This document shows, piece after piece, positions 1 to 64,000 of a DNA stretch of 64,000 nucleotides; positions within the stretch are counted from its first letter, which is position 1; each line of letters begins with the position of its first letter. The notes under the pieces were generated by a model that saw nothing but the letters and a program-made list of their open reading frames with translations, made no database searches and was not told where the DNA came from. The stretch is from positions 18,024 to 82,023 of the forward strand of contig CASBQF010000272.1 of the NCBI GenBank assembly GCA_949127775.1, read 5' to 3'. The DNA is from Oscillatoriales cyanobacterium PMM_0080 (GTDB lineage Bacteria; Cyanobacteriota; Cyanobacteriia; Cyanobacteriales; Microcoleaceae). A program made the position numbers and the translations under genes.

Positions 1-407
1 CCAGTTTAATCGCTGATCGTTGAAATGCCATATCGATCGCACATACCAGGAAAAAAAAATTATCAAATTTTGTTACCATCCCCAAGGCACTTACATAAAA
101 CGCCCAATTCAAAAAACCCTCCGTATTCCCGAACCCCTTTCCTTCTACCCAACTAACAATTTAGAGCCGCACCAGCTTGTATAGAATGCTGACAGGCGAC
201 AACTAGCTCCGTTTATTGTTACTTTGGTGGAATTAGCCCACTGCTATATTAGACAAGATTGCAAAAATAACTAGGACGGGCTCTCCGGCCCATCCCACAA
301 AAAGTTTTTTTCTTTTGGAACAGGCCGGAGAGCCTGTTACAAAATTTGATTAAAATGAATTTTGCAATCTTGTCTATTGATATTTTTATCACAAAGGGTA
401 GATATTT

Positions 408-1826
408 ATGGCGAGACTGATTAAAGATCTAATTTTATACAATAATTTTTTGCTGATTCTATTGGGTGTCAGCGCATTAATTATCACTCTTTTCATATTT
501 CAAATTGCCACTAAAAGAAATTTAGGTATTACTTTTGAAAAGTGGTTTGCTGTTTTGTACATATTCATATCTCCTCACGTTAATATACCTCCTTTTAATT
601 ACCTGCATTTTATCAACGTTAGTGAAGGTGATGGTAGTACGATCGGCAAGCTTCCCTTTGTATTTTATCCCTGGATAATATTTATTTTATCCGGTAGATT
701 TATTAGCTTTTTTAAACATAAATTTGTCGAATCATTGTCATTTGTAGTGCTAAGAAATCCAGGATTTTCCCTGTATTGTTTGCTACCAGTAACATCGACA
801 CTGTGGTCGCTAGTTCCTGATATTACGCTGAAAGCTGGGATGGCATTTACAGGTTTTACTATTGTTGGTTTTTACATAGCTGCGCGATATGAGTGGCACG
901 AACTATCTGGCTTAGTCCGATGGGGCTATACTTCGATCGGTATAGTTAGTTTTTTGCGGTTCCCGACTGTGACGCGAGAATTTGCAGGAATTACCAGTCA
1001 CAAAAATTCTTTGGGCAGCATCATGGTGGTGAGTACAGCACTTTGGTATTTACACTATTGCCAAGGTGCTAAAACTCAAAAAGAACGTTGGATATCTCTA
1101 TTATTCATGTTGTTTTCATTTTATTTGGTCAGGTCTACTAGCTCTGGAGGTTCCTTAGTTAATTGTTTAATGCTCATACTTATAGTATCATCTTTAAGTA
1201 TTTTGAGTAAGTTAAAATTTCAATGGGCATTTACTTGTATTGTCGGGTTTATGGTCTTCGGTATAATTTCTAGTGTTTATATAATAGACAACTTAGAGTC
1301 AATTGTGGTCGGAGGTTTGGGCAAGGACTTGACTTTGACTGGACGCACGGAATTTTGGCCACAATTAATCGCGGCAGCCAATCAGCGTCCTTGGCTTGGC
1401 TATGGATTTGAGGGATTTTTTCAACAAGATTTAATCGGTGATAAAACCCCAGCTTATTTCATATACACTACGATTGGATTTCAACCGCGAACCGCTCATA
1501 ATGGCGCTATATCAATATTGCTATTTTTCGGTTATCCCGGATTGATACTAATCTTAACTTCTCTGTTGACTAATCTGGTTTTTGCTGTCCGGGAATTGAG
1601 CCGCCGCCCGCTATCTGAGTCGGGAGTACCGATTATTTACTTAGTTTTTATTATTTTGAATAATCTAACTGAAGGTTCTTTAGGTGATATTGGGGATGTG
1701 TGGCTTGCTTACGTGTTACTAACAGTTAGACTCAGTATCGATAGTAGCAAATCTCCATCCAGCAACCGTCGCAGTTATGGACAAGATTTGCCACCGCGAT
1801 CGGCATCCAGATTGAATCCCGATTAA
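408..1826 (+). CDS. O-antigen ligase/polymerase (Wzy-like) membrane protein
   Basis: Polytopic protein with 'GRTEFWPQLIAAANQRPWLGYGFEGF' and a later 'AHNGAISILLFFGYPG', typical of the O-antigen ligase family; polysaccharide context. Confidence 0.8.
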   Translation: MARLIKDLILYNNFLLILLGVSALIITLFIFQIATKRNLGITFEKWFAVLYIFISPHVNIPPFNYLHFINVSEGDGSTIGKLPFVFYPWIIFILSGRFISFFKHKFVESLSFVVLRNPGFSLYCLLPVTSTLWSLVPDITLKAGMAFTGFTIVGFYIAARYEWHELSGLVRWGYTSIGIVSFLRFPTVTREFAGITSHKNSLGSIMVVSTALWYLHYCQGAKTQKERWISLLFMLFSFYLVRSTSSGGSLVNCLMLILIVSSLSILSKLKFQWAFTCIVGFMVFGIISSVYIIDNLESIVVGGLGKDLTLTGRTEFWPQLIAAANQRPWLGYGFEGFFQQDLIGDKTPAYFIYTTIGFQPRTAHNGAISILLFFGYPGLILILTSLLTNLVFAVRELSRRPLSESGVPIIYLVFIILNNLTEGSLGDIGDVWLAYVLLTVRLSIDSSKSPSSNRRSYGQDLPPRSASRLNPD

Positions 1827-1945
1827 TTTGCAAAAGTTATAAATTTATATAACTATGATATACTCGGTCTATGAGCTTGGTTTTTGATTGATGTCCAAAG
1901 GCTCGAAAAGTATATTTATTTCTGACAAGGACTGAGAACTTTCTA

Positions 1946-3280
1946 ATGTTAGATAAAATAAATGCGGTTAGTCAAAAGCTCGGTCCCGGCCTCCGCCAGG
2001 TACTCGGTAATCTGGCTTGGTTGTTGACAGACCAAATTTTGCAAATGGCTCTGGGTTTGTTTGTGGGAGTCTGGGTAGCTCGATATCTGGGCCCAGCACA
2101 ATTTGGCTTAATCAATTATGCGATCGCCTTTGTTTCCCTATTTGCCTCCGTGGCGACAATGGGATTGGGTACTCTGGTAGTCCGCGATATTGCTCGCAAT
2201 CCCGAGTGCAAAGAAGAGACTCTGGGTACTGCTTTTGTCATACAATTAGTAGGTGGAATCATCACTTTACTGTTAACGGTGGCAGTGATTTCGATACAGA
2301 GTCCAAATGATGATTTAACTCGGTGGCTGGTGGGGATTATTGCCGCCGGAACGATATTTCAATCTTTTGAAACAGTAAATTTTTGGTTTCAGTCTCAAGT
2401 TCAATCTAAGTATACGGTCGTTGCTAGAAATTGTGTATCATTACTAATCGCTGCACTCAGAATCGGATTGATTCAAATCAAAGCACCGCTGATTGCTTTT
2501 GCTTGGTTGAGGTTGGGAGAGGTGGCTTTGGCTGCATTGGCGATCGCCATTATCTATCAAAGCAGAGGAAATGATTTTAAGCTGTGGCGAGTCAGTTGGG
2601 AACGAGGAAAAGAACTACTCAAAGAAAGTTGGCCGCTGGTACTATCGAGTTTGGCGGTTTTTATCTATTCCAAAATCGATCAGATTATGCTCGGTTCTGT
2701 AGACAAAACTGAGTTAGGATATTATGCAGTTGCAGTTAAACTATCGGAAGTTTGTGATTTCTTGCCCGTGATTATCGCTTCTTCTATCTTCCCCAAACTC
2801 GCACAGTTAAGAGAAAAAAATTATGGTGAATACCTAAAAAAGTTTCAAATTTACTCTGATGCTATGCTATTTTTGTGGCTAGGAGTGGCATTGCCAATCT
2901 CTTTGCTGGCTCCTTTTATCGTGCAGACGCTTTACGGCGACCAATATACAGCTTCAGCTCCGGTGCTATCTATATACGTCTGGGCTCAATTTGGGAGTAA
3001 CTTCGGCATAGCTAGAAATACCTATTTTGCCTTGGAAGGTCAATTGCGATACGGTCTTTACTTGACATTTATTGGTTCACTTTTTAATATAGTATTAAAT
3101 TCTCTACTAATTCCTAAATACGGAGCTTTTGGAGCAACAGTAGCAACTTTAATCACTTATTTCTATGTAATTATTTTGGTCAATTTTTTGATTAAAGAGT
3201 TGAGACCTTTTGGTAATTTAATCTTGCGTTCGCTCAATTTATACAAGGCGGCTTCTAGGCTAATAGGATTGGTCAAATGA
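1946..3280 (+). CDS. Polysaccharide flippase (Wzx/MATE-like oligosaccharide translocase)
   Basis: N-term 'LAWLLTDQILQMALGLFVGVWVARYLGPAQFGLINYAIAF', characteristic of RfbX/Wzx flippases. Confidence 0.9.
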   Translation: MLDKINAVSQKLGPGLRQVLGNLAWLLTDQILQMALGLFVGVWVARYLGPAQFGLINYAIAFVSLFASVATMGLGTLVVRDIARNPECKEETLGTAFVIQLVGGIITLLLTVAVISIQSPNDDLTRWLVGIIAAGTIFQSFETVNFWFQSQVQSKYTVVARNCVSLLIAALRIGLIQIKAPLIAFAWLRLGEVALAALAIAIIYQSRGNDFKLWRVSWERGKELLKESWPLVLSSLAVFIYSKIDQIMLGSVDKTELGYYAVAVKLSEVCDFLPVIIASSIFPKLAQLREKNYGEYLKKFQIYSDAMLFLWLGVALPISLLAPFIVQTLYGDQYTASAPVLSIYVWAQFGSNFGIARNTYFALEGQLRYGLYLTFIGSLFNIVLNSLLIPKYGAFGATVATLITYFYVIILVNFLIKELRPFGNLILRSLNLYKAASRLIGLVK

Positions 3281-4494
3281 TTGAAATTAAACCCAAGCTC
3301 CAACATCGATCGCACTGTCCCTATTCTGGCAAAATACTCAAACCTGTCAAAGTATTGTGGCAAGGTGCCCGCGTCTGTGTGGTGTCTGAATCTCCCGCAG
3401 GTGGCGAAATCATTGACGAGTTGAGAATTGGTCACGCCGCTAAGACTGCTTACAGCATTAACTTAGCTCAAGGAACAACTTTTAGCGATGACAATTATGC
3501 GGAAGAGTTTTTAGCAAAACCTTTGCTCCAATCTCTGCAAAACCCCCAAACCGAACAGCTAGAAATTGGTCAAGAAATCTTCAAGTCTTATCAGCGGGTA
3601 ATCGTATTAAACTGTATTGATTATCTTTACGGACACAGCCTTTTAAAGTTGCTAAACGCACAGAGGCATTTAGACTCTCACCCAGATTTTGGTGTAATTG
3701 TCATTGTTCAGAAATTTCTGAGATGGATGGTTCCAGAAGGAGTTGCCGAAGTCTGGACAGTACCTATATCCCTCAAAAATGGTCAGTGTTACTATCCCAG
3801 TTTTGGCGAGTTTGTCAGCAAACAGTTAGAACGTTTTGATGAAGTTTATGTAAGTGAAGCCTATTCTCATCCCAGTCGATTTGACATTAGTAAATTTACG
3901 GGGGTTCCCAAACATGATTTTGACGGAGAAGCATACAAAATTACTTTTGTTTGGCGGGAAGACAGGCTGTGGTGCAATAATTTGCTTTTCAAAGTTTGCC
4001 GAAAACTCAAATTGCTGCAAATTCCTTTGAGTATTCAAAATTGGAACGTGCGGAGGTTATTTACAAAAATCAGAAAACTGCTTCCAAACGCTAAGTTTGC
4101 TGTTGCAGGTTTGGGTGAAAGCACTAATTTTCCTGAGTGGATTCAAGATTTCAGGGTGGATAAATTTGATCAAAAAACTGAGCAGGAAATGTGTCAGGTT
4201 TACTCGGAAAGTCGCTTGGTAATTGGGATTCACGGTTCCAATATGCTATTACCATCGGGTCACGCTGGTATGACGATCGATATGATTGAGGAACGATGGG
4301 GGAATTTTGCTCAAGATGTTCTATATCAAGAGTCAGATCCTAGACTTGCTTCGTTTCGCTATCGATATCTACCACTTGCGACTAGCTTAAGTAACTTAGC
4401 ACATATTGCTTCAGAAATGATTCTTAAGCGATCGGATTTCTATTTTCACATGATGGGTGATTCTCTACGAAATAGTTTTGCTTCACGGATTTAA
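3277..4494 (+). CDS. Putative GT61-like glycosyltransferase / capsule protein
   Basis: 4-bp overlap with the flippase gene; C-terminal 'VIGIHGSNMLLPSGHAGMTIDMIE' resembles the GT61 'GxHGA' motif. Confidence 0.5.
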   Translation: MIEIKPKLQHRSHCPYSGKILKPVKVLWQGARVCVVSESPAGGEIIDELRIGHAAKTAYSINLAQGTTFSDDNYAEEFLAKPLLQSLQNPQTEQLEIGQEIFKSYQRVIVLNCIDYLYGHSLLKLLNAQRHLDSHPDFGVIVIVQKFLRWMVPEGVAEVWTVPISLKNGQCYYPSFGEFVSKQLERFDEVYVSEAYSHPSRFDISKFTGVPKHDFDGEAYKITFVWREDRLWCNNLLFKVCRKLKLLQIPLSIQNWNVRRLFTKIRKLLPNAKFAVAGLGESTNFPEWIQDFRVDKFDQKTEQEMCQVYSESRLVIGIHGSNMLLPSGHAGMTIDMIEERWGNFAQDVLYQESDPRLASFRYRYLPLATSLSNLAHIASEMILKRSDFYFHMMGDSLRNSFASRI

Positions 4495-4532
4495 TCAATT
4501 TCATACTTTAAATATAGCGGGAGATATAGGCA

Positions 4533-5594
4533 ATGAAAAATAGCGGTTCTGTTTATATAGTTACTGGAATGTGCTGTGATGAAGAAGGGCAGGAAAGTAA
4601 ATATCCCCAGGGATCGGATGCTAAATCTTCATCGGAAAAGTTTCAATTAGTTTACTGGCGTTGTGCGGTGGTATATTTTGCTTCCAGCGTTAGAAATAAT
4701 CCCGAAGCTCAGCATATCTTATTTACGAATACCGATCGCATTCCCAACATTGAAAGCTTTAATACTGTTGAGTTTTTCAACAAAATCGGAGTTAAAGTCG
4801 TCCAGATTCCATTTACATATCAGCCACCCATTGAATACTACCCTGCTTTCAGAAGTACGTTTTTTAAGTTTGATATTATTCAATATTTGAAAAACCATTC
4901 GGAGTCAAACGATCTCTGTATCGCTTTAGACTCTGACTGCGTGTGGATTAATTCAGCCGATCGCATAATTGCCGATATCGACAAACACGGTTTGACAACT
5001 TACGATCTTTACGAACCCGATGACAAAAAAATTAGCGGCTTGACTAGGCAGGAAATGCAGAAAATTTATGAGGAATTAGGCTATAAAGTAGATGAGCCTC
5101 CTAAGTATTTTGGTGCAGAATTTATCGTAGGAAATGGGCAGCATATTAAAATATTGTCCGAGGAAGTAGACTCAATTTGGGAGACTTGCTTGCAAAGATT
5201 TGCCGCAGGGGAGACAAAATTTAATACAGAAGAGCAGATGCTCAGCTATATTTATAATAAGCTGGGATATGCTCGCAGCAGTGGTAATGCTTACTTTAAT
5301 CGAGTGTGGACATCGCCGATAATTTATACTGCAACTGAGGCAGATTTAAAAATGGATGTGTGGCATTTGCCAGCGGAGAAAGGATTCGGGATTAAGCGAC
5401 TTTTTGCACAAGTGGCTAATCCCAACTCTTATTTTTGGAATCTGCCTGTGGGAGAACGGTTTACTAAATATGTTGCAGGTTATGTAGGAATACCAAAACG
5501 TAATATTTCTAAGACTGTGATGGATGTGTTAGACAACCGGATTTCTGGCGTAAAAAGGAGATTGGCGAAAGTCACAGGTGTTGTCAAAAATTAG
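4533..5594 (+). CDS. Putative glycosyltransferase-like protein
   Basis: Intact 353-aa ORF in operon; 'CIALDSDCVWI' is DxD-like. Confidence 0.5.
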   Translation: MKNSGSVYIVTGMCCDEEGQESKYPQGSDAKSSSEKFQLVYWRCAVVYFASSVRNNPEAQHILFTNTDRIPNIESFNTVEFFNKIGVKVVQIPFTYQPPIEYYPAFRSTFFKFDIIQYLKNHSESNDLCIALDSDCVWINSADRIIADIDKHGLTTYDLYEPDDKKISGLTRQEMQKIYEELGYKVDEPPKYFGAEFIVGNGQHIKILSEEVDSIWETCLQRFAAGETKFNTEEQMLSYIYNKLGYARSSGNAYFNRVWTSPIIYTATEADLKMDVWHLPAEKGFGIKRLFAQVANPNSYFWNLPVGERFTKYVAGYVGIPKRNISKTVMDVLDNRISGVKRRLAKVTGVVKN

Positions 5595-5612
5595 CATACT
5601 GGAGTTGTATAA

Positions 5613-6539
5613 ATGTTCGATCGCCAATTGAAGACCCCCGTCGCGTTTATTATTTTCAAACGCCCTGAAGAAACTCAGAGGGTGTTCTCCGAAATCCGTA
5701 AAGTCAAACCGTCTAAATTGTTAGTGGTTGCTGACGGGCCGCGGCCGGACAGACCGGGAGAAGACCTGCAATGTGCTGCTGCTCGGGCGATTATTGAGCA
5801 GGTGGATTGGGAATGCGAGGTTTTGAGAAATTATGCCGATCGCAATTTGGGATGTCGCGCTCGCGTTTCTAGCGGGCTAGATTGGGTGTTTGATACGGTG
5901 GAAGAGGCGATTGTTATTGAGGATGATTGCTTACCTGACAGTACATTTTTCTATTTTGCAGAAGAGTTACTCGAACGCTACCGATATGACGAACGAGTTA
6001 TGTCGATATCTGGACAAAATGTGCAATTTGGCAAGCAACGAACAGATTATAGTTACTACTTTTCTCGCTACACTCACTGCTGGAGTTGGGCGACTTGGAG
6101 GCGAGCTTGGAAACACTATGATTTAGAGATGAAGCTGTGGCCGGAAGTTCGGGATAGCAATTTTTTGATGGATATATTGGGTGATGCTCATGCTGCCAAA
6201 ATCTGGACGAAAACTTGTCAGTTGTGTTACGAAGGTACTCTTGATACTTGGGATTTTCAGTGGACGTTTGCTAGTTTTATTCAAAATGGTTTGAATATTT
6301 TGTCTAATGTCAATTTGGCTGCAAATATTGGACATGGAATGGGGGGGACTCACACGGATGATATCAATAGTCCCTACAATAATATGTCTGTTGAGCCGAT
6401 CGCCTTTCCGCTCAAACATCCTCCGTTTGTGATTCGGGATGCACAAGCCGATAACTTCACTCAGAATAGTTTATATGATTACGATCCGAAATTTGTGAAG
6501 AAAGTACAGCGAAAACTTAAACAACTTTTGAAAATGTAA
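5613..6539 (+). CDS. GNT-I-like / GT2-type glycosyltransferase
   Basis: 'PVAFIIFKRPEETQRVF', 'IVIEDDCLPDSTFF' (EDD metal site), 'WSWATWRRAWKHYD'. Confidence 0.75.
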   Translation: MFDRQLKTPVAFIIFKRPEETQRVFSEIRKVKPSKLLVVADGPRPDRPGEDLQCAAARAIIEQVDWECEVLRNYADRNLGCRARVSSGLDWVFDTVEEAIVIEDDCLPDSTFFYFAEELLERYRYDERVMSISGQNVQFGKQRTDYSYYFSRYTHCWSWATWRRAWKHYDLEMKLWPEVRDSNFLMDILGDAHAAKIWTKTCQLCYEGTLDTWDFQWTFASFIQNGLNILSNVNLAANIGHGMGGTHTDDINSPYNNMSVEPIAFPLKHPPFVIRDAQADNFTQNSLYDYDPKFVKKVQRKLKQLLKM

Positions 6540-6629
6540 GTAAAAATGTAGTTTTTTTTAGATGTCTAATTTTTTGGATGAGTCGGGAATCTGGGTATTT
6601 GTTTTGGGATTTTTATGAAAGATTTAACC

Positions 6630-6756
6630 CAATACGGTTCAATTAACACTATTTATGCCCCGGAGATCCCCCTAAATCCCCCTTAAGAAGGGGGACTTTG
6701 AGAGCATTCTCATCCCCCCGATACTAAGGGGAATCTGCCTTAAGTAAACCGTATTG
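6630..6756. mobile_element. MITE-like element, copy A
   Basis: Terminal inverted repeats CAATACGGTT...AACCGTATTG; flanking direct repeat AGATTTAACC (6620-6629 and 6757-6766); internal 'gatccccctaaatcccccttaagaagggggactttgagagcattct' shared with other copies. Confidence 0.8.
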
Positions 6757-6849
6757 AGATTTAACCGCAGAGGCCGCAGAGAGCGCAGAGGAAGAGAGAG
6801 AGGAATAATTTTGAAGTCAACTAAGGGATTTGATACTAAGGATGTTTTG

Positions 6850-8100
6850 ATGAACGTTTTGTTGGTCAGTAATTATGATGTTCAAGGTGGTGCTGCGAGG
6901 GCGACTTATCGCTTGCACAAGGGTTTGCAAGGTATTGGAGTAAATTCGGAAATTTTGGCTGGCTATAAGTCTAGTAATGATGAAACTGTACGGTTGATGC
7001 CGACCAAATTAGGGGAAAATTTTAAGAGTATCAGACCTAAATTAAATAGACTACCGTTAAAACTATATCCAAAACTAGGTCAGGTGATTTTTTCGCCGCA
7101 ATGGGTTCCTGATTCCCTAGCATTGGAAGTTGCCAAAATTAATCCTGATGTAATTAATTTGCATTGGGTTTGTGAAGGTTATATGCAGATTGAAACTTTG
7201 GCTAAGTTTAATAAGCCGATTGTTTGGACGCTACACGATATGTGGGCGTTTACGGGTGGATGTCATTACAGCGAAAGTTGCGATCGATATCTTGATGCTT
7301 GTGGTGCTTGTCCGCAACTTCACAGCACTAAAGATGCTGATATTTCTCGTTGGATTTGGCAGCGAAAAGCTGATGCTTGGCAGAATTTGGATCTGACTTT
7401 GGTAACTCCGAGTAATTGGTTGGCTGAATGCGCGAAATCTAGTTCTTTGTTGGCAAAATATCCAGTTAAAGTGATTGCTAATGGGCTAGATGCTGATGTT
7501 TATAAGCCGCTGAACCGATCGCAAGTGAGGGATAGTTTGAATTTGCCTCAACATAAACAATTGGTGTTGTTTGGGGCGATGCAGGGTACGGAGGATCGCT
7601 GGAAGGGTTTTCCGTTGCTGGTTCCGGCTTTGCAAAGTTTGAGTCAGTCGGGATGGCAGGATAGGATTGAACTTGTGGTTTTTGGGTCTTCTGAGCCGGA
7701 AAATGCGATCGATGTTGGCTTCAAAATTCATTATCTGGGTAGGTTGGAAGATGAAATTTTGGCAAAAGTTTATGCGGCGGCGGATGTGATGGTTGTACCG
7801 TCGCGCTATGAAGCTTTTGGGCAGACGGCATCGGAAGCGCTGGCTTGTGGTACGCCTGTTGTGGCTTTTGATGTGACGGGATTAAAAGATATTGTCGATC
7901 GCCACGAAAACGGTTATTTAGCTCAACCCTATGATAGCGAAGATTTGGCGCGAGGTATTACTTGGGTTTTAGAAGATGCCCAGCGACACGAAAAGCTTTG
8001 TCATAATGCTCGGATGAAAGTTGAGGCAAAGTTTACATTAGCAGTGCAAGCTCGCGAGTATCAAAAACTTTATCAAGAAGTTTGTCAAGCAGCTAAGTAA
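6850..8100 (+). CDS. Glycosyltransferase family 4 (GT-B)
   Basis: ORF track starts at 6754 inside the MITE; likely start MNVLLVSNYDVQGGAARATYRLHKGL at 6850; 'PSRYEAFGQTASEALACGTPVVAFD' GT4 signature. Confidence 0.88.
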   Translation: MNVLLVSNYDVQGGAARATYRLHKGLQGIGVNSEILAGYKSSNDETVRLMPTKLGENFKSIRPKLNRLPLKLYPKLGQVIFSPQWVPDSLALEVAKINPDVINLHWVCEGYMQIETLAKFNKPIVWTLHDMWAFTGGCHYSESCDRYLDACGACPQLHSTKDADISRWIWQRKADAWQNLDLTLVTPSNWLAECAKSSSLLAKYPVKVIANGLDADVYKPLNRSQVRDSLNLPQHKQLVLFGAMQGTEDRWKGFPLLVPALQSLSQSGWQDRIELVVFGSSEPENAIDVGFKIHYLGRLEDEILAKVYAAADVMVVPSRYEAFGQTASEALACGTPVVAFDVTGLKDIVDRHENGYLAQPYDSEDLARGITWVLEDAQRHEKLCHNARMKVEAKFTLAVQAREYQKLYQEVCQAAK

Positions 8101-8304
8101 ATATACTGGAAAAACTCAAGACTTAGGTACTCAATCTTTTAAATAAGTCGGGTATGTAGAGGCTGCTCAAATGATAAACTTTCTTTTCAATTTGTTGATA
8201 ATGTGGCAAATTAAGTTAATAATTGTATTGCGATTGTAGGCGATCGGCATGGGCGATCGCACGTGAGACAGTTGATTATTGCAAACAGCCAATTTTTAAT
8301 ATAG

Positions 8305-9213
8305 ATGAAGCAGACAAGTATAGCAGTCCTGATGACTTGCCACAACCGCAAGTCAAAGACTTTGGCCACTCTAGAGTCGCTGTTTCAGCAAAGATCGATC
8401 GATGAAATTGGACATAAAGTTTATCTAGTAGATGATGGGAGCACTGATGGCACTCGTCAAGCAGTACAGCAAACATATCCTGATGTCAAGATTTTTTCTG
8501 GGGATGGCAATTTATTTTGGAATGGAGGAATGCGTATCGCTTTTAGTGAGGCAATCAAAGACGATCCAGACTATTATCTGTGGTTGAATGACGATACGAT
8601 ACTTTATCCAGAAGCTTTAAGTTCGTTGTTAACAACCAGCCGTCAGTTATTTGAACAAGGAGCAGAAAAGGCGATCGTTGCCGGTTCAACTTGCGATCCC
8701 GATACTGGTGCTTTTACTTACGGCGGTATAGTTAAAATTACTCCGTTATTGCCCTTTAAATTTCGGTTTCTCGATCCTACAGAAGCACCTCAATCTTGTG
8801 ACAGCATGAATGGTAACTGCGTACTAATTCCTCGCAGGGTTGTTGAACTTGTTGGCAATCTCGATCCAGCCTTTATTCATTATTTATCGGATTGGGAATA
8901 CGGGCTGCGTGCTCGACAAAAAGGCTGCACAGTCTGGATAGCTCCCGGCTATCAAGGAACTTGTTCGGCCAATCCCCAAGCTACAAAAGTGGCTGCTGCT
9001 AGCATGAGTGAAGGCTTAGAAAAAATGAACCAACCGAAAGGCTTAACTTTTCAAGATGCTACTCTTCAACCGTGGGAAGAATGGAAAGTATTTGCTCAGC
9101 GTCACGGTGGTTTATTCTGGCCAATTTATTGGTTGCTACCTTACAGAAGGTTAGTTTGGTTTTCAGTTTTGAGCAAGCTGGGATTAACTAAAAACAAAAC
9201 TGAAGGTAAATAG
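8305..9213 (+). CDS. Glycosyltransferase family 2
   Basis: 'VLMTCHNRKSKTLATLESL', 'VDDGSTDGT', 'LWLNDDTI'. Confidence 0.88.
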   Translation: MKQTSIAVLMTCHNRKSKTLATLESLFQQRSIDEIGHKVYLVDDGSTDGTRQAVQQTYPDVKIFSGDGNLFWNGGMRIAFSEAIKDDPDYYLWLNDDTILYPEALSSLLTTSRQLFEQGAEKAIVAGSTCDPDTGAFTYGGIVKITPLLPFKFRFLDPTEAPQSCDSMNGNCVLIPRRVVELVGNLDPAFIHYLSDWEYGLRARQKGCTVWIAPGYQGTCSANPQATKVAAASMSEGLEKMNQPKGLTFQDATLQPWEEWKVFAQRHGGLFWPIYWLLPYRRLVWFSVLSKLGLTKNKTEGK

Positions 9214-9214
9214 G

Positions 9215-10375
9215 ATGGTAAATCGAAGTGATTTGCGTGTGGCTTGGCTGGTTCCAGAAGTAGAATTGGGTGCATATTGGCAGCCTGTATTGAGAGAGTT
9301 TACAAAAGTATTTAAGAATACTGTATTTTATACTGGTCGCGTTTGGTCTGGGTTCGATCCGATGCTACCGGGAGCATCAGCAATTCAGTTGGTAGGCGAG
9401 ACGAAGTTTGTTGAGACGACGAAGATCGAAACAGGGTACGATCGCGGTTTCATCGCAGTATCGCCCAGTATCATCGGTCATTTGCTAAAATTTAGACCTC
9501 AGATCGTTTTTCCTCAAGCTTTTTCTCTGTGGACTGTCTTGGTAGTGCTGCTAAAACCTCTCTGTGGCTGGAAAATTGCAATTATTTATGATGGTAGTTC
9601 CCCGAATACGGATTTTCGAGATTCTGGTTTTCGGACATTTGTCAGACGCATATTAGCTAAGTTTGCTGATGCTTTTGTTTCTAACAGCCAAGCCGGAAAA
9701 AGATATCTGGTAGAAGCGCTGAATGTACCGGAAGCGGCAGTTTTTACTAGAACTTATTTGGTTCCTGATGCGGAAACGCTACTGAAACCTTTGTCAGTCA
9801 ATAAGCTGGAAAATTTAGGGCTGAAGCAGCCAATTTTTTTGTATGTGGGGCGGATTACAGCTAGAAAAGGAATTAAGACGCTGTTAGAAGCTTGTGCGAT
9901 TCTCAAAAAGCAAGGATATTCTGATTATACTTTATTAATTGTTGGTAAGGGCGACCAGCAGGAGGAGTTGGAAAGTTTTATTAAGGAGCAAGATTTTCCT
10001 GAGCAAGTAAACTGGGTGGGATGGGTTGATTATGGCAGTTTGGGTACTTATTTTGAGCAAGCTGATATTTTTGTATTTCCGACTTTTGAGGATGTCTGGG
10101 GAATGGTTGTGCCGGAAGCTATGGTGTTTGGAAAACCGATATTGTGTTCTAATGGTGCTGCTTCCTGCGAGTTAGTTGTGGAAGGTGAAAATGGTTATAT
10201 TTTCGATCCTAGCAATGCTCAGGAGTTGTCGGAAAAAATGCGGATTTTTATAGATAATCCTGATTTGATTGAATCGATGGGGGAGAGTTCACGACAGCTC
10301 ATTTCTCAAAAGACTCCTGAAACAGCAGCTAAGGCTTATGTTGAAGTTACATCTTTTTTGATGGGGAAGAGATGA
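9215..10375 (+). CDS. Glycosyltransferase family 4
   Basis: 'LYVGRITARKGIKTLLEAC', 'FPTFEDVWGMVVPEAMVFGKPILCS'. Confidence 0.88.
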   Translation: MVNRSDLRVAWLVPEVELGAYWQPVLREFTKVFKNTVFYTGRVWSGFDPMLPGASAIQLVGETKFVETTKIETGYDRGFIAVSPSIIGHLLKFRPQIVFPQAFSLWTVLVVLLKPLCGWKIAIIYDGSSPNTDFRDSGFRTFVRRILAKFADAFVSNSQAGKRYLVEALNVPEAAVFTRTYLVPDAETLLKPLSVNKLENLGLKQPIFLYVGRITARKGIKTLLEACAILKKQGYSDYTLLIVGKGDQQEELESFIKEQDFPEQVNWVGWVDYGSLGTYFEQADIFVFPTFEDVWGMVVPEAMVFGKPILCSNGAASCELVVEGENGYIFDPSNAQELSEKMRIFIDNPDLIESMGESSRQLISQKTPETAAKAYVEVTSFLMGKR

Positions 10376-10427
10376 AGAAAGTTCGGCAACGGATTATGTA
10401 ACGGATTTAACGGATTCAAATTACCGA

Positions 10428-10494
10428 TTACCACCCTTCGACTTCGCTCAGGGTAAAATTACCACCCTTCGACTTCGCTCAGGGTAAAATTACC
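10428..10494. repeat. Tandem pair of hairpin repeats
   Basis: 'ttaccacccttcgacttcgctcagggtaaaa' twice head to tail; each contains CCCTTCGACTTCGCTCAGGG. Confidence 0.8.
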
Positions 10495-10509
10495 AATTAC
10501 TAATTACCA

Positions 10510-11739
10510 ATGAAAGTTTTATTATCTGCTTTTGCTTGCGAACCAAATCTCGGCTCTGAAGAGGGAGTGGGATGGAATACAGTTATCCAATCTGCTAAGT
10601 ATCACGAAAGTTGGGTATTTACACGGACGTTTTGTCGATCGTACATTGAAGCAGAACTAGAACGCAATCCAGTCCCAAACCTACATTTTGTTTATTTCGA
10701 TCCGTTTGGGTGGAGCGAAGATTGGAAGGGAAAACAGGGATTGCTGCAACTTCATTATTATTTGTGGCAAATCTGGGCTTATTTTATTGCTCGAAAGCTC
10801 GATCGCGCGATCGGTTTTGATATAGTACATCACGTAACCTATGTCAAACATTGGTCTCCCAGTTTCCTAGCACTGTTGCCACATCCTTTTATTTGGGGGC
10901 CTGTGGGCGGTGCAGAAGCAGCACCAAAGCCTTTTTGGCAAGATTTTAGTCGCCGGGGCAAAATTTATGAAACGCTGCGAGCATTGGCTCAAAGCGTCGG
11001 AGAACGCGACCCATTTGTGGGGCTGACGGCGCGCCGCAGTGTCGTGGCGCTGGCGACTACCGAAGAAACCGCAGCCAGACTGCGATTTCTGAAAGCACCA
11101 AACGTGAAAATTTTCTCGCAAGTTGGTTTGTCGCAACAGGAGATTCAGGAATTAGAGAAATTTCCAATTCCGCCGGAGGAACCTGTTAGATTTATCAGTG
11201 TTGGTCGCCTTCTACATTGGAAAGGAGTACACTTGGGACTCCGTGCATTTGCGGAGGCGAAGCTGGAAAAATCGGAATATTGGATTGTCGGAGACGGCCC
11301 GGAAAGACAGCGTTTGGAAGCTTTAGCCACAGAACTGGGAATTGCAAATAAAGTATTATTTTGGGGAGCTTTACCGCGCGCTGAAACCCTTTTTAAAATG
11401 GGGCAGTCTCACGTTCTCCTCCATCCGAGTTTGCATGACTCTGGCGGTTTTGTGTGTACGGAAATGATGGGGGTTGGGCGTCCGACGATTTGTTTGGATT
11501 TGGGCGGGCCTGCAACTCAAGTGACTGCTGAAACGGGCATCAAAGTGGCTGCTATTAATCCCACTCTTGCCGTGAAAGGTCTAGCAGAGGCTATAGTGTG
11601 TTTAGCTGGCGATCGTGAATTGCGATCGCGTTTAGGTCGATCGGGTCAAAAGCGGGTTAGGGAAATTTATGATTGGAATGTAAAAGGTAAATTTTTTGCC
11701 GAATTGTGCGAAGATGTACTCAACGAAAAATCACGATAA
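10510..11739 (+). CDS. Glycosyltransferase family 4
   Basis: 'ISVGRLLHWKGVHLGLRAFAEAK', 'LLHPSLHDSGGFVCTEMMGVGRPTICLDLGGPA'. Confidence 0.88.
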   Translation: MKVLLSAFACEPNLGSEEGVGWNTVIQSAKYHESWVFTRTFCRSYIEAELERNPVPNLHFVYFDPFGWSEDWKGKQGLLQLHYYLWQIWAYFIARKLDRAIGFDIVHHVTYVKHWSPSFLALLPHPFIWGPVGGAEAAPKPFWQDFSRRGKIYETLRALAQSVGERDPFVGLTARRSVVALATTEETAARLRFLKAPNVKIFSQVGLSQQEIQELEKFPIPPEEPVRFISVGRLLHWKGVHLGLRAFAEAKLEKSEYWIVGDGPERQRLEALATELGIANKVLFWGALPRAETLFKMGQSHVLLHPSLHDSGGFVCTEMMGVGRPTICLDLGGPATQVTAETGIKVAAINPTLAVKGLAEAIVCLAGDRELRSRLGRSGQKRVREIYDWNVKGKFFAELCEDVLNEKSR

Positions 11740-11795
11740 CTTCTGATTTGTTCGATCGCAAAAACAGAAAAACATATTTGTGAGGAGAGTCAAAA

Positions 11796-12878
11796 TTGAG
11801 CGTTGCAATTATTACTGGAGCCGCAGGTTTAATAGGTTCTGAAGCCTGTAAATTTTTTGCTCAACAAGGCTTCGATGTTGTCGGAATCGACAATAATATG
11901 CGCCAGTTCTTCTTTGGTGCAGATGCTTCTACAAATTGGAACCGTCAACAACTAGAAAAGTCCTTGGGGACAAAGTATTTTCACCTAGATGTTGATATTC
12001 GCGACTATGAAGCGATTACTAACATCTTTCAGCGGTACGGTGAAGATGTCGAATTAGTGATTCACACGGCAGCCCAACCTAGCCATGATTGGGCTGCACG
12101 CGCTCCTAAAATAGATTTTACCGTCAACGCCAACGGTACTCTCAATCTTTTAGAAGCAACTCGTTTGTACTGCCCCAAAGCAGTTTTCATTTTTACATCA
12201 ACAAATAAAGTATATGGGGATACACCAAACAGATTGCCTTTAGTTGAGTTAGAACATAGGTGGGAAATTGAACCTGGTCATACCTACGAAGGTGGCATTC
12301 GGGAAGATATGTCCATCGACCAATGTTTGCATAGTTTGTTTGGTGCTTCCAAAGTAGCGGCTGATATTTTAGTCCAAGAATACGGCCGCTATTTTGAGAT
12401 GAAAACCGCTTGTTTTCGCGGTGGCTGTCTCACCGGGCCAAATCATTCTGGAACTCAATTGCATGGGTTTTTAGCTTATTTAATGAAATGTGCGGCGACG
12501 GGAACTGCTTACACCGTGTTTGGCTACAAAGGCAAGCAAGTTCGTGATAACATTCACAGTGCAGATTTAATTTCAGCATTTTATGAATTTTATAAAGCTC
12601 CGAGAAGTGGACAAGTTTACAACATGGGAGGTGGCAGATACAGTAATTGTTCAATGCTAGAAGCTATCCAAATGTGCGAGACAATTGCAGAACGAAAATT
12701 TAATTCGACTTATGCTGAAGGAAATCGCGTTGGCGATCACATTTGGTGGATTAGCGACAATTCCAAATTCGCCAGTCACTATCCTGACTGGAAAATGAAA
12801 TACAATGTTAAACAAATTCTACAGGAGATTTATGATTGTAACCGGGAGCGTTGGCTGAAAGAAGAAGCGAAGGATTGA
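11796..12878 (+). CDS. NAD-dependent epimerase/dehydratase (CDP-paratose epimerase-like SDR)
   Basis: '[30 protein letters not shown]' Rossmann motif; 'VYGDTPN', '[19 protein letters not shown]' (YxxxK variant). Confidence 0.85.
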
Positions 12879-12920
12879 ACGATAAAAAGAATGTGCTGGC
12901 AATTTTGGCAAACGATTGAA

Positions 12921-12998
12921 TACAAAGTTAAACAAATCCTACAGGAGATTTATGAGTGTAACGCAGAGCGTTGGCTTAAAGAGGTGTTCCATGATTGA
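12921..12998 (+). pseudogene. 3' remnant of a second epimerase gene
   Basis: [25 protein letters not shown] versus the intact epimerase C-term [25 protein letters not shown] (19/25 identical, same length to stop). Confidence 0.85.
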
Positions 12999-13797
12999 TT
13001 TAGGGAAAAAGAACGTACTCGGGATATTAGTAAATGCCGTTAATTATGAAGCGGCTGTTAGCAAAATTATGGCGGCAGCCAGCGCCGGAAAACCACTGTC
13101 AGTTTCTGCTCTAGCGGTTCACGGGGTAATGACTGGGGTTCTTGACAGCACTCACCGCTATCGGATCAATCATATTGACTTAGTATTGCCAGACGGACAG
13201 CCGGTCAGGTGGGCGTTAAATTGGCTCTATAATACGGAATTGCCCGATCGCGTTTGTGGGCCAAATGCGATGTTACAAATTTGTGAACGTGCAGCCGAAG
13301 AAGGACTATCCATCTATTTGTATGGCTCTAAACCTTCTGTACTGGAAGCTTTATCTCAGAATCTCTGCGAGCGTTTTCCCAAGTTAATTATTGCTGGAAC
13401 TCAGCCCTCTAAATTTAGGAACATTTCGCCAGAAGAAAAACAGGAAATTGCCCAGCAAATTCGCGATAGCGGTGCAGCAATTACTTTTGTCGGTTTGGGG
13501 TGTCCGCGACAAGAAGTTTGGGCTTACGAATACCGGGATGAGCTATCAATGCCCCTGATTGCTGTAGGTGCTGCTTACGATTTTCATTCGGGAAATTTGG
13601 CTAAATCTCCTGAGTTTTTATCTAAGATAGGTTTGGAATGGCTGTTTAGGTTGATAAAGGAACCCCGACGACTGTGGCAGCGTTATGTTTTGTTGAATCC
13701 GCTGTATATCTGGCTGTTTTTGCTGCAAGCTTTGAAACTAAAAGAGTTTGATCCCAAAGACGCTACACCGCCTGTGGAAGAAGTATTGTATGGTTAA
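12991..13797 (+). CDS. WecG/TagA/CpsF family glycosyltransferase
   Basis: 'VLPDGQPVRWALNWL', 'LYGSKPSVLEALSQNL', 'FVGLGCPRQEVWAYEY'. Start revised from 12916 to 12991 (MIDLGKKNVLG) because the upstream extension is an out-of-frame epimerase remnant. Confidence 0.88.
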   Translation: MIDLGKKNVLGILVNAVNYEAAVSKIMAAASAGKPLSVSALAVHGVMTGVLDSTHRYRINHIDLVLPDGQPVRWALNWLYNTELPDRVCGPNAMLQICERAAEEGLSIYLYGSKPSVLEALSQNLCERFPKLIIAGTQPSKFRNISPEEKQEIAQQIRDSGAAITFVGLGCPRQEVWAYEYRDELSMPLIAVGAAYDFHSGNLAKSPEFLSKIGLEWLFRLIKEPRRLWQRYVLLNPLYIWLFLLQALKLKEFDPKDATPPVEEVLYG

Positions 13798-13820
13798 AAT
13801 TTCCAGCACTTCTGTAAATT

Positions 13821-13954
13821 CAATTCCGGTTGTATTCAGACATGATAGAGGAGACGGCAGTGCCGTTTCCCTACCCAAAATAATATTGTAGGGAAACGGC
13901 ACTACCGTCTCCTAATTTCGCGTAATAATTCCGATGCTACGGGATTTGATATAA
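13821..13954. repeat. Palindromic repeat of the 'gagacggcagtgccgtctcc' family
   Basis: Long inverted repeat 'gagacggcagtgccgtttccctac...gtagggaaacggcactaccgtctcc'. Confidence 0.75.
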
Positions 13955-13967
13955 CTTACTGTCTATG

Positions 13968-14264
13968 TTACTGAGGAAGTATCAGCCGTCCTTGTTGAAT
14001 CATTTGGAGGACTTGAGTTCGACAGCCTGCGCAGGCGCAGCCTAAAGTTATGATGGCGAGGTTTCCGATTTTGTCAGAGTTGATTTCTGGTAGCGAGGAT
14101 TGGCTTTCGTCTTGATTTATGTCTGGATTTGCTGCGATTTCGCCATTGAGATTAATGGTTTGATTTGGGGAAATTCGGGTGCTAGCGTTGGCGGGATTTA
14201 CCGCTAAGAGCATTAAGGCTACAGAACCAGAGCAGCCCAACAAAGTTAGTAGGTTTTTGTTCAC
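13968..14264 (-). CDS. Small secreted Cys-containing hypothetical protein
   Basis: Signal-peptide-like 'MNKNLLTLLGCSGSVALMLLAVNPANAS', then 'LGCACAGCRTQVLQMIQQGRL'. Confidence 0.6.
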   Translation of the reverse strand: MNKNLLTLLGCSGSVALMLLAVNPANASTRISPNQTINLNGEIAANPDINQDESQSSLPEINSDKIGNLAIITLGCACAGCRTQVLQMIQQGRLILPQ

Positions 14265-14415
14265 GATAACTTTCCTGTAGAATAGTAGGATTTTAGTTTA
14301 ACAGATCGATCGATAGATTTGAGCCGATCGCCCAAAATGTCACTTTGTATTTGAGATTGCTTGTTTGTATTGAAACAAGCTTGGGAATAAGTCTAGTCTA
14401 AATTCAGGCTCTGGT

Positions 14416-15885
14416 ATGTTTGTGGGAAAATTAAACAGATTCGAGCCGATCGACCGTGCGGCTTTATTATTGATGCTATCGCTGAGTTTGGCGATCGGGT
14501 TTTTGCTGCTGGGAGGCGATCGATCTTTGCCGAAAGTGCGCGATTTTAGCTGGCAAAACAAACAAGTAGGGGCGAGAGATACCGCTTTTATTCTAACTTT
14601 CAGTCGGCCGATGGATCATGCAAGCGTAGAAGCAAATCTGCACGTCGAGCCGCCTTTGCCGGGAAAAATTAGTTGGTCGGGGCGGCGGATGGTATATACT
14701 TTGATAGCGCCTCCCCAGTACGATCGCACTTATAAAATTTCATTGCAACAAGCGCGGGAAAAAATAGGTTCTGACAAAACAGGAAATGCGATCGCACCGT
14801 TTGTCAGTCAATTTAGCACGCCCGATCGCGCTTTTGTTTACACGGGCACAGAAGCCGCCGAAAAAGGGCGGTTAATTCTCTACAATCTCACCCGCAAACA
14901 AAAAATCATCCTCACTCCTGAGAATTTGGTCGTTAAAGATTATAGAATCTACCCAGCGGGCGATCGCATTTTATTTTCTGCTAGCGAATGGTCGAAATAT
15001 AAGCCTGGTTTGTACGAACAATCTTTGTATGCCGTCACTACAGGCAGAAGTTCCGATCCGGCTCAAAAACCGGGTACTATCCAACAGATTTTAGGCAATC
15101 AAGAGTACGAAAATCTCAAATTTGATTTGTCTCCCGACGGCAAGGCGATCGCAGTTCAGCGCGCCAAGAGAGGCAATGCAGAGGATATCGGTTTGTGGGT
15201 AGTGCGATCGGAAATTGACCCTATTCCACAGCGGTTGTTGAGTCGGCCGGCGGGCGAATTTGCGATCGGCCCAGACAGTGCAACTTACGCCAATCCCCAA
15301 GCAGACGGCATCGCTATTTTATCTCTCACACCAAACGTCAAACCTTTAGAATTCATACCATCATTTCGGAGAGTTTTTAGCTTCAGTCCAGACGGTAGAG
15401 AATCAGCAATGCTGAAGTACAATAGCGATAGCGATTTTAGCCAATCAATATTCTTGGTAACAAATCACGAATTTCAAAAAGAACTAATCCGCACCGCCGG
15501 AGAATTTATCAACTGTCAGTTTGATCCCAGAAAGCCTCAGCTTTACTGCTTATTAACCAGGCGGAAGCCCGGGACAGGTTTTTCCGAGCAACTTACTCTC
15601 GAAGCAATTAATTTGCAGACTTTTGCCGTAAAACCGCTGTTAGTTTTGCCCGATCAAGTGGAGACAAAAATGAGTTTGTCGCCCGATGGGTTAGAATTGC
15701 TATTAGATCGGGTGGTTGCCAAAAAATCGGAAGCAGTCACAGGAGATTTGAGAACAGATGCCGGAAGTGCGATCGGCTCTTCAAATCTCATACTTGTAAA
15801 CTTAAAGAATGCAGGCGTATCTAATAATTCTCCATCAACAGAAGAATTGCCTTTAAAAGGATTTCGCCCGCGCTGGTTGCCCTAG
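14416..15885 (+). CDS. Membrane-anchored Ig-like/beta-propeller-like protein
   Basis: N-terminal TM segment; 'AFILTFSRPMDHASVEANLHVEPPLPGKISWSGRRMVYTL' (SbsA Ig-like); repeated 'SPDG' motifs. Confidence 0.7.
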   Translation: MFVGKLNRFEPIDRAALLLMLSLSLAIGFLLLGGDRSLPKVRDFSWQNKQVGARDTAFILTFSRPMDHASVEANLHVEPPLPGKISWSGRRMVYTLIAPPQYDRTYKISLQQAREKIGSDKTGNAIAPFVSQFSTPDRAFVYTGTEAAEKGRLILYNLTRKQKIILTPENLVVKDYRIYPAGDRILFSASEWSKYKPGLYEQSLYAVTTGRSSDPAQKPGTIQQILGNQEYENLKFDLSPDGKAIAVQRAKRGNAEDIGLWVVRSEIDPIPQRLLSRPAGEFAIGPDSATYANPQADGIAILSLTPNVKPLEFIPSFRRVFSFSPDGRESAMLKYNSDSDFSQSIFLVTNHEFQKELIRTAGEFINCQFDPRKPQLYCLLTRRKPGTGFSEQLTLEAINLQTFAVKPLLVLPDQVETKMSLSPDGLELLLDRVVAKKSEAVTGDLRTDAGSAIGSSNLILVNLKNAGVSNNSPSTEELPLKGFRPRWLP

Positions 15886-15997
15886 AAAATCAACAATCAA
15901 AAATCAGATAACTTGACTCTTCAGTCTGCGGAGGCAGACTTAGTTTGTGTAGTAGCGGTTTCAACCGCCGACTCACTACAAACCTTTCTACAAACCT

Positions 15998-16957
15998 TTA
16001 TTTTCCGGCATAAGCCCCCATCCGTTCTTTGATAAACCGGATATAAAAATGCCTAAAAGTAGACTTAATCACACGGGGCATCCCAAAGTCGATCGGCATC
16101 ATATTTTCAGGCAACTTCCAATCCAAAACCTTGAGACTTTCCGGGTGCAAAAGCGGAAAATCGATCGCCTCCAAATTCGAGCAAAGTCCCAATCTCATCG
16201 CCGCAGCTACAGTCGGAACCAGCGCCGGATCGACATTAATAACTTCAACTACCGTTCTATCCAACGCAAACACATCATCAGACGCGCCCAAGATTCCCAA
16301 AAACTTAGGTTCGCCGCCGCTTGGCCCGTTACCTTCGTGACCGATTATTCCATCCAAAATTGTCAAATTTGGGTTAATTGTGCGGGCAGTTTCTACCAGC
16401 ATTTGACCGAATCTGGCGCTATCTTTGCCAGCTTCCATGTGCCACCAAGCCTTCATTTTTCCGGGCACGCAGCCGAACAAGTTTTTGACGCCCATTGTCA
16501 CGGTTAATTGAACGTGAGATTTGAGTTTGGGCAAGTTAATCACGACATCTGCTTCCATTGCTTCTTTGCAAATTCGCAGATGATTGAAATCTTTGCTGAC
16601 AGTTTCGTAGCGTTTTCCTTGAAATTCAACTACTGGCAAATTCAGTTCTTCTAACAGTGGTAAATAACCATTGGCTTTGGCGACACCCATCGCGCTACCA
16701 AAAGCTGGACTGTCTCCTAAAAACGGTTTTCCTCCTGCTTCGATGACCATTTTTGCCACGCAGTAAACTAATTCCGGGCGGGTGACGCATTCTTTGGTAG
16801 GGCGAGAACCTGTGAGGAGGTTGGGTTTGAGAAGAACCCGATCGCCCTTTTTGACAAAAGCCGAGATTCCGCCCCAGGGTGCGAGCAAATTTTCTAAAGA
16901 TATTTGTAGATTTGGGCGATCGTATGAATTAGCACGAATTAAACTAACAGTAGACAT
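15998..16957 (-). CDS. DUF362 domain-containing protein
   Basis: 'GDRVLLKPNLLTGSRPTKECVTRPELV', 'VVINLPKLKSHVQLTVTMGVKNLFGCVPG'. Confidence 0.85.
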   Translation of the reverse strand: MSTVSLIRANSYDRPNLQISLENLLAPWGGISAFVKKGDRVLLKPNLLTGSRPTKECVTRPELVYCVAKMVIEAGGKPFLGDSPAFGSAMGVAKANGYLPLLEELNLPVVEFQGKRYETVSKDFNHLRICKEAMEADVVINLPKLKSHVQLTVTMGVKNLFGCVPGKMKAWWHMEAGKDSARFGQMLVETARTINPNLTILDGIIGHEGNGPSGGEPKFLGILGASDDVFALDRTVVEVINVDPALVPTVAAAMRLGLCSNLEAIDFPLLHPESLKVLDWKLPENMMPIDFGMPRVIKSTFRHFYIRFIKERMGAYAGK

Positions 16958-16987
16958 AGTGGTTTCCTATTTAAGGTTATTAAAAAG

Positions 16988-17054
16988 TTTGTAGTAAGGA
17001 CTTTAGTCCTTTTCTTTCCGAGTTATTCAGGACTAAAGTCCCTACTACGAACCT
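16988..17054. repeat. Hairpin repeat ('agtaaggactttagtcctt' family)
   Basis: 'gtagtaaggactttagtcctt...aggactaaagtccctactac'; related copies near 29169-29236 and 29297-29376. Confidence 0.7.
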
Positions 17055-17059
17055 TACTT

Positions 17060-17383
17060 TTAAGACATCGGCAACCTACCAGCAGCAGCCCGCTGCATGG
17101 TATTAACTCGCATGGAATTAGGGAATATTCCTTGACCTTGAAGTTCGGGAATAGGTGGTTTTATTTCTACTTTTACCAACCGAGAAGTACAGATAAGAAC
17201 CGTTTGATCGACCAAATGGAAAGTCAACCAAGGTTGGCTTAATAAATGCAGCACTTCCTCTTGAAATTCTTGTGCAGGCATTGGAATAGTAAAGGTTTCT
17301 GTATGACCTTCTACATAATGAAATGTGACTTGAGTTGTGTTCTCTTTGTCTTGAGTTAATTGGCCGAATGAACCTGCACGCAT
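17060..17383 (-). CDS. Conserved hypothetical protein
   Basis: ORF 17060-17443; N-terminal 20 codons overlap a 'cggtttcaaccgcc' repeat, so MRAGSFGQLTQDKENTTQ at 17383 is the likely start. Confidence 0.6.
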   Translation of the reverse strand: MRAGSFGQLTQDKENTTQVTFHYVEGHTETFTIPMPAQEFQEEVLHLLSQPWLTFHLVDQTVLICTSRLVKVEIKPPIPELQGQGIFPNSMRVNTMQRAAAGRLPMS

Positions 17384-17510
17384 AAATTTTGCTCCCCAAT
17401 TTTTAGATATGAAAAGACGGCGGTTGAAACCGCGTCTACACAAACAAAGTCCACCTCCGTGGACGGTCGAAAATAATCTAATTCTAACCGGTTGGTCTTC
17501 AATCCGCGCA

Positions 17511-18962
17511 CTATCCGGGTTTTGTTTCTATAGGCGCGGTTTCAACCGCCCGGTATTCTGGCATCGCACTCATTTTTTCTAAATCTAGAACTGTTGCCAA
17601 GTCTTCTGCATTCATTAAACCGCGTTCTAGGACAATTTGCCGCAAAGATTTGCCAGTTTCGAGAGATTCTTTAGCGACGGCGGCGGCGTTGAGATAGCCG
17701 ATGTGAGTATTGAGGGCGGTAACGAGGGCGAGACTGCCTTCTGCGTAGGCGAGACACCGATCGCCCTTTGCTTCAATTTTGTCGAGGCATTTGGTAGTCA
17801 GGGCGCTGATGGTGTTGCCTAATATTTCGATGCTGTGAATCAGATTGTAGGCGATTAGGGGCATCATCACGTTCAATTCTAATTGTCCTGCTTGGGCACA
17901 AAGGGCGATCGCGCTATCGTAGCCCATGACTTGAAAACACACCATCGAAGTCATTTCTGCCATCACCGGATTGTATTTCCCCGGCATAATTGACGAACCA
18001 GGTTGCACAGGAGGCAGTTGAATTTCCTTGAAACCCGTTTTTGGCCCGGAGTCCATCAAACGCAAGTCGTGGGACATTTTAACGCAATCCTGAGCGAGAT
18101 TTCGCAGTGCGCCGGAGACATTTACAAATGGCGCCATACTCTGCATCGCTGCCATTAAATGTGGTGCGGGTTTTAGGGGTTTTCCGATTAACTCTGCGAG
18201 GATTTGAGCGACTTTTTCACAGTATTCTGGATGAGTATTTAAGCCAGTTCCCGCCGCGCTGCCGCCCAATCCCAAGGATGTCAAATCACCGGAAGCAGTG
18301 GCAATTCTGGCGTTGTGCTCTCTCAGAATTTGCGCCCAAGCGCGGAAGGTTTCGCCGAGTCGAATAGGGACGGCATCTTGCAGGTGAGTGCGGCCGGATT
18401 TGACGATATCATGGAATTCTACGGCTTTTTTGTCCAAGGATGCGATCGCCCCTAACAAAGCTGGAAACAAAGTTTTTTCCAAAGCCAACAATCCGCCGAT
18501 CCGAATCGCAGTCGGAATCACATCATTGGTCGATTGACCGTAGTTTACATGATCGTTGGGACTGACGCGCTTGTAGTTGCCTTTTTGATCGCCCATAATT
18601 TCCAAAGCGCGATTGGAAAGAACTTCATTGACATTCATATGGTGAGAAGTTCCGGCGCCTGCTTGGTAGACATCAACGACAAATTGATCGCGCAGATTTC
18701 CCGCTAAAACTTCATCAGCAGCTTGGATCAGTGCTTGACTGATATCTTCAGGAATGCAGCCGAGTTTACCGTTAGCTATCGCCGCAGCTTTTTTAATTAA
18801 AACGCAAGCATCGACGTAAGTTGATAAAGGTTTAATGCCGCTAATTGGAAAGTTTTCAACGGCGCGCAGAGTTTGGATGCCGTAGTAAACGGTAGATGGG
18901 ATTTGTTTGTCTCCCATCGAGTCGCTTTCGGTGCGGTAGGTGATGGTTGGCTGTTGGATCAT
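17511..18962 (-). CDS. aspA: Aspartate ammonia-lyase
   Basis: Fumarase/aspartase signature 'GSSIMPGKYNPVMAEM'; 'YYGIQTLRAVENFPISG', 'SGRTHLQDAVPIRLG'. Confidence 0.88.
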   Translation of the reverse strand: MIQQPTITYRTESDSMGDKQIPSTVYYGIQTLRAVENFPISGIKPLSTYVDACVLIKKAAAIANGKLGCIPEDISQALIQAADEVLAGNLRDQFVVDVYQAGAGTSHHMNVNEVLSNRALEIMGDQKGNYKRVSPNDHVNYGQSTNDVIPTAIRIGGLLALEKTLFPALLGAIASLDKKAVEFHDIVKSGRTHLQDAVPIRLGETFRAWAQILREHNARIATASGDLTSLGLGGSAAGTGLNTHPEYCEKVAQILAELIGKPLKPAPHLMAAMQSMAPFVNVSGALRNLAQDCVKMSHDLRLMDSGPKTGFKEIQLPPVQPGSSIMPGKYNPVMAEMTSMVCFQVMGYDSAIALCAQAGQLELNVMMPLIAYNLIHSIEILGNTISALTTKCLDKIEAKGDRCLAYAEGSLALVTALNTHIGYLNAAAVAKESLETGKSLRQIVLERGLMNAEDLATVLDLEKMSAMPEYRAVETAPIETKPG

Positions 18963-19280
18963 ATCGTCTGGTTTGTGATAATTAGGAAGTGTACAATTTT
19001 TTGGGTAACACCGCGCTGCGGGTGTTTTTACTGTACCTCACCCGCTGGCGACTGTGCAGTAATGCGTAATTTGCGATCGGCTAAAATTATCTCACATCCT
19101 AGGGTTCAATCTAAAATCTTAAATCTAAAATTTAAAATCGACAGTCTCGATCGCCTAAAATTATCTCACACCCGGGGGTTCCCTCTCCAATCAAGTTGGC
19201 GCTAAGGGCGATCGCACACAAAGACGCGCAGTTAGCTATAATCTTACGAGTAAATCAATTTCACAAAACTGTTAAACTCC

Positions 19281-19730
19281 ATGAAAAAACTAGCAAAAAC
19301 TTTCAAGTTACCGCTCAATATTTTGACGATCGGCTTAAGTGCATCTCTGATTTTCCCGGCTTCTGTAAAATCCATATCCAATCTGGTTTCCTCCCCAGTA
19401 ACTTCCGAAAAGCCTGCCGTTTTAATGGCTAAGGTTCAGCAGCGAATCCAATTTAAAAAAGGTACTAATTCAGCGGAAATCAAAGGAGGAGTAGCGCGCG
19501 GTACGGTCAATAGTTACTTGATTAAAGCTAAAAAAGGGCAAACGATGAAGATCGAGATCCAATCCCTTGAGAAAAATGCTGTTTTTAGCATCATAGGCCC
19601 AAAGACAAAGACGATAATTAAAGAATCAAAAAGCTGGTCTGGAGTGGTTTCCAAAACAGGAGACTATCAGATAGATATCGGTACGGAACGAGGAGGTGCT
19701 AGTTACACGCTGTCAGTTTCGATTAAGTAA
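19281..19730 (+). CDS. Small secreted protein, PPC-like beta domain
   Basis: Signal peptide; 'SYLIKAKKGQTMKIEIQSLEKNAVFSIIGP...TGDYQIDIGTERGGASYTLSVSIK'. Confidence 0.65.
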   Translation: MKKLAKTFKLPLNILTIGLSASLIFPASVKSISNLVSSPVTSEKPAVLMAKVQQRIQFKKGTNSAEIKGGVARGTVNSYLIKAKKGQTMKIEIQSLEKNAVFSIIGPKTKTIIKESKSWSGVVSKTGDYQIDIGTERGGASYTLSVSIK

Positions 19731-20067
19731 CATTTTGATGTTGCTTTTAGGTTATTAAATCCTGCGAGCAAGTTAAGCTTTTGAATATTTCAATTGGATA
19801 TTAGGAACGATGATCAAAGCCAATCCCACAAAATTTTGATTGATTCTTGACGTGCAATTTAAATACACAACAGCTTATAATGCAAACGATCGCAACCCTC
19901 TTTTTTTGACTCCCGCAACCATCTCGAAAATGATAACGTTAGCAGTCCAACTATCTTTTTGTACTGCTAACTGCGATCGATTCCAGGAATTACACATCAT
20001 TTTAGCGATCGATCTGCTGGTTTTGTGGCAAGATAGATTGTAGTATTCATTTTCTTGAGGACTGTTC

Positions 20068-20505
20068 ATGGCTCGTTTAAATCAAATCCTTGTCGCTAGC
20101 GCCGTCACCCTTCTAGCTTTGACTGGTTGCGGCGGCGCCCAAGAAGCTTCGACTCCGACGAAGACTTCACCTGCTGAGACTCCTGCTGCTAGTGCTGTGA
20201 GCACATCTGACAAAGCAGCATCTCCCGCTAGCAATGCAGAGTTGCTGAGTGTAGTTACTAATACCAAAGCAGCAGTTCAGACTGGTAACTTTGCCAAAGC
20301 CAAAACCGAATTTGACAAGTTCGAGAATGCCTGGAAAAAAGTAGAAGACGGCATCAAAAAAACATCTCCTAAAAGCTACGATGCAGTTGAAGAGACTACA
20401 GAAAAAGTCATGACAGAACTCAAAAAGTCTAAGCCAAGTAAAGACCAAGTGCTGGCACAATTGCAGTCGCTAGAGAAGACTATTGGTAGCATTCCTAAAT
20501 CCTAA
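20068..20505 (+). CDS. Lipoprotein (DUF4363-like)
   Basis: Lipobox 'LLALTGCGG'; 'FAKAKTEFDKFENAWKKVEDGIKKTSPKSYDAVEE'. Confidence 0.65.
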   Translation: MARLNQILVASAVTLLALTGCGGAQEASTPTKTSPAETPAASAVSTSDKAASPASNAELLSVVTNTKAAVQTGNFAKAKTEFDKFENAWKKVEDGIKKTSPKSYDAVEETTEKVMTELKKSKPSKDQVLAQLQSLEKTIGSIPKS

Positions 20506-20619
20506 ATTTAAGTTCTAAACTGAGTGCTTGTTTCTAGTTCTGTGTTGGCAGTCTTTCAGAAACAAGCACTCAACGCTCTGTCCTAAAATAACCTCACTAT
20601 TCTAAAAGTTTCAACCACT

Positions 20620-20904
20620 ATGAAGAAAGCATTTCGCAAGTACCACCGCATTCTAGGCATTATTGTAGCTTTGCCGATCGCGCTGACAGTGTTGACTGGA
20701 ATGACTATCACAATGCTGCGAGAGTGGCCGCTTGGTATAGAAATTTCATCGAGATTTTTATTGAAAATTCATACAGGCGAAATCTTTCACCTGCAAGCAA
20801 TTTACCCAATTTTAAACGGATTGGGAATGCTCGGATTGCTTGTGACAGGTTTAAGTATGTCGGGTTTGTTTGGCCGAAGAAAGCAGCCCGCTTCCAATGA
20901 TTAA
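20620..20904 (+). CDS. PepSY-domain/TM small protein
   Basis: 'FRKYHRILGIIVALPIALTVLTGMTITM' PepSY-TM start, two TM segments. Confidence 0.75.
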   Translation: MKKAFRKYHRILGIIVALPIALTVLTGMTITMLREWPLGIEISSRFLLKIHTGEIFHLQAIYPILNGLGMLGLLVTGLSMSGLFGRRKQPASND

Positions 20905-21011
20905 AAGCAAGGATGTGAGAAACTGAGGAAGGAGTTGATGACGATTGTTGAACCGGGTAATTTTAGGGCGGGGAATATTCCCCTAAAAATTAAAAGAAAT
21001 AACTCATACAC

Positions 21012-21158
21012 CATTCCGGTTCACTTAATATTATTTATGCCCCGGAGATCCCCCTAAATCCCCCTTAAGAAGGGGGACTTTGAGAGCATTCTTGTCCCAT
21101 TCCCCACTCCGCTTTTTTAAGGGTGTGCCAGCGATATCTGTCTTAAGTGAACCGTATT
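21012..21158. mobile_element. MITE-like element, copy B
   Basis: Inverted ends 'attccggttcacttaa'/'ttaagtgaaccgtatt'; same core as copy A; flanks aactcatacac / aacttatacac. Confidence 0.7.
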
Positions 21159-21300
21159 AACTTATACACTTTTCCGGTTCATCCGTAACTGTTTAACCAG
21201 ATTTATTGATTTTGTAACAAAAGTTCAAGTTTCGCATCCGGTAAAGTTGTTATATTTGGGTTGCAAAAACAATTTTGAAGCGGGCGCATTCTCAAACATT

Positions 21301-23181
21301 ATGTCGCGTTACCCAAGCATAGATAGCGTTATTAGCCTCCAACAGGCACTAGAAGGAATAATTGTTGACGATTTAAAAAAGCTCAAAGCATTATTACCCG
21401 ATCCTCGTAAATTAATCCGTAAAGCGGATCTGGTTGATGGAATTAGATCGCAATTGCTGGGAGAGAATCTTCGGAATGTGTGGGCGAAGTTAGACGATCT
21501 CCAAAAAGCGGCTGTAGCTGAAGTTATACATGGGGAGGATGGCTATTATTTTCCTGATATATTTAGCGCTAAATACGGAGAGCCAGCAGATTTTGGAACA
21601 AGCGATCGCTATGGAATCAACAAAGAACCATCTCTGCTATGCTTGTTTATCTACGGCAGACAAATTCCTTACGATCTAGAAAAAGAGTTGGTGAAATTTG
21701 TCCCAAAGCCTAAAGAAGCCACGTTAGATAATGCTGGTGAAACAATAAAAAATCATGTGAAACTCACCGTCCAAAGATTTAACTATAGTACACGGGAAAA
21801 AGAGATAGAAGAATACGATATTCCCTTGGCTTCTTATGAAACACAGTTAGCGGCTACAAAGGATTTTGCAGCGGTTTTGCGTCTGATTCAGTCGGGTAAA
21901 ATTGCTGTTAGCGATAAGACTTCTTTACCTACTGCTGGAAGTGTAAAGGCGATCGCCTCTATATTACAAGGTGGTGATTTTTATAATGAGGAACAGCGTC
22001 AAATTGCCCTAGCCAAGGATAGCGACTATGATGATGAAGTATTCGCTGAAGTCGGTAGCATCAAGCCCTTTGCTTGGATAATGATAGCGCAAGGGAGCAA
22101 GTTCGCGGAACGATCGGGCAAAAAGCTAGTTTTGACGAAAGCGGGAGTGAAAGCTTTGCAAGAATCACCCGCCAAAGGTTTACAGACAGCATGGAAACGC
22201 TGGTTAAAGACCAAAATCTTTGATGAATTTCGCCGCATTGATCCGATCAAAGGACAAACTGGGAAGGGCGCAAGTGGCATGACGGATGTGCCGTGGCGGA
22301 GAGATGCGATCGCCTCTGTGCTCGCAGAATGTCCTGTGGGTAAGTGGATTATGTTTCATGATTTTAGTAGATATCTAGTCGCAACAGGCCATAGATTTGA
22401 TGTGACTGAGGAACCTTACTATCTGTATGTTGGTGAACCTGGGTATGGAAACTTATCAGAATTGGGTGGCTACAGTTGGACGATTCTGGAAGAACGATAT
22501 ATGCGGTGTTTTTTGTTTGAGTATGCTGCGACTCTGGGAATCATTGATGTTGCATATGTCGATCCTGCGATCATACCAAGCGATTATGACAATCTTTCGG
22601 GAGACGACTATCTCGAATTCCTGAGTCGTTATGATGGCTTAGTATATTTTCGCTTGACGACTTTGGGGGCTTACTGTTTGGAGTTGACGGATAAGTATAC
22701 TCCGCCAGTAATTGAGATCCGTCAAACGCTCAGGATATTACCGAATTTAGAAATTATTGCGGCGGGAGATGGTGTCGAGACATCTGATGCGATCGTCCTG
22801 GATATCTATACTAAGAAAGTATCGGATGTTGTGTGGCGGCTCGATCGCCCAAAAATCTTCGCAGCCATTGAAAACGGATATCTATTAACAGAGTTTACAG
22901 AGTTTTTGGATGCCAGGAGTATCGAAGCGCTACCACAAACTGTGCAACAATTTCTGACGGATGTGACAGAGCGATCGCATAGCGTGCAAGATATAGGTAG
23001 TGTCAGGTTGATCGAATGTACTACTGCCCATTTAGCATTGCTGATTGCGAATGATTCCCGTACTAAAAAGTTTTGTCAGTTGGCGGGCGATCGCACTTTA
23101 GCCGTTCCATTGGGCCAGGAAACGAAATTTCGCACCGCATTGCGGCAAATGGGTTATGTTTTACCCCAGAGTGATAAATAA
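21301..23181 (+). CDS. XPB/Ssl2-type helicase-associated N-terminal domain protein
   Basis: Intact ORF 21247-23181, probable start MSRYPSIDSVISLQQAL at 21301; resembles helicase-associated N-terminal regions of bacterial XPB; partner of the next gene. Confidence 0.55.
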   Translation: MSRYPSIDSVISLQQALEGIIVDDLKKLKALLPDPRKLIRKADLVDGIRSQLLGENLRNVWAKLDDLQKAAVAEVIHGEDGYYFPDIFSAKYGEPADFGTSDRYGINKEPSLLCLFIYGRQIPYDLEKELVKFVPKPKEATLDNAGETIKNHVKLTVQRFNYSTREKEIEEYDIPLASYETQLAATKDFAAVLRLIQSGKIAVSDKTSLPTAGSVKAIASILQGGDFYNEEQRQIALAKDSDYDDEVFAEVGSIKPFAWIMIAQGSKFAERSGKKLVLTKAGVKALQESPAKGLQTAWKRWLKTKIFDEFRRIDPIKGQTGKGASGMTDVPWRRDAIASVLAECPVGKWIMFHDFSRYLVATGHRFDVTEEPYYLYVGEPGYGNLSELGGYSWTILEERYMRCFLFEYAATLGIIDVAYVDPAIIPSDYDNLSGDDYLEFLSRYDGLVYFRLTTLGAYCLELTDKYTPPVIEIRQTLRILPNLEIIAAGDGVETSDAIVLDIYTKKVSDVVWRLDRPKIFAAIENGYLLTEFTEFLDARSIEALPQTVQQFLTDVTERSHSVQDIGSVRLIECTTAHLALLIANDSRTKKFCQLAGDRTLAVPLGQETKFRTALRQMGYVLPQSDK

Positions 23182-23198
23182 TACACCTGATACTATTA

Positions 23199-23316
23199 GT
23201 GTCAACAATCTCCCGAAAACCTTTGTATCTCTCGTTTATAGCTGAGGCCAGATCCCCCTAAATCCCCCTTAAGAAGGGGGACTTTGAGAAGAATCTTGTC
23301 CCCCTCTTCTTAAGCA
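23199..23316. mobile_element. Degenerate/partial MITE-like copy
   Basis: 'attagtgtcaac...gaggccagatccccctaaatcccccttaagaagggggactttgagaagaatcttgtccccctcttcttaag', related to the 59683-59880 element. Confidence 0.55.
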
Positions 23317-23445
23317 GTATTTGTAGAGTGCGTCGCTGGCGATAAATCCCTCAAAAAGATATACAATCTCAATCGCGACGCACCTTTGACATAGACTAGA
23401 TAAAATAAACCAAACATTTCTTTTCTACCAAACTTCTTCCTTCTG

Positions 23446-23479
23446 TCAACTGTCAACTGTCAACTGTCAACTGTCAACT
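23446..23479. repeat. (GTCAACT)n heptamer array
   Basis: 'ctgtcaactgtcaactgtcaactgtcaactgtcaact' abutting the ATG at 23480. Confidence 0.9.
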
Positions 23480-25168
23480 ATGAGTTATGTTGCTGAAAAT
23501 GCTTTAATCGTGCAAAGCGATCGATCGATCTTACTAGAAGTTCACGCCCCGACAGCGCAATTAGCACGAGAAGCGATCGCACCTTTTGCCGAATTAATCA
23601 AAAGTCCCGAACACATCCACACCTATCGGATCACGCCTTTAAGCGTGTGGAATGCGCGGGCGGCGGGAATGTTAGTTGAATTGATGATCGCAGCTTTGCG
23701 AAAGTACGCCAAATATGACATTCCAGAGTCGGTAGCGCAGGAAATTGCACTGCTTGGTACGCGCTACGGATTGACGGTAATTGAAAGGATTGATGCGGAA
23801 AATACCGATTTACAACTGCGGATTGCCGATCGCCCGCTGACGGAGTTGCTAGTGCGGGATGAGCGCGTAAAACCGTTGTTAGGTAAGCGGATTTCGGATC
23901 TTTGCTTTCAAGTTGATGCGGGGAATCGCGGTGTACTCAAACAAGCTTTGTTAGCTGTGGGTTATCCGGCGGAAGATTTAGCTGGATATGTGGAAGGTGC
24001 CCAGTTGACGATTGCGTTGCGCGATCGCACTTTAGGAAGCGACTCACCCTTCAATTTGCGCGCCTATCAAAAGGAAGCAGTAGAAGCATTTTATCAAAGC
24101 GGAGAGGTTAGAGGTGGTAGTGGGACGATCGTCCTACCATGCGGGGCTGGTAAGACGATTGTGGGGATGATTGCGATGAGTTTGGTGCAGCAAAAGACAC
24201 TGATTCTCACCAGCAGTTTGACTTCGGTGCACCAGTGGCGTAGAGAAATATTGGACAAGACGAGTTTAACTGAAGATGCGATCGCCGAGTACAGCAGCAA
24301 CAGCAAAAAAACGGCTTCTGTAACTCTCTCGACTTACCAAATGCTCAGTTATCGATCGACTAAAGATGATGAATTCCCGCATTTCGAGTTATTTAACGCG
24401 CAATCCTGGGGACTGATTATTTACGATGAAGTGCATCTATTACCTGCACCGATATTTAGGATTACCGCCGACTTACAAGCGCGACGCAGGTTAGGTTTGA
24501 CGGCGACATTGATTCGCGAAGATGGGAAGGAAGGCGATGTTTTCACGCTAATTGGCCCGAAGCGCTATGACGTACCTTGGCGGGAATTGGAAGGACAGGG
24601 ATTTATTGCTACTGCTAATTGTACGGAAATCCGCGTCGCCCAAAATGAGGCGGAAAAAATGGAATATGCCCTAGCGCCCCGTCGCCAACAGTTTCGGATT
24701 GCTGCGGAAAATCCGGGTAAGTTGGATGTGGTACAAAGTTTGTTGCAAAAGGAAGCGGGGCGTCGTATTCTAATTATTGGTGAGTTTTTGGAACAGTTGG
24801 ATGCGATCGCCCTAGTTACCCAATTGCCGCTGATTACGGGGAAGACAAAACAGGCTGAGCGCGATCGGCTTTACGAAGCATTTCGTCACAAAGAGATTCC
24901 GGGATTAATTCTATCTCGCGTAGGCAACTTTGCCGTCGATTTACCCGATGCCGATGTGTTGATTCAAGTATCAGGTAAATATGGTTCTCGCCAAGAAGAA
25001 GCGCAGCGCCTCGGACGAATTCTGCGGCCGAAATCTGATGGACATACTGCGAGTTTTTATACATTAGTCTCGCTACAAACTTGCGAGGAGGATTTTGCCC
25101 GACACCGCCAACTGTTTTTGACTGAACAGGGATATAATTATACGATTGAGGTTCAAGGCGATGGTTAG
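23480..25168 (+). CDS. XPB-family SF2 DNA helicase
   Basis: 'GGSGTIVLPCGAGKTIVGMIAM' Walker A, 'LIIYDEVHLLPAPIFR' DEVH box, 'RLGLTATLIREDGKE', 'RQEEAQRLGRILRPK' motif VI. Confidence 0.9.
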   Translation: MSYVAENALIVQSDRSILLEVHAPTAQLAREAIAPFAELIKSPEHIHTYRITPLSVWNARAAGMLVELMIAALRKYAKYDIPESVAQEIALLGTRYGLTVIERIDAENTDLQLRIADRPLTELLVRDERVKPLLGKRISDLCFQVDAGNRGVLKQALLAVGYPAEDLAGYVEGAQLTIALRDRTLGSDSPFNLRAYQKEAVEAFYQSGEVRGGSGTIVLPCGAGKTIVGMIAMSLVQQKTLILTSSLTSVHQWRREILDKTSLTEDAIAEYSSNSKKTASVTLSTYQMLSYRSTKDDEFPHFELFNAQSWGLIIYDEVHLLPAPIFRITADLQARRRLGLTATLIREDGKEGDVFTLIGPKRYDVPWRELEGQGFIATANCTEIRVAQNEAEKMEYALAPRRQQFRIAAENPGKLDVVQSLLQKEAGRRILIIGEFLEQLDAIALVTQLPLITGKTKQAERDRLYEAFRHKEIPGLILSRVGNFAVDLPDADVLIQVSGKYGSRQEEAQRLGRILRPKSDGHTASFYTLVSLQTCEEDFARHRQLFLTEQGYNYTIEVQGDG

Positions 25169-25323
25169 TCGGCGTTGCGTATTCGTGTTTTTTCTGATTT
25201 GAATGGCTGTACTTTTTTGGAATATGGGAAAAGGGCGATCGCAAGAAGTTGCAGGCAATATTGTCTCACATAAAAGTTAAACATTTGTTGCTAACGAATG
25301 TAACTCCAAGAATCTGCTATGAC

Positions 25324-25812
25324 TCAATTAAACAAAAATGGCTTAACAGATAAAATCATTCGATCTAACTCAGTTTTATTATGCCTGAGAAGATGGTGTC
25401 CCCATAATTCATTCGTGTTGTTAGAGCAATCTTTCGCAAGAGTTTCTCCGATACATTCAAAATTATTTCCAAGATTGCTCCTTAACTTCTCTGGTTCAGA
25501 TAATACCCCTAGCACAAATACTCTATTTTCTAAATCATCGGGAATCTGCTTCTTTACATAACTAAACCTATCTTCGTAACTTTCATCAAAATCAATAAGC
25601 AAGACAATCATTCTTTTTGAAAATTTTCGCATTTCAGAGATATGATTTTCTTTGAACTTATCCACAACTTTCCCCCAACCATCAGCAATCGGCAAAACTT
25701 GAATAACAGGTTCATTAATGTTTGAGTTGAGAATGAATCCGTTGGCGATTTGGCGATTAGCATCATCTTCTGGCAACACAAGAAGATGGTGTTGATACTT
25801 ATTCACTCTCAT
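25324..25812 (-). CDS. Small Toprim-like protein
   Basis: 'LLVLPEDDANRQIANGF' (acidic motif) and 'KRMIVLLIDFDESYEDR' (DxD), ordered as in a Toprim fold; overlaps the upstream ATPase ORF by 4 bp. Confidence 0.55.
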   Translation of the reverse strand: MRVNKYQHHLLVLPEDDANRQIANGFILNSNINEPVIQVLPIADGWGKVVDKFKENHISEMRKFSKRMIVLLIDFDESYEDRFSYVKKQIPDDLENRVFVLGVLSEPEKLRSNLGNNFECIGETLAKDCSNNTNELWGHHLLRHNKTELDRMILSVKPFLFN

Positions 25813-26933
25813 AATTCTATGTCGCCACGAATCAAAGTATCTACAAGATCGCCACTGATAGGTAAATCGTCCAGCAACCTAACTAAGGTTGGCTCTAGGT
25901 GACTTTTGCGATCGAGTACAAAGGTGTTTTCATTTGAAAATTTTCGGATTACTTCCTCATTATGCGAGGTCACTACAATCTGACCATTATCCTTAAATGA
26001 TCGTCGTAGCGACGTAACAAAATGCCCAACTTCTGACAGGGAAAGATAGTTATCAGGTTCATCCCAAAAGCAAAAAAGTGGCCCATAGTATTTGTTGGCA
26101 GCCAAGACAACAGCACAAAGAAAAAAGCATTTCTCTCCATCAGATAAGTCTTTAAAGTCAACACTCAGATTCGCACTCTTTGCTTCAAACCGAACAACCA
26201 TACTTTTAGAGTCTTTACCAATTTGTTCATTCAGAAAATCCTGAATGTCAGGCATAACTTCTCGGAGGTATCTGTCAGTCTGTGTATAAGCAGCAGGGTA
26301 GCGACTGAGTAAACCAGAAAACCACTCTCCAAAATTTGAACCGTCTCTTTTTGGCTCCAAAGTTTCCCCGGTAGATTCTCCAGTCATCCAACTTGGAATC
26401 GGAGCTAAAATAATCATGCTTGCCAGCCAACTCTTGAAAATACGCAGCGGATCGTTTGCTGATTGCGCCTGAATAATAGGAAGGGCAATGAGATGCCAAT
26501 CTACTAAAAACTGAGCTTCCGAATTTTTGGGACTGGTGTAAAGAGTGACTTGGGCTTCCTTGCGAGAGTAGATAGGATTTCCTGCAATTAACAATTGCTC
26601 TTCAAAAACTCGAAGTTCTCTGAAGTTTTCTGGTAATTCCAATGCCAGGATATATTTGTATAGTTTTTTGTCCAGTAATACTTCTATCTCAAATCGAATT
26701 GGAACATCAGATATTCCTCGATTAAAATCTTTTGGCCCAATCAGACCCTTGTCCTCAAGGTCACGCATTCTATTGATGCCTCGACCCGCGCTTTGAAGCA
26801 CTTCCAATGCAGAGGCAATGGTCGATTTGCCAGCACCGTTTTTTCCAATTAAAAGGGAGGATGACATCTCTTTGAGAATCAATTCAAAGTTCTCTAGGCA
26901 TCTGAAGTTATGTACGTATAGTCTTTGGAGCAT
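25809..26933 (-). CDS. AAA/ABC-type ATPase (OLD/RecF-like)
   Basis: 'LLIGKNGAGKSTIASALEVL' Walker A, 'LSDGEKCFFLCAVVLA' signature, 'LFCFWDEPDNYLSLSE' Walker B, 'QIVVTSHNEEVI' H-loop. Confidence 0.9.
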   Translation of the reverse strand: MLQRLYVHNFRCLENFELILKEMSSSLLIGKNGAGKSTIASALEVLQSAGRGINRMRDLEDKGLIGPKDFNRGISDVPIRFEIEVLLDKKLYKYILALELPENFRELRVFEEQLLIAGNPIYSRKEAQVTLYTSPKNSEAQFLVDWHLIALPIIQAQSANDPLRIFKSWLASMIILAPIPSWMTGESTGETLEPKRDGSNFGEWFSGLLSRYPAAYTQTDRYLREVMPDIQDFLNEQIGKDSKSMVVRFEAKSANLSVDFKDLSDGEKCFFLCAVVLAANKYYGPLFCFWDEPDNYLSLSEVGHFVTSLRRSFKDNGQIVVTSHNEEVIRKFSNENTFVLDRKSHLEPTLVRLLDDLPISGDLVDTLIRGDIEL

Positions 26934-27244
26934 AGAAAAACGACTCCGACGAATTAAAATGAAAAACGAGCAGCTTAGTTAACCAACACTTGTAACCGAA
27001 GCCAGCTAACCTATAATTGTGTTGTAGATGCGGTAGTACAATACATTATATAACTACAAAATACCTCAAGTTGCTCATGTATGTCAACCCTTTCTTGCTT
27101 CCCGTTAGACTTTCCTTTTCTTGATCAAGCTTTATGCTGTTCTTTCCTAATTAAGCACTTTCAAAAACCGATTTTTCAGCTAGCCGTTCAGCGAAATAAA
27201 ATCAACTTATTAGTTTACGAACCAAGTCAAGAGGTGATTCTCCA

Positions 27245-27841
27245 ATGGATAACTCACTAACCTATGCAGACATTCTCAAAAAAACCCTGCGAGAAGCAAC
27301 TCGCGCCCAACCCAGTTTACAGCCGATCGAGCTTTACCCCGTCTGTGATGTCGATTCGGGTCACTTTCTGATTCTCGCGACAGGCTGGGATAAACAGCGC
27401 TGGATTGACACGATTCTGTTTCATGCTCGTGAATGTCGATCGTCAAGTGGTAATTGAAGAGGATAACTTCGAGGAAGATCTAAGCCAATCACTGATTGAG
27501 GCTGGTATCAAAGCAGAGCATATCGTGACTAGCTCTTTTCCTGAGAATAGCGATCGACAAAGAACGCATCAAACAGTGTAAAGCCCCTCGATCTACAGTT
27601 GTTATGGTGAAACAAAGCATCTGTCCTTTCAGCACTATGCAATATACATCATTAAAACGAGCGAATTGGAAGTCTACAGTTGGGTGAATACTCGCGATCG
27701 CCACCTAGAACCGATCGCCCTTACAACTCCCGTAGCCCATGCCCAACCACAATACTTAATAAAAACTTTACAAAACTTACCCGATCGCCCAACACGAGTT
27801 AGAGTTATCCTAGGAAATCCAGCAATCCTGTTACAGTAAAC
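27245..27841 (+). pseudogene. Broken xisI-like (element excision factor) gene region
   Basis: Frame 1 27245-27425 'YADILKKTLREA...VCDVDSGHFLILATGWDKQRWIDTILFHA', continuing in the +1 frame 'LVNVDRQVVIEEDNFEEDLSQSLIEAGIKAEHIV' to a TAA at 27579; the same frame is then open to about 27841 ('...YAIYIIKTSELEVYSWVNTRDRHLEPIAL...'). Confidence 0.6.
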
Positions 27842-27867
27842 CTTCCCGTCACTTATCCAGTGGTTCG

Positions 27868-29031
27868 ATGACTCACACCCAAAGCACCAAAACTACCGCC
27901 ACAACTGCAATTTATTCCTTGACAATTGCTCCCGCCTGTGTTTTGCGAGGTCGAAACGCCCTGGCACAAGCCGGAGATGCGATCGCCCGTTTCGGAAAAC
28001 GGCCCCTAATCGTCGGCGGTAGCAACTCCCTCGCCGCCGCCCAACCCTACCTGCAACCAATCCTCGAAGGCAGGGCGAGCACGGGGGCATCGCCCCTACA
28101 GTCCGCCCACACAGCCTACGGCAAAGATTGCAGCGAAATCAGCCTCGAAACCCTCCGCGAAGCCGTCCAAACCCATCAAGCCGACTTCATCATCGGCGTC
28201 GGCGGCGGCAAAGCCTTGGATGCAGCTAAACTCGTCGCCCATCAGTGCAAAATGGCGATCGTCACCATCCCCACATCAGCAGCCACCTGCGCCGCTTGGA
28301 CAGCCCTTTCTAACATTTATTCCGAACAAGGTGCGTTCCAATACGATGTCACATTAGCCAGATGTCCCGATTTGTTAATCCTGGACTACGGCTTAATTCA
28401 AACAGCACCCCAGCGGACATTAATAGCAGGAATCGGAGATGCGATCGCCAAATGGTACGAAGCATCAGTCAGCAGCGGACACTCCGAACAAACCATGATC
28501 ATTGCCGCCGTCCAACAAGCTAGAATTCTGCGCGATATTTTATTCCAAAAATCAGCCACCGCCCTCAAAGAACCCGGTAGCGAAACCTGGCAAGAAGTCA
28601 CAGATGCCGTCGTATTGCTAGCAGGAGTAATCGGCGGAATTGGCGGAGCTCAATGTCGCACCGTCGCCGCCCACGCCGTCCACAACGGCCTAACTCATCT
28701 ATTAGCAAGTCACGGCACATTGCACGGCGAAAAAGTCGCCTACGGCATTTTAGTGCAACTGCGCCTAGAAGAAATGCTGCAAAACAATCAACTCGCAGCC
28801 ACCGCCAGACAGCAACTACTAAAATTCTACGCCGAGATTGGATTGCCTAAAAATTTAGACAACTTAGGACTCGGAGACGTTAGCCTCACACAATTACAGC
28901 GCGCCGCCGAAATAGCTTGCAATCCCAATTCCGACATCCACAGACTGCCATTTAAAGTCGTTCCCGAACAATTAATGGCGGCGATGGTTTCTACCACCGC
29001 ACCTGTGGGAGAATTAAAGGTTAAGAGTTAA
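27868..29031 (+). CDS. Iron-containing alcohol/glycerol dehydrogenase family protein
   Basis: 'ADFIIGVGGGKALDAAKLVAHQ', 'VTIPTSAATCAAWTALSNIYSEQG', 'GTLHGEKVAYGILVQL'. Confidence 0.85.
   Translation: MTHTQSTKTTATTAIYSLTIAPACVLRGRNALAQAGDAIARFGKRPLIVGGSNSLAAAQPYLQPILEGRASTGASPLQSAHTAYGKDCSEISLETLREAVQTHQADFIIGVGGGKALDAAKLVAHQCKMAIVTIPTSAATCAAWTALSNIYSEQGAFQYDVTLARCPDLLILDYGLIQTAPQRTLIAGIGDAIAKWYEASVSSGHSEQTMIIAAVQQARILRDILFQKSATALKEPGSETWQEVTDAVVLLAGVIGGIGGAQCRTVAAHAVHNGLTHLLASHGTLHGEKVAYGILVQLRLEEMLQNNQLAATARQQLLKFYAEIGLPKNLDNLGLGDVSLTQLQRAAEIACNPNSDIHRLPFKVVPEQLMAAMVSTTAPVGELKVKS
28072..28100. repeat. Palindromic repeat inside the glycerol dehydrogenase-like ORF
   Basis: 'agggcgagcacgggggcatcgcccctaca' with arms AGGGCGA/TCGCCCCT, encoding GRASTGASPLQ in frame. 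Confidence 0.7.
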
Positions 29032-29400
29032 AACAGTTTGTAAGTAGGTTATTACAAAAAAACAATATCATCTTGTAGGGGCGGGTTTAGCGAAGAATCT
29101 ATGATACAAGCAAGTTTATTAAGGCAAAACCCGCCTCTTCCTCTTCCATCTAATGTTTATTTGTACCACCTACTTAGTAAGGACTTTCGTCCTGAAAAAA
29201 AACTGTGTTAGAAAGGACTGAAGTCCTTACTACGAACTCGGAAAATCTCGATGGTTTCTACAGCACTACTTGTGAGACAATTAAAGATTAAGAATTAAAA
29301 CAGTTTGTAGTAAGGACTTTAGTCCTTAACAAACTGTGTTAGAAAGGACTGAATTCCTGACTACGAACCCGGAAAACAACTAACAACTGATACACAAAAA

Positions 29401-30582
29401 ATGACCTTGGATTGGATTAGCCCTGCTGACAGGTTGCAAACACTACCGCCCTACGTATTTGCCCGTCTCGATGAACTCAAAGCCCGCGCCCGCGAACAAG
29501 GACTAGATTTAATAGACTTAGGAATGGGAAACCCCGACGGTGCAACTCCTCAACCAGTAGTAGAAGCGGCCGTCGCAGCTATCCAAAATCCTGCAAATCA
29601 TGGATATCCACCGTTTGAAGGAACTGCCAGTTTCCGCCGCACAATTACCAAATGGTATAGCCGCCGCTATAATGTTGAACTCGATCCCGAAAGCGAAGCA
29701 TTACCTTTGTTGGGTTCTAAAGAAGGTTTAGCACATTTTGCGATCGCCTATATCAATCCCGGCGACTTAGTATTAGTACCGAGTCCCGCTTATCCCGTAT
29801 TATTTCGCGGCCCGATTATCGCCGGTGCCAAGGTTCACAATATCATCCTCAAACCAGAAAACGACTGGGTAATTGATTTAGGCGACATTCCCGACAGCGT
29901 AGCTGAACAAGCCAAAATACTCTACTTTAATTATCCCAGTAATCCGACCGGAGCGACGGCACCGCGAGAATTTTACAAAGATATTGTGGCTTTCGCGCAC
30001 AAACATCAAATCTTGCTGGTTCACGATTTGTGTTATGCGGAGTTAGCTTTCGATGGCTATCAACCGACAAGTTTATTAGAAATTCCCGGCGGCAAAGAAA
30101 TCGGTGTTGAGTTTCACACGATGTCTAAAACCTACAATATGGCTGGCTGGCGTGTTGGTTTTGTGGTAGGAAACAGCAAGATAATTCAAGGTTTACGCAC
30201 CTTAAAAACTAACTTAGATTACGGTATATTTTCCGCATTGCAAGCAGCAGCAGAAACAGCGCTGCAATTACCAGACAGTTACTTGCATGAAGTGCAGGAA
30301 CGCTACCGCACTCGCCGCGATTTTATGGTTGCAGGATTGGCAGAATTGGGGTGGAATATTCCTAAGCCTCTGGCTGCAATGTATCTTTGGGTTCCTTGTA
30401 CTCGCGGCATGAGTTCGACTGATTTTGCCCTGAATGTTTTGCAGCAAACGGGTGTAGTTCTGACTCCAGGAAATGCCTTTGGCCCTGGCGGCGAAGGATA
30501 TGTTAGGATTAGTCTGATTGCAGATTGCGATCGGCTGGGAGAAGCTTTGCGACGCTTGAAACAAGCCAACATTCGCTATTAA
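29401..30582 (+). CDS. Class I/II PLP aminotransferase (LL-diaminopimelate/aspartate aminotransferase type)
   Basis: 'DLGMGNPDGATPQPVVEA', 'NYPSNPTGATAPREFY', 'HTMSKTYNMAGWRVGFVVGN' (PLP Lys). Confidence 0.88.
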   Translation: MTLDWISPADRLQTLPPYVFARLDELKARAREQGLDLIDLGMGNPDGATPQPVVEAAVAAIQNPANHGYPPFEGTASFRRTITKWYSRRYNVELDPESEALPLLGSKEGLAHFAIAYINPGDLVLVPSPAYPVLFRGPIIAGAKVHNIILKPENDWVIDLGDIPDSVAEQAKILYFNYPSNPTGATAPREFYKDIVAFAHKHQILLVHDLCYAELAFDGYQPTSLLEIPGGKEIGVEFHTMSKTYNMAGWRVGFVVGNSKIIQGLRTLKTNLDYGIFSALQAAAETALQLPDSYLHEVQERYRTRRDFMVAGLAELGWNIPKPLAAMYLWVPCTRGMSSTDFALNVLQQTGVVLTPGNAFGPGGEGYVRISLIADCDRLGEALRRLKQANIRY

Positions 30583-30792
30583 TTACTGGTTATTGGTTAT
30601 TGGTTAGTTGTTGGTGATAAGCTGATCTGCATTTAAATTGTATATCAAAAAATAATCAAAGTCTTGTGGGTGTCCCGCCTGCCGTGAATATACAATAGAC
30701 ATCTCCAGAAAAGCCAGTTTTGAACAGGCAGGATGCCTGTTCCACAAGAAATATGGTCGATGTCTAATTTAAATGCCCTGTTTGGCCAATGA

Positions 30793-31941
30793 CTACAAGC
30801 TTTTAATTTGCTCGATTACCCAGCCAAAAGTTTCCATAACTTGCTTGAGGGCAGATTCTTCTTGCAAAGTAAACAAAGCGAGACTCGGCGACCTTCTTTC
30901 CCCAGGTTCTGTAGGTAGCGACAGACCGATCGAACTTAGCTTGTTTCTCAATTCCAGCCAATTTTGATCCGAATTAAATGGCGGCCGGGAACCGTAATTG
31001 TCAGCAGAAATCTCCATTCTGCCAGCAATATCTACAGTGAATAACTGATAGGGTTTTTTGCCCTTTTGAGGCAATTGGGCGGCGAAACCGCCGTAGGCGT
31101 CCCCTGTTCCCCACTGGATTTGAATTTCGGGCTCTTGACTTTTCGCCCAAAGGTAGATTTCTCTTGCCATTTGCGCCTCGTCTGCGCCTTGTCTAGCTTT
31201 GATTTCCGCAAAAAATGACGATTCATCCCAGCGCCTTCTTTCGCGCATTGCGTTGGATTTTTTCTGCTGTGCTTCGGCTGTCTGACCGATGACTCTGGGA
31301 ACCAATGTTTTTAAACCGTCTTCACTGACATATTGCTTAATTTCCAGGGCTAAAACTTCAACCGGGTCCATTTGTTCGTTGAGAAATTCGACAACTCGGC
31401 GCATTTCAGCGGAAATCTCGTCTGCTACAAATACTAGGCGAATTTTACCGGCTTGCAAATTGGTTTTAACTTTCTGCCAAAATAGGTCTTCATTAGCATC
31501 TGCACCGACAAACTCTTCAAAAATCTGTTCGGGATCTCGACCCCGATCGCGACAATTGGCTTCAAACAGAGCAATAATCGAATCTATTGGCCAATAAACT
31601 AACGCATTAGCAGCATAGTCGATCGACTGACCTAACACTTTTTGCCGAAGTGCAGCATTAGGAGTGCGCCTGACATCCACCAAAGTAGGAACTGCATTTT
31701 GGTCTACAAACAAGTGATTCAGCGACCACTGGACGGCAGTTTCTTCATCGCTGGGCACTGCTTCCCGTGAAATTAACAGCCACTTCCGCGCCGTCGCGCG
31801 ATCGATTTGATCTCCGGCGATCAGATTAGGATAAGTTACTAGCAATTCTTGTAACTGGTCTTCCGAGTCGTAGGGCTGTTCCATCATTTCTACCAGCCTG
31901 TCGTCGTCCTGAATCAGATAAATACCTCCAGCCATGCACAT
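30793..31941 (-). CDS. Hypothetical protein, possible PD-(D/E)XK nuclease-like
   Basis: 'PVEVLALEIKQYVSEDGLKTLVPRVIG' (E-I-K-like), 'YDSEDQLQELLVTYPNLIAGD'. Confidence 0.5.
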   Translation of the reverse strand: MCMAGGIYLIQDDDRLVEMMEQPYDSEDQLQELLVTYPNLIAGDQIDRATARKWLLISREAVPSDEETAVQWSLNHLFVDQNAVPTLVDVRRTPNAALRQKVLGQSIDYAANALVYWPIDSIIALFEANCRDRGRDPEQIFEEFVGADANEDLFWQKVKTNLQAGKIRLVFVADEISAEMRRVVEFLNEQMDPVEVLALEIKQYVSEDGLKTLVPRVIGQTAEAQQKKSNAMRERRRWDESSFFAEIKARQGADEAQMAREIYLWAKSQEPEIQIQWGTGDAYGGFAAQLPQKGKKPYQLFTVDIAGRMEISADNYGSRPPFNSDQNWLELRNKLSSIGLSLPTEPGERRSPSLALFTLQEESALKQVMETFGWVIEQIKSL

Positions 31942-31950
31942 CCACCTAGT

Positions 31951-32050
31951 AAATTTTAGATTTTAGATTTTAGATTTTAGATTTCAGGCTTAGTTATTAG
32001 TCATCAGTCACTGGACTGAAGATTAATGACTGATGACTGAAGACTAATGA
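31951..32050. repeat. Bipolar short tandem repeat region
   Basis: 'ttttagattttagattttagattttagattt' and 'ttagttattagtcatcagtcac', followed by 'gattaatgactgatgactgaagactaatgactactgac'. Confidence 0.75.
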
Positions 32051-32929
32051 CTACTGACAACCAGTAAATACTTGCTGTGCCGGCCCAGTCATGTAAATCC
32101 GCCCAGAAACTTCTGCCCATTCGATTTCCAAAACGCCGCCGGGGAGTTCAACCGTAGTTGTCCGATCGCACTTTCCGACCAACACCCCAGCCACCACAGC
32201 GGCACAAGCACCAGTCCCACAAGCTAGAGTAACACCTGCGCCCCTTTCCCACACGCGCATTTTTACATAGTCCCGTCGTATTACTTGAATAAATTCCGTA
32301 TTTGTACGGTGCCCGAAGGCTGGGTGGTGTTCAAATTTAGGGCCGATAGTTTCCAAAGCCACAGCCGAAACATCGTCTACAAAGGTAATGCAGTGAGGAT
32401 TTCCCATGCTGACACAGGTAACAGACCAAGATTTGTCGGCAACTTCGATCGGCACATCTATCACTTTGGCATCTGGTGCGGCCAAAGTTGTGGGAATTTC
32501 CGCAGCCAGCAGCCGGGGAAGTCCCATATCCACCTTAACCTGACCGTCCGATCGCAATTCTGTGATAATAACGCCCGCACCGGTGTGAATCCGGTACTCA
32601 GTCTTAGATTCACTCCCCCCCGAAGCCTGGGGGGGTTGGGGAGGGTGAATTTCTTTCGATTCCAAATCGGCGATAAACTTAGCCAAACAGCGAATCCCGT
32701 TACCGCACATTTCCGGTTCCGAACCGTCGGAATTAAAAATCCGCATCGTATAGTCAGTGCCGTTTTGACCAGGAAGGGCAAAAATCACGCCGTCTGCGCC
32801 GATCCCAAAATGTCGATCGCACATGGACACAGCTTGTTCTGGTGTTAAAACTGGTTCACAGGAGTGGCGGTTGTCAATCAGAATAAAATCATTGCCCAGT
32901 CCGTGATATTTCGCAAACTCGATCGGCAT
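32051..32929 (-). CDS. dapF: Diaminopimelate epimerase
   Basis: Start [21 protein letters not shown]; '[21 protein letters not shown]'; '[15 protein letters not shown]'. Confidence 0.95.
32608..32650. repeat. Hairpin repeat inside dapF
   Basis: 'attcactcccccccgaagcctgggggggttggggagggtgaat': arms CCCCCCC/GGGGGGG with outer ATTCAC/GTGAAT. Confidence 0.85.
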
Positions 32930-33111
32930 AAAAACAAACCTCTTTCGGTTAAAACTGATTAGACAGGACTTACGCAATACCAAAGAAACCGGGTTTTTCA
33001 TCGGTATTCAAGGCTTCGATGCAGTATTTTCGTAAAAAAACCCGGTTTCTGACCGATCGAGTGCCTAAGTCCTATTAGATAATGTGATGACCAAATTACC
33101 CATTTCTCAGT

Positions 33112-33324
33112 ATGTCCGAATTTGAGACAGGATTGCCCAGCATTCGCTTAATACAAAGCTACATCAAAGACAAAGAACAGGTAGAGATCAAACTCATGAC
33201 CGGCGATTTGCTAGTGGGTAGAATTTTTTGGCAGGATAATGGCTGTATTTGCCTCCTCGATGCCTCAGAAAAACAAATTTTGATCTGGCGATCGGCAATT
33301 GCCTATATCAAACCCAACGGCTGA
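33112..33324 (+). CDS. hfq: Cyanobacterial Hfq
   Basis: 'LPSIRLIQSYIKDKEQVEIKLMTGDLLVGRIFWQDNGCICLLDASEKQILIWRSAIAYIKP' Sm-like, cyanobacterial type. Confidence 0.92.
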   Translation: MSEFETGLPSIRLIQSYIKDKEQVEIKLMTGDLLVGRIFWQDNGCICLLDASEKQILIWRSAIAYIKPNG

Positions 33325-33450
33325 GGAGAGGGATACGGGGATACGGGGAGACGGCGAGACAGCGAGACGGCGAGAGTTGGATAATTACCCAATTCCCAAT
33401 TCCCAATTCCCAATTCCCAATTCCCAATTCCCTCAACATCTGTCAACTGA

Positions 33451-35766
33451 CTAATCACTAAACAGCTTTTCGCTAACCTGTGCGGTAACAAAGGGCAGGT
33501 TTAAGGCCGGTTGCGCGATCGGCTGTGATGCCGTCCGTTGCATCAAGCCGAGCTCGTAGAAACCACCGCACAGCAGCAAACGATCGCCCTCTTGCAAATC
33601 AGTAGTTCCGTCCGGCCAGCGAGTAAACTTCCCTTCCCGGCGGATCGCCCGCACCTGCACCCCATACTGAGTCAGCAAATCTACCTCTGAGAGTTTTTGG
33701 CCCGCCCAAGGGCTGTTTTCTGGCAGCCTCAGCCACTGACAAGAACTGTCGCCTTGCGGGACGGCAATTTCCCCCTTCGCCAGCAACTCAAAACTCACAA
33801 GTTCTTCCGGTTCTCCGACTACCAAAACCCGATCGCCCGACAGCAAAGCAGCCTTCCCGTTAGGATAATCAATTTCCTCGCCATCTTCGCGGACGATCGC
33901 CATCACACTCACCCCGATCAACTGTCGCAAATTAGTTTCTTCCAGAGTCATGCCGGCGATCGGAGCACCTTCGGGCAAACTGTACCACTCGCTGTTCATA
34001 TCTCGAACCGCCACTTTCAAATCCCGCGAAACGGCCAAAGGTTCGCGTCGCGGCCGCAATTCCAGATAGCGGCTGCTGCGAATTTGCTGGACTTCTCGCC
34101 CGATCGCCATTGCCGAGACACCCATCCCAGCCAGCAAGTGAGAAGACAATTCTAAACTCGCCTCAAACTCCGGCTGCACAACTTCCCAGGCGCCCAATTG
34201 GTAAAGCAGTTCAATATCTTTATCTTTGTTAGCCCGCACCACAATATCCAAATCCGGGACTAATTCCAAAGCCCGCTTCAGACACAAACGAGTGCTCATA
34301 GGATCGGGAAGCGTCACCGCCATTGCCTTAGCCCGTCCCACCCCAGCCGATTCTAATACGTGCAAACTGGCAGCATTACCATAAACATAAGGAATTCCTA
34401 GCACCCGGCACTCTTGAATTCTGCTTTCCGATTCATCAATTACCACAACTGAACAGTTGCGGCTTTGCAGCATTTTGACTAAAGTTCTGCCAACTCGCCC
34501 GTAGCCGCAAACCACAATATGATTTTGTTCCGGCAAAGTTTCAGCTATTTCCACAGGTTGAGATGATTGGTCAAAATAGCGCTGCAAAGGCCCGAAATTT
34601 TCCGCCCAATTGAATAACTGCGGCACGCTTCTCAATACAAACGGCGTTAGTACCAGAGTGACTGCTGTCGTTCCTAAAATTAACAGATAAACGTCTCGCG
34701 AAACCAGTCCCAAGGCTTGGCCGGAACTAGCGAGGACAAAAGAGAACTCTCCAATTTGAGCCAAACCCAAACCTGCGATTAATGCTGTTTTTAGGGGATA
34801 GCCAAACAGTCGGACGATCGGCGTTATGATTAAAAATTTGCCGACAAATACTAAAAATACCAGTCCCAGGATTAACTCTAGATGGTTCCAGAGAAAAAAC
34901 GGGTCAATTAACATTCCGATCGTCACAAAAAATAGGGATGCAAAAATATCTCGCAAAGGCTCAACATAAGTTAGAGTTTGGTCGGCATATTCCACCTCAG
35001 AAATCATCAATCCCGCTACAAATGCGCCCATCTCGATCGAGAAACCCAAATATTCTGTCAGTAGGGCAATGCTCAAAGCCAACACCACAACTCCCAGCAA
35101 AAATAGTTCCCGACTCTCTGTTTTAGCGAGGTAGCGCAGCAACTGCGGCACGATCCAAATGCCCGCGACGACTGCACCAGCAGCAAATAAACTAATTCGC
35201 AGCAGGGCCCACGCTACCGTGATGCCGATCGCCTCTGCGGGCTGATTGAGGGCCGGCAAAACTGCCAACATTAGCCCCAAGGCCAAATCTTGAACTACCA
35301 AGATTCCCAGCATAACTTGACCGTGGGAAGTACCGCTTTCCGAACGCTCCATCAAGCACTTCAGTACAACTGCTGTCGAAGAAAGCGACAGAATCGACCC
35401 CAAAAACACGCCTTGGGCGGGCGATTCTACCCAACCTACAGCCAAGGAAATTGCAGTAGTAAAGGCGATCGTCAGCACAATTTGCAAACCCCCGCCGCCC
35501 AAACTAATCGCTTTAACTTTTTGGAGCTCGGCGAAAGAAAACTCAACTCCCAAGGCAAACAACAGAAAGGCAACGCCGAATTCAGCTAGAGTATCTACCT
35601 GAATTAATTCTTTGATCAACCCCAAACCAGCCGGCCCAACTACGATCCCTCCCAGGAGATACCCGAGAATTACCGGTTGTCGCAATAGCGATGCAAACAG
35701 TCCTCCTGCTGCGGCAGCAGCGAGAACTAGAACTAAGTCAACGATCAGTCGGAAGTCTTCTTGCAC
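33451..35766 (-). CDS. Monovalent cation:proton antiporter-2 (KefB-like) with TrkA-N/TrkA-C domains
   Basis: 'LGYLLGGIVVGPAGLGLI', 'NHIVVCGYGRVGRTLVKMLQ', two TrkA-C-like repeats; probable GTG start at 35766. Confidence 0.9.
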   Translation of the reverse strand: MQEDFRLIVDLVLVLAAAAAGGLFASLLRQPVILGYLLGGIVVGPAGLGLIKELIQVDTLAEFGVAFLLFALGVEFSFAELQKVKAISLGGGGLQIVLTIAFTTAISLAVGWVESPAQGVFLGSILSLSSTAVVLKCLMERSESGTSHGQVMLGILVVQDLALGLMLAVLPALNQPAEAIGITVAWALLRISLFAAGAVVAGIWIVPQLLRYLAKTESRELFLLGVVVLALSIALLTEYLGFSIEMGAFVAGLMISEVEYADQTLTYVEPLRDIFASLFFVTIGMLIDPFFLWNHLELILGLVFLVFVGKFLIITPIVRLFGYPLKTALIAGLGLAQIGEFSFVLASSGQALGLVSRDVYLLILGTTAVTLVLTPFVLRSVPQLFNWAENFGPLQRYFDQSSQPVEIAETLPEQNHIVVCGYGRVGRTLVKMLQSRNCSVVVIDESESRIQECRVLGIPYVYGNAASLHVLESAGVGRAKAMAVTLPDPMSTRLCLKRALELVPDLDIVVRANKDKDIELLYQLGAWEVVQPEFEASLELSSHLLAGMGVSAMAIGREVQQIRSSRYLELRPRREPLAVSRDLKVAVRDMNSEWYSLPEGAPIAGMTLEETNLRQLIGVSVMAIVREDGEEIDYPNGKAALLSGDRVLVVGEPEELVSFELLAKGEIAVPQGDSSCQWLRLPENSPWAGQKLSEVDLLTQYGVQVRAIRREGKFTRWPDGTTDLQEGDRLLLCGGFYELGLMQRTASQPIAQPALNLPFVTAQVSEKLFSD

Positions 35767-35884
35767 AACTTTATGAAAAAAGTGTAAAGTTATATTATAG
35801 TATCTAATGTGTTGACTGTGTTTGAAGCGTTGACTATAGTTGAAGAGCAACTGCAACAGTCGCCAAGGATCGAGGTATTTTCGG

Positions 35885-36976
35885 ATGACAAAGACTTCAA
35901 CTGGGCACAAAAGGCTTAATCTATTACAGGTCTATCGAGGGATTGCAGCGATATTGGTGGTGCTGTTTCACCTGAATGATATGAGCATACAAAGGTTAAA
36001 ACAAGTAACTTTTTTTAATTTATTTCATGGTGGGTGGAGTGGTGTTGATTACTTTTTTGTGTTAAGCGGCTTTATTATGGTGTACGTTCATCGATCGGCG
36101 ATCGGGAAACCAGACCAGTTAAAATCATTTTTAGTCAAACGCAGCGTCAGAATTTACCCAATTTATTGGATAATTACTCTTATAGTTTTAGCCTTTTTTG
36201 TCGTAATACCAGGTTTTGCCAATAACAAAGACTTAGGTATTCAGCAAATATTAACATCTCTGCTGCTGATACCTCAGAACGATCCACCAATTCTAGATGT
36301 CGGCTGGACTTTGATTTACGAAATGTTTTTTTATCTACTCTTCAGCATAGCAATCTGGTTCAAACCCAAATATTCTGTGCCGATACTTTCGAGTTGGCTA
36401 TTTGTCACAATGCTGCATTACTTAAAAGTCATAAATTTTGGTGGCAAAGCTTTTTTGCTAAATATAGTATTTGGCAATATGAATCTAGAATTTTTTCTAG
36501 GCTGCTTGGCTGGGTATATTGTGATTAAATTTGGCCCTAAAATTAGCAAAAACAGGTGGATTTTGTTTGGCGTGGCAAATTTAGGATACGTAGCTTTATT
36601 AATGATAACGAGTGCGAACGAGTTAGAAATAGATCGAATGAGCACTTTTGGAGTGCTGGCGGCTTTGTTAATCATCGGTTCGGCATCGATCGACCTTAAC
36701 GACTCACCAAAAGTCCCCAAAATTTTAACATACTTGGGAGACGCCTCTTACTCAATATTTTTAGTCCACAGCCCGATCGTATCAGCAGCAACAAAAGTGG
36801 TACAAAAGGCAAACTTAGGCAAATATTACGATGGATTTTTTGCACCAGCATTGATAGTATTGATATCAGTAGTTGCAGGCTGCTTGTTCTACTCTTTAAT
36901 CGAAAAACCGCTGACAGTTTATCTGCGGAAAAATGTAGTTGAAAAAATGAATTTTTCCAAAGTGCCAGCCAGCTAA
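35885..36976 (+). CDS. Acyltransferase family 3 (OafA/NodX-like)
   Basis: 'VYRGIAAILVVLFHLND', 'WSGVDYFFVLSGFIMVYVH', 'GDASYSIFLVHSPIV'. Confidence 0.9.
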   Translation: MTKTSTGHKRLNLLQVYRGIAAILVVLFHLNDMSIQRLKQVTFFNLFHGGWSGVDYFFVLSGFIMVYVHRSAIGKPDQLKSFLVKRSVRIYPIYWIITLIVLAFFVVIPGFANNKDLGIQQILTSLLLIPQNDPPILDVGWTLIYEMFFYLLFSIAIWFKPKYSVPILSSWLFVTMLHYLKVINFGGKAFLLNIVFGNMNLEFFLGCLAGYIVIKFGPKISKNRWILFGVANLGYVALLMITSANELEIDRMSTFGVLAALLIIGSASIDLNDSPKVPKILTYLGDASYSIFLVHSPIVSAATKVVQKANLGKYYDGFFAPALIVLISVVAGCLFYSLIEKPLTVYLRKNVVEKMNFSKVPAS

Positions 36977-37037
36977 TTGTAGGGTGCATCGCTGTGATAT
37001 TTTTGATTTGAGGTGAAGATTGGCGATGCAACGCACC

Positions 37038-37208
37038 CTAGATCATACAGCACAGTACCGCAAGCCGGAGGCTACGGGAAAACAAGAGCAACGCGAAAAC
37101 CGCAGCCCACGACGCGGCTGCCCACCAAATTCCAGCTACGATAGGAGTTGAATTTTGGTCGCCGAGGATGGCATCATATTCTCTAGGTTGATTTGGCTCA
37201 TTTGGCAT
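37038..37208 (-). pseudogene. Possible N-terminal remnant of a larger cyanobacterial protein
   Basis: Short ORF MPNEPNQPREYDAILGDQNSTPIVAGIWWAAASWAAVFALLLFSRSLRLAVLCCMI; 'PREYDAxLGxQNxTP' looks like a recurring cyanobacterial N-terminal motif (recalled, not checked). Confidence 0.3.
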
Positions 37209-37281
37209 GGCATTTTGACCTCTGATTGATTAACGAATGTGGCATTTATATAATAATAGCCATCTCAAATATTCACCACTT

Positions 37282-37500
37282 ATATCGTTTCCGGTTGTAT
37301 CGAAATTATTAGGATCGAAAATTAAATAACTTACACCAGTTTGTGGGATGTCCCGCCCGTTCTTTCTGGACGGGCGAGACATCCCACAAGAAGCATAGAA
37401 ATTGTAAGTTATTAAATTTTCATTCCTTAGTAACTGAAATTAGGAGACTGCACGTGCCGTCTCCTTTATTATGTCCAAGAGTGTAACCAGAATTTAGATT
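37282..37500. repeat. Interrupted copy of the 'gagacggcagtgccgtctcc' palindrome family
   Basis: 'atatcgtttccggttgtatcgaaattattag' ... 'taactgaaattaggagactgcacgtgccgtctcc...gtaaccagaattta'. Confidence 0.6.
37317..37421. mobile_element. 105-bp palindromic element nested in the repeat above
   Basis: Ends GAAAATTAAATAACTTACA / TGTAAGTTATTAAATTTTC; inner stem 'tgtgggatgtcccgcccg...cgggcgagacatcccaca'. Confidence 0.75.
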
Positions 37501-37596
37501 ATTAGAAAGAATTGGTTTAAAGCCGGAACCCTTTGAGGGAGAAATTAAAAGAAGACTATTTATTGCTTCAATCCTCGGACTTCCAGGTAGAGGCAA

Positions 37597-37637
37597 GCTG
37601 TCAACTGTCAACTGTCAACTGTCAACTGTCAACTGAA
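37597..37637. repeat. (GTCAACT)n heptamer array
   Basis: 'ctgtcaactgtcaactgtcaactgtcaactgtcaactg'. Confidence 0.9.
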
Positions 37638-37810
37638 TGAAGCAGCAGGCAGCTATGCGAAAAAGCAGACAAATGATTCGTGATGCTTTGCACTTTCATA
37701 AGCTACATTTATCTACTTTGTGCCAGCCTAACATTCCTTTACTGTTTAGGTCGAGAGCGTGATAAAATTAGGAGCTTTGTGTAACATTAGCTAGACAAAA
37801 ATTAAGGATA

Positions 37811-38755
37811 TTGGTGATGACAACGACTGTGAATCAAGCCAACTCCAAGTCAAGTGCAAAAATAGTTGTCGGTGCTATTTGGGAGTGTAAGCTGTTGAGA
37901 ACAAGCATGAAAAGGACGATCGCCAGTGGGGGAATTATTGCCAGCATTCTCAGTCTGGTATCGCCCGTGCAAGCTTTGCAGGTGCAGGTGACACCGGCAA
38001 ATCCTGAACAGGGAGATACGCTGTCAGTAATTATTCAGGTAAATAGCAGCAGCCCGACTCCCACGGTTTCTGTACTGCAAAAAAAGTACCCAGCTTTTCC
38101 AATGGGTAATAATCGCTTTCGGGCGCTACTACCGACAACTCCGCTGGAGAAGGCTGGTGCTCGCCTTCTGCAAGTCGCCGGTGACGGACAAGTACAGAAG
38201 TTGAGCGTGCAAGTTCGATCGCGCAATTTTCCCACTCAATCTATCACGCTCCCACCAGGAAAAGACAGTGAAGGTACTGATGCCGAGTTCGATCGCGTGG
38301 ACGCATTTAAAGCACTGGTTACACCCCAAAAATTTTGGAACGGCCCACTTTTGCGGCCGAACTCCGGCGAAATTACCACCGTTTACGGCGTTCGGCGGTA
38401 CTATAATGGGGTATTTGCCCAAGACTACTACCACCGCGGCGTCGATTACGCGGGTGCTTACGGTTCTCCGGTAATAGCACCGGCTGCTGGCTTTGTGTCT
38501 CTCGTGGGACGAGAATCCCAAGGGTTCAAAATCCACGGGAATGTCGTCGGTATTGACCACGGGCAAGGGGTAGCAAGTATTTTGATGCACCTCAGCCGGA
38601 TTGATGTTAGAGAGGGTGATTTTGTGCAAGCAGGTCAAGTAATTGGCGCTTTGGGGTCTACGGGGGCTTCGACCGGCCCTCACCTGCACTGGGGACTTTA
38701 CGTGCACGGGCAGTCCGTCGATCCAGTTCCTTGGCGGCTTCAGGGAGTTGAGTAG
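37811..38755 (+). CDS. M23-family metallopeptidase
   Basis: 'YYHRGVDYAGAYGSPVIAPAAGFVSLVG', 'GATGPHLHWGLYVHG'-type motif (STGASTGPHLHWGLYVHG). Confidence 0.92.
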   Translation: MVMTTTVNQANSKSSAKIVVGAIWECKLLRTSMKRTIASGGIIASILSLVSPVQALQVQVTPANPEQGDTLSVIIQVNSSSPTPTVSVLQKKYPAFPMGNNRFRALLPTTPLEKAGARLLQVAGDGQVQKLSVQVRSRNFPTQSITLPPGKDSEGTDAEFDRVDAFKALVTPQKFWNGPLLRPNSGEITTVYGVRRYYNGVFAQDYYHRGVDYAGAYGSPVIAPAAGFVSLVGRESQGFKIHGNVVGIDHGQGVASILMHLSRIDVREGDFVQAGQVIGALGSTGASTGPHLHWGLYVHGQSVDPVPWRLQGVE

Positions 38756-38965
38756 CAAATTTTACTGGTTTTGACGAATTTAACAGTCAATTATGGGGTA
38801 AGTTTGTGGCTGGGGTGGCGAGATAACTGTTCTGGGTTATCAGTATTGAGCTAGGATTGGTATCAAAATTCTCGATTCCAACCTCAAAACTCCAATCTCA
38901 AGACGCTAGCAATCGCGTCTTCCAAAAAAAACTCTATTAATGATGCCGTTGAGCGGGAAGCATAT

Positions 38966-39502
38966 ATGAGTATTGAAAAAATTGTTGAACAGGCTTTGCA
39001 GGATGGCTATTTAACGCCGTCTATGGAAGCTGAGGTGGGACGAATCTGCAATACGGCTTCTGAATTGTCGATCGAAGAGTACATGGCTCTCGATCGGCTG
39101 ATGGGAGCTTTGTTGACTGGGGAAGTTGTGGTTCTGCCGCGCAAACAGTTCATCAACGTGATGGAAGAGTTGGTGCTCAGCGATGCGATCGCCAGGGTGG
39201 CAGAGATTGAGGCGGAGACCGACCAGAGTCTCGATGTCGGTGATATTGCAGCCTATGCTTTGAATAGGCTGCCACCTCTGTACGCGACGACGGAAGAAGG
39301 GGCTCACTTTCAAAGGGCTAGGGCTAAAGAGCAACTTCACGATTTGATTTCAAAAGAAGTCAACGCGGCGATCGCCCGCAATTTGGACAGGCCAGACACC
39401 CCAAACCCCACAGCTTTGGGCAAGTCTTCGGGAAACGAAGTTCTTTCACAGCTAAGCACTTGGCTGCAAGCTAACGCCACCAATTTTGAGCCGCAGCCCT
39501 AG
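38966..39502 (+). CDS. ComFB-family protein
   Basis: 'EELVLSDAIARVAEIEAETDQSLDVGDIAAYALNRLPPLYATTEEG', ComFB-type motif. Confidence 0.8.
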   Translation: MSIEKIVEQALQDGYLTPSMEAEVGRICNTASELSIEEYMALDRLMGALLTGEVVVLPRKQFINVMEELVLSDAIARVAEIEAETDQSLDVGDIAAYALNRLPPLYATTEEGAHFQRARAKEQLHDLISKEVNAAIARNLDRPDTPNPTALGKSSGNEVLSQLSTWLQANATNFEPQP

Positions 39503-39581
39503 CACGACAAGAGTTAGCTATATTTCGGTTAAGTCGATCCCGCTCTATTTACAAAGCGGGATTTCTAGTTTTTGATCGCTA

Positions 39582-39716
39582 ATATCAATTCCGATTGCAT
39601 CGGAATTAATATTACACGAATCAGGAGACGGCTTGGCCTTTGTCCCTACAAATCTGACGTAGGGACACGGTACGTGCTGTGTCCTTTATATCATCCCGAT
39701 GTAACCGGAATTGATC
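39582..39716. repeat. Palindromic repeat of the 'gagacggcagtgccgtctcc' family
   Basis: 'atatcaattccgattgcatcggaattaatatt...gtaaccggaattgat' outer arms. Confidence 0.75.
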
Positions 39717-39822
39717 TAACATTCATCATTTAAAGGCACAAGGCCGAACCCCGAAGCCAGAATTTAAGAAAAAAATTAAAATTTAAGAGTTTTTTTATTT
39801 GTTACATCAAACAAAAAAATTC

Positions 39823-39948
39823 GGCGTTGCTGAATTTAGGTATGATTCACTCACTTTCGCGCAATCCCTGAAATGAGTAGGGGCAATTCATGAATTGCCC
39901 CTACTGTCTCATTTCGGAGGCAAATCATACTCCTTTCTCAGCAACGCC
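39823..39948. mobile_element. MITE-like 'GGCGTTGCTGA' element, copy 1
   Basis: Ends GGCGTTGCTGAATTTAGG... / ...CTCAGCAACGCC; centre 'aggggcaattcatgaattgcccct'. Confidence 0.75.
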
Positions 39949-39979
39949 AAAAATTTCTGTTCCTTCTCCCTTCAAAGGC

Positions 39980-40693
39980 TTAATTATTGCTTTCAGAAGA
40001 GTCTGCCGAGGGGCTAGCTGCAACTTTTGTATCTCGCTTTTCGCGTTTTTTCCGTTCCGCTTGGATGACATCTTGAAGCACTATTCGCGCTTGAGCCATT
40101 TTTTCCAAATTGCTGCGGTACAAATCTAAATCTTTGCTAACTTTGTCTTCAGGTAAGTGCAAAGCCGCGCTGACTTTGGCGATCGCGTCGTTTCGCGTTT
40201 CTTGGTCTTTTACCATGTCGGCGTCAGCTTTTTCTAGCAGCGAGAACAAACCGATCGCAAATAAGCGGCTGTACTTAAATTTAGAGTTGCTGGCGATCGC
40301 CCCTAAAGACGCTTGCAAATCTGCTGTATCTTCAAAGCTAGTGGAGCGATCGAGCCACGAGAGCAACTCTGGCCCAGAAAGTCGATCGGCCAAGCTTTCC
40401 AAGCGGTGAGCATCATGTTTGTAGCGATCGGGATCGTCCTCTAGGGATTTGCACAAACCGTTAAAAATCGAAAGTCTGTCTGCTTCTGGGGCGTATCCGA
40501 GCATGAATCGATCGAAAGCTGTCACCACACCCAAAGCATAAATCGGGTCGTATTGAAAATCGGCATTCGCCGAAAGCAAGTGCATTTCTACCATCAACTC
40601 TTCCACCACTCGACGGTAAATTGAGTTGATCGGTCGAGTGTGAATCGTATAGAAACTTCGCTTAGTATCTGAAACAGTACGGTTATTGTTCAC
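39980..40693 (-). CDS. thf1: Thylakoid formation protein Thf1/Psb29
   Basis: 'NNNRTVSDTKRSFYTIHTRPINSIYRRVVEELMVEMHLLSAN'; likely GTG start at 40693 (ORF extends to 40819). Confidence 0.93.
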   Translation of the reverse strand: MNNNRTVSDTKRSFYTIHTRPINSIYRRVVEELMVEMHLLSANADFQYDPIYALGVVTAFDRFMLGYAPEADRLSIFNGLCKSLEDDPDRYKHDAHRLESLADRLSGPELLSWLDRSTSFEDTADLQASLGAIASNSKFKYSRLFAIGLFSLLEKADADMVKDQETRNDAIAKVSAALHLPEDKVSKDLDLYRSNLEKMAQARIVLQDVIQAERKKREKRDTKVAASPSADSSESNN

Positions 40694-41021
40694 CTGAGTC
40701 TTATAGATAAATAATTTTGCCGCAGCGGGCGACGTGAGTAAAGTCGGGGGAGTCGATGTGCGATCGGGCTGACACAAATTGCCAGTTTTGTTAAGCGGTG
40801 CCGACGGAGGGCGAGTCAAAATTTTACCAATAATATTTTACTCGCGATCGACAGCAACAATTAATTTGTCGCAATACGGGGCCAAAACCCCAGTATCTTT
40901 ACAATCATAGCTCTTCTGGGATCGCACAGAAATCTAATCTTCTGACTTGTCCAGTCAGTGTCATTCAATATCACAATAAGTTTTTACTGTCAATCCCAAA
41001 TCCTCAAAATATCAAACCAAC

Positions 41022-41642
41022 ATGACACTTTCTCCTGAACTAAGAGCTTTAGCCCAGTACATGGCGGGCGAATTTGATAACCGAGAACAAGCATTAGCAG
41101 ACCCGGCTTGGTACGTCCACCTTCGTTTCTGGCAAAGACCCCTACCCGTTTCTCTCTTTGACGAACCCAGCATTGCCTTGTTTGCCGAACAAGCAAATAT
41201 TCTGGAATTGGACAAACCATACCGTCCGCGCATCGTGCAACTAAGGCACGCTAAGACATCGCCTGGACTTATAGAAGCTCAGTATTATATGTTTAAGGAT
41301 ATTGAAGCCGTCAAAGGATCTGGTCGCGATCGCGATTTGCTTTTCAAACTTACTCGCGACCAAATCGAACTCCTCCCCGGCTGCACCCTCTCCGTTGCAG
41401 TCCAAAATTTAGCCTCAAACCGCTATCGATTTCGGGCATCTTTGCCGGAGGGAACTCGTTGCGGTTTTACATACGGCGGGCAGAATTTCCAAGTAGACTT
41501 GGGATTTGAAGCCGCCGCCGAAGAATTTCTCAGCTACGACAAAGGAATAAGCCCCACAACGGGCAAGGCTATCTGGGGAGCCTTAATGGGCCCTTTTAGA
41601 TATGTGAAGCGTCAGGATTTTGCTTCTGAGATATTGGGGTGA
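41022..41642 (+). CDS. cpcT: CpcT/CpeT-type phycobiliprotein chromophore lyase
   Basis: 'LAQYMAGEFDNREQALADPAWYVHLRFWQRPLP', 'LPGCTLSV', 'EGTRCGFTYGG'. Confidence 0.88.
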   Translation: MTLSPELRALAQYMAGEFDNREQALADPAWYVHLRFWQRPLPVSLFDEPSIALFAEQANILELDKPYRPRIVQLRHAKTSPGLIEAQYYMFKDIEAVKGSGRDRDLLFKLTRDQIELLPGCTLSVAVQNLASNRYRFRASLPEGTRCGFTYGGQNFQVDLGFEAAAEEFLSYDKGISPTTGKAIWGALMGPFRYVKRQDFASEILG

Positions 41643-41662
41643 TTAACAGTAGAACTTTTTCT

Positions 41663-41788
41663 GACATTGCTGACAAAGGAGTATGATTTGCCTCCGAAAT
41701 TTAGAGGGGCAATTCATGAATTGCCCCTACTCTCTCATTTCACCGATTGCGCGAAAGCGAGTGAATCATACCTAAATTCAGCAACGCC
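41663..41788. mobile_element. MITE-like 'GGCGTTGCTGA' element, copy 2 (opposite orientation)
   Basis: 'attgctgacaaaggagtatgatttgcctcc...gtgaatcatacctaaattcagcaacgcc'. Confidence 0.7.
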
Positions 41789-41845
41789 CTTTTTCTGACA
41801 TTGGCAACAATCAATTACATTTTGTAGATGTTTTTGTACCACATA

Positions 41846-41984
41846 ATATCAATTCCGGCATCATCGAAATTATTAGTAGCCGAAATTAGGAGACGGCAGT
41901 GCCGTTTCTTGCGCAATAAATTGCGGTAGGGAAACGGCACTGCCGTCTCCTCTATATTATTCAGGCGCAGCCAGAATTGATATA
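41846..41984. repeat. Palindromic repeat of the 'gagacggcagtgccgtctcc' family
   Basis: 'atatcaattccgg...ggagacggcagtgccgtttc...gaaacggcactgccgtctcc...ccagaattgatat'. Confidence 0.8.
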
Positions 41985-42112
41985 AGCTCAAATTTTCCCA
42001 TAAAAAGAAGAAGCAGGTAAGAATTTACCTGCTTCCTCTTCTGGGTTCGGTGCACGCTGGGCGAGTCTCAAGCTTACATAGCTATTACACAAAATTCATA
42101 AAGCAGGAGTGC

Positions 42113-42490
42113 TCAACTTGCGCGTGGAACCCCCTCTAGAGCTTCTTCTTCCGTTTCAAAAATTTCAAACACAGAATCCATCATGGTGACTTCAAACACC
42201 AGTTTAGCTTCGGGATGAACATTGCAAATTCGGAAACTTCCCTTAACTTTATCCGCATCACGCATACCTGCGACTAACGAGGTCAGGCCAGAACTATCGA
42301 TAAAGTTTACCTGACCAAGATTCACGACGACATGACGGCTGAGTTTGGAAATACACTCTTGCAACTTGAGGCGGAATTGCCAAGCTGTCGTGATGTCCAA
42401 TCGTCCTGTCGGTGCTAAGACGATAACTGTTGTACCGTCAGATAGCGTGTGGGTTTTTTGATCAATATGAATCACTGACCCTTCCCTCAA
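42113..42490 (-). CDS. STAS-domain anti-sigma-factor antagonist-like protein
   Basis: 'VVNLGQVNFIDSSGLTSLVAGMRDA' with conserved DSSG. Confidence 0.9.
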   Translation of the reverse strand: MREGSVIHIDQKTHTLSDGTTVIVLAPTGRLDITTAWQFRLKLQECISKLSRHVVVNLGQVNFIDSSGLTSLVAGMRDADKVKGSFRICNVHPEAKLVFEVTMMDSVFEIFETEEEALEGVPRAS

Positions 42491-42536
42491 ATTTATGACT
42501 ATTTATCGCTGTGGTTACTTTCTCAGTCAGTTTAAC

Positions 42537-43580
42537 TCAGGTCGGTGACTGCTGAGGCATCCAATTCGCCCAATCTTGCGGTTTTAAGAACTTTGAGTAT
42601 AGTTCGGCTTCTGGAGAGTTGGGTTCTGGCTCGAAACAATACTCCCAGCGTACCAGAGGTGGCAGGGACATCAGAATCGATTCGGTGCGTCCGTTGGTCT
42701 GGAGGCCAAAGGTTGTGCCCCGATCGTACACTAAGTTAAATTCAACGTAGCGGCCGCGGCGGTAAAGTTGGAAATCGCGCTGGCGTGAGCCGTATGCTTT
42801 CGATCGGTGTTTTTCAACAATTGGGGTGTAAGCGGGCAAAAACGCCCGACCGCAGTCCTGTACGAAGGCGAACAGCGACTCCCAACTCCTAGGTTCCGGG
42901 TTGCCTGCATTCTTGCTGTACTCAGCAGCTTTCCCTTTGACATTTTGGTCGCGGTAAAGCGGGCCTTGAGCGTTTTGGTAGTCAAAAAACAGGCCACCGA
43001 TGCCGCGGGTTTCTTGGCGGTGGGGCAGGTAGAAATATTCGTCGCACCACAGTTTAAAAGTCGGATAATAGTCCGAGTGGTGTTTGTCGCAAGCTGCTTT
43101 CAGAGTTTTGTGGAAATGAGCTGCATCTTCATCCAACAGGTAATAAGGAGTCAAATCGACACCGCCACCAAACCACCAAATCGGGCCCGCCTCAAAATAA
43201 CGGTAATTCAGGTGAACCGTAGGCAAGTAGGGATTGCGGGGGTGCAGCACCATCGAAGTGCCAGTGGCATAGAAATCGTGACCCGCAGCTTCTGGGTGCT
43301 TGGTCAGAATCAAAGCCGGCAAACTTTCGCCCCACACTTGGGAAAAATTGACTCCGGCGCTTTCAAACAGATTGCCTTCGCGCATGACGCGAGAACGTCC
43401 GCCGCCCCCTTCGGAGCGTTCCCAAGAGTCCTCCTTAAATTTGCCGCCACCATCGAGTTGTTCGAGGGATTGACAAATTTCGTCTTGTAGGCTTTTCATA
43501 AATTGGCTGACTCTAGCTCTAGAGTCAGCCGGCGGCAAAAACGGGGAAGTGGCTGTTTTAAGAGTTGTAGAAACTGTCAT
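42537..43580 (-). CDS. hemF: Oxygen-dependent coproporphyrinogen III oxidase
   Basis: '[19 protein letters not shown]', '[34 protein letters not shown]'. Confidence 0.97.
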
Positions 43581-43848
43581 CCGATTTTAGATTTTGGATT
43601 TTAGATTTTAGATTGAAGAATTGCGACCTTGAATCAATTCGGGGATTGTGACCAAATTGCTGTAGGTCGTAGAAATTCTTGGCGATCGGATTTGAGTCTT
43701 AGATGGGCGATGATTCTCAAATACCAGTCGTCATGTAATTATGCCACCGCAGGTCTGCAAATGATCGCAATGAAGATACATTAAAAAATAGCAACAAAAA
43801 TATACTTACAACCTGCGATGGCAAATTATTTGACCCAATTGCAGAGCT

Positions 43849-44934
43849 ATGGTGGAGAACACAATGCCCAATACACTCGATGTTAGTTCAGTCTTAGAAA
43901 TTTTGCGACCTGTGCAAGACCCCGAACTGCAAAAAAGTTTGGTGGAATTGAACATGATTCGTAACATCAAAATTGACGGCGGTGTCGTCAGTTTTACCTT
44001 AGTGCTGACAACGCCTGCTTGTCCGCTGCGAGAATTCATTGTCGATGATTGCAAAAAAGCGGTCAAACAGTTGCCAGGAGTCGAAACAGTGGCTGTGGAG
44101 GTGACAGCCGAGACTCCGCAGCAGAAGGGAATGGTCGATCGCCAAGGCATTGAAGGCGTTAAAAATATTATCGCAATTTCCAGCGGTAAAGGTGGCGTCG
44201 GCAAAAGCACGGTGGCGGTAAATGTGGCTGTAGCGCTGGCGCAAACCGGCGCTAAAGTCGGTTTGCTGGATGCGGATATATATGGGCCCAATGACCCGAA
44301 TATGTTGGGTTTGGGTGATGCGAAAGTCATGGTTAGGGACGGAAAAAGTGGGGAAAGCCTCGAACCCGCCTTTAACTACGGCGTCAAATTGGTGTCGATG
44401 GCGTTTTTAATTGAGAAAGACCAGCCTGTAATTTGGCGAGGCCCGATGTTGAATGGGATCATCCGCCAGTTCCTATACCAGGTGAATTGGGGCGATTTAG
44501 ACTATCTGATTGTGGATATGCCTCCGGGTACTGGAGACGCGCAGTTGACGATGGCGCAAGCGGTGCCGATGGCTGGTGTGGTAATTGTCACGACGCCGCA
44601 GACTGTCGCTTTGTTGGACTCCCGCAAGGGGTTGAAGATGTTCCAGCAGTTGGGAGTGTCGGTGTTGGGAATTGTGGAAAACATGAGCTATTTTGTGCCG
44701 CCGGATATGCCCGACAAGCAATATGATATTTTCGGTTCCGGTGGCGGGGAAAGGACGGCTGCTGAGTTGGGAGTGCCGCTGTTAGGCCGCATTCCGCTGG
44801 AAATTCCGTTGCGGGAAGGTGGCGATTCCGGTGTGCCGATCGTTGTAGGACAACCGGATTCTGCTTCGGCGAGGGAGTTGCGGGCGATCGCGGGAAGGAT
44901 TGCGGGTAAAGTTTCTGTAGCAGCCTTAGCCTAA
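43849..44934 (+). CDS. mrp: Mrp/ApbC-type iron-sulfur cluster carrier ATPase
   Basis: 'IAISSGKGGVGKSTVAVNVAVAL', 'IVDMPPGTGDAQLTM', N-terminal MIP18-like domain. Confidence 0.94.
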   Translation: MVENTMPNTLDVSSVLEILRPVQDPELQKSLVELNMIRNIKIDGGVVSFTLVLTTPACPLREFIVDDCKKAVKQLPGVETVAVEVTAETPQQKGMVDRQGIEGVKNIIAISSGKGGVGKSTVAVNVAVALAQTGAKVGLLDADIYGPNDPNMLGLGDAKVMVRDGKSGESLEPAFNYGVKLVSMAFLIEKDQPVIWRGPMLNGIIRQFLYQVNWGDLDYLIVDMPPGTGDAQLTMAQAVPMAGVVIVTTPQTVALLDSRKGLKMFQQLGVSVLGIVENMSYFVPPDMPDKQYDIFGSGGGERTAAELGVPLLGRIPLEIPLREGGDSGVPIVVGQPDSASARELRAIAGRIAGKVSVAALA

Positions 44935-44935
44935 A

Positions 44936-45030
44936 TTACATTGGAATTAACATTACCCGAAATCAGGAGACGGCAGTGCCGTCTCCCTACCTGATTATTT
45001 TGGGGTAGGGAGACGGCATTGCCGTCTCCG
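44936..45030. repeat. Partial palindromic repeat of the 'gagacggcagtgccgtctcc' family
   Basis: 'ggagacggcagtgccgtctccctac...gtagggagacggcattgccgtctcc'. Confidence 0.75.
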
Positions 45031-45087
45031 AACTCGATCGCCAAGAAACGTTAAACTATCAACAGCAAACACAACATTCAAAAAATT

Positions 45088-45279
45088 ATGATTTTTCCTG
45101 GTTCAGCAGTTCGAGTTAAAGATAAGACCGAGATTTACTACGGCTTTCAAGGACAAGTCCAGCGAGTTACCGACGGGAAAGTCGCGGTATTGTTTGAAGG
45201 CGGCAATTGGGACAAGTTGATCGCGTTCCGGCTTTCGCAGTTGGAACTTGTCGATGCTACCGCTGGCCGGGCGAAATAG
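45088..45279 (+). CDS. ndhS: NAD(P)H dehydrogenase subunit S
   Basis: '[55 protein letters not shown]'. Confidence 0.9.
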
Positions 45280-45280
45280 T

Positions 45281-45505
45281 CAGTAGTCAGTAGTCATTAG
45301 TCATTAGTCATTGTTCGTTGGTCTTTGGAAAAAAGATAATTGGTAAGCTAGCCAAAACTTGGAAACTCACTGAATATCATTAATAACTAACAACACATAA
45401 CTAATGACTAATAACTAATAACCAATAACTAATAACCAATAACCAATAACTAATAACCAATAACTAATAACTAATAACCAATAACCAATAACCAATAACT
45501 AAAAT
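45281..45505. repeat. Bipolar heptamer array region
   Basis: 'agtcagtagtcagtagtcattagtcatt' then a long (TAATAAC/CAATAAC)n run ending about 5 nt before an ATG. Confidence 0.9.
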
Positions 45506-45506
45506 C

Positions 45507-46175
45507 ATGCGTTTACCTTTACCTCAATTTACTACAAAAGAGCGCCCTCCCGATCGCATTGCTGAAGTCATCGAGACAGCAACGACAGAGTTTTTGGCTC
45601 AATGTTTGGAACCGGAAGACTTGAGTTTTCCGGTGATGCCGCCTTTTGGGAGTTGGGTGAAAGCCGAGGATGAAGAGTCAAAAAATCAAATCTACGGCGT
45701 GGTTTACCATGCTACCACTAGCCCGATCGACTCAGTGCATAGAGCTCGCGCTTTGGGTTTGTCGCTGGAAGAGTTGCGGGAAGAACAACCGCAGATTTTT
45801 GCGATGCTCAAAACCGAGTTTCGAGTGGCGATTGTGGGCTTTGAGACTGCGCCGGAAAGGTTCAACGGCAACGGCCCATCTAGGGGTAAAATTTATCAGT
45901 ATTTGCCACCACGCCCGCCACAAATCCACCAGGCGGTTTATCGCTGCGAACCGGATGAGGTGGTTGATTTTACGGTACAGTTGGATTTTTTGAGGACTTT
46001 GCTGGGGGTGACTAATGCGCCGGTGGATGCGCTGACGGCGGCGGCGATTCGGGAGATTTATCAGTTGCGGATGCGCGATCGAGCTTGGTTGGTGGAAGCG
46101 GGGAGGAGTTTGAGTGTTTTGTTGAAAGATGATTATGACAGGTTGCGGGTGATTTTGAGTCAGATTCATCCGTAG
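45507..46175 (+). CDS. HAS-barrel domain protein
   Basis: 'PDRIAEVIETATTEFLAQC...PPFGSWVKAEDEESKNQIYGVVYHATTSPIDSVHRARALGLSLEELREEQPQIF'. Confidence 0.7.
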   Translation: MRLPLPQFTTKERPPDRIAEVIETATTEFLAQCLEPEDLSFPVMPPFGSWVKAEDEESKNQIYGVVYHATTSPIDSVHRARALGLSLEELREEQPQIFAMLKTEFRVAIVGFETAPERFNGNGPSRGKIYQYLPPRPPQIHQAVYRCEPDEVVDFTVQLDFLRTLLGVTNAPVDALTAAAIREIYQLRMRDRAWLVEAGRSLSVLLKDDYDRLRVILSQIHP

Positions 46176-46318
46176 GAGACATTGGACAGTTTGCCGATCG
46201 AGAAAGAGGACTGTTAATCTTATTATTCCTCTTGATTCCTTGTTACTATAATTTGATAATGATTAAGTCGCTGGAAGTTCAAAGCACCAAATAAATTTAT
46301 TGAGGCAGTTGTCAGATT

Positions 46319-46651
46319 ATGGTGACAGTATCAATCAAAGATGAATATGTTGAAGTATTGAGTGCTTTGGGTGATTTGCAGGCGGCTATGGATTTGGCAA
46401 TCCAACGCTATACCATCGAGCAGATTCTCACGAAAGTTGCTGAACTTAGACAAAAAAATGGTCAGTATCAGGCTAAATATGGCATGGATTATCTCGCTTT
46501 TAACCAGCGAGTTTCTGAAGATGAAGTTTTTATCATAAATCTTGAATCAAAGGTTAATAATTTGTGGGAGATTGACTTGGCAGATTGGGAATTTTGCTAT
46601 AAGGGGATAGGAGATTGGACGCTAAAGTTACAGAATATTTTGCTGATGTAA
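46319..46651 (+). CDS. Hypothetical protein, antitoxin-like partner
   Basis: Small ORF overlapping the DUF6516-like gene. Confidence 0.5.
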   Translation: MVTVSIKDEYVEVLSALGDLQAAMDLAIQRYTIEQILTKVAELRQKNGQYQAKYGMDYLAFNQRVSEDEVFIINLESKVNNLWEIDLADWEFCYKGIGDWTLKLQNILLM

Positions 46652-47010
46652 TTGCCCTTGCTCAAGCTACTTTTGAAGGGGTAAAGTACGTTAATGATGT
46701 GACACCCTTAAGGGCTATTCTGCGGCTTGAGGCTAAATATAGGATTTATCGGGTGTTGATTACAGAGTTGTTCAGCGATGAAGTACGAAAATATAGGTAT
46801 TATGTCTTAGAAGGCGATCGTGTAGAAGCTGGTTTTGACAATAGTCCTGATCCCCGTGCTATTCGGCTCAAGTATGGCAGGATTGGGGCAGAATATGCAG
46901 GTGAAAATGTTCCTCACCTGCATTTACAGAATAAACGGGAGTTAGTGTTAACGGAAGAAATGACATTTGCTGATTTTGTGAATTGGTTGAAAATAAATAT
47001 TTCAGATTGA
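46615..47010 (+). CDS. DUF6516-like protein
   Basis: 'TPLRAILRLEAKYRIYRVLITELFSDEVRKYRYYVLEGDRVEAGFDNSPDPRAIRLKYG'. Confidence 0.65.
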   Translation: MDAKVTEYFADVIALAQATFEGVKYVNDVTPLRAILRLEAKYRIYRVLITELFSDEVRKYRYYVLEGDRVEAGFDNSPDPRAIRLKYGRIGAEYAGENVPHLHLQNKRELVLTEEMTFADFVNWLKINISD

Positions 47011-47054
47011 ACCTAATCACTCAATTTCATAAATGTCAGTATCGCCAACATAAT

Positions 47055-47270
47055 TTATGACTCCGCTACTTTTTCTGGCACTCGGCGATATTTACCATCC
47101 AAACGTTCCTGTCGCTGACGGCGATTATCAGCTTCTAACATTGCGAGGACTTCATCTAATTTTAGCGTCCAAACATCAAGCAGGCGACAAGATTCTCGCA
47201 TCCTAGCAACATTTTGCTGTCTTGTCTCTAAATCGGGTATTCTTGGCTGTTGAGTCATGGCAAGTTCCAA
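47055..47270 (-). CDS. Small hypothetical protein
   Basis: 71-aa ORF overlapping the upstream 114-aa ORF. Confidence 0.45.
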   Translation of the reverse strand: MELAMTQQPRIPDLETRQQNVARMRESCRLLDVWTLKLDEVLAMLEADNRRQRQERLDGKYRRVPEKVAES

Positions 47271-47599
47271 CTCCTTTTAATTTCTTGAATACTAGCTTCT
47301 GAGGCATCGGCGATTGCCTCTCCCTGGTCTATCGTGTTATACAGAAACTCTAGCACATCGGCTGTTGCTGCCGGCTGAGATTCTGCTACCTGTTGCAATA
47401 TTCTGTGCAAACGGTTGTAGGGAATTCTCAGACGTTCTTTCACATTATCAACTGCTTCTAACTCAGGCATTGTTTCCTCTGTTTCGCCAAATTGTTGTAA
47501 GAGGGAATATTCTGCTGCTGTTGCTGTATCCAGAAGTGCGACTAACCGCTCTTGCAATCTGAAAATAGTGCTGATAGTTTGGCTTGGTAATTTTGCCAT
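47255..47599 (-). CDS. Small hypothetical protein
   Basis: 114-aa helical ORF paired with the previous one. Confidence 0.5.
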   Translation of the reverse strand: MAKLPSQTISTIFRLQERLVALLDTATAAEYSLLQQFGETEETMPELEAVDNVKERLRIPYNRLHRILQQVAESQPAATADVLEFLYNTIDQGEAIADASEASIQEIKRSWNLP

Positions 47600-47689
47600 A
47601 AATTTGAATTTGGAGTGACAAATTATCAGTATAATAGCACTTCAGGATCGCCAATCAGTCTGTCATAATTTAGTTAAACCAAAAATCAT

Positions 47690-47989
47690 ATGTGGGTAGA
47701 GATAACAGCCCTAAATCAGATTCCCGAATCGGATATTTTGAAGGTAAAAGTTGAGGGAATTTCGCTGATTTTGAATCGTCAAGGTACGAATGTCACTTGT
47801 TACCGCAATGCTTGCACTCATTTAGAATATCCGATCGACATGGGTAAGGTAAGTGACGGCATTATTACCTGTCCGTTTCACAAATTCCGGTACAAATTAG
47901 ATACGGGTAAATGTTTAAATTCACCCGATTTTCTGGAATCTTATCCGGTGAAGATTGAGGGCGATCGAGTTTTTGTGGAAATAGATTAG
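47690..47989 (+). CDS. Rieske [2Fe-2S] ferredoxin-like protein
   Basis: 'CYRNACTHLEYPI...GIITCPFHKFRYKLDTGKCL' (CxH...CxxH). Confidence 0.92.
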   Translation: MWVEITALNQIPESDILKVKVEGISLILNRQGTNVTCYRNACTHLEYPIDMGKVSDGIITCPFHKFRYKLDTGKCLNSPDFLESYPVKIEGDRVFVEID

Positions 47990-48088
47990 TCAGGATTTAC
48001 GGACTCCGACAAAGAAACCGGGTTTTTTACCTAATTTACGGTGTGTAACCAAGTATTCTGTAAAAAACCCGGTTTCTGGCCTCATGCG

Positions 48089-50974
48089 TTATACAATTTT
48101 CGCGCGTCGCTGACGGAAGAAAATCGTCAAAAGCCCGATCGCCCCAACGATCAAAAGCAGCCATTCTTCCGGTTCAGGAACCCCAGAAACATTCAAAGGA
48201 TTGCTAGGTTTTGTCAACTCCTCCTTACCCGATTCTACCTCTCTGTCAAATCGATCGTTTTTAGCTTCCGCCGCCTTTAGCTGCGCTCTTTGCGCGTCAT
48301 TAACCAACACAATCATCGAAGAATACGGCGTTACCACCTTAAAGTTTTTAGCCAACGAGTGCATCGCATCCAACTGAGTCAACTGATTAGCAGTTTTCTG
48401 CTTGCTAAGTGCAGCGATCAACTGCCGCACAGCTATGGGATTAAAACCTTCATTATCACCATCTGTGATTCTCGCAGCAGCCGTCGCCTTCGGAGTTTTG
48501 GCATAACTCCAAACATAGCCATCAACAACGTTAACTGTAGATTTACCCGATGCTGCTGTCGTTGCTACTCTTTGCATCGCCTCTTTGATATCTGTCGCAA
48601 CTCCGCCACCACTATCTTGAATTACCTTCAAAGTTCCATCGTCATAACCCGGTGGTAAGCCTCCCAAATTCACCATCCACAGCGGTGCAGATATCGAAAA
48701 CTTAGTTTTGCGATCGTCCGATAATTCGTAGCTGTGGCGATCGCTCACCAAAAATACAGTATCGTAACTCTTATCACCGCGCAACTGTGCAAACTGTTGC
48801 AGCATATCCTTAAGTTGGAGCGTACCATAAAACGTTAACTTAGCAGCATCAAAACTGCGTAAATCTTGCACCAACTTAGGCGGCATTCCCGCAGCACTAG
48901 CCACATACAAATCAACCGCATTTTTTCCGACTACATTAACTTTTAACCATTCAAAAGTCTCCTTTACCGACTTAGTTTCATCTGCCATGCTGCGGGAAGT
49001 ATCGAGAACCAATGCAAACTTTTTGGTTTGCGGTAGCGAGTAATTTGCATCAACCAGCGGCTTAGTAGAAATCGTATTTTCTCCCGGTAAATTCGCAATC
49101 TGTGGTATTGGCTGCTGTTGCGAAACTGCCTTGACAAATGTCGGTAGCCAAGTTTCCTTTGCCTGTTGCCCACTGTAGTTTACCTGTTTTCCGGCGATCG
49201 TGCGATGAGTATTTCCATCCCAATAAATGTTACGTTTTTCAGCCAAAACAGGCATCGCCCAACCTTGCGGCTGGCGCATGACTTTGTAAGTCAGCCACAG
49301 ATTCATCTCCGTTGGTGCGTTGGTTTGCGTGCGCGAAAGCACTTGTTTAGCCGGAATTGGAAAAGCTCGCAAGCGGTATTGTTTCGGGCCAATTTGTTCG
49401 AGCAAAGCCGGATCTACATTTTCTCTCACCTGCTGGTTGTAAACTTGCTGGGCGGCACCTCTGGGCGACACAGTAAATGCAAAACGCTTTTTCAAATCGC
49501 CAGTATCACCCAGCCAAACTCCTGTAACTGCGGCGCTTTCCGGCAGGGAAAAGTAATAAAATACTTCTTGCAAGTTCGGCGTTTGATTTTTGTAAACTTC
49601 GTAGAGTTGAACATCAGCCCAATCACCCTTTTCTGTGATTGTCACTTCTTGCGATTCTAGCCATACTTTTTCCTGATTGATATTCAGCAAACCAGCTTTA
49701 GCTTCTTCGCGGTTAAATGTTGATTGTACCGCGTGCTTGACTGCTGCTGCGTCACCTTTTTGGATTTCGGTATCAAAGAATTCGCCGTAGAGTTTTTCGG
49801 CTTTTTTAACATCGGAACTTGAGCCTTGATACAAAAACGGCGACATTACAAAATTGTAGCTGTTCTGGATGTTGCGAGCCGCTGTATCAGGTAAACTAAA
49901 GGTATTTTTGTACATCGCGTAAATGTGGTTATTTTCTCCCACAGTGCTGAGGTAGCGGTACGGAGACAAATAAGCGTTCACTAAGCCCGATCGCACAATA
50001 TCAGATTTGGCTAACAAAGTTTGTCGAACAGTATCATTTGCTGCGGGAGTCGCCAGCATTTTCAATGCTGCTACTTGTGGCTGTTGCTGCAAAGCCGCGA
50101 AAATAGCCAGCCAAGCTGCTATCACTCCCAAGCTTCCCATGATTGCCTGATTTTTGCCGTATTGTGAAGCAAAACTGCGAAATATTTTGCGACCAGATTG
50201 AATGTAGAGAAAGCCGTATAGCAAAGGCATTGCCACGAATAAGCTACAGCTTAATCCAAACAATATAAAGGATAGTGGTATCCAAATTAAAGCCGATATC
50301 CATGCCCCATATTCAAACATCTCCAAAAATGATGATACCCATCCAAACTTGAAAAATTCAACGACTACACTGAAGAATCCAGCAACTGTAACCGTTCCCA
50401 CGGGTACAGCGTAATACATTAGTAATATTGCCGCCCAAATACCAACTATTAGCATTAAACTGTGGCAGCCTAATTGCAGCCACGCATCTCGCTTCGATCC
50501 GATTAAATTTGAAAAGCTAGACTGTTTGTTACGAGAAATTTGAGATTCGGAAATATTTCCAACGTTTTCTATTTTTCCGGGATATCCGTGCAGAATTTCT
50601 ACTAAAAATGCTGCTATGCACAGTAAAATAGTACCGATAATTTGAGAACTAGCTGGAGTCAGTTCTCGCAGCACGAACAACCGGAGCAAACATAACAGAA
50701 ATAGCGGCGCTTCCACCCCATAAAACAAGCGCATTAGCTGTAGGGGCTGCTTGCCAAAATGCTTCGCTCCTATGACCGTACACACTGTCGGAACTGCGAT
50801 TAAAGCTATCAAGGCGAAGCAAAAATCAAGCGGAATGAGACCGTCAATTGTCGCCATAATTAATGGCACTGCCAATAAGGGCAAAATCCCTAAATAAACA
50901 ATCGATAAGAAAGTCAGATTCCATACCCAAAAAATGGTTTGAAAAATTCCGTCAAACACCTGTTTAGTTTTCAT
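48089..50974 (-). CDS. PEP-CTERM integral membrane protein with VIT/vWA region (TIGR02921-like)
   Basis: N-terminal TM segments; 'KKFALVLDTSRSMADE' vWA MIDAS; C-term 'SGVPEPEEWLLLIVGAIGLLTIFFRQRRAKIV' sorting signal. Confidence 0.85.
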   Translation of the reverse strand: MKTKQVFDGIFQTIFWVWNLTFLSIVYLGILPLLAVPLIMATIDGLIPLDFCFALIALIAVPTVCTVIGAKHFGKQPLQLMRLFYGVEAPLFLLCLLRLFVLRELTPASSQIIGTILLCIAAFLVEILHGYPGKIENVGNISESQISRNKQSSFSNLIGSKRDAWLQLGCHSLMLIVGIWAAILLMYYAVPVGTVTVAGFFSVVVEFFKFGWVSSFLEMFEYGAWISALIWIPLSFILFGLSCSLFVAMPLLYGFLYIQSGRKIFRSFASQYGKNQAIMGSLGVIAAWLAIFAALQQQPQVAALKMLATPAANDTVRQTLLAKSDIVRSGLVNAYLSPYRYLSTVGENNHIYAMYKNTFSLPDTAARNIQNSYNFVMSPFLYQGSSSDVKKAEKLYGEFFDTEIQKGDAAAVKHAVQSTFNREEAKAGLLNINQEKVWLESQEVTITEKGDWADVQLYEVYKNQTPNLQEVFYYFSLPESAAVTGVWLGDTGDLKKRFAFTVSPRGAAQQVYNQQVRENVDPALLEQIGPKQYRLRAFPIPAKQVLSRTQTNAPTEMNLWLTYKVMRQPQGWAMPVLAEKRNIYWDGNTHRTIAGKQVNYSGQQAKETWLPTFVKAVSQQQPIPQIANLPGENTISTKPLVDANYSLPQTKKFALVLDTSRSMADETKSVKETFEWLKVNVVGKNAVDLYVASAAGMPPKLVQDLRSFDAAKLTFYGTLQLKDMLQQFAQLRGDKSYDTVFLVSDRHSYELSDDRKTKFSISAPLWMVNLGGLPPGYDDGTLKVIQDSGGGVATDIKEAMQRVATTAASGKSTVNVVDGYVWSYAKTPKATAAARITDGDNEGFNPIAVRQLIAALSKQKTANQLTQLDAMHSLAKNFKVVTPYSSMIVLVNDAQRAQLKAAEAKNDRFDREVESGKEELTKPSNPLNVSGVPEPEEWLLLIVGAIGLLTIFFRQRRAKIV

Positions 50975-52580
50975 TTATTTCTCCTTTTAAGCTTTGTTTG
51001 ATGGCATTGTGGATATTGGTAGTAAGGTCTTTTACCTCATGATTTTCAGGATTTACGGAACTATCAAAAAGAATCGAAACTAGCACCCAAGTATGGTTTC
51101 TGTGGGTGATATCGCTGCTAATCCGGGACATGAAGTTATCTGTTGTTAGCTGCCGAGATTGCAGCCAGTATGTAGCAGACAGTTGATTGTCTTTGAGAGA
51201 CAGCCAGCGCGCGGTTACAGCAGGAGTGATCTGTTTTTTTTCGATGCGATTGACGGGGATGCCGCTGGCTACGAAACACAACTCCGGTGCGTGATAAGTC
51301 TGCCAAGATGTGCTAGCTACTGTAAGCATGGAACCACGCAAGTTGCCTGACACAAATTTCTTTTTTTCTGTTTGTGTGCCTGGGTAACTACCAAAGAATT
51401 GTTGTTCGCTGGCATTTAGGGGAATTGATTCGGATACGATTTGTTTGGGAAGTGTCAGGGGGGCGATCGCTAATTTTTGACTTTCTACATGATACAATTG
51501 AGAAATTAATGCCAAAATAGCTACCGTCGTAATTATTACTGGTTTTGCCAGGGGCTGATTTTTGAATATTTCTACATCCCGTTGAGAGTCAAATTTATTG
51601 TTTTTGGTTTCGGTGAATTTGGGAATTTTTTGTAGCATCAACCAGCTTAAAAAACAAGCGCCAACTAAACCGACGATTCCCAGGGGAACGTGCAGGATTT
51701 CTGCATAAGTTGGCTGTTTGAAAACTTCGACAACCAGCACTAGCATGGTAACTCGCAAAGCGTTAGCAGACACTAACATTAAGAAGTTGGTAGCGCATAC
51801 TGCCAGCCATTTTAAGCTCAATTTCCTGCCTTCTAACCAGGTAGCAGCCAGTAAAAATAGTGTCCCTACCAAGAGGGTTTTGATGCCGCTACAAGGCACA
51901 TCGACGTGGGCGATGCCGTTTTCCAAGATGATGATATCGTAGGAAGAAATAGCCCCAATGTGGAGCATTGAGAGCAATTGTTCTACTACTTGAGCCGTAA
52001 TCACTCGCGCTGGTAAACCCAATCCGCTATTAAACTGACTGTTGAAGGGTAGAATACAAGCCAGCAAGCCAGCAATGGGCAAGTTTTTTCGCCAAAAAAT
52101 CGGCTCTGCAAAGAAGCCCCACAGCCCGTAAGTCCCGAGGATAAATAGCAGTACGCTAACTTGTTTGATATCAATTATGTACTGAAGGACGATCGAGCAA
52201 ATGCCTGTGCCCAACATCAACAGGAGCGGATATCGCCTCAAAACGAAATTTGGCGAAAACGCGATCGTCTGAGAGAGCTTTGCTAACGGGCGATCCTCTT
52301 CGTTGGCGCAGCCCCCGTAGGGGCGGGCTGGGCTAACGGAGTTCAGAGTCGATCGCACTACTAATGCTACAATCAGAAAACCAATTACTATCTTGTACAG
52401 TGTCGGTATCTCAACAAACGAGGATAACAGCCACTTAACTGCTGAGATATTGGCCAAAAACCAAGCGAGCGACAGTAAAGAAGGAGCTAGCCAAATCAAA
52501 TTAATCGCCCTATGGGGAGTAACAGGATCTGAAATTCCAGAATCAGGAACATTTGTGCGCTGCATGATACCGCTTGACAT
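50964..52580 (-). CDS. Exosortase (XrtO-like)
   Basis: 'HVDVPCSGIKTLLVGTLFLLAATWLEGRK', 'ANALRVTMLVLVVEV' (catalytic Cys/Arg context); polytopic; overlaps the PEP-CTERM gene. Confidence 0.82.
   Translation of the reverse strand: MSSGIMQRTNVPDSGISDPVTPHRAINLIWLAPSLLSLAWFLANISAVKWLLSSFVEIPTLYKIVIGFLIVALVVRSTLNSVSPARPYGGCANEEDRPLAKLSQTIAFSPNFVLRRYPLLLMLGTGICSIVLQYIIDIKQVSVLLFILGTYGLWGFFAEPIFWRKNLPIAGLLACILPFNSQFNSGLGLPARVITAQVVEQLLSMLHIGAISSYDIIILENGIAHVDVPCSGIKTLLVGTLFLLAATWLEGRKLSLKWLAVCATNFLMLVSANALRVTMLVLVVEVFKQPTYAEILHVPLGIVGLVGACFLSWLMLQKIPKFTETKNNKFDSQRDVEIFKNQPLAKPVIITTVAILALISQLYHVESQKLAIAPLTLPKQIVSESIPLNASEQQFFGSYPGTQTEKKKFVSGNLRGSMLTVASTSWQTYHAPELCFVASGIPVNRIEKKQITPAVTARWLSLKDNQLSATYWLQSRQLTTDNFMSRISSDITHRNHTWVLVSILFDSSVNPENHEVKDLTTNIHNAIKQSLKGEINEN
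52295..52342. repeat. Palindromic repeat inside the exosortase ORF
   Basis: 'cctcttcgttggcgcagcccccgtaggggcgggctgggctaacggagt': imperfect arms GTTGGCGCAGCCC/GGGCTGGGCTAAC; encodes VSPARPYGGCANEED. Confidence 0.75.
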
Positions 52581-52702
52581 TCACGTTGGTGACATCTTAG
52601 CTCAGCAAAATTGTAATGCCTAGACCTGTAATTTAAGTTTTGTCAAGCTTCTATTTTCTTTACAGAAAAGCTAGCGTTATAATAATTTTAGCGGAGGTAA
52701 AA

Positions 52703-53170
52703 ATGAGCGAAAAAAGTCCAGGATACAAAATTCTTAGCGACAATCGACAAGCGCGCCATATGTATGAAATTATAGATACATATCAGGTGGGCATCGAATT
52801 GAAGGGAACAGAAGTCAAATCTATTCGGGAAGGAAAAGCCAATTTGCGGGACGGATATGCCTTGGTCAAGAGTGGTGAAATATGGCTGATTAACGTTCAT
52901 ATTTCGCCCTGGAGAAGTGCTAGCAACTATTTTAATCACGAGCCTCGCCGCACTCGTAAATTACTGATGCACAAGCAGGAAATTCGCAAATTAATCGGCA
53001 AGGTGGAAGAGAAAGGCTTGACTTTAGTGCCTTTGAAAATGTATTTGAAAGGCGGCTGGGTAAAACTTGATCTCGGTTTGGGGAAAGGTAAAAAACTGTA
53101 TGACAAGCGGGAAGATTTGAAAAAACGCGAAGACAACCGGGATATGCAACGAGCGATGAAGCAATTCTAG
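52703..53170 (+). CDS. smpB: SsrA-binding protein
   Basis: 'ILSDNRQARHMYEIIDTYQVGIELKGTEVKSIREGKANLRDGYALV'; start MSEKSPGYK at 52703. Confidence 0.97.
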   Translation: MSEKSPGYKILSDNRQARHMYEIIDTYQVGIELKGTEVKSIREGKANLRDGYALVKSGEIWLINVHISPWRSASNYFNHEPRRTRKLLMHKQEIRKLIGKVEEKGLTLVPLKMYLKGGWVKLDLGLGKGKKLYDKREDLKKREDNRDMQRAMKQF

Positions 53171-53210
53171 GCCTTGCCGATCGCCATTTATGAAAAAATA
53201 AATTAGATCC

Positions 53211-53341
53211 CAATACGGTTTACTTAAGACTGATTTCCCTGGCACACCCCTTAAAAGGGGGGGCGACAAGAAATCTCTCAAAGTCCCCCTTGCTTTCGGG
53301 GGATGCGAGGGGGATCTCCGGGGCATAAATAGTGTTAAGTG
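53211..53341. mobile_element. MITE-like element, truncated copy C
   Basis: Left end 'caatacggtttacttaag' and inverted core '...ggggatctccggggcataaatagtgttaagtg'; right terminal aaccgtattg missing. Confidence 0.65.
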
Positions 53342-53881
53342 CTCTTCGGCGCACCGACTCATCTTGTAACGTGCGCAATGTCTACCTAAAAAGTCAACCA
53401 GTACATATTTCAATAGGTATCAAAGTCGATCGGTGCGCAGTGCACACCCTACAAATTACTACAAATTACCAAATTTCAACAATTTTACGTACTAAAAACC
53501 AAGCTCTACAGAGATATTGACAGGGTTGGGATCTTGTAGCCCGCCCTAGATGTACAATTTAAATGTCCGACAGCTTAGAGCAACATACTGTCGATCGCCT
53601 GCGTGAACTAAGTATTATTACTTATTAAATCATCAGTAGTCCTGCCTTGTTCCCCTTCCCGCTTCCTTTTTCCTAAAAATATCCGGATTGCTCATCAAGC
53701 GTAATGAATGATTAAACTATGCTTAAATACATCTAGGTAATGGCGACAGTACCCAAGTATTAGGCTGTGGAGTTATAAACTCTTAGGAACTGACTTAAGC
53801 CTGAGTTATTTCTTAAGATAAATGTCATGAGGATGCTAATTCAACATCCACCACAAAATATCACAAACTCTCAAGTTAAAT

Positions 53882-54610
53882 ATGCTAAAAATTACACTAT
53901 TAGCTAACATTTTTAATGTTATGAAACAGCCTGACAAAAAAAATCAGTATACCAAGTGGGCGGGATTCCTACTAATGTTAACAGTAGGCTTTGGTGGCTG
54001 GCAAGTTGGATCGCCGAAACTGGCAAGATTTTTTAATAATAGAGGAGTGGAAAGCTACAAAGTAAATAAATTAGCCGATAGTAAACAAGCCTATGAGTTA
54101 GCGCTGTTGATAAATCCTAAAAGCCAACCAGCCATTTATAATCTGGGATGGCTTTGCGAAGAGGTGCAAGATTTAGAATGCGCCCGAGGAAAATACTTGC
54201 AAGCCGCCAGACTCGGTATGCCTTCTGCTTACAGTAATTTGGCTAGATTATACATAGTTGATAAAAAAAATTATGCTGCTGCTGTTCACTTGCTGTTGCA
54301 AGGCTTGAAATTAGCTAAGGACGACGATCAACCCAAATATTCTTTACTCAAAAATCTGGGATGGGCCCGGCTCAAACAGGGTCGATATTCAGAAGGATTG
54401 CAACATCTGGATGCAGCGATTAAGCTTGATAGTGAAGCACCAGCAACTTACTGCTTAAAAGCCCAAGTCTTAGAAGGGATGAAAAAGACGAAGGAAGCGC
54501 TACCGCAGTGGAAAAGTTGTCTAAAGTATGCGGATTCTCAAGACTTCGACGAGGATATATGGATAGGAATCGCACGTCAACGGTTAAAAGAGGAAAAAAC
54601 AAATAAATGA
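53882..54610 (+). CDS. TPR-repeat membrane-anchored protein
   Basis: TPR-like repeats 'SKQAYELALLINPKSQPAIYNLGWLCEEV', 'GLQHLDAAIKLDSEAPATYCLKAQVLEGM'. Confidence 0.8.
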   Translation: MLKITLLANIFNVMKQPDKKNQYTKWAGFLLMLTVGFGGWQVGSPKLARFFNNRGVESYKVNKLADSKQAYELALLINPKSQPAIYNLGWLCEEVQDLECARGKYLQAARLGMPSAYSNLARLYIVDKKNYAAAVHLLLQGLKLAKDDDQPKYSLLKNLGWARLKQGRYSEGLQHLDAAIKLDSEAPATYCLKAQVLEGMKKTKEALPQWKSCLKYADSQDFDEDIWIGIARQRLKEEKTNK

Positions 54611-54840
54611 AACGTACAGTTTTATTTTCATCGACCATACTGGCAATCATAACGGTAATGCAGCTCAGTCAAGCCTCAAAAGCAGTACCAACTCCTGTGA
54701 CTGTTAGACATACGGCTAATGAATCAGTAGAAACGCTGTTCAAATCGAGTCAGTCAAAATCGTGGCGCAAGTGCAGGGATCAAGATGGTGGAAGTTATCC
54801 GTGCCCCAGGTTCGTCATGCCTTCAGAGACCCCAGAATAA
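54607..54840 (+). CDS. Small secreted hypothetical protein
   Basis: 77-aa ORF, 4-bp overlap with the TPR gene, signal-peptide-like N-term. Confidence 0.5.
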   Translation: MKRTVLFSSTILAIITVMQLSQASKAVPTPVTVRHTANESVETLFKSSQSKSWRKCRDQDGGSYPCPRFVMPSETPE

Positions 54841-55089
54841 GAGTTATTTTCAAGAAATTTCGTAGAGTGCGTCATCAGCACTTCGACTACAACAGGTCAT
54901 GTAATATGTAGTAGTATTGTGTAGGTGCGCGCCGCGCACCTGATACTATAGCCTTTCTCAGAAAGATGAGGTACTATCCGGCATAGGGCATAGGGCATAG
55001 GGTATTGGGCATAGGGCATTGGGCATTGGGCACTGGGCATACCTCACCACGCTTGAGAACAGCTTATCAACCATCAAGTACCAGTATTT

Positions 55090-55233
55090 ATATCAAATCC
55101 GGTAGCATCTGGATTATTAATATTACCGAAATCAGAAGACGGCGAGTGCCTTTGTCCCTACCACGATTAATTGTAGGGACAAAGGCACTCGCCGTCTCCT
55201 CGCTGATCATTCCGATGCAACCGGATTTGATGT
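55090..55233. repeat. Palindromic repeat of the 'gagacggcagtgccgtctcc' family
   Basis: 'atatcaaatccggtagcatc...agacggcgagtgcctttgtccctac...gtagggacaaaggcactcgccgtctcc...gatgcaaccggatttgat'. Confidence 0.8.
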
Positions 55234-55235
55234 TA

Positions 55236-55380
55236 GGCGTTGCTGAGAAAGGAGTATGATTTGCCTCCGAAATTTAGAGTAGGGGCAATTCATGAATTGC
55301 CCGGGCAATTCATGAATTGCCCCTACTAAATTTCAGGTATTGCATTCGCTAGGTGAATCATACCTAAATTCAGCAACGCT
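55236..55380. mobile_element. MITE-like 'GGCGTTGCTGA' element, copy 3
   Basis: 'ggcgttgctgagaaaggagtatgatttgcctcc...gtgaatcatacctaaattcagcaacgct'; internal duplication of 'gggcaattcatgaattgccc'. Confidence 0.75.
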
Positions 55381-55427
55381 TGATATTACTGTGCTGGGCG
55401 GGGAGAACACCCCGCCAGCATTTCTAT

Positions 55428-56867
55428 CTACTTGTCCTCTGTCAAGACTAAATCTTGTGGCTGCTGCGAGTAGTTGTAAAAACTAGCAATAATCGCTACC
55501 ATTAACCACCAAAGCATATTAACTTCGGGCCGATACCAAACCGTATCGACGAAACCGTGAGTCATCATTCCGACTAAAGTTGCGATCGCCCCAATCAACC
55601 AAAACCCCTGATTCGATTTAAGGTTTGGGGATTCTTCCTGCAAATTAGAGCTGTTAAATTGTGCATCGCGCAATCTTTTTATCTGCAACAAACCTTGATT
55701 GATGGTAACAGTCATCAGCCAGAGGAAACACATTAAACCGATAAAACCGGTTTCCACCGCAATTTCTAGGAGCACAGAATAAGCGCTCAAAGCGGTGAAT
55801 CTTGGTTTCATATAAAGCGGATAAACTTTATTAAACGCAGTGTTTCCTGGCCCAATTCCGAGAATTGGCCGATCGCCAATCATCTTAATCACCGAAGTCC
55901 AAACATTGATCCGAAAATTGTTGCTGCTGTCACCGCGGCCGATAAACATACTCAAAACTCGATCGCGCAGCGGCTCCACCAAAGCCACTCCCAAAATTAA
56001 CGCCCCAGCCAAACCTCCCAAGCCTAACGGTAGTGCCCATTTCCGCCAAAACCGAGGCATCAAAGGGCTGTACCAGTACCAAAGCAGGACTAAAAATACT
56101 ACAAGCAGAGCCACAAAACCGATCCAAGCACCTCGGCTGTCGGTGTAGCGCAAACACGCTAAGTTCACCACCAACATCGTCAGTGCCAAAAGTTTTGTCC
56201 CCCATCCTTTCCACACAAAAAGTGCGGCGGCGCTCAATGCAATTGCTGGTAGCAAATAAGAACCGAGCAAGTTGGGATTGCCCAAAAAGCTGTAAACTCG
56301 CGTGACATCGGCTTGACTAGAAGTCGGATCGTTCCAAGTAGCTAATGGTGGCACTTTATCAATCCACTGTCGTACGCCATAAAAACTGACAATCAGAGCG
56401 ATGTTCAAATATATGGCAATTAACCACGATCGCCAGCGGGGATCTCGCAAGATCCTCGCCATCAGGGCAAAAAACATCAAAAATAGGGTTAGTTTGCTCC
56501 AACCTGTAAAAGCGGCGGCTTTTACCGGTGACATGGCGGTGGCGACGGTGGAAATGCCCCAGTAAAGAAATACCAGTAAGTGAATGGGTGTGAGGACGAT
56601 CGCGCGATCGTCGGAAATAGTCAGCAGCACCCAAAATGCAGCACCAGCGCCCATCAACACACCAATCAGGGCATTGTTGACAAATGGGCCCATACCGAAC
56701 GTCAAGGCCAGCAAACCAAAACCGAGGGGTTCTGCCCACTGCATCAGCCAGCTACCCTGCCGCCAACTACGCACATTGCCGATCGCCAAATTCAATAAAT
56801 AACTGCCATTTTGCCACTGTAAGAGCGGCAAATTTGTCAGAGTTAACTGTTGCCAAACTGAATTCAT
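55428..56867 (-). CDS. ictB: IctB-family O-antigen ligase-like membrane protein
   Basis: 'GRGDSSNNFRINVWTSVIKMIGDRPILGIGPGNTAFNKVYPLYM', cyanobacterial IctB-type. Confidence 0.85.
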   Translation of the reverse strand: MNSVWQQLTLTNLPLLQWQNGSYLLNLAIGNVRSWRQGSWLMQWAEPLGFGLLALTFGMGPFVNNALIGVLMGAGAAFWVLLTISDDRAIVLTPIHLLVFLYWGISTVATAMSPVKAAAFTGWSKLTLFLMFFALMARILRDPRWRSWLIAIYLNIALIVSFYGVRQWIDKVPPLATWNDPTSSQADVTRVYSFLGNPNLLGSYLLPAIALSAAALFVWKGWGTKLLALTMLVVNLACLRYTDSRGAWIGFVALLVVFLVLLWYWYSPLMPRFWRKWALPLGLGGLAGALILGVALVEPLRDRVLSMFIGRGDSSNNFRINVWTSVIKMIGDRPILGIGPGNTAFNKVYPLYMKPRFTALSAYSVLLEIAVETGFIGLMCFLWLMTVTINQGLLQIKRLRDAQFNSSNLQEESPNLKSNQGFWLIGAIATLVGMMTHGFVDTVWYRPEVNMLWWLMVAIIASFYNYSQQPQDLVLTEDK

Positions 56868-56875
56868 TTCTTTAA

Positions 56876-57082
56876 ATTGGTTATTGGTTATTAGTTATTG
56901 GTTATTGGTTATTCGTTATTCGTTATTGGTTATTCGTTATTGGTTATTCGTTATTCGTTATTAGCTGTAATAACAACAAATAACAAATAACTAATAACAA
57001 GTAACAAGTAACAAGTAACAAGTAACCAATGACCAATAACAACCATTAACTGTCAACTGTCAACTGTCAACTGTCAACTGCT
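56876..57082. repeat. Bipolar heptamer array region
   Basis: 'ggttattggttattagttattgg...' switching to 'aataacaaataactaataacaagtaacaagtaac...gtcaactgtcaactg'. Confidence 0.9.
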
Positions 57083-57084
57083 TT

Positions 57085-57975
57085 TTACCCTTCCAACAAC
57101 TCCGTAGCATTGGTGCAAGGAAGCCAGAGCACGTAGCGATATCCAGATTCCGGGGTTCCTTGAATCGAGAGTTGGCCACCTTGAATTTCCACCAACTGGC
57201 AGCAAAGCAGCAGCCCCAATCGTTCCCTGGCTCCGTAACCAGCTAACACTGGTGCGGTATCCGCAGCATTTTGGGCCACCAAAGCCGCCAACTCAGAAAA
57301 CACCAGCGTTAATCGCTTGGAACTCTGTGTCTTTGTCGAGAGTTGCGGTTGCACGCCGAGTTCGGAGGTTTGGGAGTTCGATCGCGAATCGACATCCGCT
57401 CCGACCTTCAACAAGTAGTCGGAGTAGAGTTTAGCATGGGGCAAACTTTCTCCCAACCAAGGATGAAAAACCCAAACTGCGATGTTGATACCGTCTTCTT
57501 TCCGAGAAACGTGGACTCGAATCACGCTTCCTGCTCCAGCAGATTGAATAATGCTAAAAATTAAGTGGTGGAGCATTTGTTGAACTTTATCCTTATCTGC
57601 CAACCAGATGCGCGGCCCGGGCCCCATTGATAAGTTAATTTCTTGCTCTCGTTTACTTGCCGCCTGTGACAAGACTGTCACTACTTGCTGACATAAACTT
57701 TCTATATCGATTGCGGTTCGCTTCAAGGTGAAAGCGGAATCATCTAGTTCTGCTAGTTCCAAAATTTCTTCAACTAGCGATCGTAAAGATCGGCTGCTGT
57801 CTTGGATCACCTCGATATATTCTTTTTGCTTAGTTGTTAATGGGCCGTAAATTTCTTGGTTTAACACGCTTGCCATGCCGAGGACAGAAGTGAGCGGGGT
57901 GAGCAATTCCTGCACTAAATAATTTAGCAGTTTTACCTTAATTGAGTTCGTAGACAAATCGATCGGTTTGTTCAT
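57085..57975 (-). CDS. Histidine-kinase-like protein with degenerate catalytic motifs
   Basis: HisKA-like 'LNYLVQELLTPLTSVLGMAS' and HATPase-like 'GLLLCCQLVEIQGGQLSIQGTPESGYRYVLWLP'. Confidence 0.8.
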   Translation of the reverse strand: MNKPIDLSTNSIKVKLLNYLVQELLTPLTSVLGMASVLNQEIYGPLTTKQKEYIEVIQDSSRSLRSLVEEILELAELDDSAFTLKRTAIDIESLCQQVVTVLSQAASKREQEINLSMGPGPRIWLADKDKVQQMLHHLIFSIIQSAGAGSVIRVHVSRKEDGINIAVWVFHPWLGESLPHAKLYSDYLLKVGADVDSRSNSQTSELGVQPQLSTKTQSSKRLTLVFSELAALVAQNAADTAPVLAGYGARERLGLLLCCQLVEIQGGQLSIQGTPESGYRYVLWLPCTNATELLEG

Positions 57976-58106
57976 TGGTTATTTTTACTGTTGACTGCTG
58001 ACTGCTGACGGTTGACTGTTGACTGTTGACGGTTGACTGTTGACTGTTGACTGTTGACTGTTAACCAATGACCAATGACCAATGACCAATGACCAATGAC
58101 TAATGA
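57976..58106. repeat. Bipolar heptamer array region
   Basis: '(gactgtt)n' switching to '(aatgacc)n'. Confidence 0.9.
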
Positions 58107-59543
58107 CTATTTAATCATTCCTTCTAAAGCTAATTGTAAGTCTTGAGTGAGTTCGGCAACTGCTGACCTACGGCTGGTTTGATATCCTTGCCAGCGATCG
58201 CCCACTGATATCGGTGCGCCCACGGTCATTTGTACTCGCTGTTTGCCCAAAGCAGGTCGATCGAAAGGATTTCCGCCTTTGATGCGAGTCAGTACGTCCC
58301 ACAGCAGTAAAGTTGTTTCTGCCAAACGTTCTGCTGTCAGTTTTTCTTGAACGTACCTACCAGTGACGGACACGAAACTTTCGACAAGTCTCATGTGCCA
58401 CATCCGCAGATTTGCTTCTTCGGCGATGCGATCGGCTAATCCTCTTTCTAGGGGACAAAGTGCTGCAATATCTTTGATATCTTCTCGATAAATATAGTCC
58501 CAACCTGCTTGTTCTAGACGGCGGCAGCGGTCGATCAAACTGCCTTTGGGCTTTAAGTGAAAATATTCTTCTGCTACTTGCAAAGCCACATCCAACAGTG
58601 CTTTCATTCGAGACATCATCACTTGATTTTCCGAATTTTTTGCCGTTTCTTCTGGTAACAATGATGTTAAAGGAGATGTTGTTGGAATTAAATTTTGATG
58701 ATAAAAACGGGTATAAAACTTTTCCATCACTTCTAGTAAATGGCTACCAAGTCGAATCAAACGCAGATATTGAATTTTTTGATTTTGGTTCTCTGGACTG
58801 AGGTTTTCAGCCTCTAACTTAGCGATATGGGTGGGTTCTAGGGCTGGCAGTCCGCAATCTATTTCTAATTGAGTTAAAAGTTTTTCTAGGGCTTCCCAAG
58901 GGGGATTGATATAGCGGTATTGAATGCCGATCGGCACAATTAACACTTTTTCAGCGCGATCGGCTTTCAGCAAGTCTTCAACACACCAGAATCCCATTTG
59001 AGCAATTCCCGGTTCGAGGGGGCTGACTATTTCATTATGACCGTTTGTGGCGCCTTCGGGGGCGGCGGCGATCGGGAATGGGCTGTTGGCAAACAAATCG
59101 CGTGCCGATCGCAATCCGGCGCGATCGATCTTCCCACGCACAATCGGAGTGCCGCCGAGGCGCGAATACAGCCAGCCGACAGCAGAACCAGCCCACAGGG
59201 GAATTCCCCGATCGTAAATAAAGTGGGAATGTACCGGGAATTTGAGGGGAATGCCTTTTTGCCGCGCCACTTGGGGAACCAGTTTCCAAACCAGTTGTCC
59301 CAAACAGTAGGGATCGTTGGAGTTAGGGTGACGGAATGCTAGCAAAAAACGAACTTTCTGATTTTGAAATTGGTGGAATAGTTCGGCGAGAGTTTCGACG
59401 TTTTCGGCTTGAATATCGCTGATATTGGTCTTAAATCTGAGCCACCAGGGGAGTATTTGCTGACAACCCTGCACGATTATCGGGTTATAGGCTGGGGGGA
59501 TGAATTCCAGTGGTGGCTGAACTTGATGTATTGAATTGGGCAT
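58107..59543 (-). CDS. Lysophospholipid (1-acyl-glycerol-3-phosphate) acyltransferase-like
   Basis: 'LLAFRHPNSNDPY' (HX4D), 'AAAPEGATNGHNE' (PEG). Confidence 0.8.
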   Translation of the reverse strand: MPNSIHQVQPPLEFIPPAYNPIIVQGCQQILPWWLRFKTNISDIQAENVETLAELFHQFQNQKVRFLLAFRHPNSNDPYCLGQLVWKLVPQVARQKGIPLKFPVHSHFIYDRGIPLWAGSAVGWLYSRLGGTPIVRGKIDRAGLRSARDLFANSPFPIAAAPEGATNGHNEIVSPLEPGIAQMGFWCVEDLLKADRAEKVLIVPIGIQYRYINPPWEALEKLLTQLEIDCGLPALEPTHIAKLEAENLSPENQNQKIQYLRLIRLGSHLLEVMEKFYTRFYHQNLIPTTSPLTSLLPEETAKNSENQVMMSRMKALLDVALQVAEEYFHLKPKGSLIDRCRRLEQAGWDYIYREDIKDIAALCPLERGLADRIAEEANLRMWHMRLVESFVSVTGRYVQEKLTAERLAETTLLLWDVLTRIKGGNPFDRPALGKQRVQMTVGAPISVGDRWQGYQTSRRSAVAELTQDLQLALEGMIK

Positions 59544-59682
59544 TTGACGATTTTAAATTTGAGATTTATCGGCTGCATTGGGCTGGGAAAGGAGACGGTA
59601 TTGCCGTGTCCCTACCGGAAAATAATTGATCGTACGATGGCTGGAACTCTTTGCCCGTGCTAGGAAAGGAGACGGCAATGCC

Positions 59683-59880
59683 CATAGGTGTCAACTTAAG
59701 GTCAGAGGTAGTACCAGTCTACTGTTTGACGATTAGGCCTTCGATCCCCCCTAACCCCCCTTAAGAAGGGGGGGACAAGAATCTTCTCAAAGTCCCCCTT
59801 CTTAAGGGGGATTTAGGGGGATCTGGCCTCGGATGAAAGCGAGATTTATCAACGGTTCCAGGCTGAAGTTGACACCAATG
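59683..59880. mobile_element. 198-bp MITE-like element, copy D
   Basis: Ends CATAGGTGTCAACTT / AAGTTGACACCAATG; flanked exactly by GGCAATGCC (59674-59682 and 59881-59889). Confidence 0.88.
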
Positions 59881-60069
59881 GGCAATGCCGTGTCCCTACC
59901 CCCAAAATAATATTGTAGGGACACGGCAATGCCGTCTCCTAATTTCTTCCTACTCTATCAGGACTTACGTCGAAGGACGAAAGAAAACAGATTTTGTGAT
60001 CCTATAGCCTCCGCTTCATCCGATAGAAATGTCTACTTTTTCACAGCCCCAAAATCCAAATTCAAAACC

Positions 60070-62076
60070 CTACTCTGCTGCTTGGAGAATCACTTCTTGG
60101 AAGTTAATCGCGTCCGATCGCGGATCGCAGTGAGTGACTTTGACTTCTAGCCGATCGCCTATTTCGATCGATCGACCAAACCGCATCGCCAATTCCAAAC
60201 CCAACTCTTCCAACAAAATCAATCCTAGATTGCTATCTTCCCGTAGCCAGCGCAACATTAAAGCTTCCCAAACTTCCTCCGGGTTGCGACGCAAATATTC
60301 CAATCCCCAATAGCGATTGGTTTGGCGTTCGACACTAGAAGCTTCCCTGACTGCTGTACCCAGACACATCACAATATCCTGCATTTCTTCAGGAGAAAAA
60401 GGCTGAGGTTCATCGCGCAAATGAGCTTTGATTTGGAAATGAGTCAGCAAATCGGTATAACGCCGAATCGGAGAAGTGACTTGAGTGTACGCTTCCAAAC
60501 CCAAACTAGAGTGCCTTCCAGGAGTCAAATTCATCTCACTGCGGGGCATACAGCGACGCACAGCGCAAGCGCGGGCTGGGCCTGCGGGTACAGCCAGCAG
60601 TTCTTCCTCTGGTGGGAGTTCCGGCTGGGGCTGATGGCGGTAGGGTATCGCTAAGCTGTGAGTTTGACCGTAGCGGGCTGCGACTTCGCCAGCTAAAATC
60701 ATCATCTCAGCTACTAATAATCGGGCTGTGGAGTCGTCGATGACGTGGATTTTGATTTCATCGCCGTTGACTTTGATCACCGATTCTGGCATGAAAATGC
60801 TGATTGCACCTTGGGTTTCCCGCCATTTTTGTCGCAGTTTGGCGAGGGTGGCGATCGCACTTATTTCCGGTTCTGCTTCGATTCCCAACTCCAACATCTC
60901 ATCTACATCATCGTAGGTTAAGCGGTAGGTAGGTTTCACAGTGCTGATGTGAATACTGTAATCTTCGATTGCACCAGTCTCATCTAAAAGAATGCTAAAG
61001 CTGAGAGCACTGCACTCTTTACCTTGAATCAAACTCATCGGCCCAGTTGCCAATTCTGGGGGAAACATCGGGATCATCCCCGTTGGAAGGTAAACCGTCG
61101 TGGTACGCTTCCTGGCTTCCATGTCGAGTTCGTCTCCGGGGGAGAGTAAGCGCGTGGGATCTGCTATGTGTATCCAGAGACGTTGCTGGCCATTTTCCAG
61201 GAATTCTAAGCTGAGTCCGTCGTCTATTTCGGTAGTGCTTTCATCATCAATGGTGTAAACCTTGAGATGAGTCAAATCTAGACGACTTTTGTCGGAGTCG
61301 CTTGGCAGATTTTCTAAGCAGCGTTGAACTCCTTCTAATACCTTGGCTGGTAACTGTAGGGGAATTTGGCTACGTCGCAAAAACAGGTTTTCGTGGTGAC
61401 TCCACAGGCCGAGATCGACTAAGAGTTGAAAAGCTGCTTCGGGATTTTCGGAACGTTCTAAGCTGGCTAAGGTTTCTAGGGCTGGGGTGCGGTGTGTTGC
61501 TTCTTCTCCCAGGGTGGCAAATCGTTCGAGGGCATCAAGGCGAGTTCGATCGCTACTTGCCCAATCTACATTTTCGCCGGCCAGTCGCTGCTTGACTCGA
61601 TCCCAAAATCCTTGGGATTCTTGGTGTCGCTGCTGTTCTACTTCTTGCTGGTGTTTGATTTCGGCTACTTGGGCGGCCGATCGCGGTTCGTAGCGATCGC
61701 CCTTTTGTTTGAAATACAATTTGTCTGTTGACAACAAACAATAGGCTGCATAACATTGTGCCGCAGTGCGATCGGAAAATAGGAGCACCGCTAAGGATTC
61801 CGGATCTGCGGTTTCTCCGCCGTCTACTAGCAATTCCCAAGCTACTTCTAGACTGGATGGATCTGAGTAAACTTCTACTTCTTTGAGAAATTTTGGAATA
61901 TCGGAGGGTTTGTAGGTTTCTCCAGCAATTTCATAGGTGATTTGTTTAGGCGGTATGCTGTGCGGTTGACTATTTTCGTCTACCAATACCCAATTTTTTT
62001 TGCCGTCGGGGCGATCGGCCACAGCTAGACGGCGGTCGCCGTGCAGTCTAAATTCTACTAAGGTTCCCTTCTCCAC
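60070..62076 (-). CDS. RNB-domain exoribonuclease (RNase II/VacB)
   Basis: 'DLTHLKVYTIDDESTTEIDDGLSLE', 'LWIHIADPTRLLSPGDELD', 'YTQVTSPIRRYTDLLTHFQI'. Confidence 0.95.
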   Translation of the reverse strand: MEKGTLVEFRLHGDRRLAVADRPDGKKNWVLVDENSQPHSIPPKQITYEIAGETYKPSDIPKFLKEVEVYSDPSSLEVAWELLVDGGETADPESLAVLLFSDRTAAQCYAAYCLLSTDKLYFKQKGDRYEPRSAAQVAEIKHQQEVEQQRHQESQGFWDRVKQRLAGENVDWASSDRTRLDALERFATLGEEATHRTPALETLASLERSENPEAAFQLLVDLGLWSHHENLFLRRSQIPLQLPAKVLEGVQRCLENLPSDSDKSRLDLTHLKVYTIDDESTTEIDDGLSLEFLENGQQRLWIHIADPTRLLSPGDELDMEARKRTTTVYLPTGMIPMFPPELATGPMSLIQGKECSALSFSILLDETGAIEDYSIHISTVKPTYRLTYDDVDEMLELGIEAEPEISAIATLAKLRQKWRETQGAISIFMPESVIKVNGDEIKIHVIDDSTARLLVAEMMILAGEVAARYGQTHSLAIPYRHQPQPELPPEEELLAVPAGPARACAVRRCMPRSEMNLTPGRHSSLGLEAYTQVTSPIRRYTDLLTHFQIKAHLRDEPQPFSPEEMQDIVMCLGTAVREASSVERQTNRYWGLEYLRRNPEEVWEALMLRWLREDSNLGLILLEELGLELAMRFGRSIEIGDRLEVKVTHCDPRSDAINFQEVILQAAE

Positions 62077-62251
62077 TTGCCAGTTTTATATTTTATATTT
62101 TAGATTTTTACATTTGCGACTTATCTAATTTCGATTTGGGGATTTTAGATTTTGGAGACTTGTATTTTTTCTGGTTAAATGACGTAAAAACGTTATTTTC
62201 GCCTAGCTTCTATGACCGTCCAAAATCTAAAATCTAAAATCCAAAATCCGA

Positions 62252-62467
62252 TTAGCCTTCTTGGTTTACGAAGGGCATCAGAGCTACAATTCTGGCTCTT
62301 TTGATGCTTCGAGTCAGGTCTCGTTGCTGTCTTGCTGTCAGGCCTGTAATCCGGCGGGGCAGGATTTTACCACGTTCTGTGACGTATTTTTTGAGCAAAT
62401 CGACATCTTTGTAGTCGATCGGATCTCCTGGTTTGATTGGCGATACACGCCGGCGAAAGTAAGTCAT
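62252..62467 (-). CDS. rpsR: 30S ribosomal protein S18
   Basis: '[50 protein letters not shown]'. Confidence 0.97.
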
Positions 62468-62474
62468 GGTTTCT

Positions 62475-62632
62475 TGTTTGTTGACTGTTGACTGTTGTCT
62501 GTTGACTGTTGTCTGTTAGTTGCTAGCCGTCAGGAAAGCATTTGTGAGTTATCTGCTTTTCCTGGGTCAATATCAATTGCCAATGACTACTGACTAATGA
62601 CTAATGACTAATGACCACTGACCACTGACTAC
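62475..62632. repeat. Bipolar heptamer array region between rpsR and rpmG
   Basis: 'ttgactgttgactgttgtctgttgactg' at one side; 'aatgactactgactaatgactaatgactaatgaccactgacc' at the other. Confidence 0.85.
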
Positions 62633-62817
62633 TTGATCTCTTTGTGAGTCGTGTGCTTGTTGCAATGGGGGCAGAACTTTTTGAGTTCCAGCCGCGCCGT
62701 CGTGTTGCGACGGTTCTTGGAGGTGGTGTACCGAGACACGCCTTTCGAGCGTTTGCTCGCGTTTGTTCGGCACTCAGTACACTCTAGGGTAATTACGATG
62801 CGGACGCCTTTAGCCAT
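62629..62817 (-). CDS. rpmG: 50S ribosomal protein L33
   Basis: '[19 protein letters not shown]...[33 protein letters not shown]'. Confidence 0.97.
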
Positions 62818-62855
62818 AATTCTAAATAAATTTCGACTAATTTAAACACAATTTG

Positions 62856-63389
62856 TTATCTTCTCACATTAGTCTGCACTTGGTCAAGCAATCTTTTAAC
62901 TTTGATATCGAGGGAGTAGCCGCGGCGAGTGCCGATGACGATCGTCCCGCCGAGTCGATCGTGGAAAGCTTGCGGAAACCGGGAGGTGTCGGTGAAGGCA
63001 ACGCTACAGTCGATCGCCAGGGGCAACATCAGCAGCACAACGCCCGCATTAGTAGAGGTGAGTCCCCCGAGGGCTAGGAAGGCTAGAGCCGCGCAAGCGC
63101 CAAGCAAAGCCTCGCGTTTGGACAATTCTTGCAGGCCGGGAGTGCGATCGAGTCTGGGATCGATAATTTTGATATCTACAGCCCAGCGGCCAAGACTTTG
63201 ACCTTTATTTTTCCTGACGATGGCTACGCGCATAATCAGCCACAGTAGGACAAAAAATACGGTTTGGGCGATCGGATTTGTGCCCAGAAGCAAACTGGGC
63301 AGCCAAACGGCGAAGCCGTCGATGCAGAAAGCAGCAGCGCGGCGGCCAATTGTGACTTTGGGAAGCAGAGGAACTAGATCGGAACTCAT
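62856..63389 (-). CDS. RDD-family membrane protein
   Basis: 'GRRAAAFCIDGFAVWLPSLL', 'KNKGQSLGRWAVDIKIIDPR'. Confidence 0.85.
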   Translation of the reverse strand: MSSDLVPLLPKVTIGRRAAAFCIDGFAVWLPSLLLGTNPIAQTVFFVLLWLIMRVAIVRKNKGQSLGRWAVDIKIIDPRLDRTPGLQELSKREALLGACAALAFLALGGLTSTNAGVVLLMLPLAIDCSVAFTDTSRFPQAFHDRLGGTIVIGTRRGYSLDIKVKRLLDQVQTNVRR

Positions 63390-63462
63390 GGGCCAAAAAA
63401 GAATTACTTTGAAATGCGTAAGTCCTGTTTCTATCGTAATTCAATTTATCTCCACTCACAAC

Positions 63463-63876
63463 TCATATCGCACTTTGGCTAACAAACCAATTTTCAACTT
63501 TCAAACCATCGAAACCTTGAAAATTAGAAACGTTATTAGTCACTAGAACTAAATTATTACAGTAAGCTCTACTCGCAATCTGCCCATCAGCGAATGCAGG
63601 AGTTTTGCCTATCTTAGATAATCTAGCTCTTTCCTTTGCGTGCCATTGTGCAGATGTAAGATCGTAATTAAGGATTGGCATTTTCAGAGGAATTTGACTA
63701 ATATAAGCCAAAAAAAACTGACTTTTTTTAGATTCAGCTAAACGCAAACATCCATATAAAAGTTCATGAATAACCACGGTTGCTGTCCCAACTTCTCGTT
63801 GATGTTCACTAAGCTTTTGAGTCACACTAACATTAGGCTCTAGGCGAGTCACTTCCGAGATAATATTTGTATCCAA
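63463..63876 (-). CDS. PIN-domain VapC-like toxin
   Basis: 'DTNIISEVTRLEPN', 'VVIHELLYGCLRL', 'AFADGQIASRAYCNNLVLVTNNVSNFQGFDGLKVENW'; TTG start. Confidence 0.88.
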   Translation of the reverse strand: MDTNIISEVTRLEPNVSVTQKLSEHQREVGTATVVIHELLYGCLRLAESKKSQFFLAYISQIPLKMPILNYDLTSAQWHAKERARLSKIGKTPAFADGQIASRAYCNNLVLVTNNVSNFQGFDGLKVENWFVSQSAI

Positions 63877-63912
63877 TAAATATTTTGGTTCTTCCTTACT
63901 TGGTATGCCAAA

Positions 63913-64000
63913 CTAACAATTAAAATGCCAAGTAAGCAAACATCTATTTTTGTAGTTTTCAAAATTTCTAAAGCCATATGCAGAACGTTTTATCAACTTA
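63913..64000 (-). mobile_element. C-terminus of an ISL3-like transposase (runs off window)
   Basis: Reverse strand reads ...KLIKRSAYGFRNFENYKNRCLLTWHFNC*, resembling ISL3-family transposase C-termini. Confidence 0.75.

Follow-up and report, generated by a model that had tools for sequence, protein, structure and literature searches.

The window, a 64,000-nucleotide stretch of DNA from an Oscillatoriales cyanobacterium, carries on its minus strand a pair of overlapping genes, here called A and B. The original prediction had placed an ORF pair with a 4-bp overlap at this position, and our ORF check of the window agrees: the two reading frames share the 4 bp ATGA. The features of the locus are listed below.

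25320 to 26986, minus strand: conserved module, delimited by DNA similarity to copies at another site in the genus
26934 to 26986, minus strand: leader upstream of gene A, which travels with the module
25809 to 26933, minus strand: gene A, first of the pair, 374 aa with an ATG start, ABC/SMC-type ATPase (AAA_21/AAA_15)
26820 to 26846, minus strand: Walker A motif GKNGAGKST of A (residues 30-38); G30, N32, G33, G35 and K36 are invariant in 33 homologues
26130 to 26147, minus strand: ABC signature LSDGEK of A (residues 263-268), from the motif as read and 33 homologues
26058 to 26078, minus strand: Walker B motif LFCFWDE of A (residues 286-292), from the motif as read and 33 homologues
25959 to 25967, minus strand: H-loop SHN of A (residues 323-325), from the motif as read and 33 homologues
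25324 to 25812, minus strand: gene B, second of the pair, 162 aa with an ATG start, predicted stand-alone Toprim-type protein
25765 to 25770, minus strand: E15-D16 of B at the end of beta-1, presumed Toprim glutamate; invariant in 59 homologues and placed by the AF2 model
25585 to 25593, minus strand: D74-F-D76 of B at the end of beta-3, presumed Toprim DxD; from conservation and alignment to the DxD of a sister family

The block of similarity between the window and a site found in four genomes of the genus extends from 4 bp beyond the stop of B to about 53 bp upstream of A. Within the leader, a short element of the type CACTCCTCGGAnTCGTTTTnCTATG recurs among the cyanobacterial copies. Two 9-bp repeats GAAAAACGA (26935-26943 and 26961-26969) were set aside because the homologues have no conserved repeat pair. 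Inverted repeats and target duplications were looked for at the module ends and none was convincing.

Protein A matches the Pfam families AAA_21 (1.1e-16), AAA_15 and SMC_N. The Walker A, ABC-type signature, Walker B and H-loop that the original prediction had read from the sequence fall in columns that are invariant or nearly so among the 33 homologues. The AF2 model of A (pLDDT 89.2) has as its closest solved folds the Rad50/SMC heads and the PtuA and retron ATPases (Foldseek, E down to 7e-13), and the PADLOC profiles AbiLi, HEC-01A, mad3 and AriA match the A-type ATPase in all 33 homologues. The assignment of A as an SMC/Rad50/PtuA-type ABC ATPase is supported.

For protein B, a Toprim domain had been proposed on the basis of an acidic motif LPEDDANRQIANGF followed by LIDFD. 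Both are present; E15, D16 and D74 are invariant among the 59 homologues and D76 is kept in at least 90% of them. Toprim domains follow the order beta1-alpha1-beta2-alpha2-beta3-alpha3-beta4, with a glutamate after beta1 and a DxD after beta3. Structure prediction, which the original prediction had named as a check for both proteins, gave the Rad50/SMC/PtuA-like fold for A described above and the Toprim order for B: the AF2 model of B (pLDDT 92.7) runs b1 (9-14), a1, b2 (37-39), a2, b3 (67-75), a3 and b4 (98-104), then C-terminal helices, where E15 directly follows b1 and D74/D76 lie where b3 ends.

Searches with B gave no Pfam, NCBIfam or PHROGs family match, and the match of one B-family member to PF24395 (OLD-like_TOPRIM_1) was too weak for use (E 0.081). 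Foldseek comparison of the B model with PDB and BFVD returned nothing at E ≤ 0.001, the best PDB match being lumazine synthase (E 0.019), and direct hhalign comparison with the OLD Toprim was weak (P 4, E 0.0095) with the DxD in the right register. The Foldseek result, the weak direct comparison and the lack of a Pfam or NCBIfam match speak for a B without a Toprim fold; its acidic motifs would then have arisen by coincidence in a different alpha/beta fold, and the function of the pair would be some other ATPase-coupled one. However, the motif order and the predicted topology agree with Toprim, several Toprim proteins (topoisomerase, DnaG Toprim, primase/helicase and RloB-like proteins) are among the best 50 BFVD matches of B, none of them significant, and profile homology with controls speaks for Toprim as well. 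We therefore regard a non-Toprim B as very improbable.

The profile homology is transitive and runs through a sister family, in which the nearest ATPases outside the family of A are followed by a protein of 173-197 aa with the pattern CEDxxQ...LIDAD...RNIETW. Against this family, B aligned in hhalign over about 150 columns (P 93.9-94.5, E 0.8-1.6e-7), DxD to DxD, and the sister family in turn aligned with the OLD-family Toprim (P 92-94, E 1e-7 to 6e-7), while 36 unrelated control families stayed under P 5% and did not exceed P 1.8 when compared with the sister family. Because the link from B to the sister family to the OLD Toprim holds with the controls staying low, B is accepted, with some reserve at the level of the fold, as a divergent small stand-alone Toprim protein by its predicted topology, its acidic residues and this transitive homology, and the Toprim reading of the original prediction is thereby supported. 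The NIETW motif is a feature of the sister family and is absent from B. A sister pair is present in the window's own genome (locus L242, contig C394, gene pair at 8093-9818) and others occur in further cyanobacteria (L216, L218, L219, L222). The sister ATPase matches the PADLOC profile HEC-01A at 2e-26 and its small partner matches HEC-01B at up to 1.3e-6; the sister pair, an ATPase with a small Toprim-like protein, is weakly HEC-01-like.

A profile built from 20 members of the family of B was searched against one-genome-per-species data. It found 136 loci, of which 80 were fetched for analysis. In 79 of the 80, B is immediately preceded by A, and the remaining locus is cut off by a contig end; the 4-bp overlap is the same in most of the loci, and the two genes are separate ORFs throughout, with no A-B fusion among the 80. 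No other gene family is shared by more than 13 loci, therefore no third gene is constant in the pair. Distances of A and B correlate (r = 0.79), as expected of co-divergence, and the median dN/dS values within the genus (0.12 for A, 0.31 for B) indicate purifying selection on both genes with B evolving faster. A and B are thus confirmed as a real unit and are no chance neighbours.

The pair is spread across at least nine phyla, with hosts in Cyanobacteriota, Pseudomonadota, Thermodesulfobacteriota, Acidobacteriota, Chlorobiota, Calditrichota, Chloroflexota, Planctomycetota, Verrucomicrobiota and candidate division KSB1. Within the cyanobacterial phylum, a six-frame search of 386 genomes detected B in 28, about 26 of them credible; weak matches in two genomes of 1.6-1.7 Mb (G243 and G294) were treated as spurious. 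One copy of the pair lies on a large plasmid record, and phage or viral copies were looked for with none credible. In the genus the pair is present in 13 of 30 genomes and absent from 17, and it occupies three chromosomal sites, namely the window site, the four-genome site and an eight-genome site. On the tree of A and B together, the window pair groups with the copies of the four-genome site (support 98), and the copies of the eight-genome site stand apart, the separating branches being of moderate support (80-89). This separate placement suggests at least two acquisitions of the pair within the genus.

The pair is flanked in the window by an XPB helicase gene (23480-25168, NF045503), which is on the opposite strand to the pair, and by a gene at 27868 annotated by eye only as a dehydrogenase. 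XPB, its helicase-like neighbour and the dehydrogenase downstream are in the same places in related genomes without the pair there, and the helicase neighbours are ruled out as parts of the system since XPB and the dehydrogenase stay put in those relatives. The relatives within the genus have 3.8-5.2 kb of variable material between the XPB and dehydrogenase genes, and the interval corresponding to 25175-27503 holds toxin-antitoxin-like genes, transposases and a 705-aa protein (annotation by eye). The interval is a plastic spot in the genus, and because it holds other genes in the relatives, no clean empty site for the pair was found among them. An xisI gene at 27245-27592 appears frameshifted (Pfam XisI 5.8e-8 over the first 61 residues), and DNA similar to it occurs elsewhere in the window's genome and in the genus; it is ruled out as a part of the system because the similarity block of the module stops before it.

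The occupation of this interval by toxin-antitoxin-like genes and transposases in related genomes is one of several observations that would fit an ordinary toxin-antitoxin or addiction pair, with A as the antitoxin and B as a Toprim RNase toxin that has no phage-specific trigger. The gene order, antitoxin first with an overlap, agrees with it, and toxicity-neutralisation assays have confirmed pairs of an AAA antitoxin and a TOPRIM_OLD toxin (PMC10440598). However, at least four genomes have an intact B with A truncated or absent (L036, L248, L251, L254), where a free toxin should not persist unless B is inactive there. The reverse case, an intact A with B broken or absent (L025, L208, L233), is about equally frequent, and the broken copies show no bias of the toxin-antitoxin kind. 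We consider such a pair an unlikely explanation of the locus.

The original prediction had also drawn on the surroundings of the pair, that is the helicase genes and the broken xisI, as a sign of a defence system. This argument fails, because in 16 other cyanobacterial genomes the neighbours of the pair are housekeeping genes, and PADLOC matches near the pair (143 neighbours in the 16 genomes) showed no excess, control regions (145 proteins from the same genome set) having them no less often. The test is a modest one, with the best 25 families counted and three large control proteins left out, and on it a defence-island argument is ruled out.

Housekeeping neighbours together with a fold of A close to the Rad50/SMC heads would be in keeping with an accessory role in DNA repair or chromosome maintenance. 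The pair would then be an SMC/RecF-like ATPase with a Toprim partner and would resemble RecF-RecR, or Cran1, an archaeal ATPase of the OLD class. Eight genomes of the genus have long and stably kept the pair at a single site, which points the same way, and an OLD-class protein with a non-defence role is known, Cran1 acting in the cell cycle (PMC12796447). Maintenance genes of this kind are hard to reconcile with the absence of the pair from most relatives, including 17 of the 30 genomes of the genus, and with its presence at differing sites. The conserved catalytic-type acids of B would also argue for a nuclease over a structural RecR-like Toprim, and a maintenance role seems to us improbable.

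The pair was compared with the named systems that combine an ATPase with a second protein. The original prediction had likened it to an OLD/PARIS-like module; the split layout, ATPase then Toprim, is indeed PARIS- and AbiL-like, but the pair is no member of OLD, Gabija or PARIS. Family tests on B and the gene layout rule out direct membership in PARIS, RloB, OLD or HEC-01. The closest labelled kin, through the sister family, is the PADLOC candidate HEC-01 (HEC-01A and HEC-01B), for which a literature search found no biochemistry. It has the same kind of ATPase followed by a small protein, and A matches HEC-01A at E 5e-20 to 1e-19, with the AbiLi, mad3 and AriA profiles scoring alike. In contrast, B matches HEC-01B at just E 0.031 over 65 residues, in one of 20 members.

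PARIS likewise has an ABC ATPase gene first and a separate Toprim gene second, and its AriA profile matches A at 1.7e-17. B has no match to AriB/DUF4435 at E ≤ 10 in the profile search and hhalign gave P 0.4; DUF4435 proteins, which we take to be the AriB-like family, are mostly about 300 aa long as compared to 162 aa for B. In PARIS, AriA holds AriB, and phage anti-restriction proteins lead to the release of AriB and the cutting of tRNA (PMC12409363, PMC11455837). AbiL and RloA-RloB share the two-gene ATPase-Toprim layout, with AbiLi as the best PADLOC match of A (6e-21). However, B has no match to the RloB family (PF13707) in Pfam and P 0.3 in hhalign, and the RloB proteins compared here carry an FELW motif and have, for the most part, about 200-220 aa. 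The literature relates RloB to OLD_TOPRIM and describes AbiLii as an effector of abortive infection (PMC10440598).

OLD and Gabija (GajA) also combine an ABC ATPase with a Toprim, and B is linked to the OLD Toprim through the sister family. In OLD class 1 and Gabija these form one polypeptide as compared to two here, the family search gave no direct OLD-Toprim match of B, and the UvrD-like helicase GajB of Gabija is not adjacent, the neighbouring helicase of the window being XPB. Septu (PtuA-PtuB) and retron PtuA are near to A in the Foldseek comparison, but the partner there is the HNH nuclease PtuB in place of the Toprim-like B, and no HNH match was found. The pair thus resembles known virus-defence modules yet fits none of the named families, which makes it a candidate immunity module.

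We consider that the pair is most likely an ATPase sensor with a Toprim nuclease effector in phage defence, a reading that we hold to be probable. It is favoured by the near-obligate co-occurrence of A and B with no constant third gene, by their co-divergence under purifying selection with B faster than A, and by the patchy presence of the pair and its movement between chromosomal sites. The Toprim topology and acids predicted for B, the Rad50/SMC/PtuA-like fold and PADLOC matches of A, and the likewise pairing of the sister ATPases with a small Toprim-like protein add to this, as do the precedents: AAA and TOPRIM_OLD pairs, the RloB type included, which neutralise toxicity in vivo, and AbiLii (PMC10440598), as well as AriA/AriB (PMC12409363, PMC11455837). 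The defence reading is weakened by the housekeeping neighbours with no enrichment of defence genes, by the lack of credible phage or viral copies with one copy on a large plasmid record, by the weak direct comparison of B with the OLD Toprim and its lack of a Foldseek match at E ≤ 0.001, and by the eight genomes of the genus that keep the pair at one site, which resembles stable inheritance.

The defence role, the formation of a complex, nuclease activity, a trigger and a substrate are inferred. As a protein of the SMC/PtuA/AriA type, A would bind ATP, act as sensor or scaffold and hold on to B, which would be a minimal Toprim nuclease. Signals of infection would alter A and free B to cut nucleic acid, which may be host tRNA/RNA or DNA, and this cutting would halt phage growth, probably through shutdown of the cell. 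It is also possible, at somewhat below an even chance, that the pair represents a distinct two-gene immune family without a name, concentrated in filamentous cyanobacteria, lying outside defence islands and spread over at least nine phyla. With about 160 aa and no large extra domain, B would then rank among the smallest Toprim nucleases that stand alone, and it would have its own trigger and nucleic-acid target.

Bacterial immunity has repeatedly made use of modules of an ATPase plus a Toprim (OLD, Gabija, PARIS, AbiL), few of whose triggers and targets have been established, and the pair is a compact form of this design. Standard surveys would miss it, because Pfam, NCBIfam and PADLOC leave the effector unlabelled and the surroundings are housekeeping. 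If active, B may serve as a minimal effector for structural work and the pair as a defence candidate for filamentous bloom-forming cyanobacteria.

Some further observations were made in the window and its genome. At 21247-25168, a 644-aa protein with a Helicase_C_3-like segment adjoins the XPB repair helicase, and the two are adjacent in relatives too. A dispersed repeat of about 120 bp at 23195-23314, which shows neither an Rfam match nor an unusual RNA fold, has many copies elsewhere in the genome and across the genus. A 382-aa protein encoded at 30793-31941 on the minus strand has no Pfam match and matches the PADLOC single-gene candidate PDC-S11 (7.5e-13). The genome of the window (G000) has genes for two RloB proteins and one DUF4435 protein as well (C124:52595, C409:8974 and C384:5406), and several small Toprim-type families are present in it side by side.
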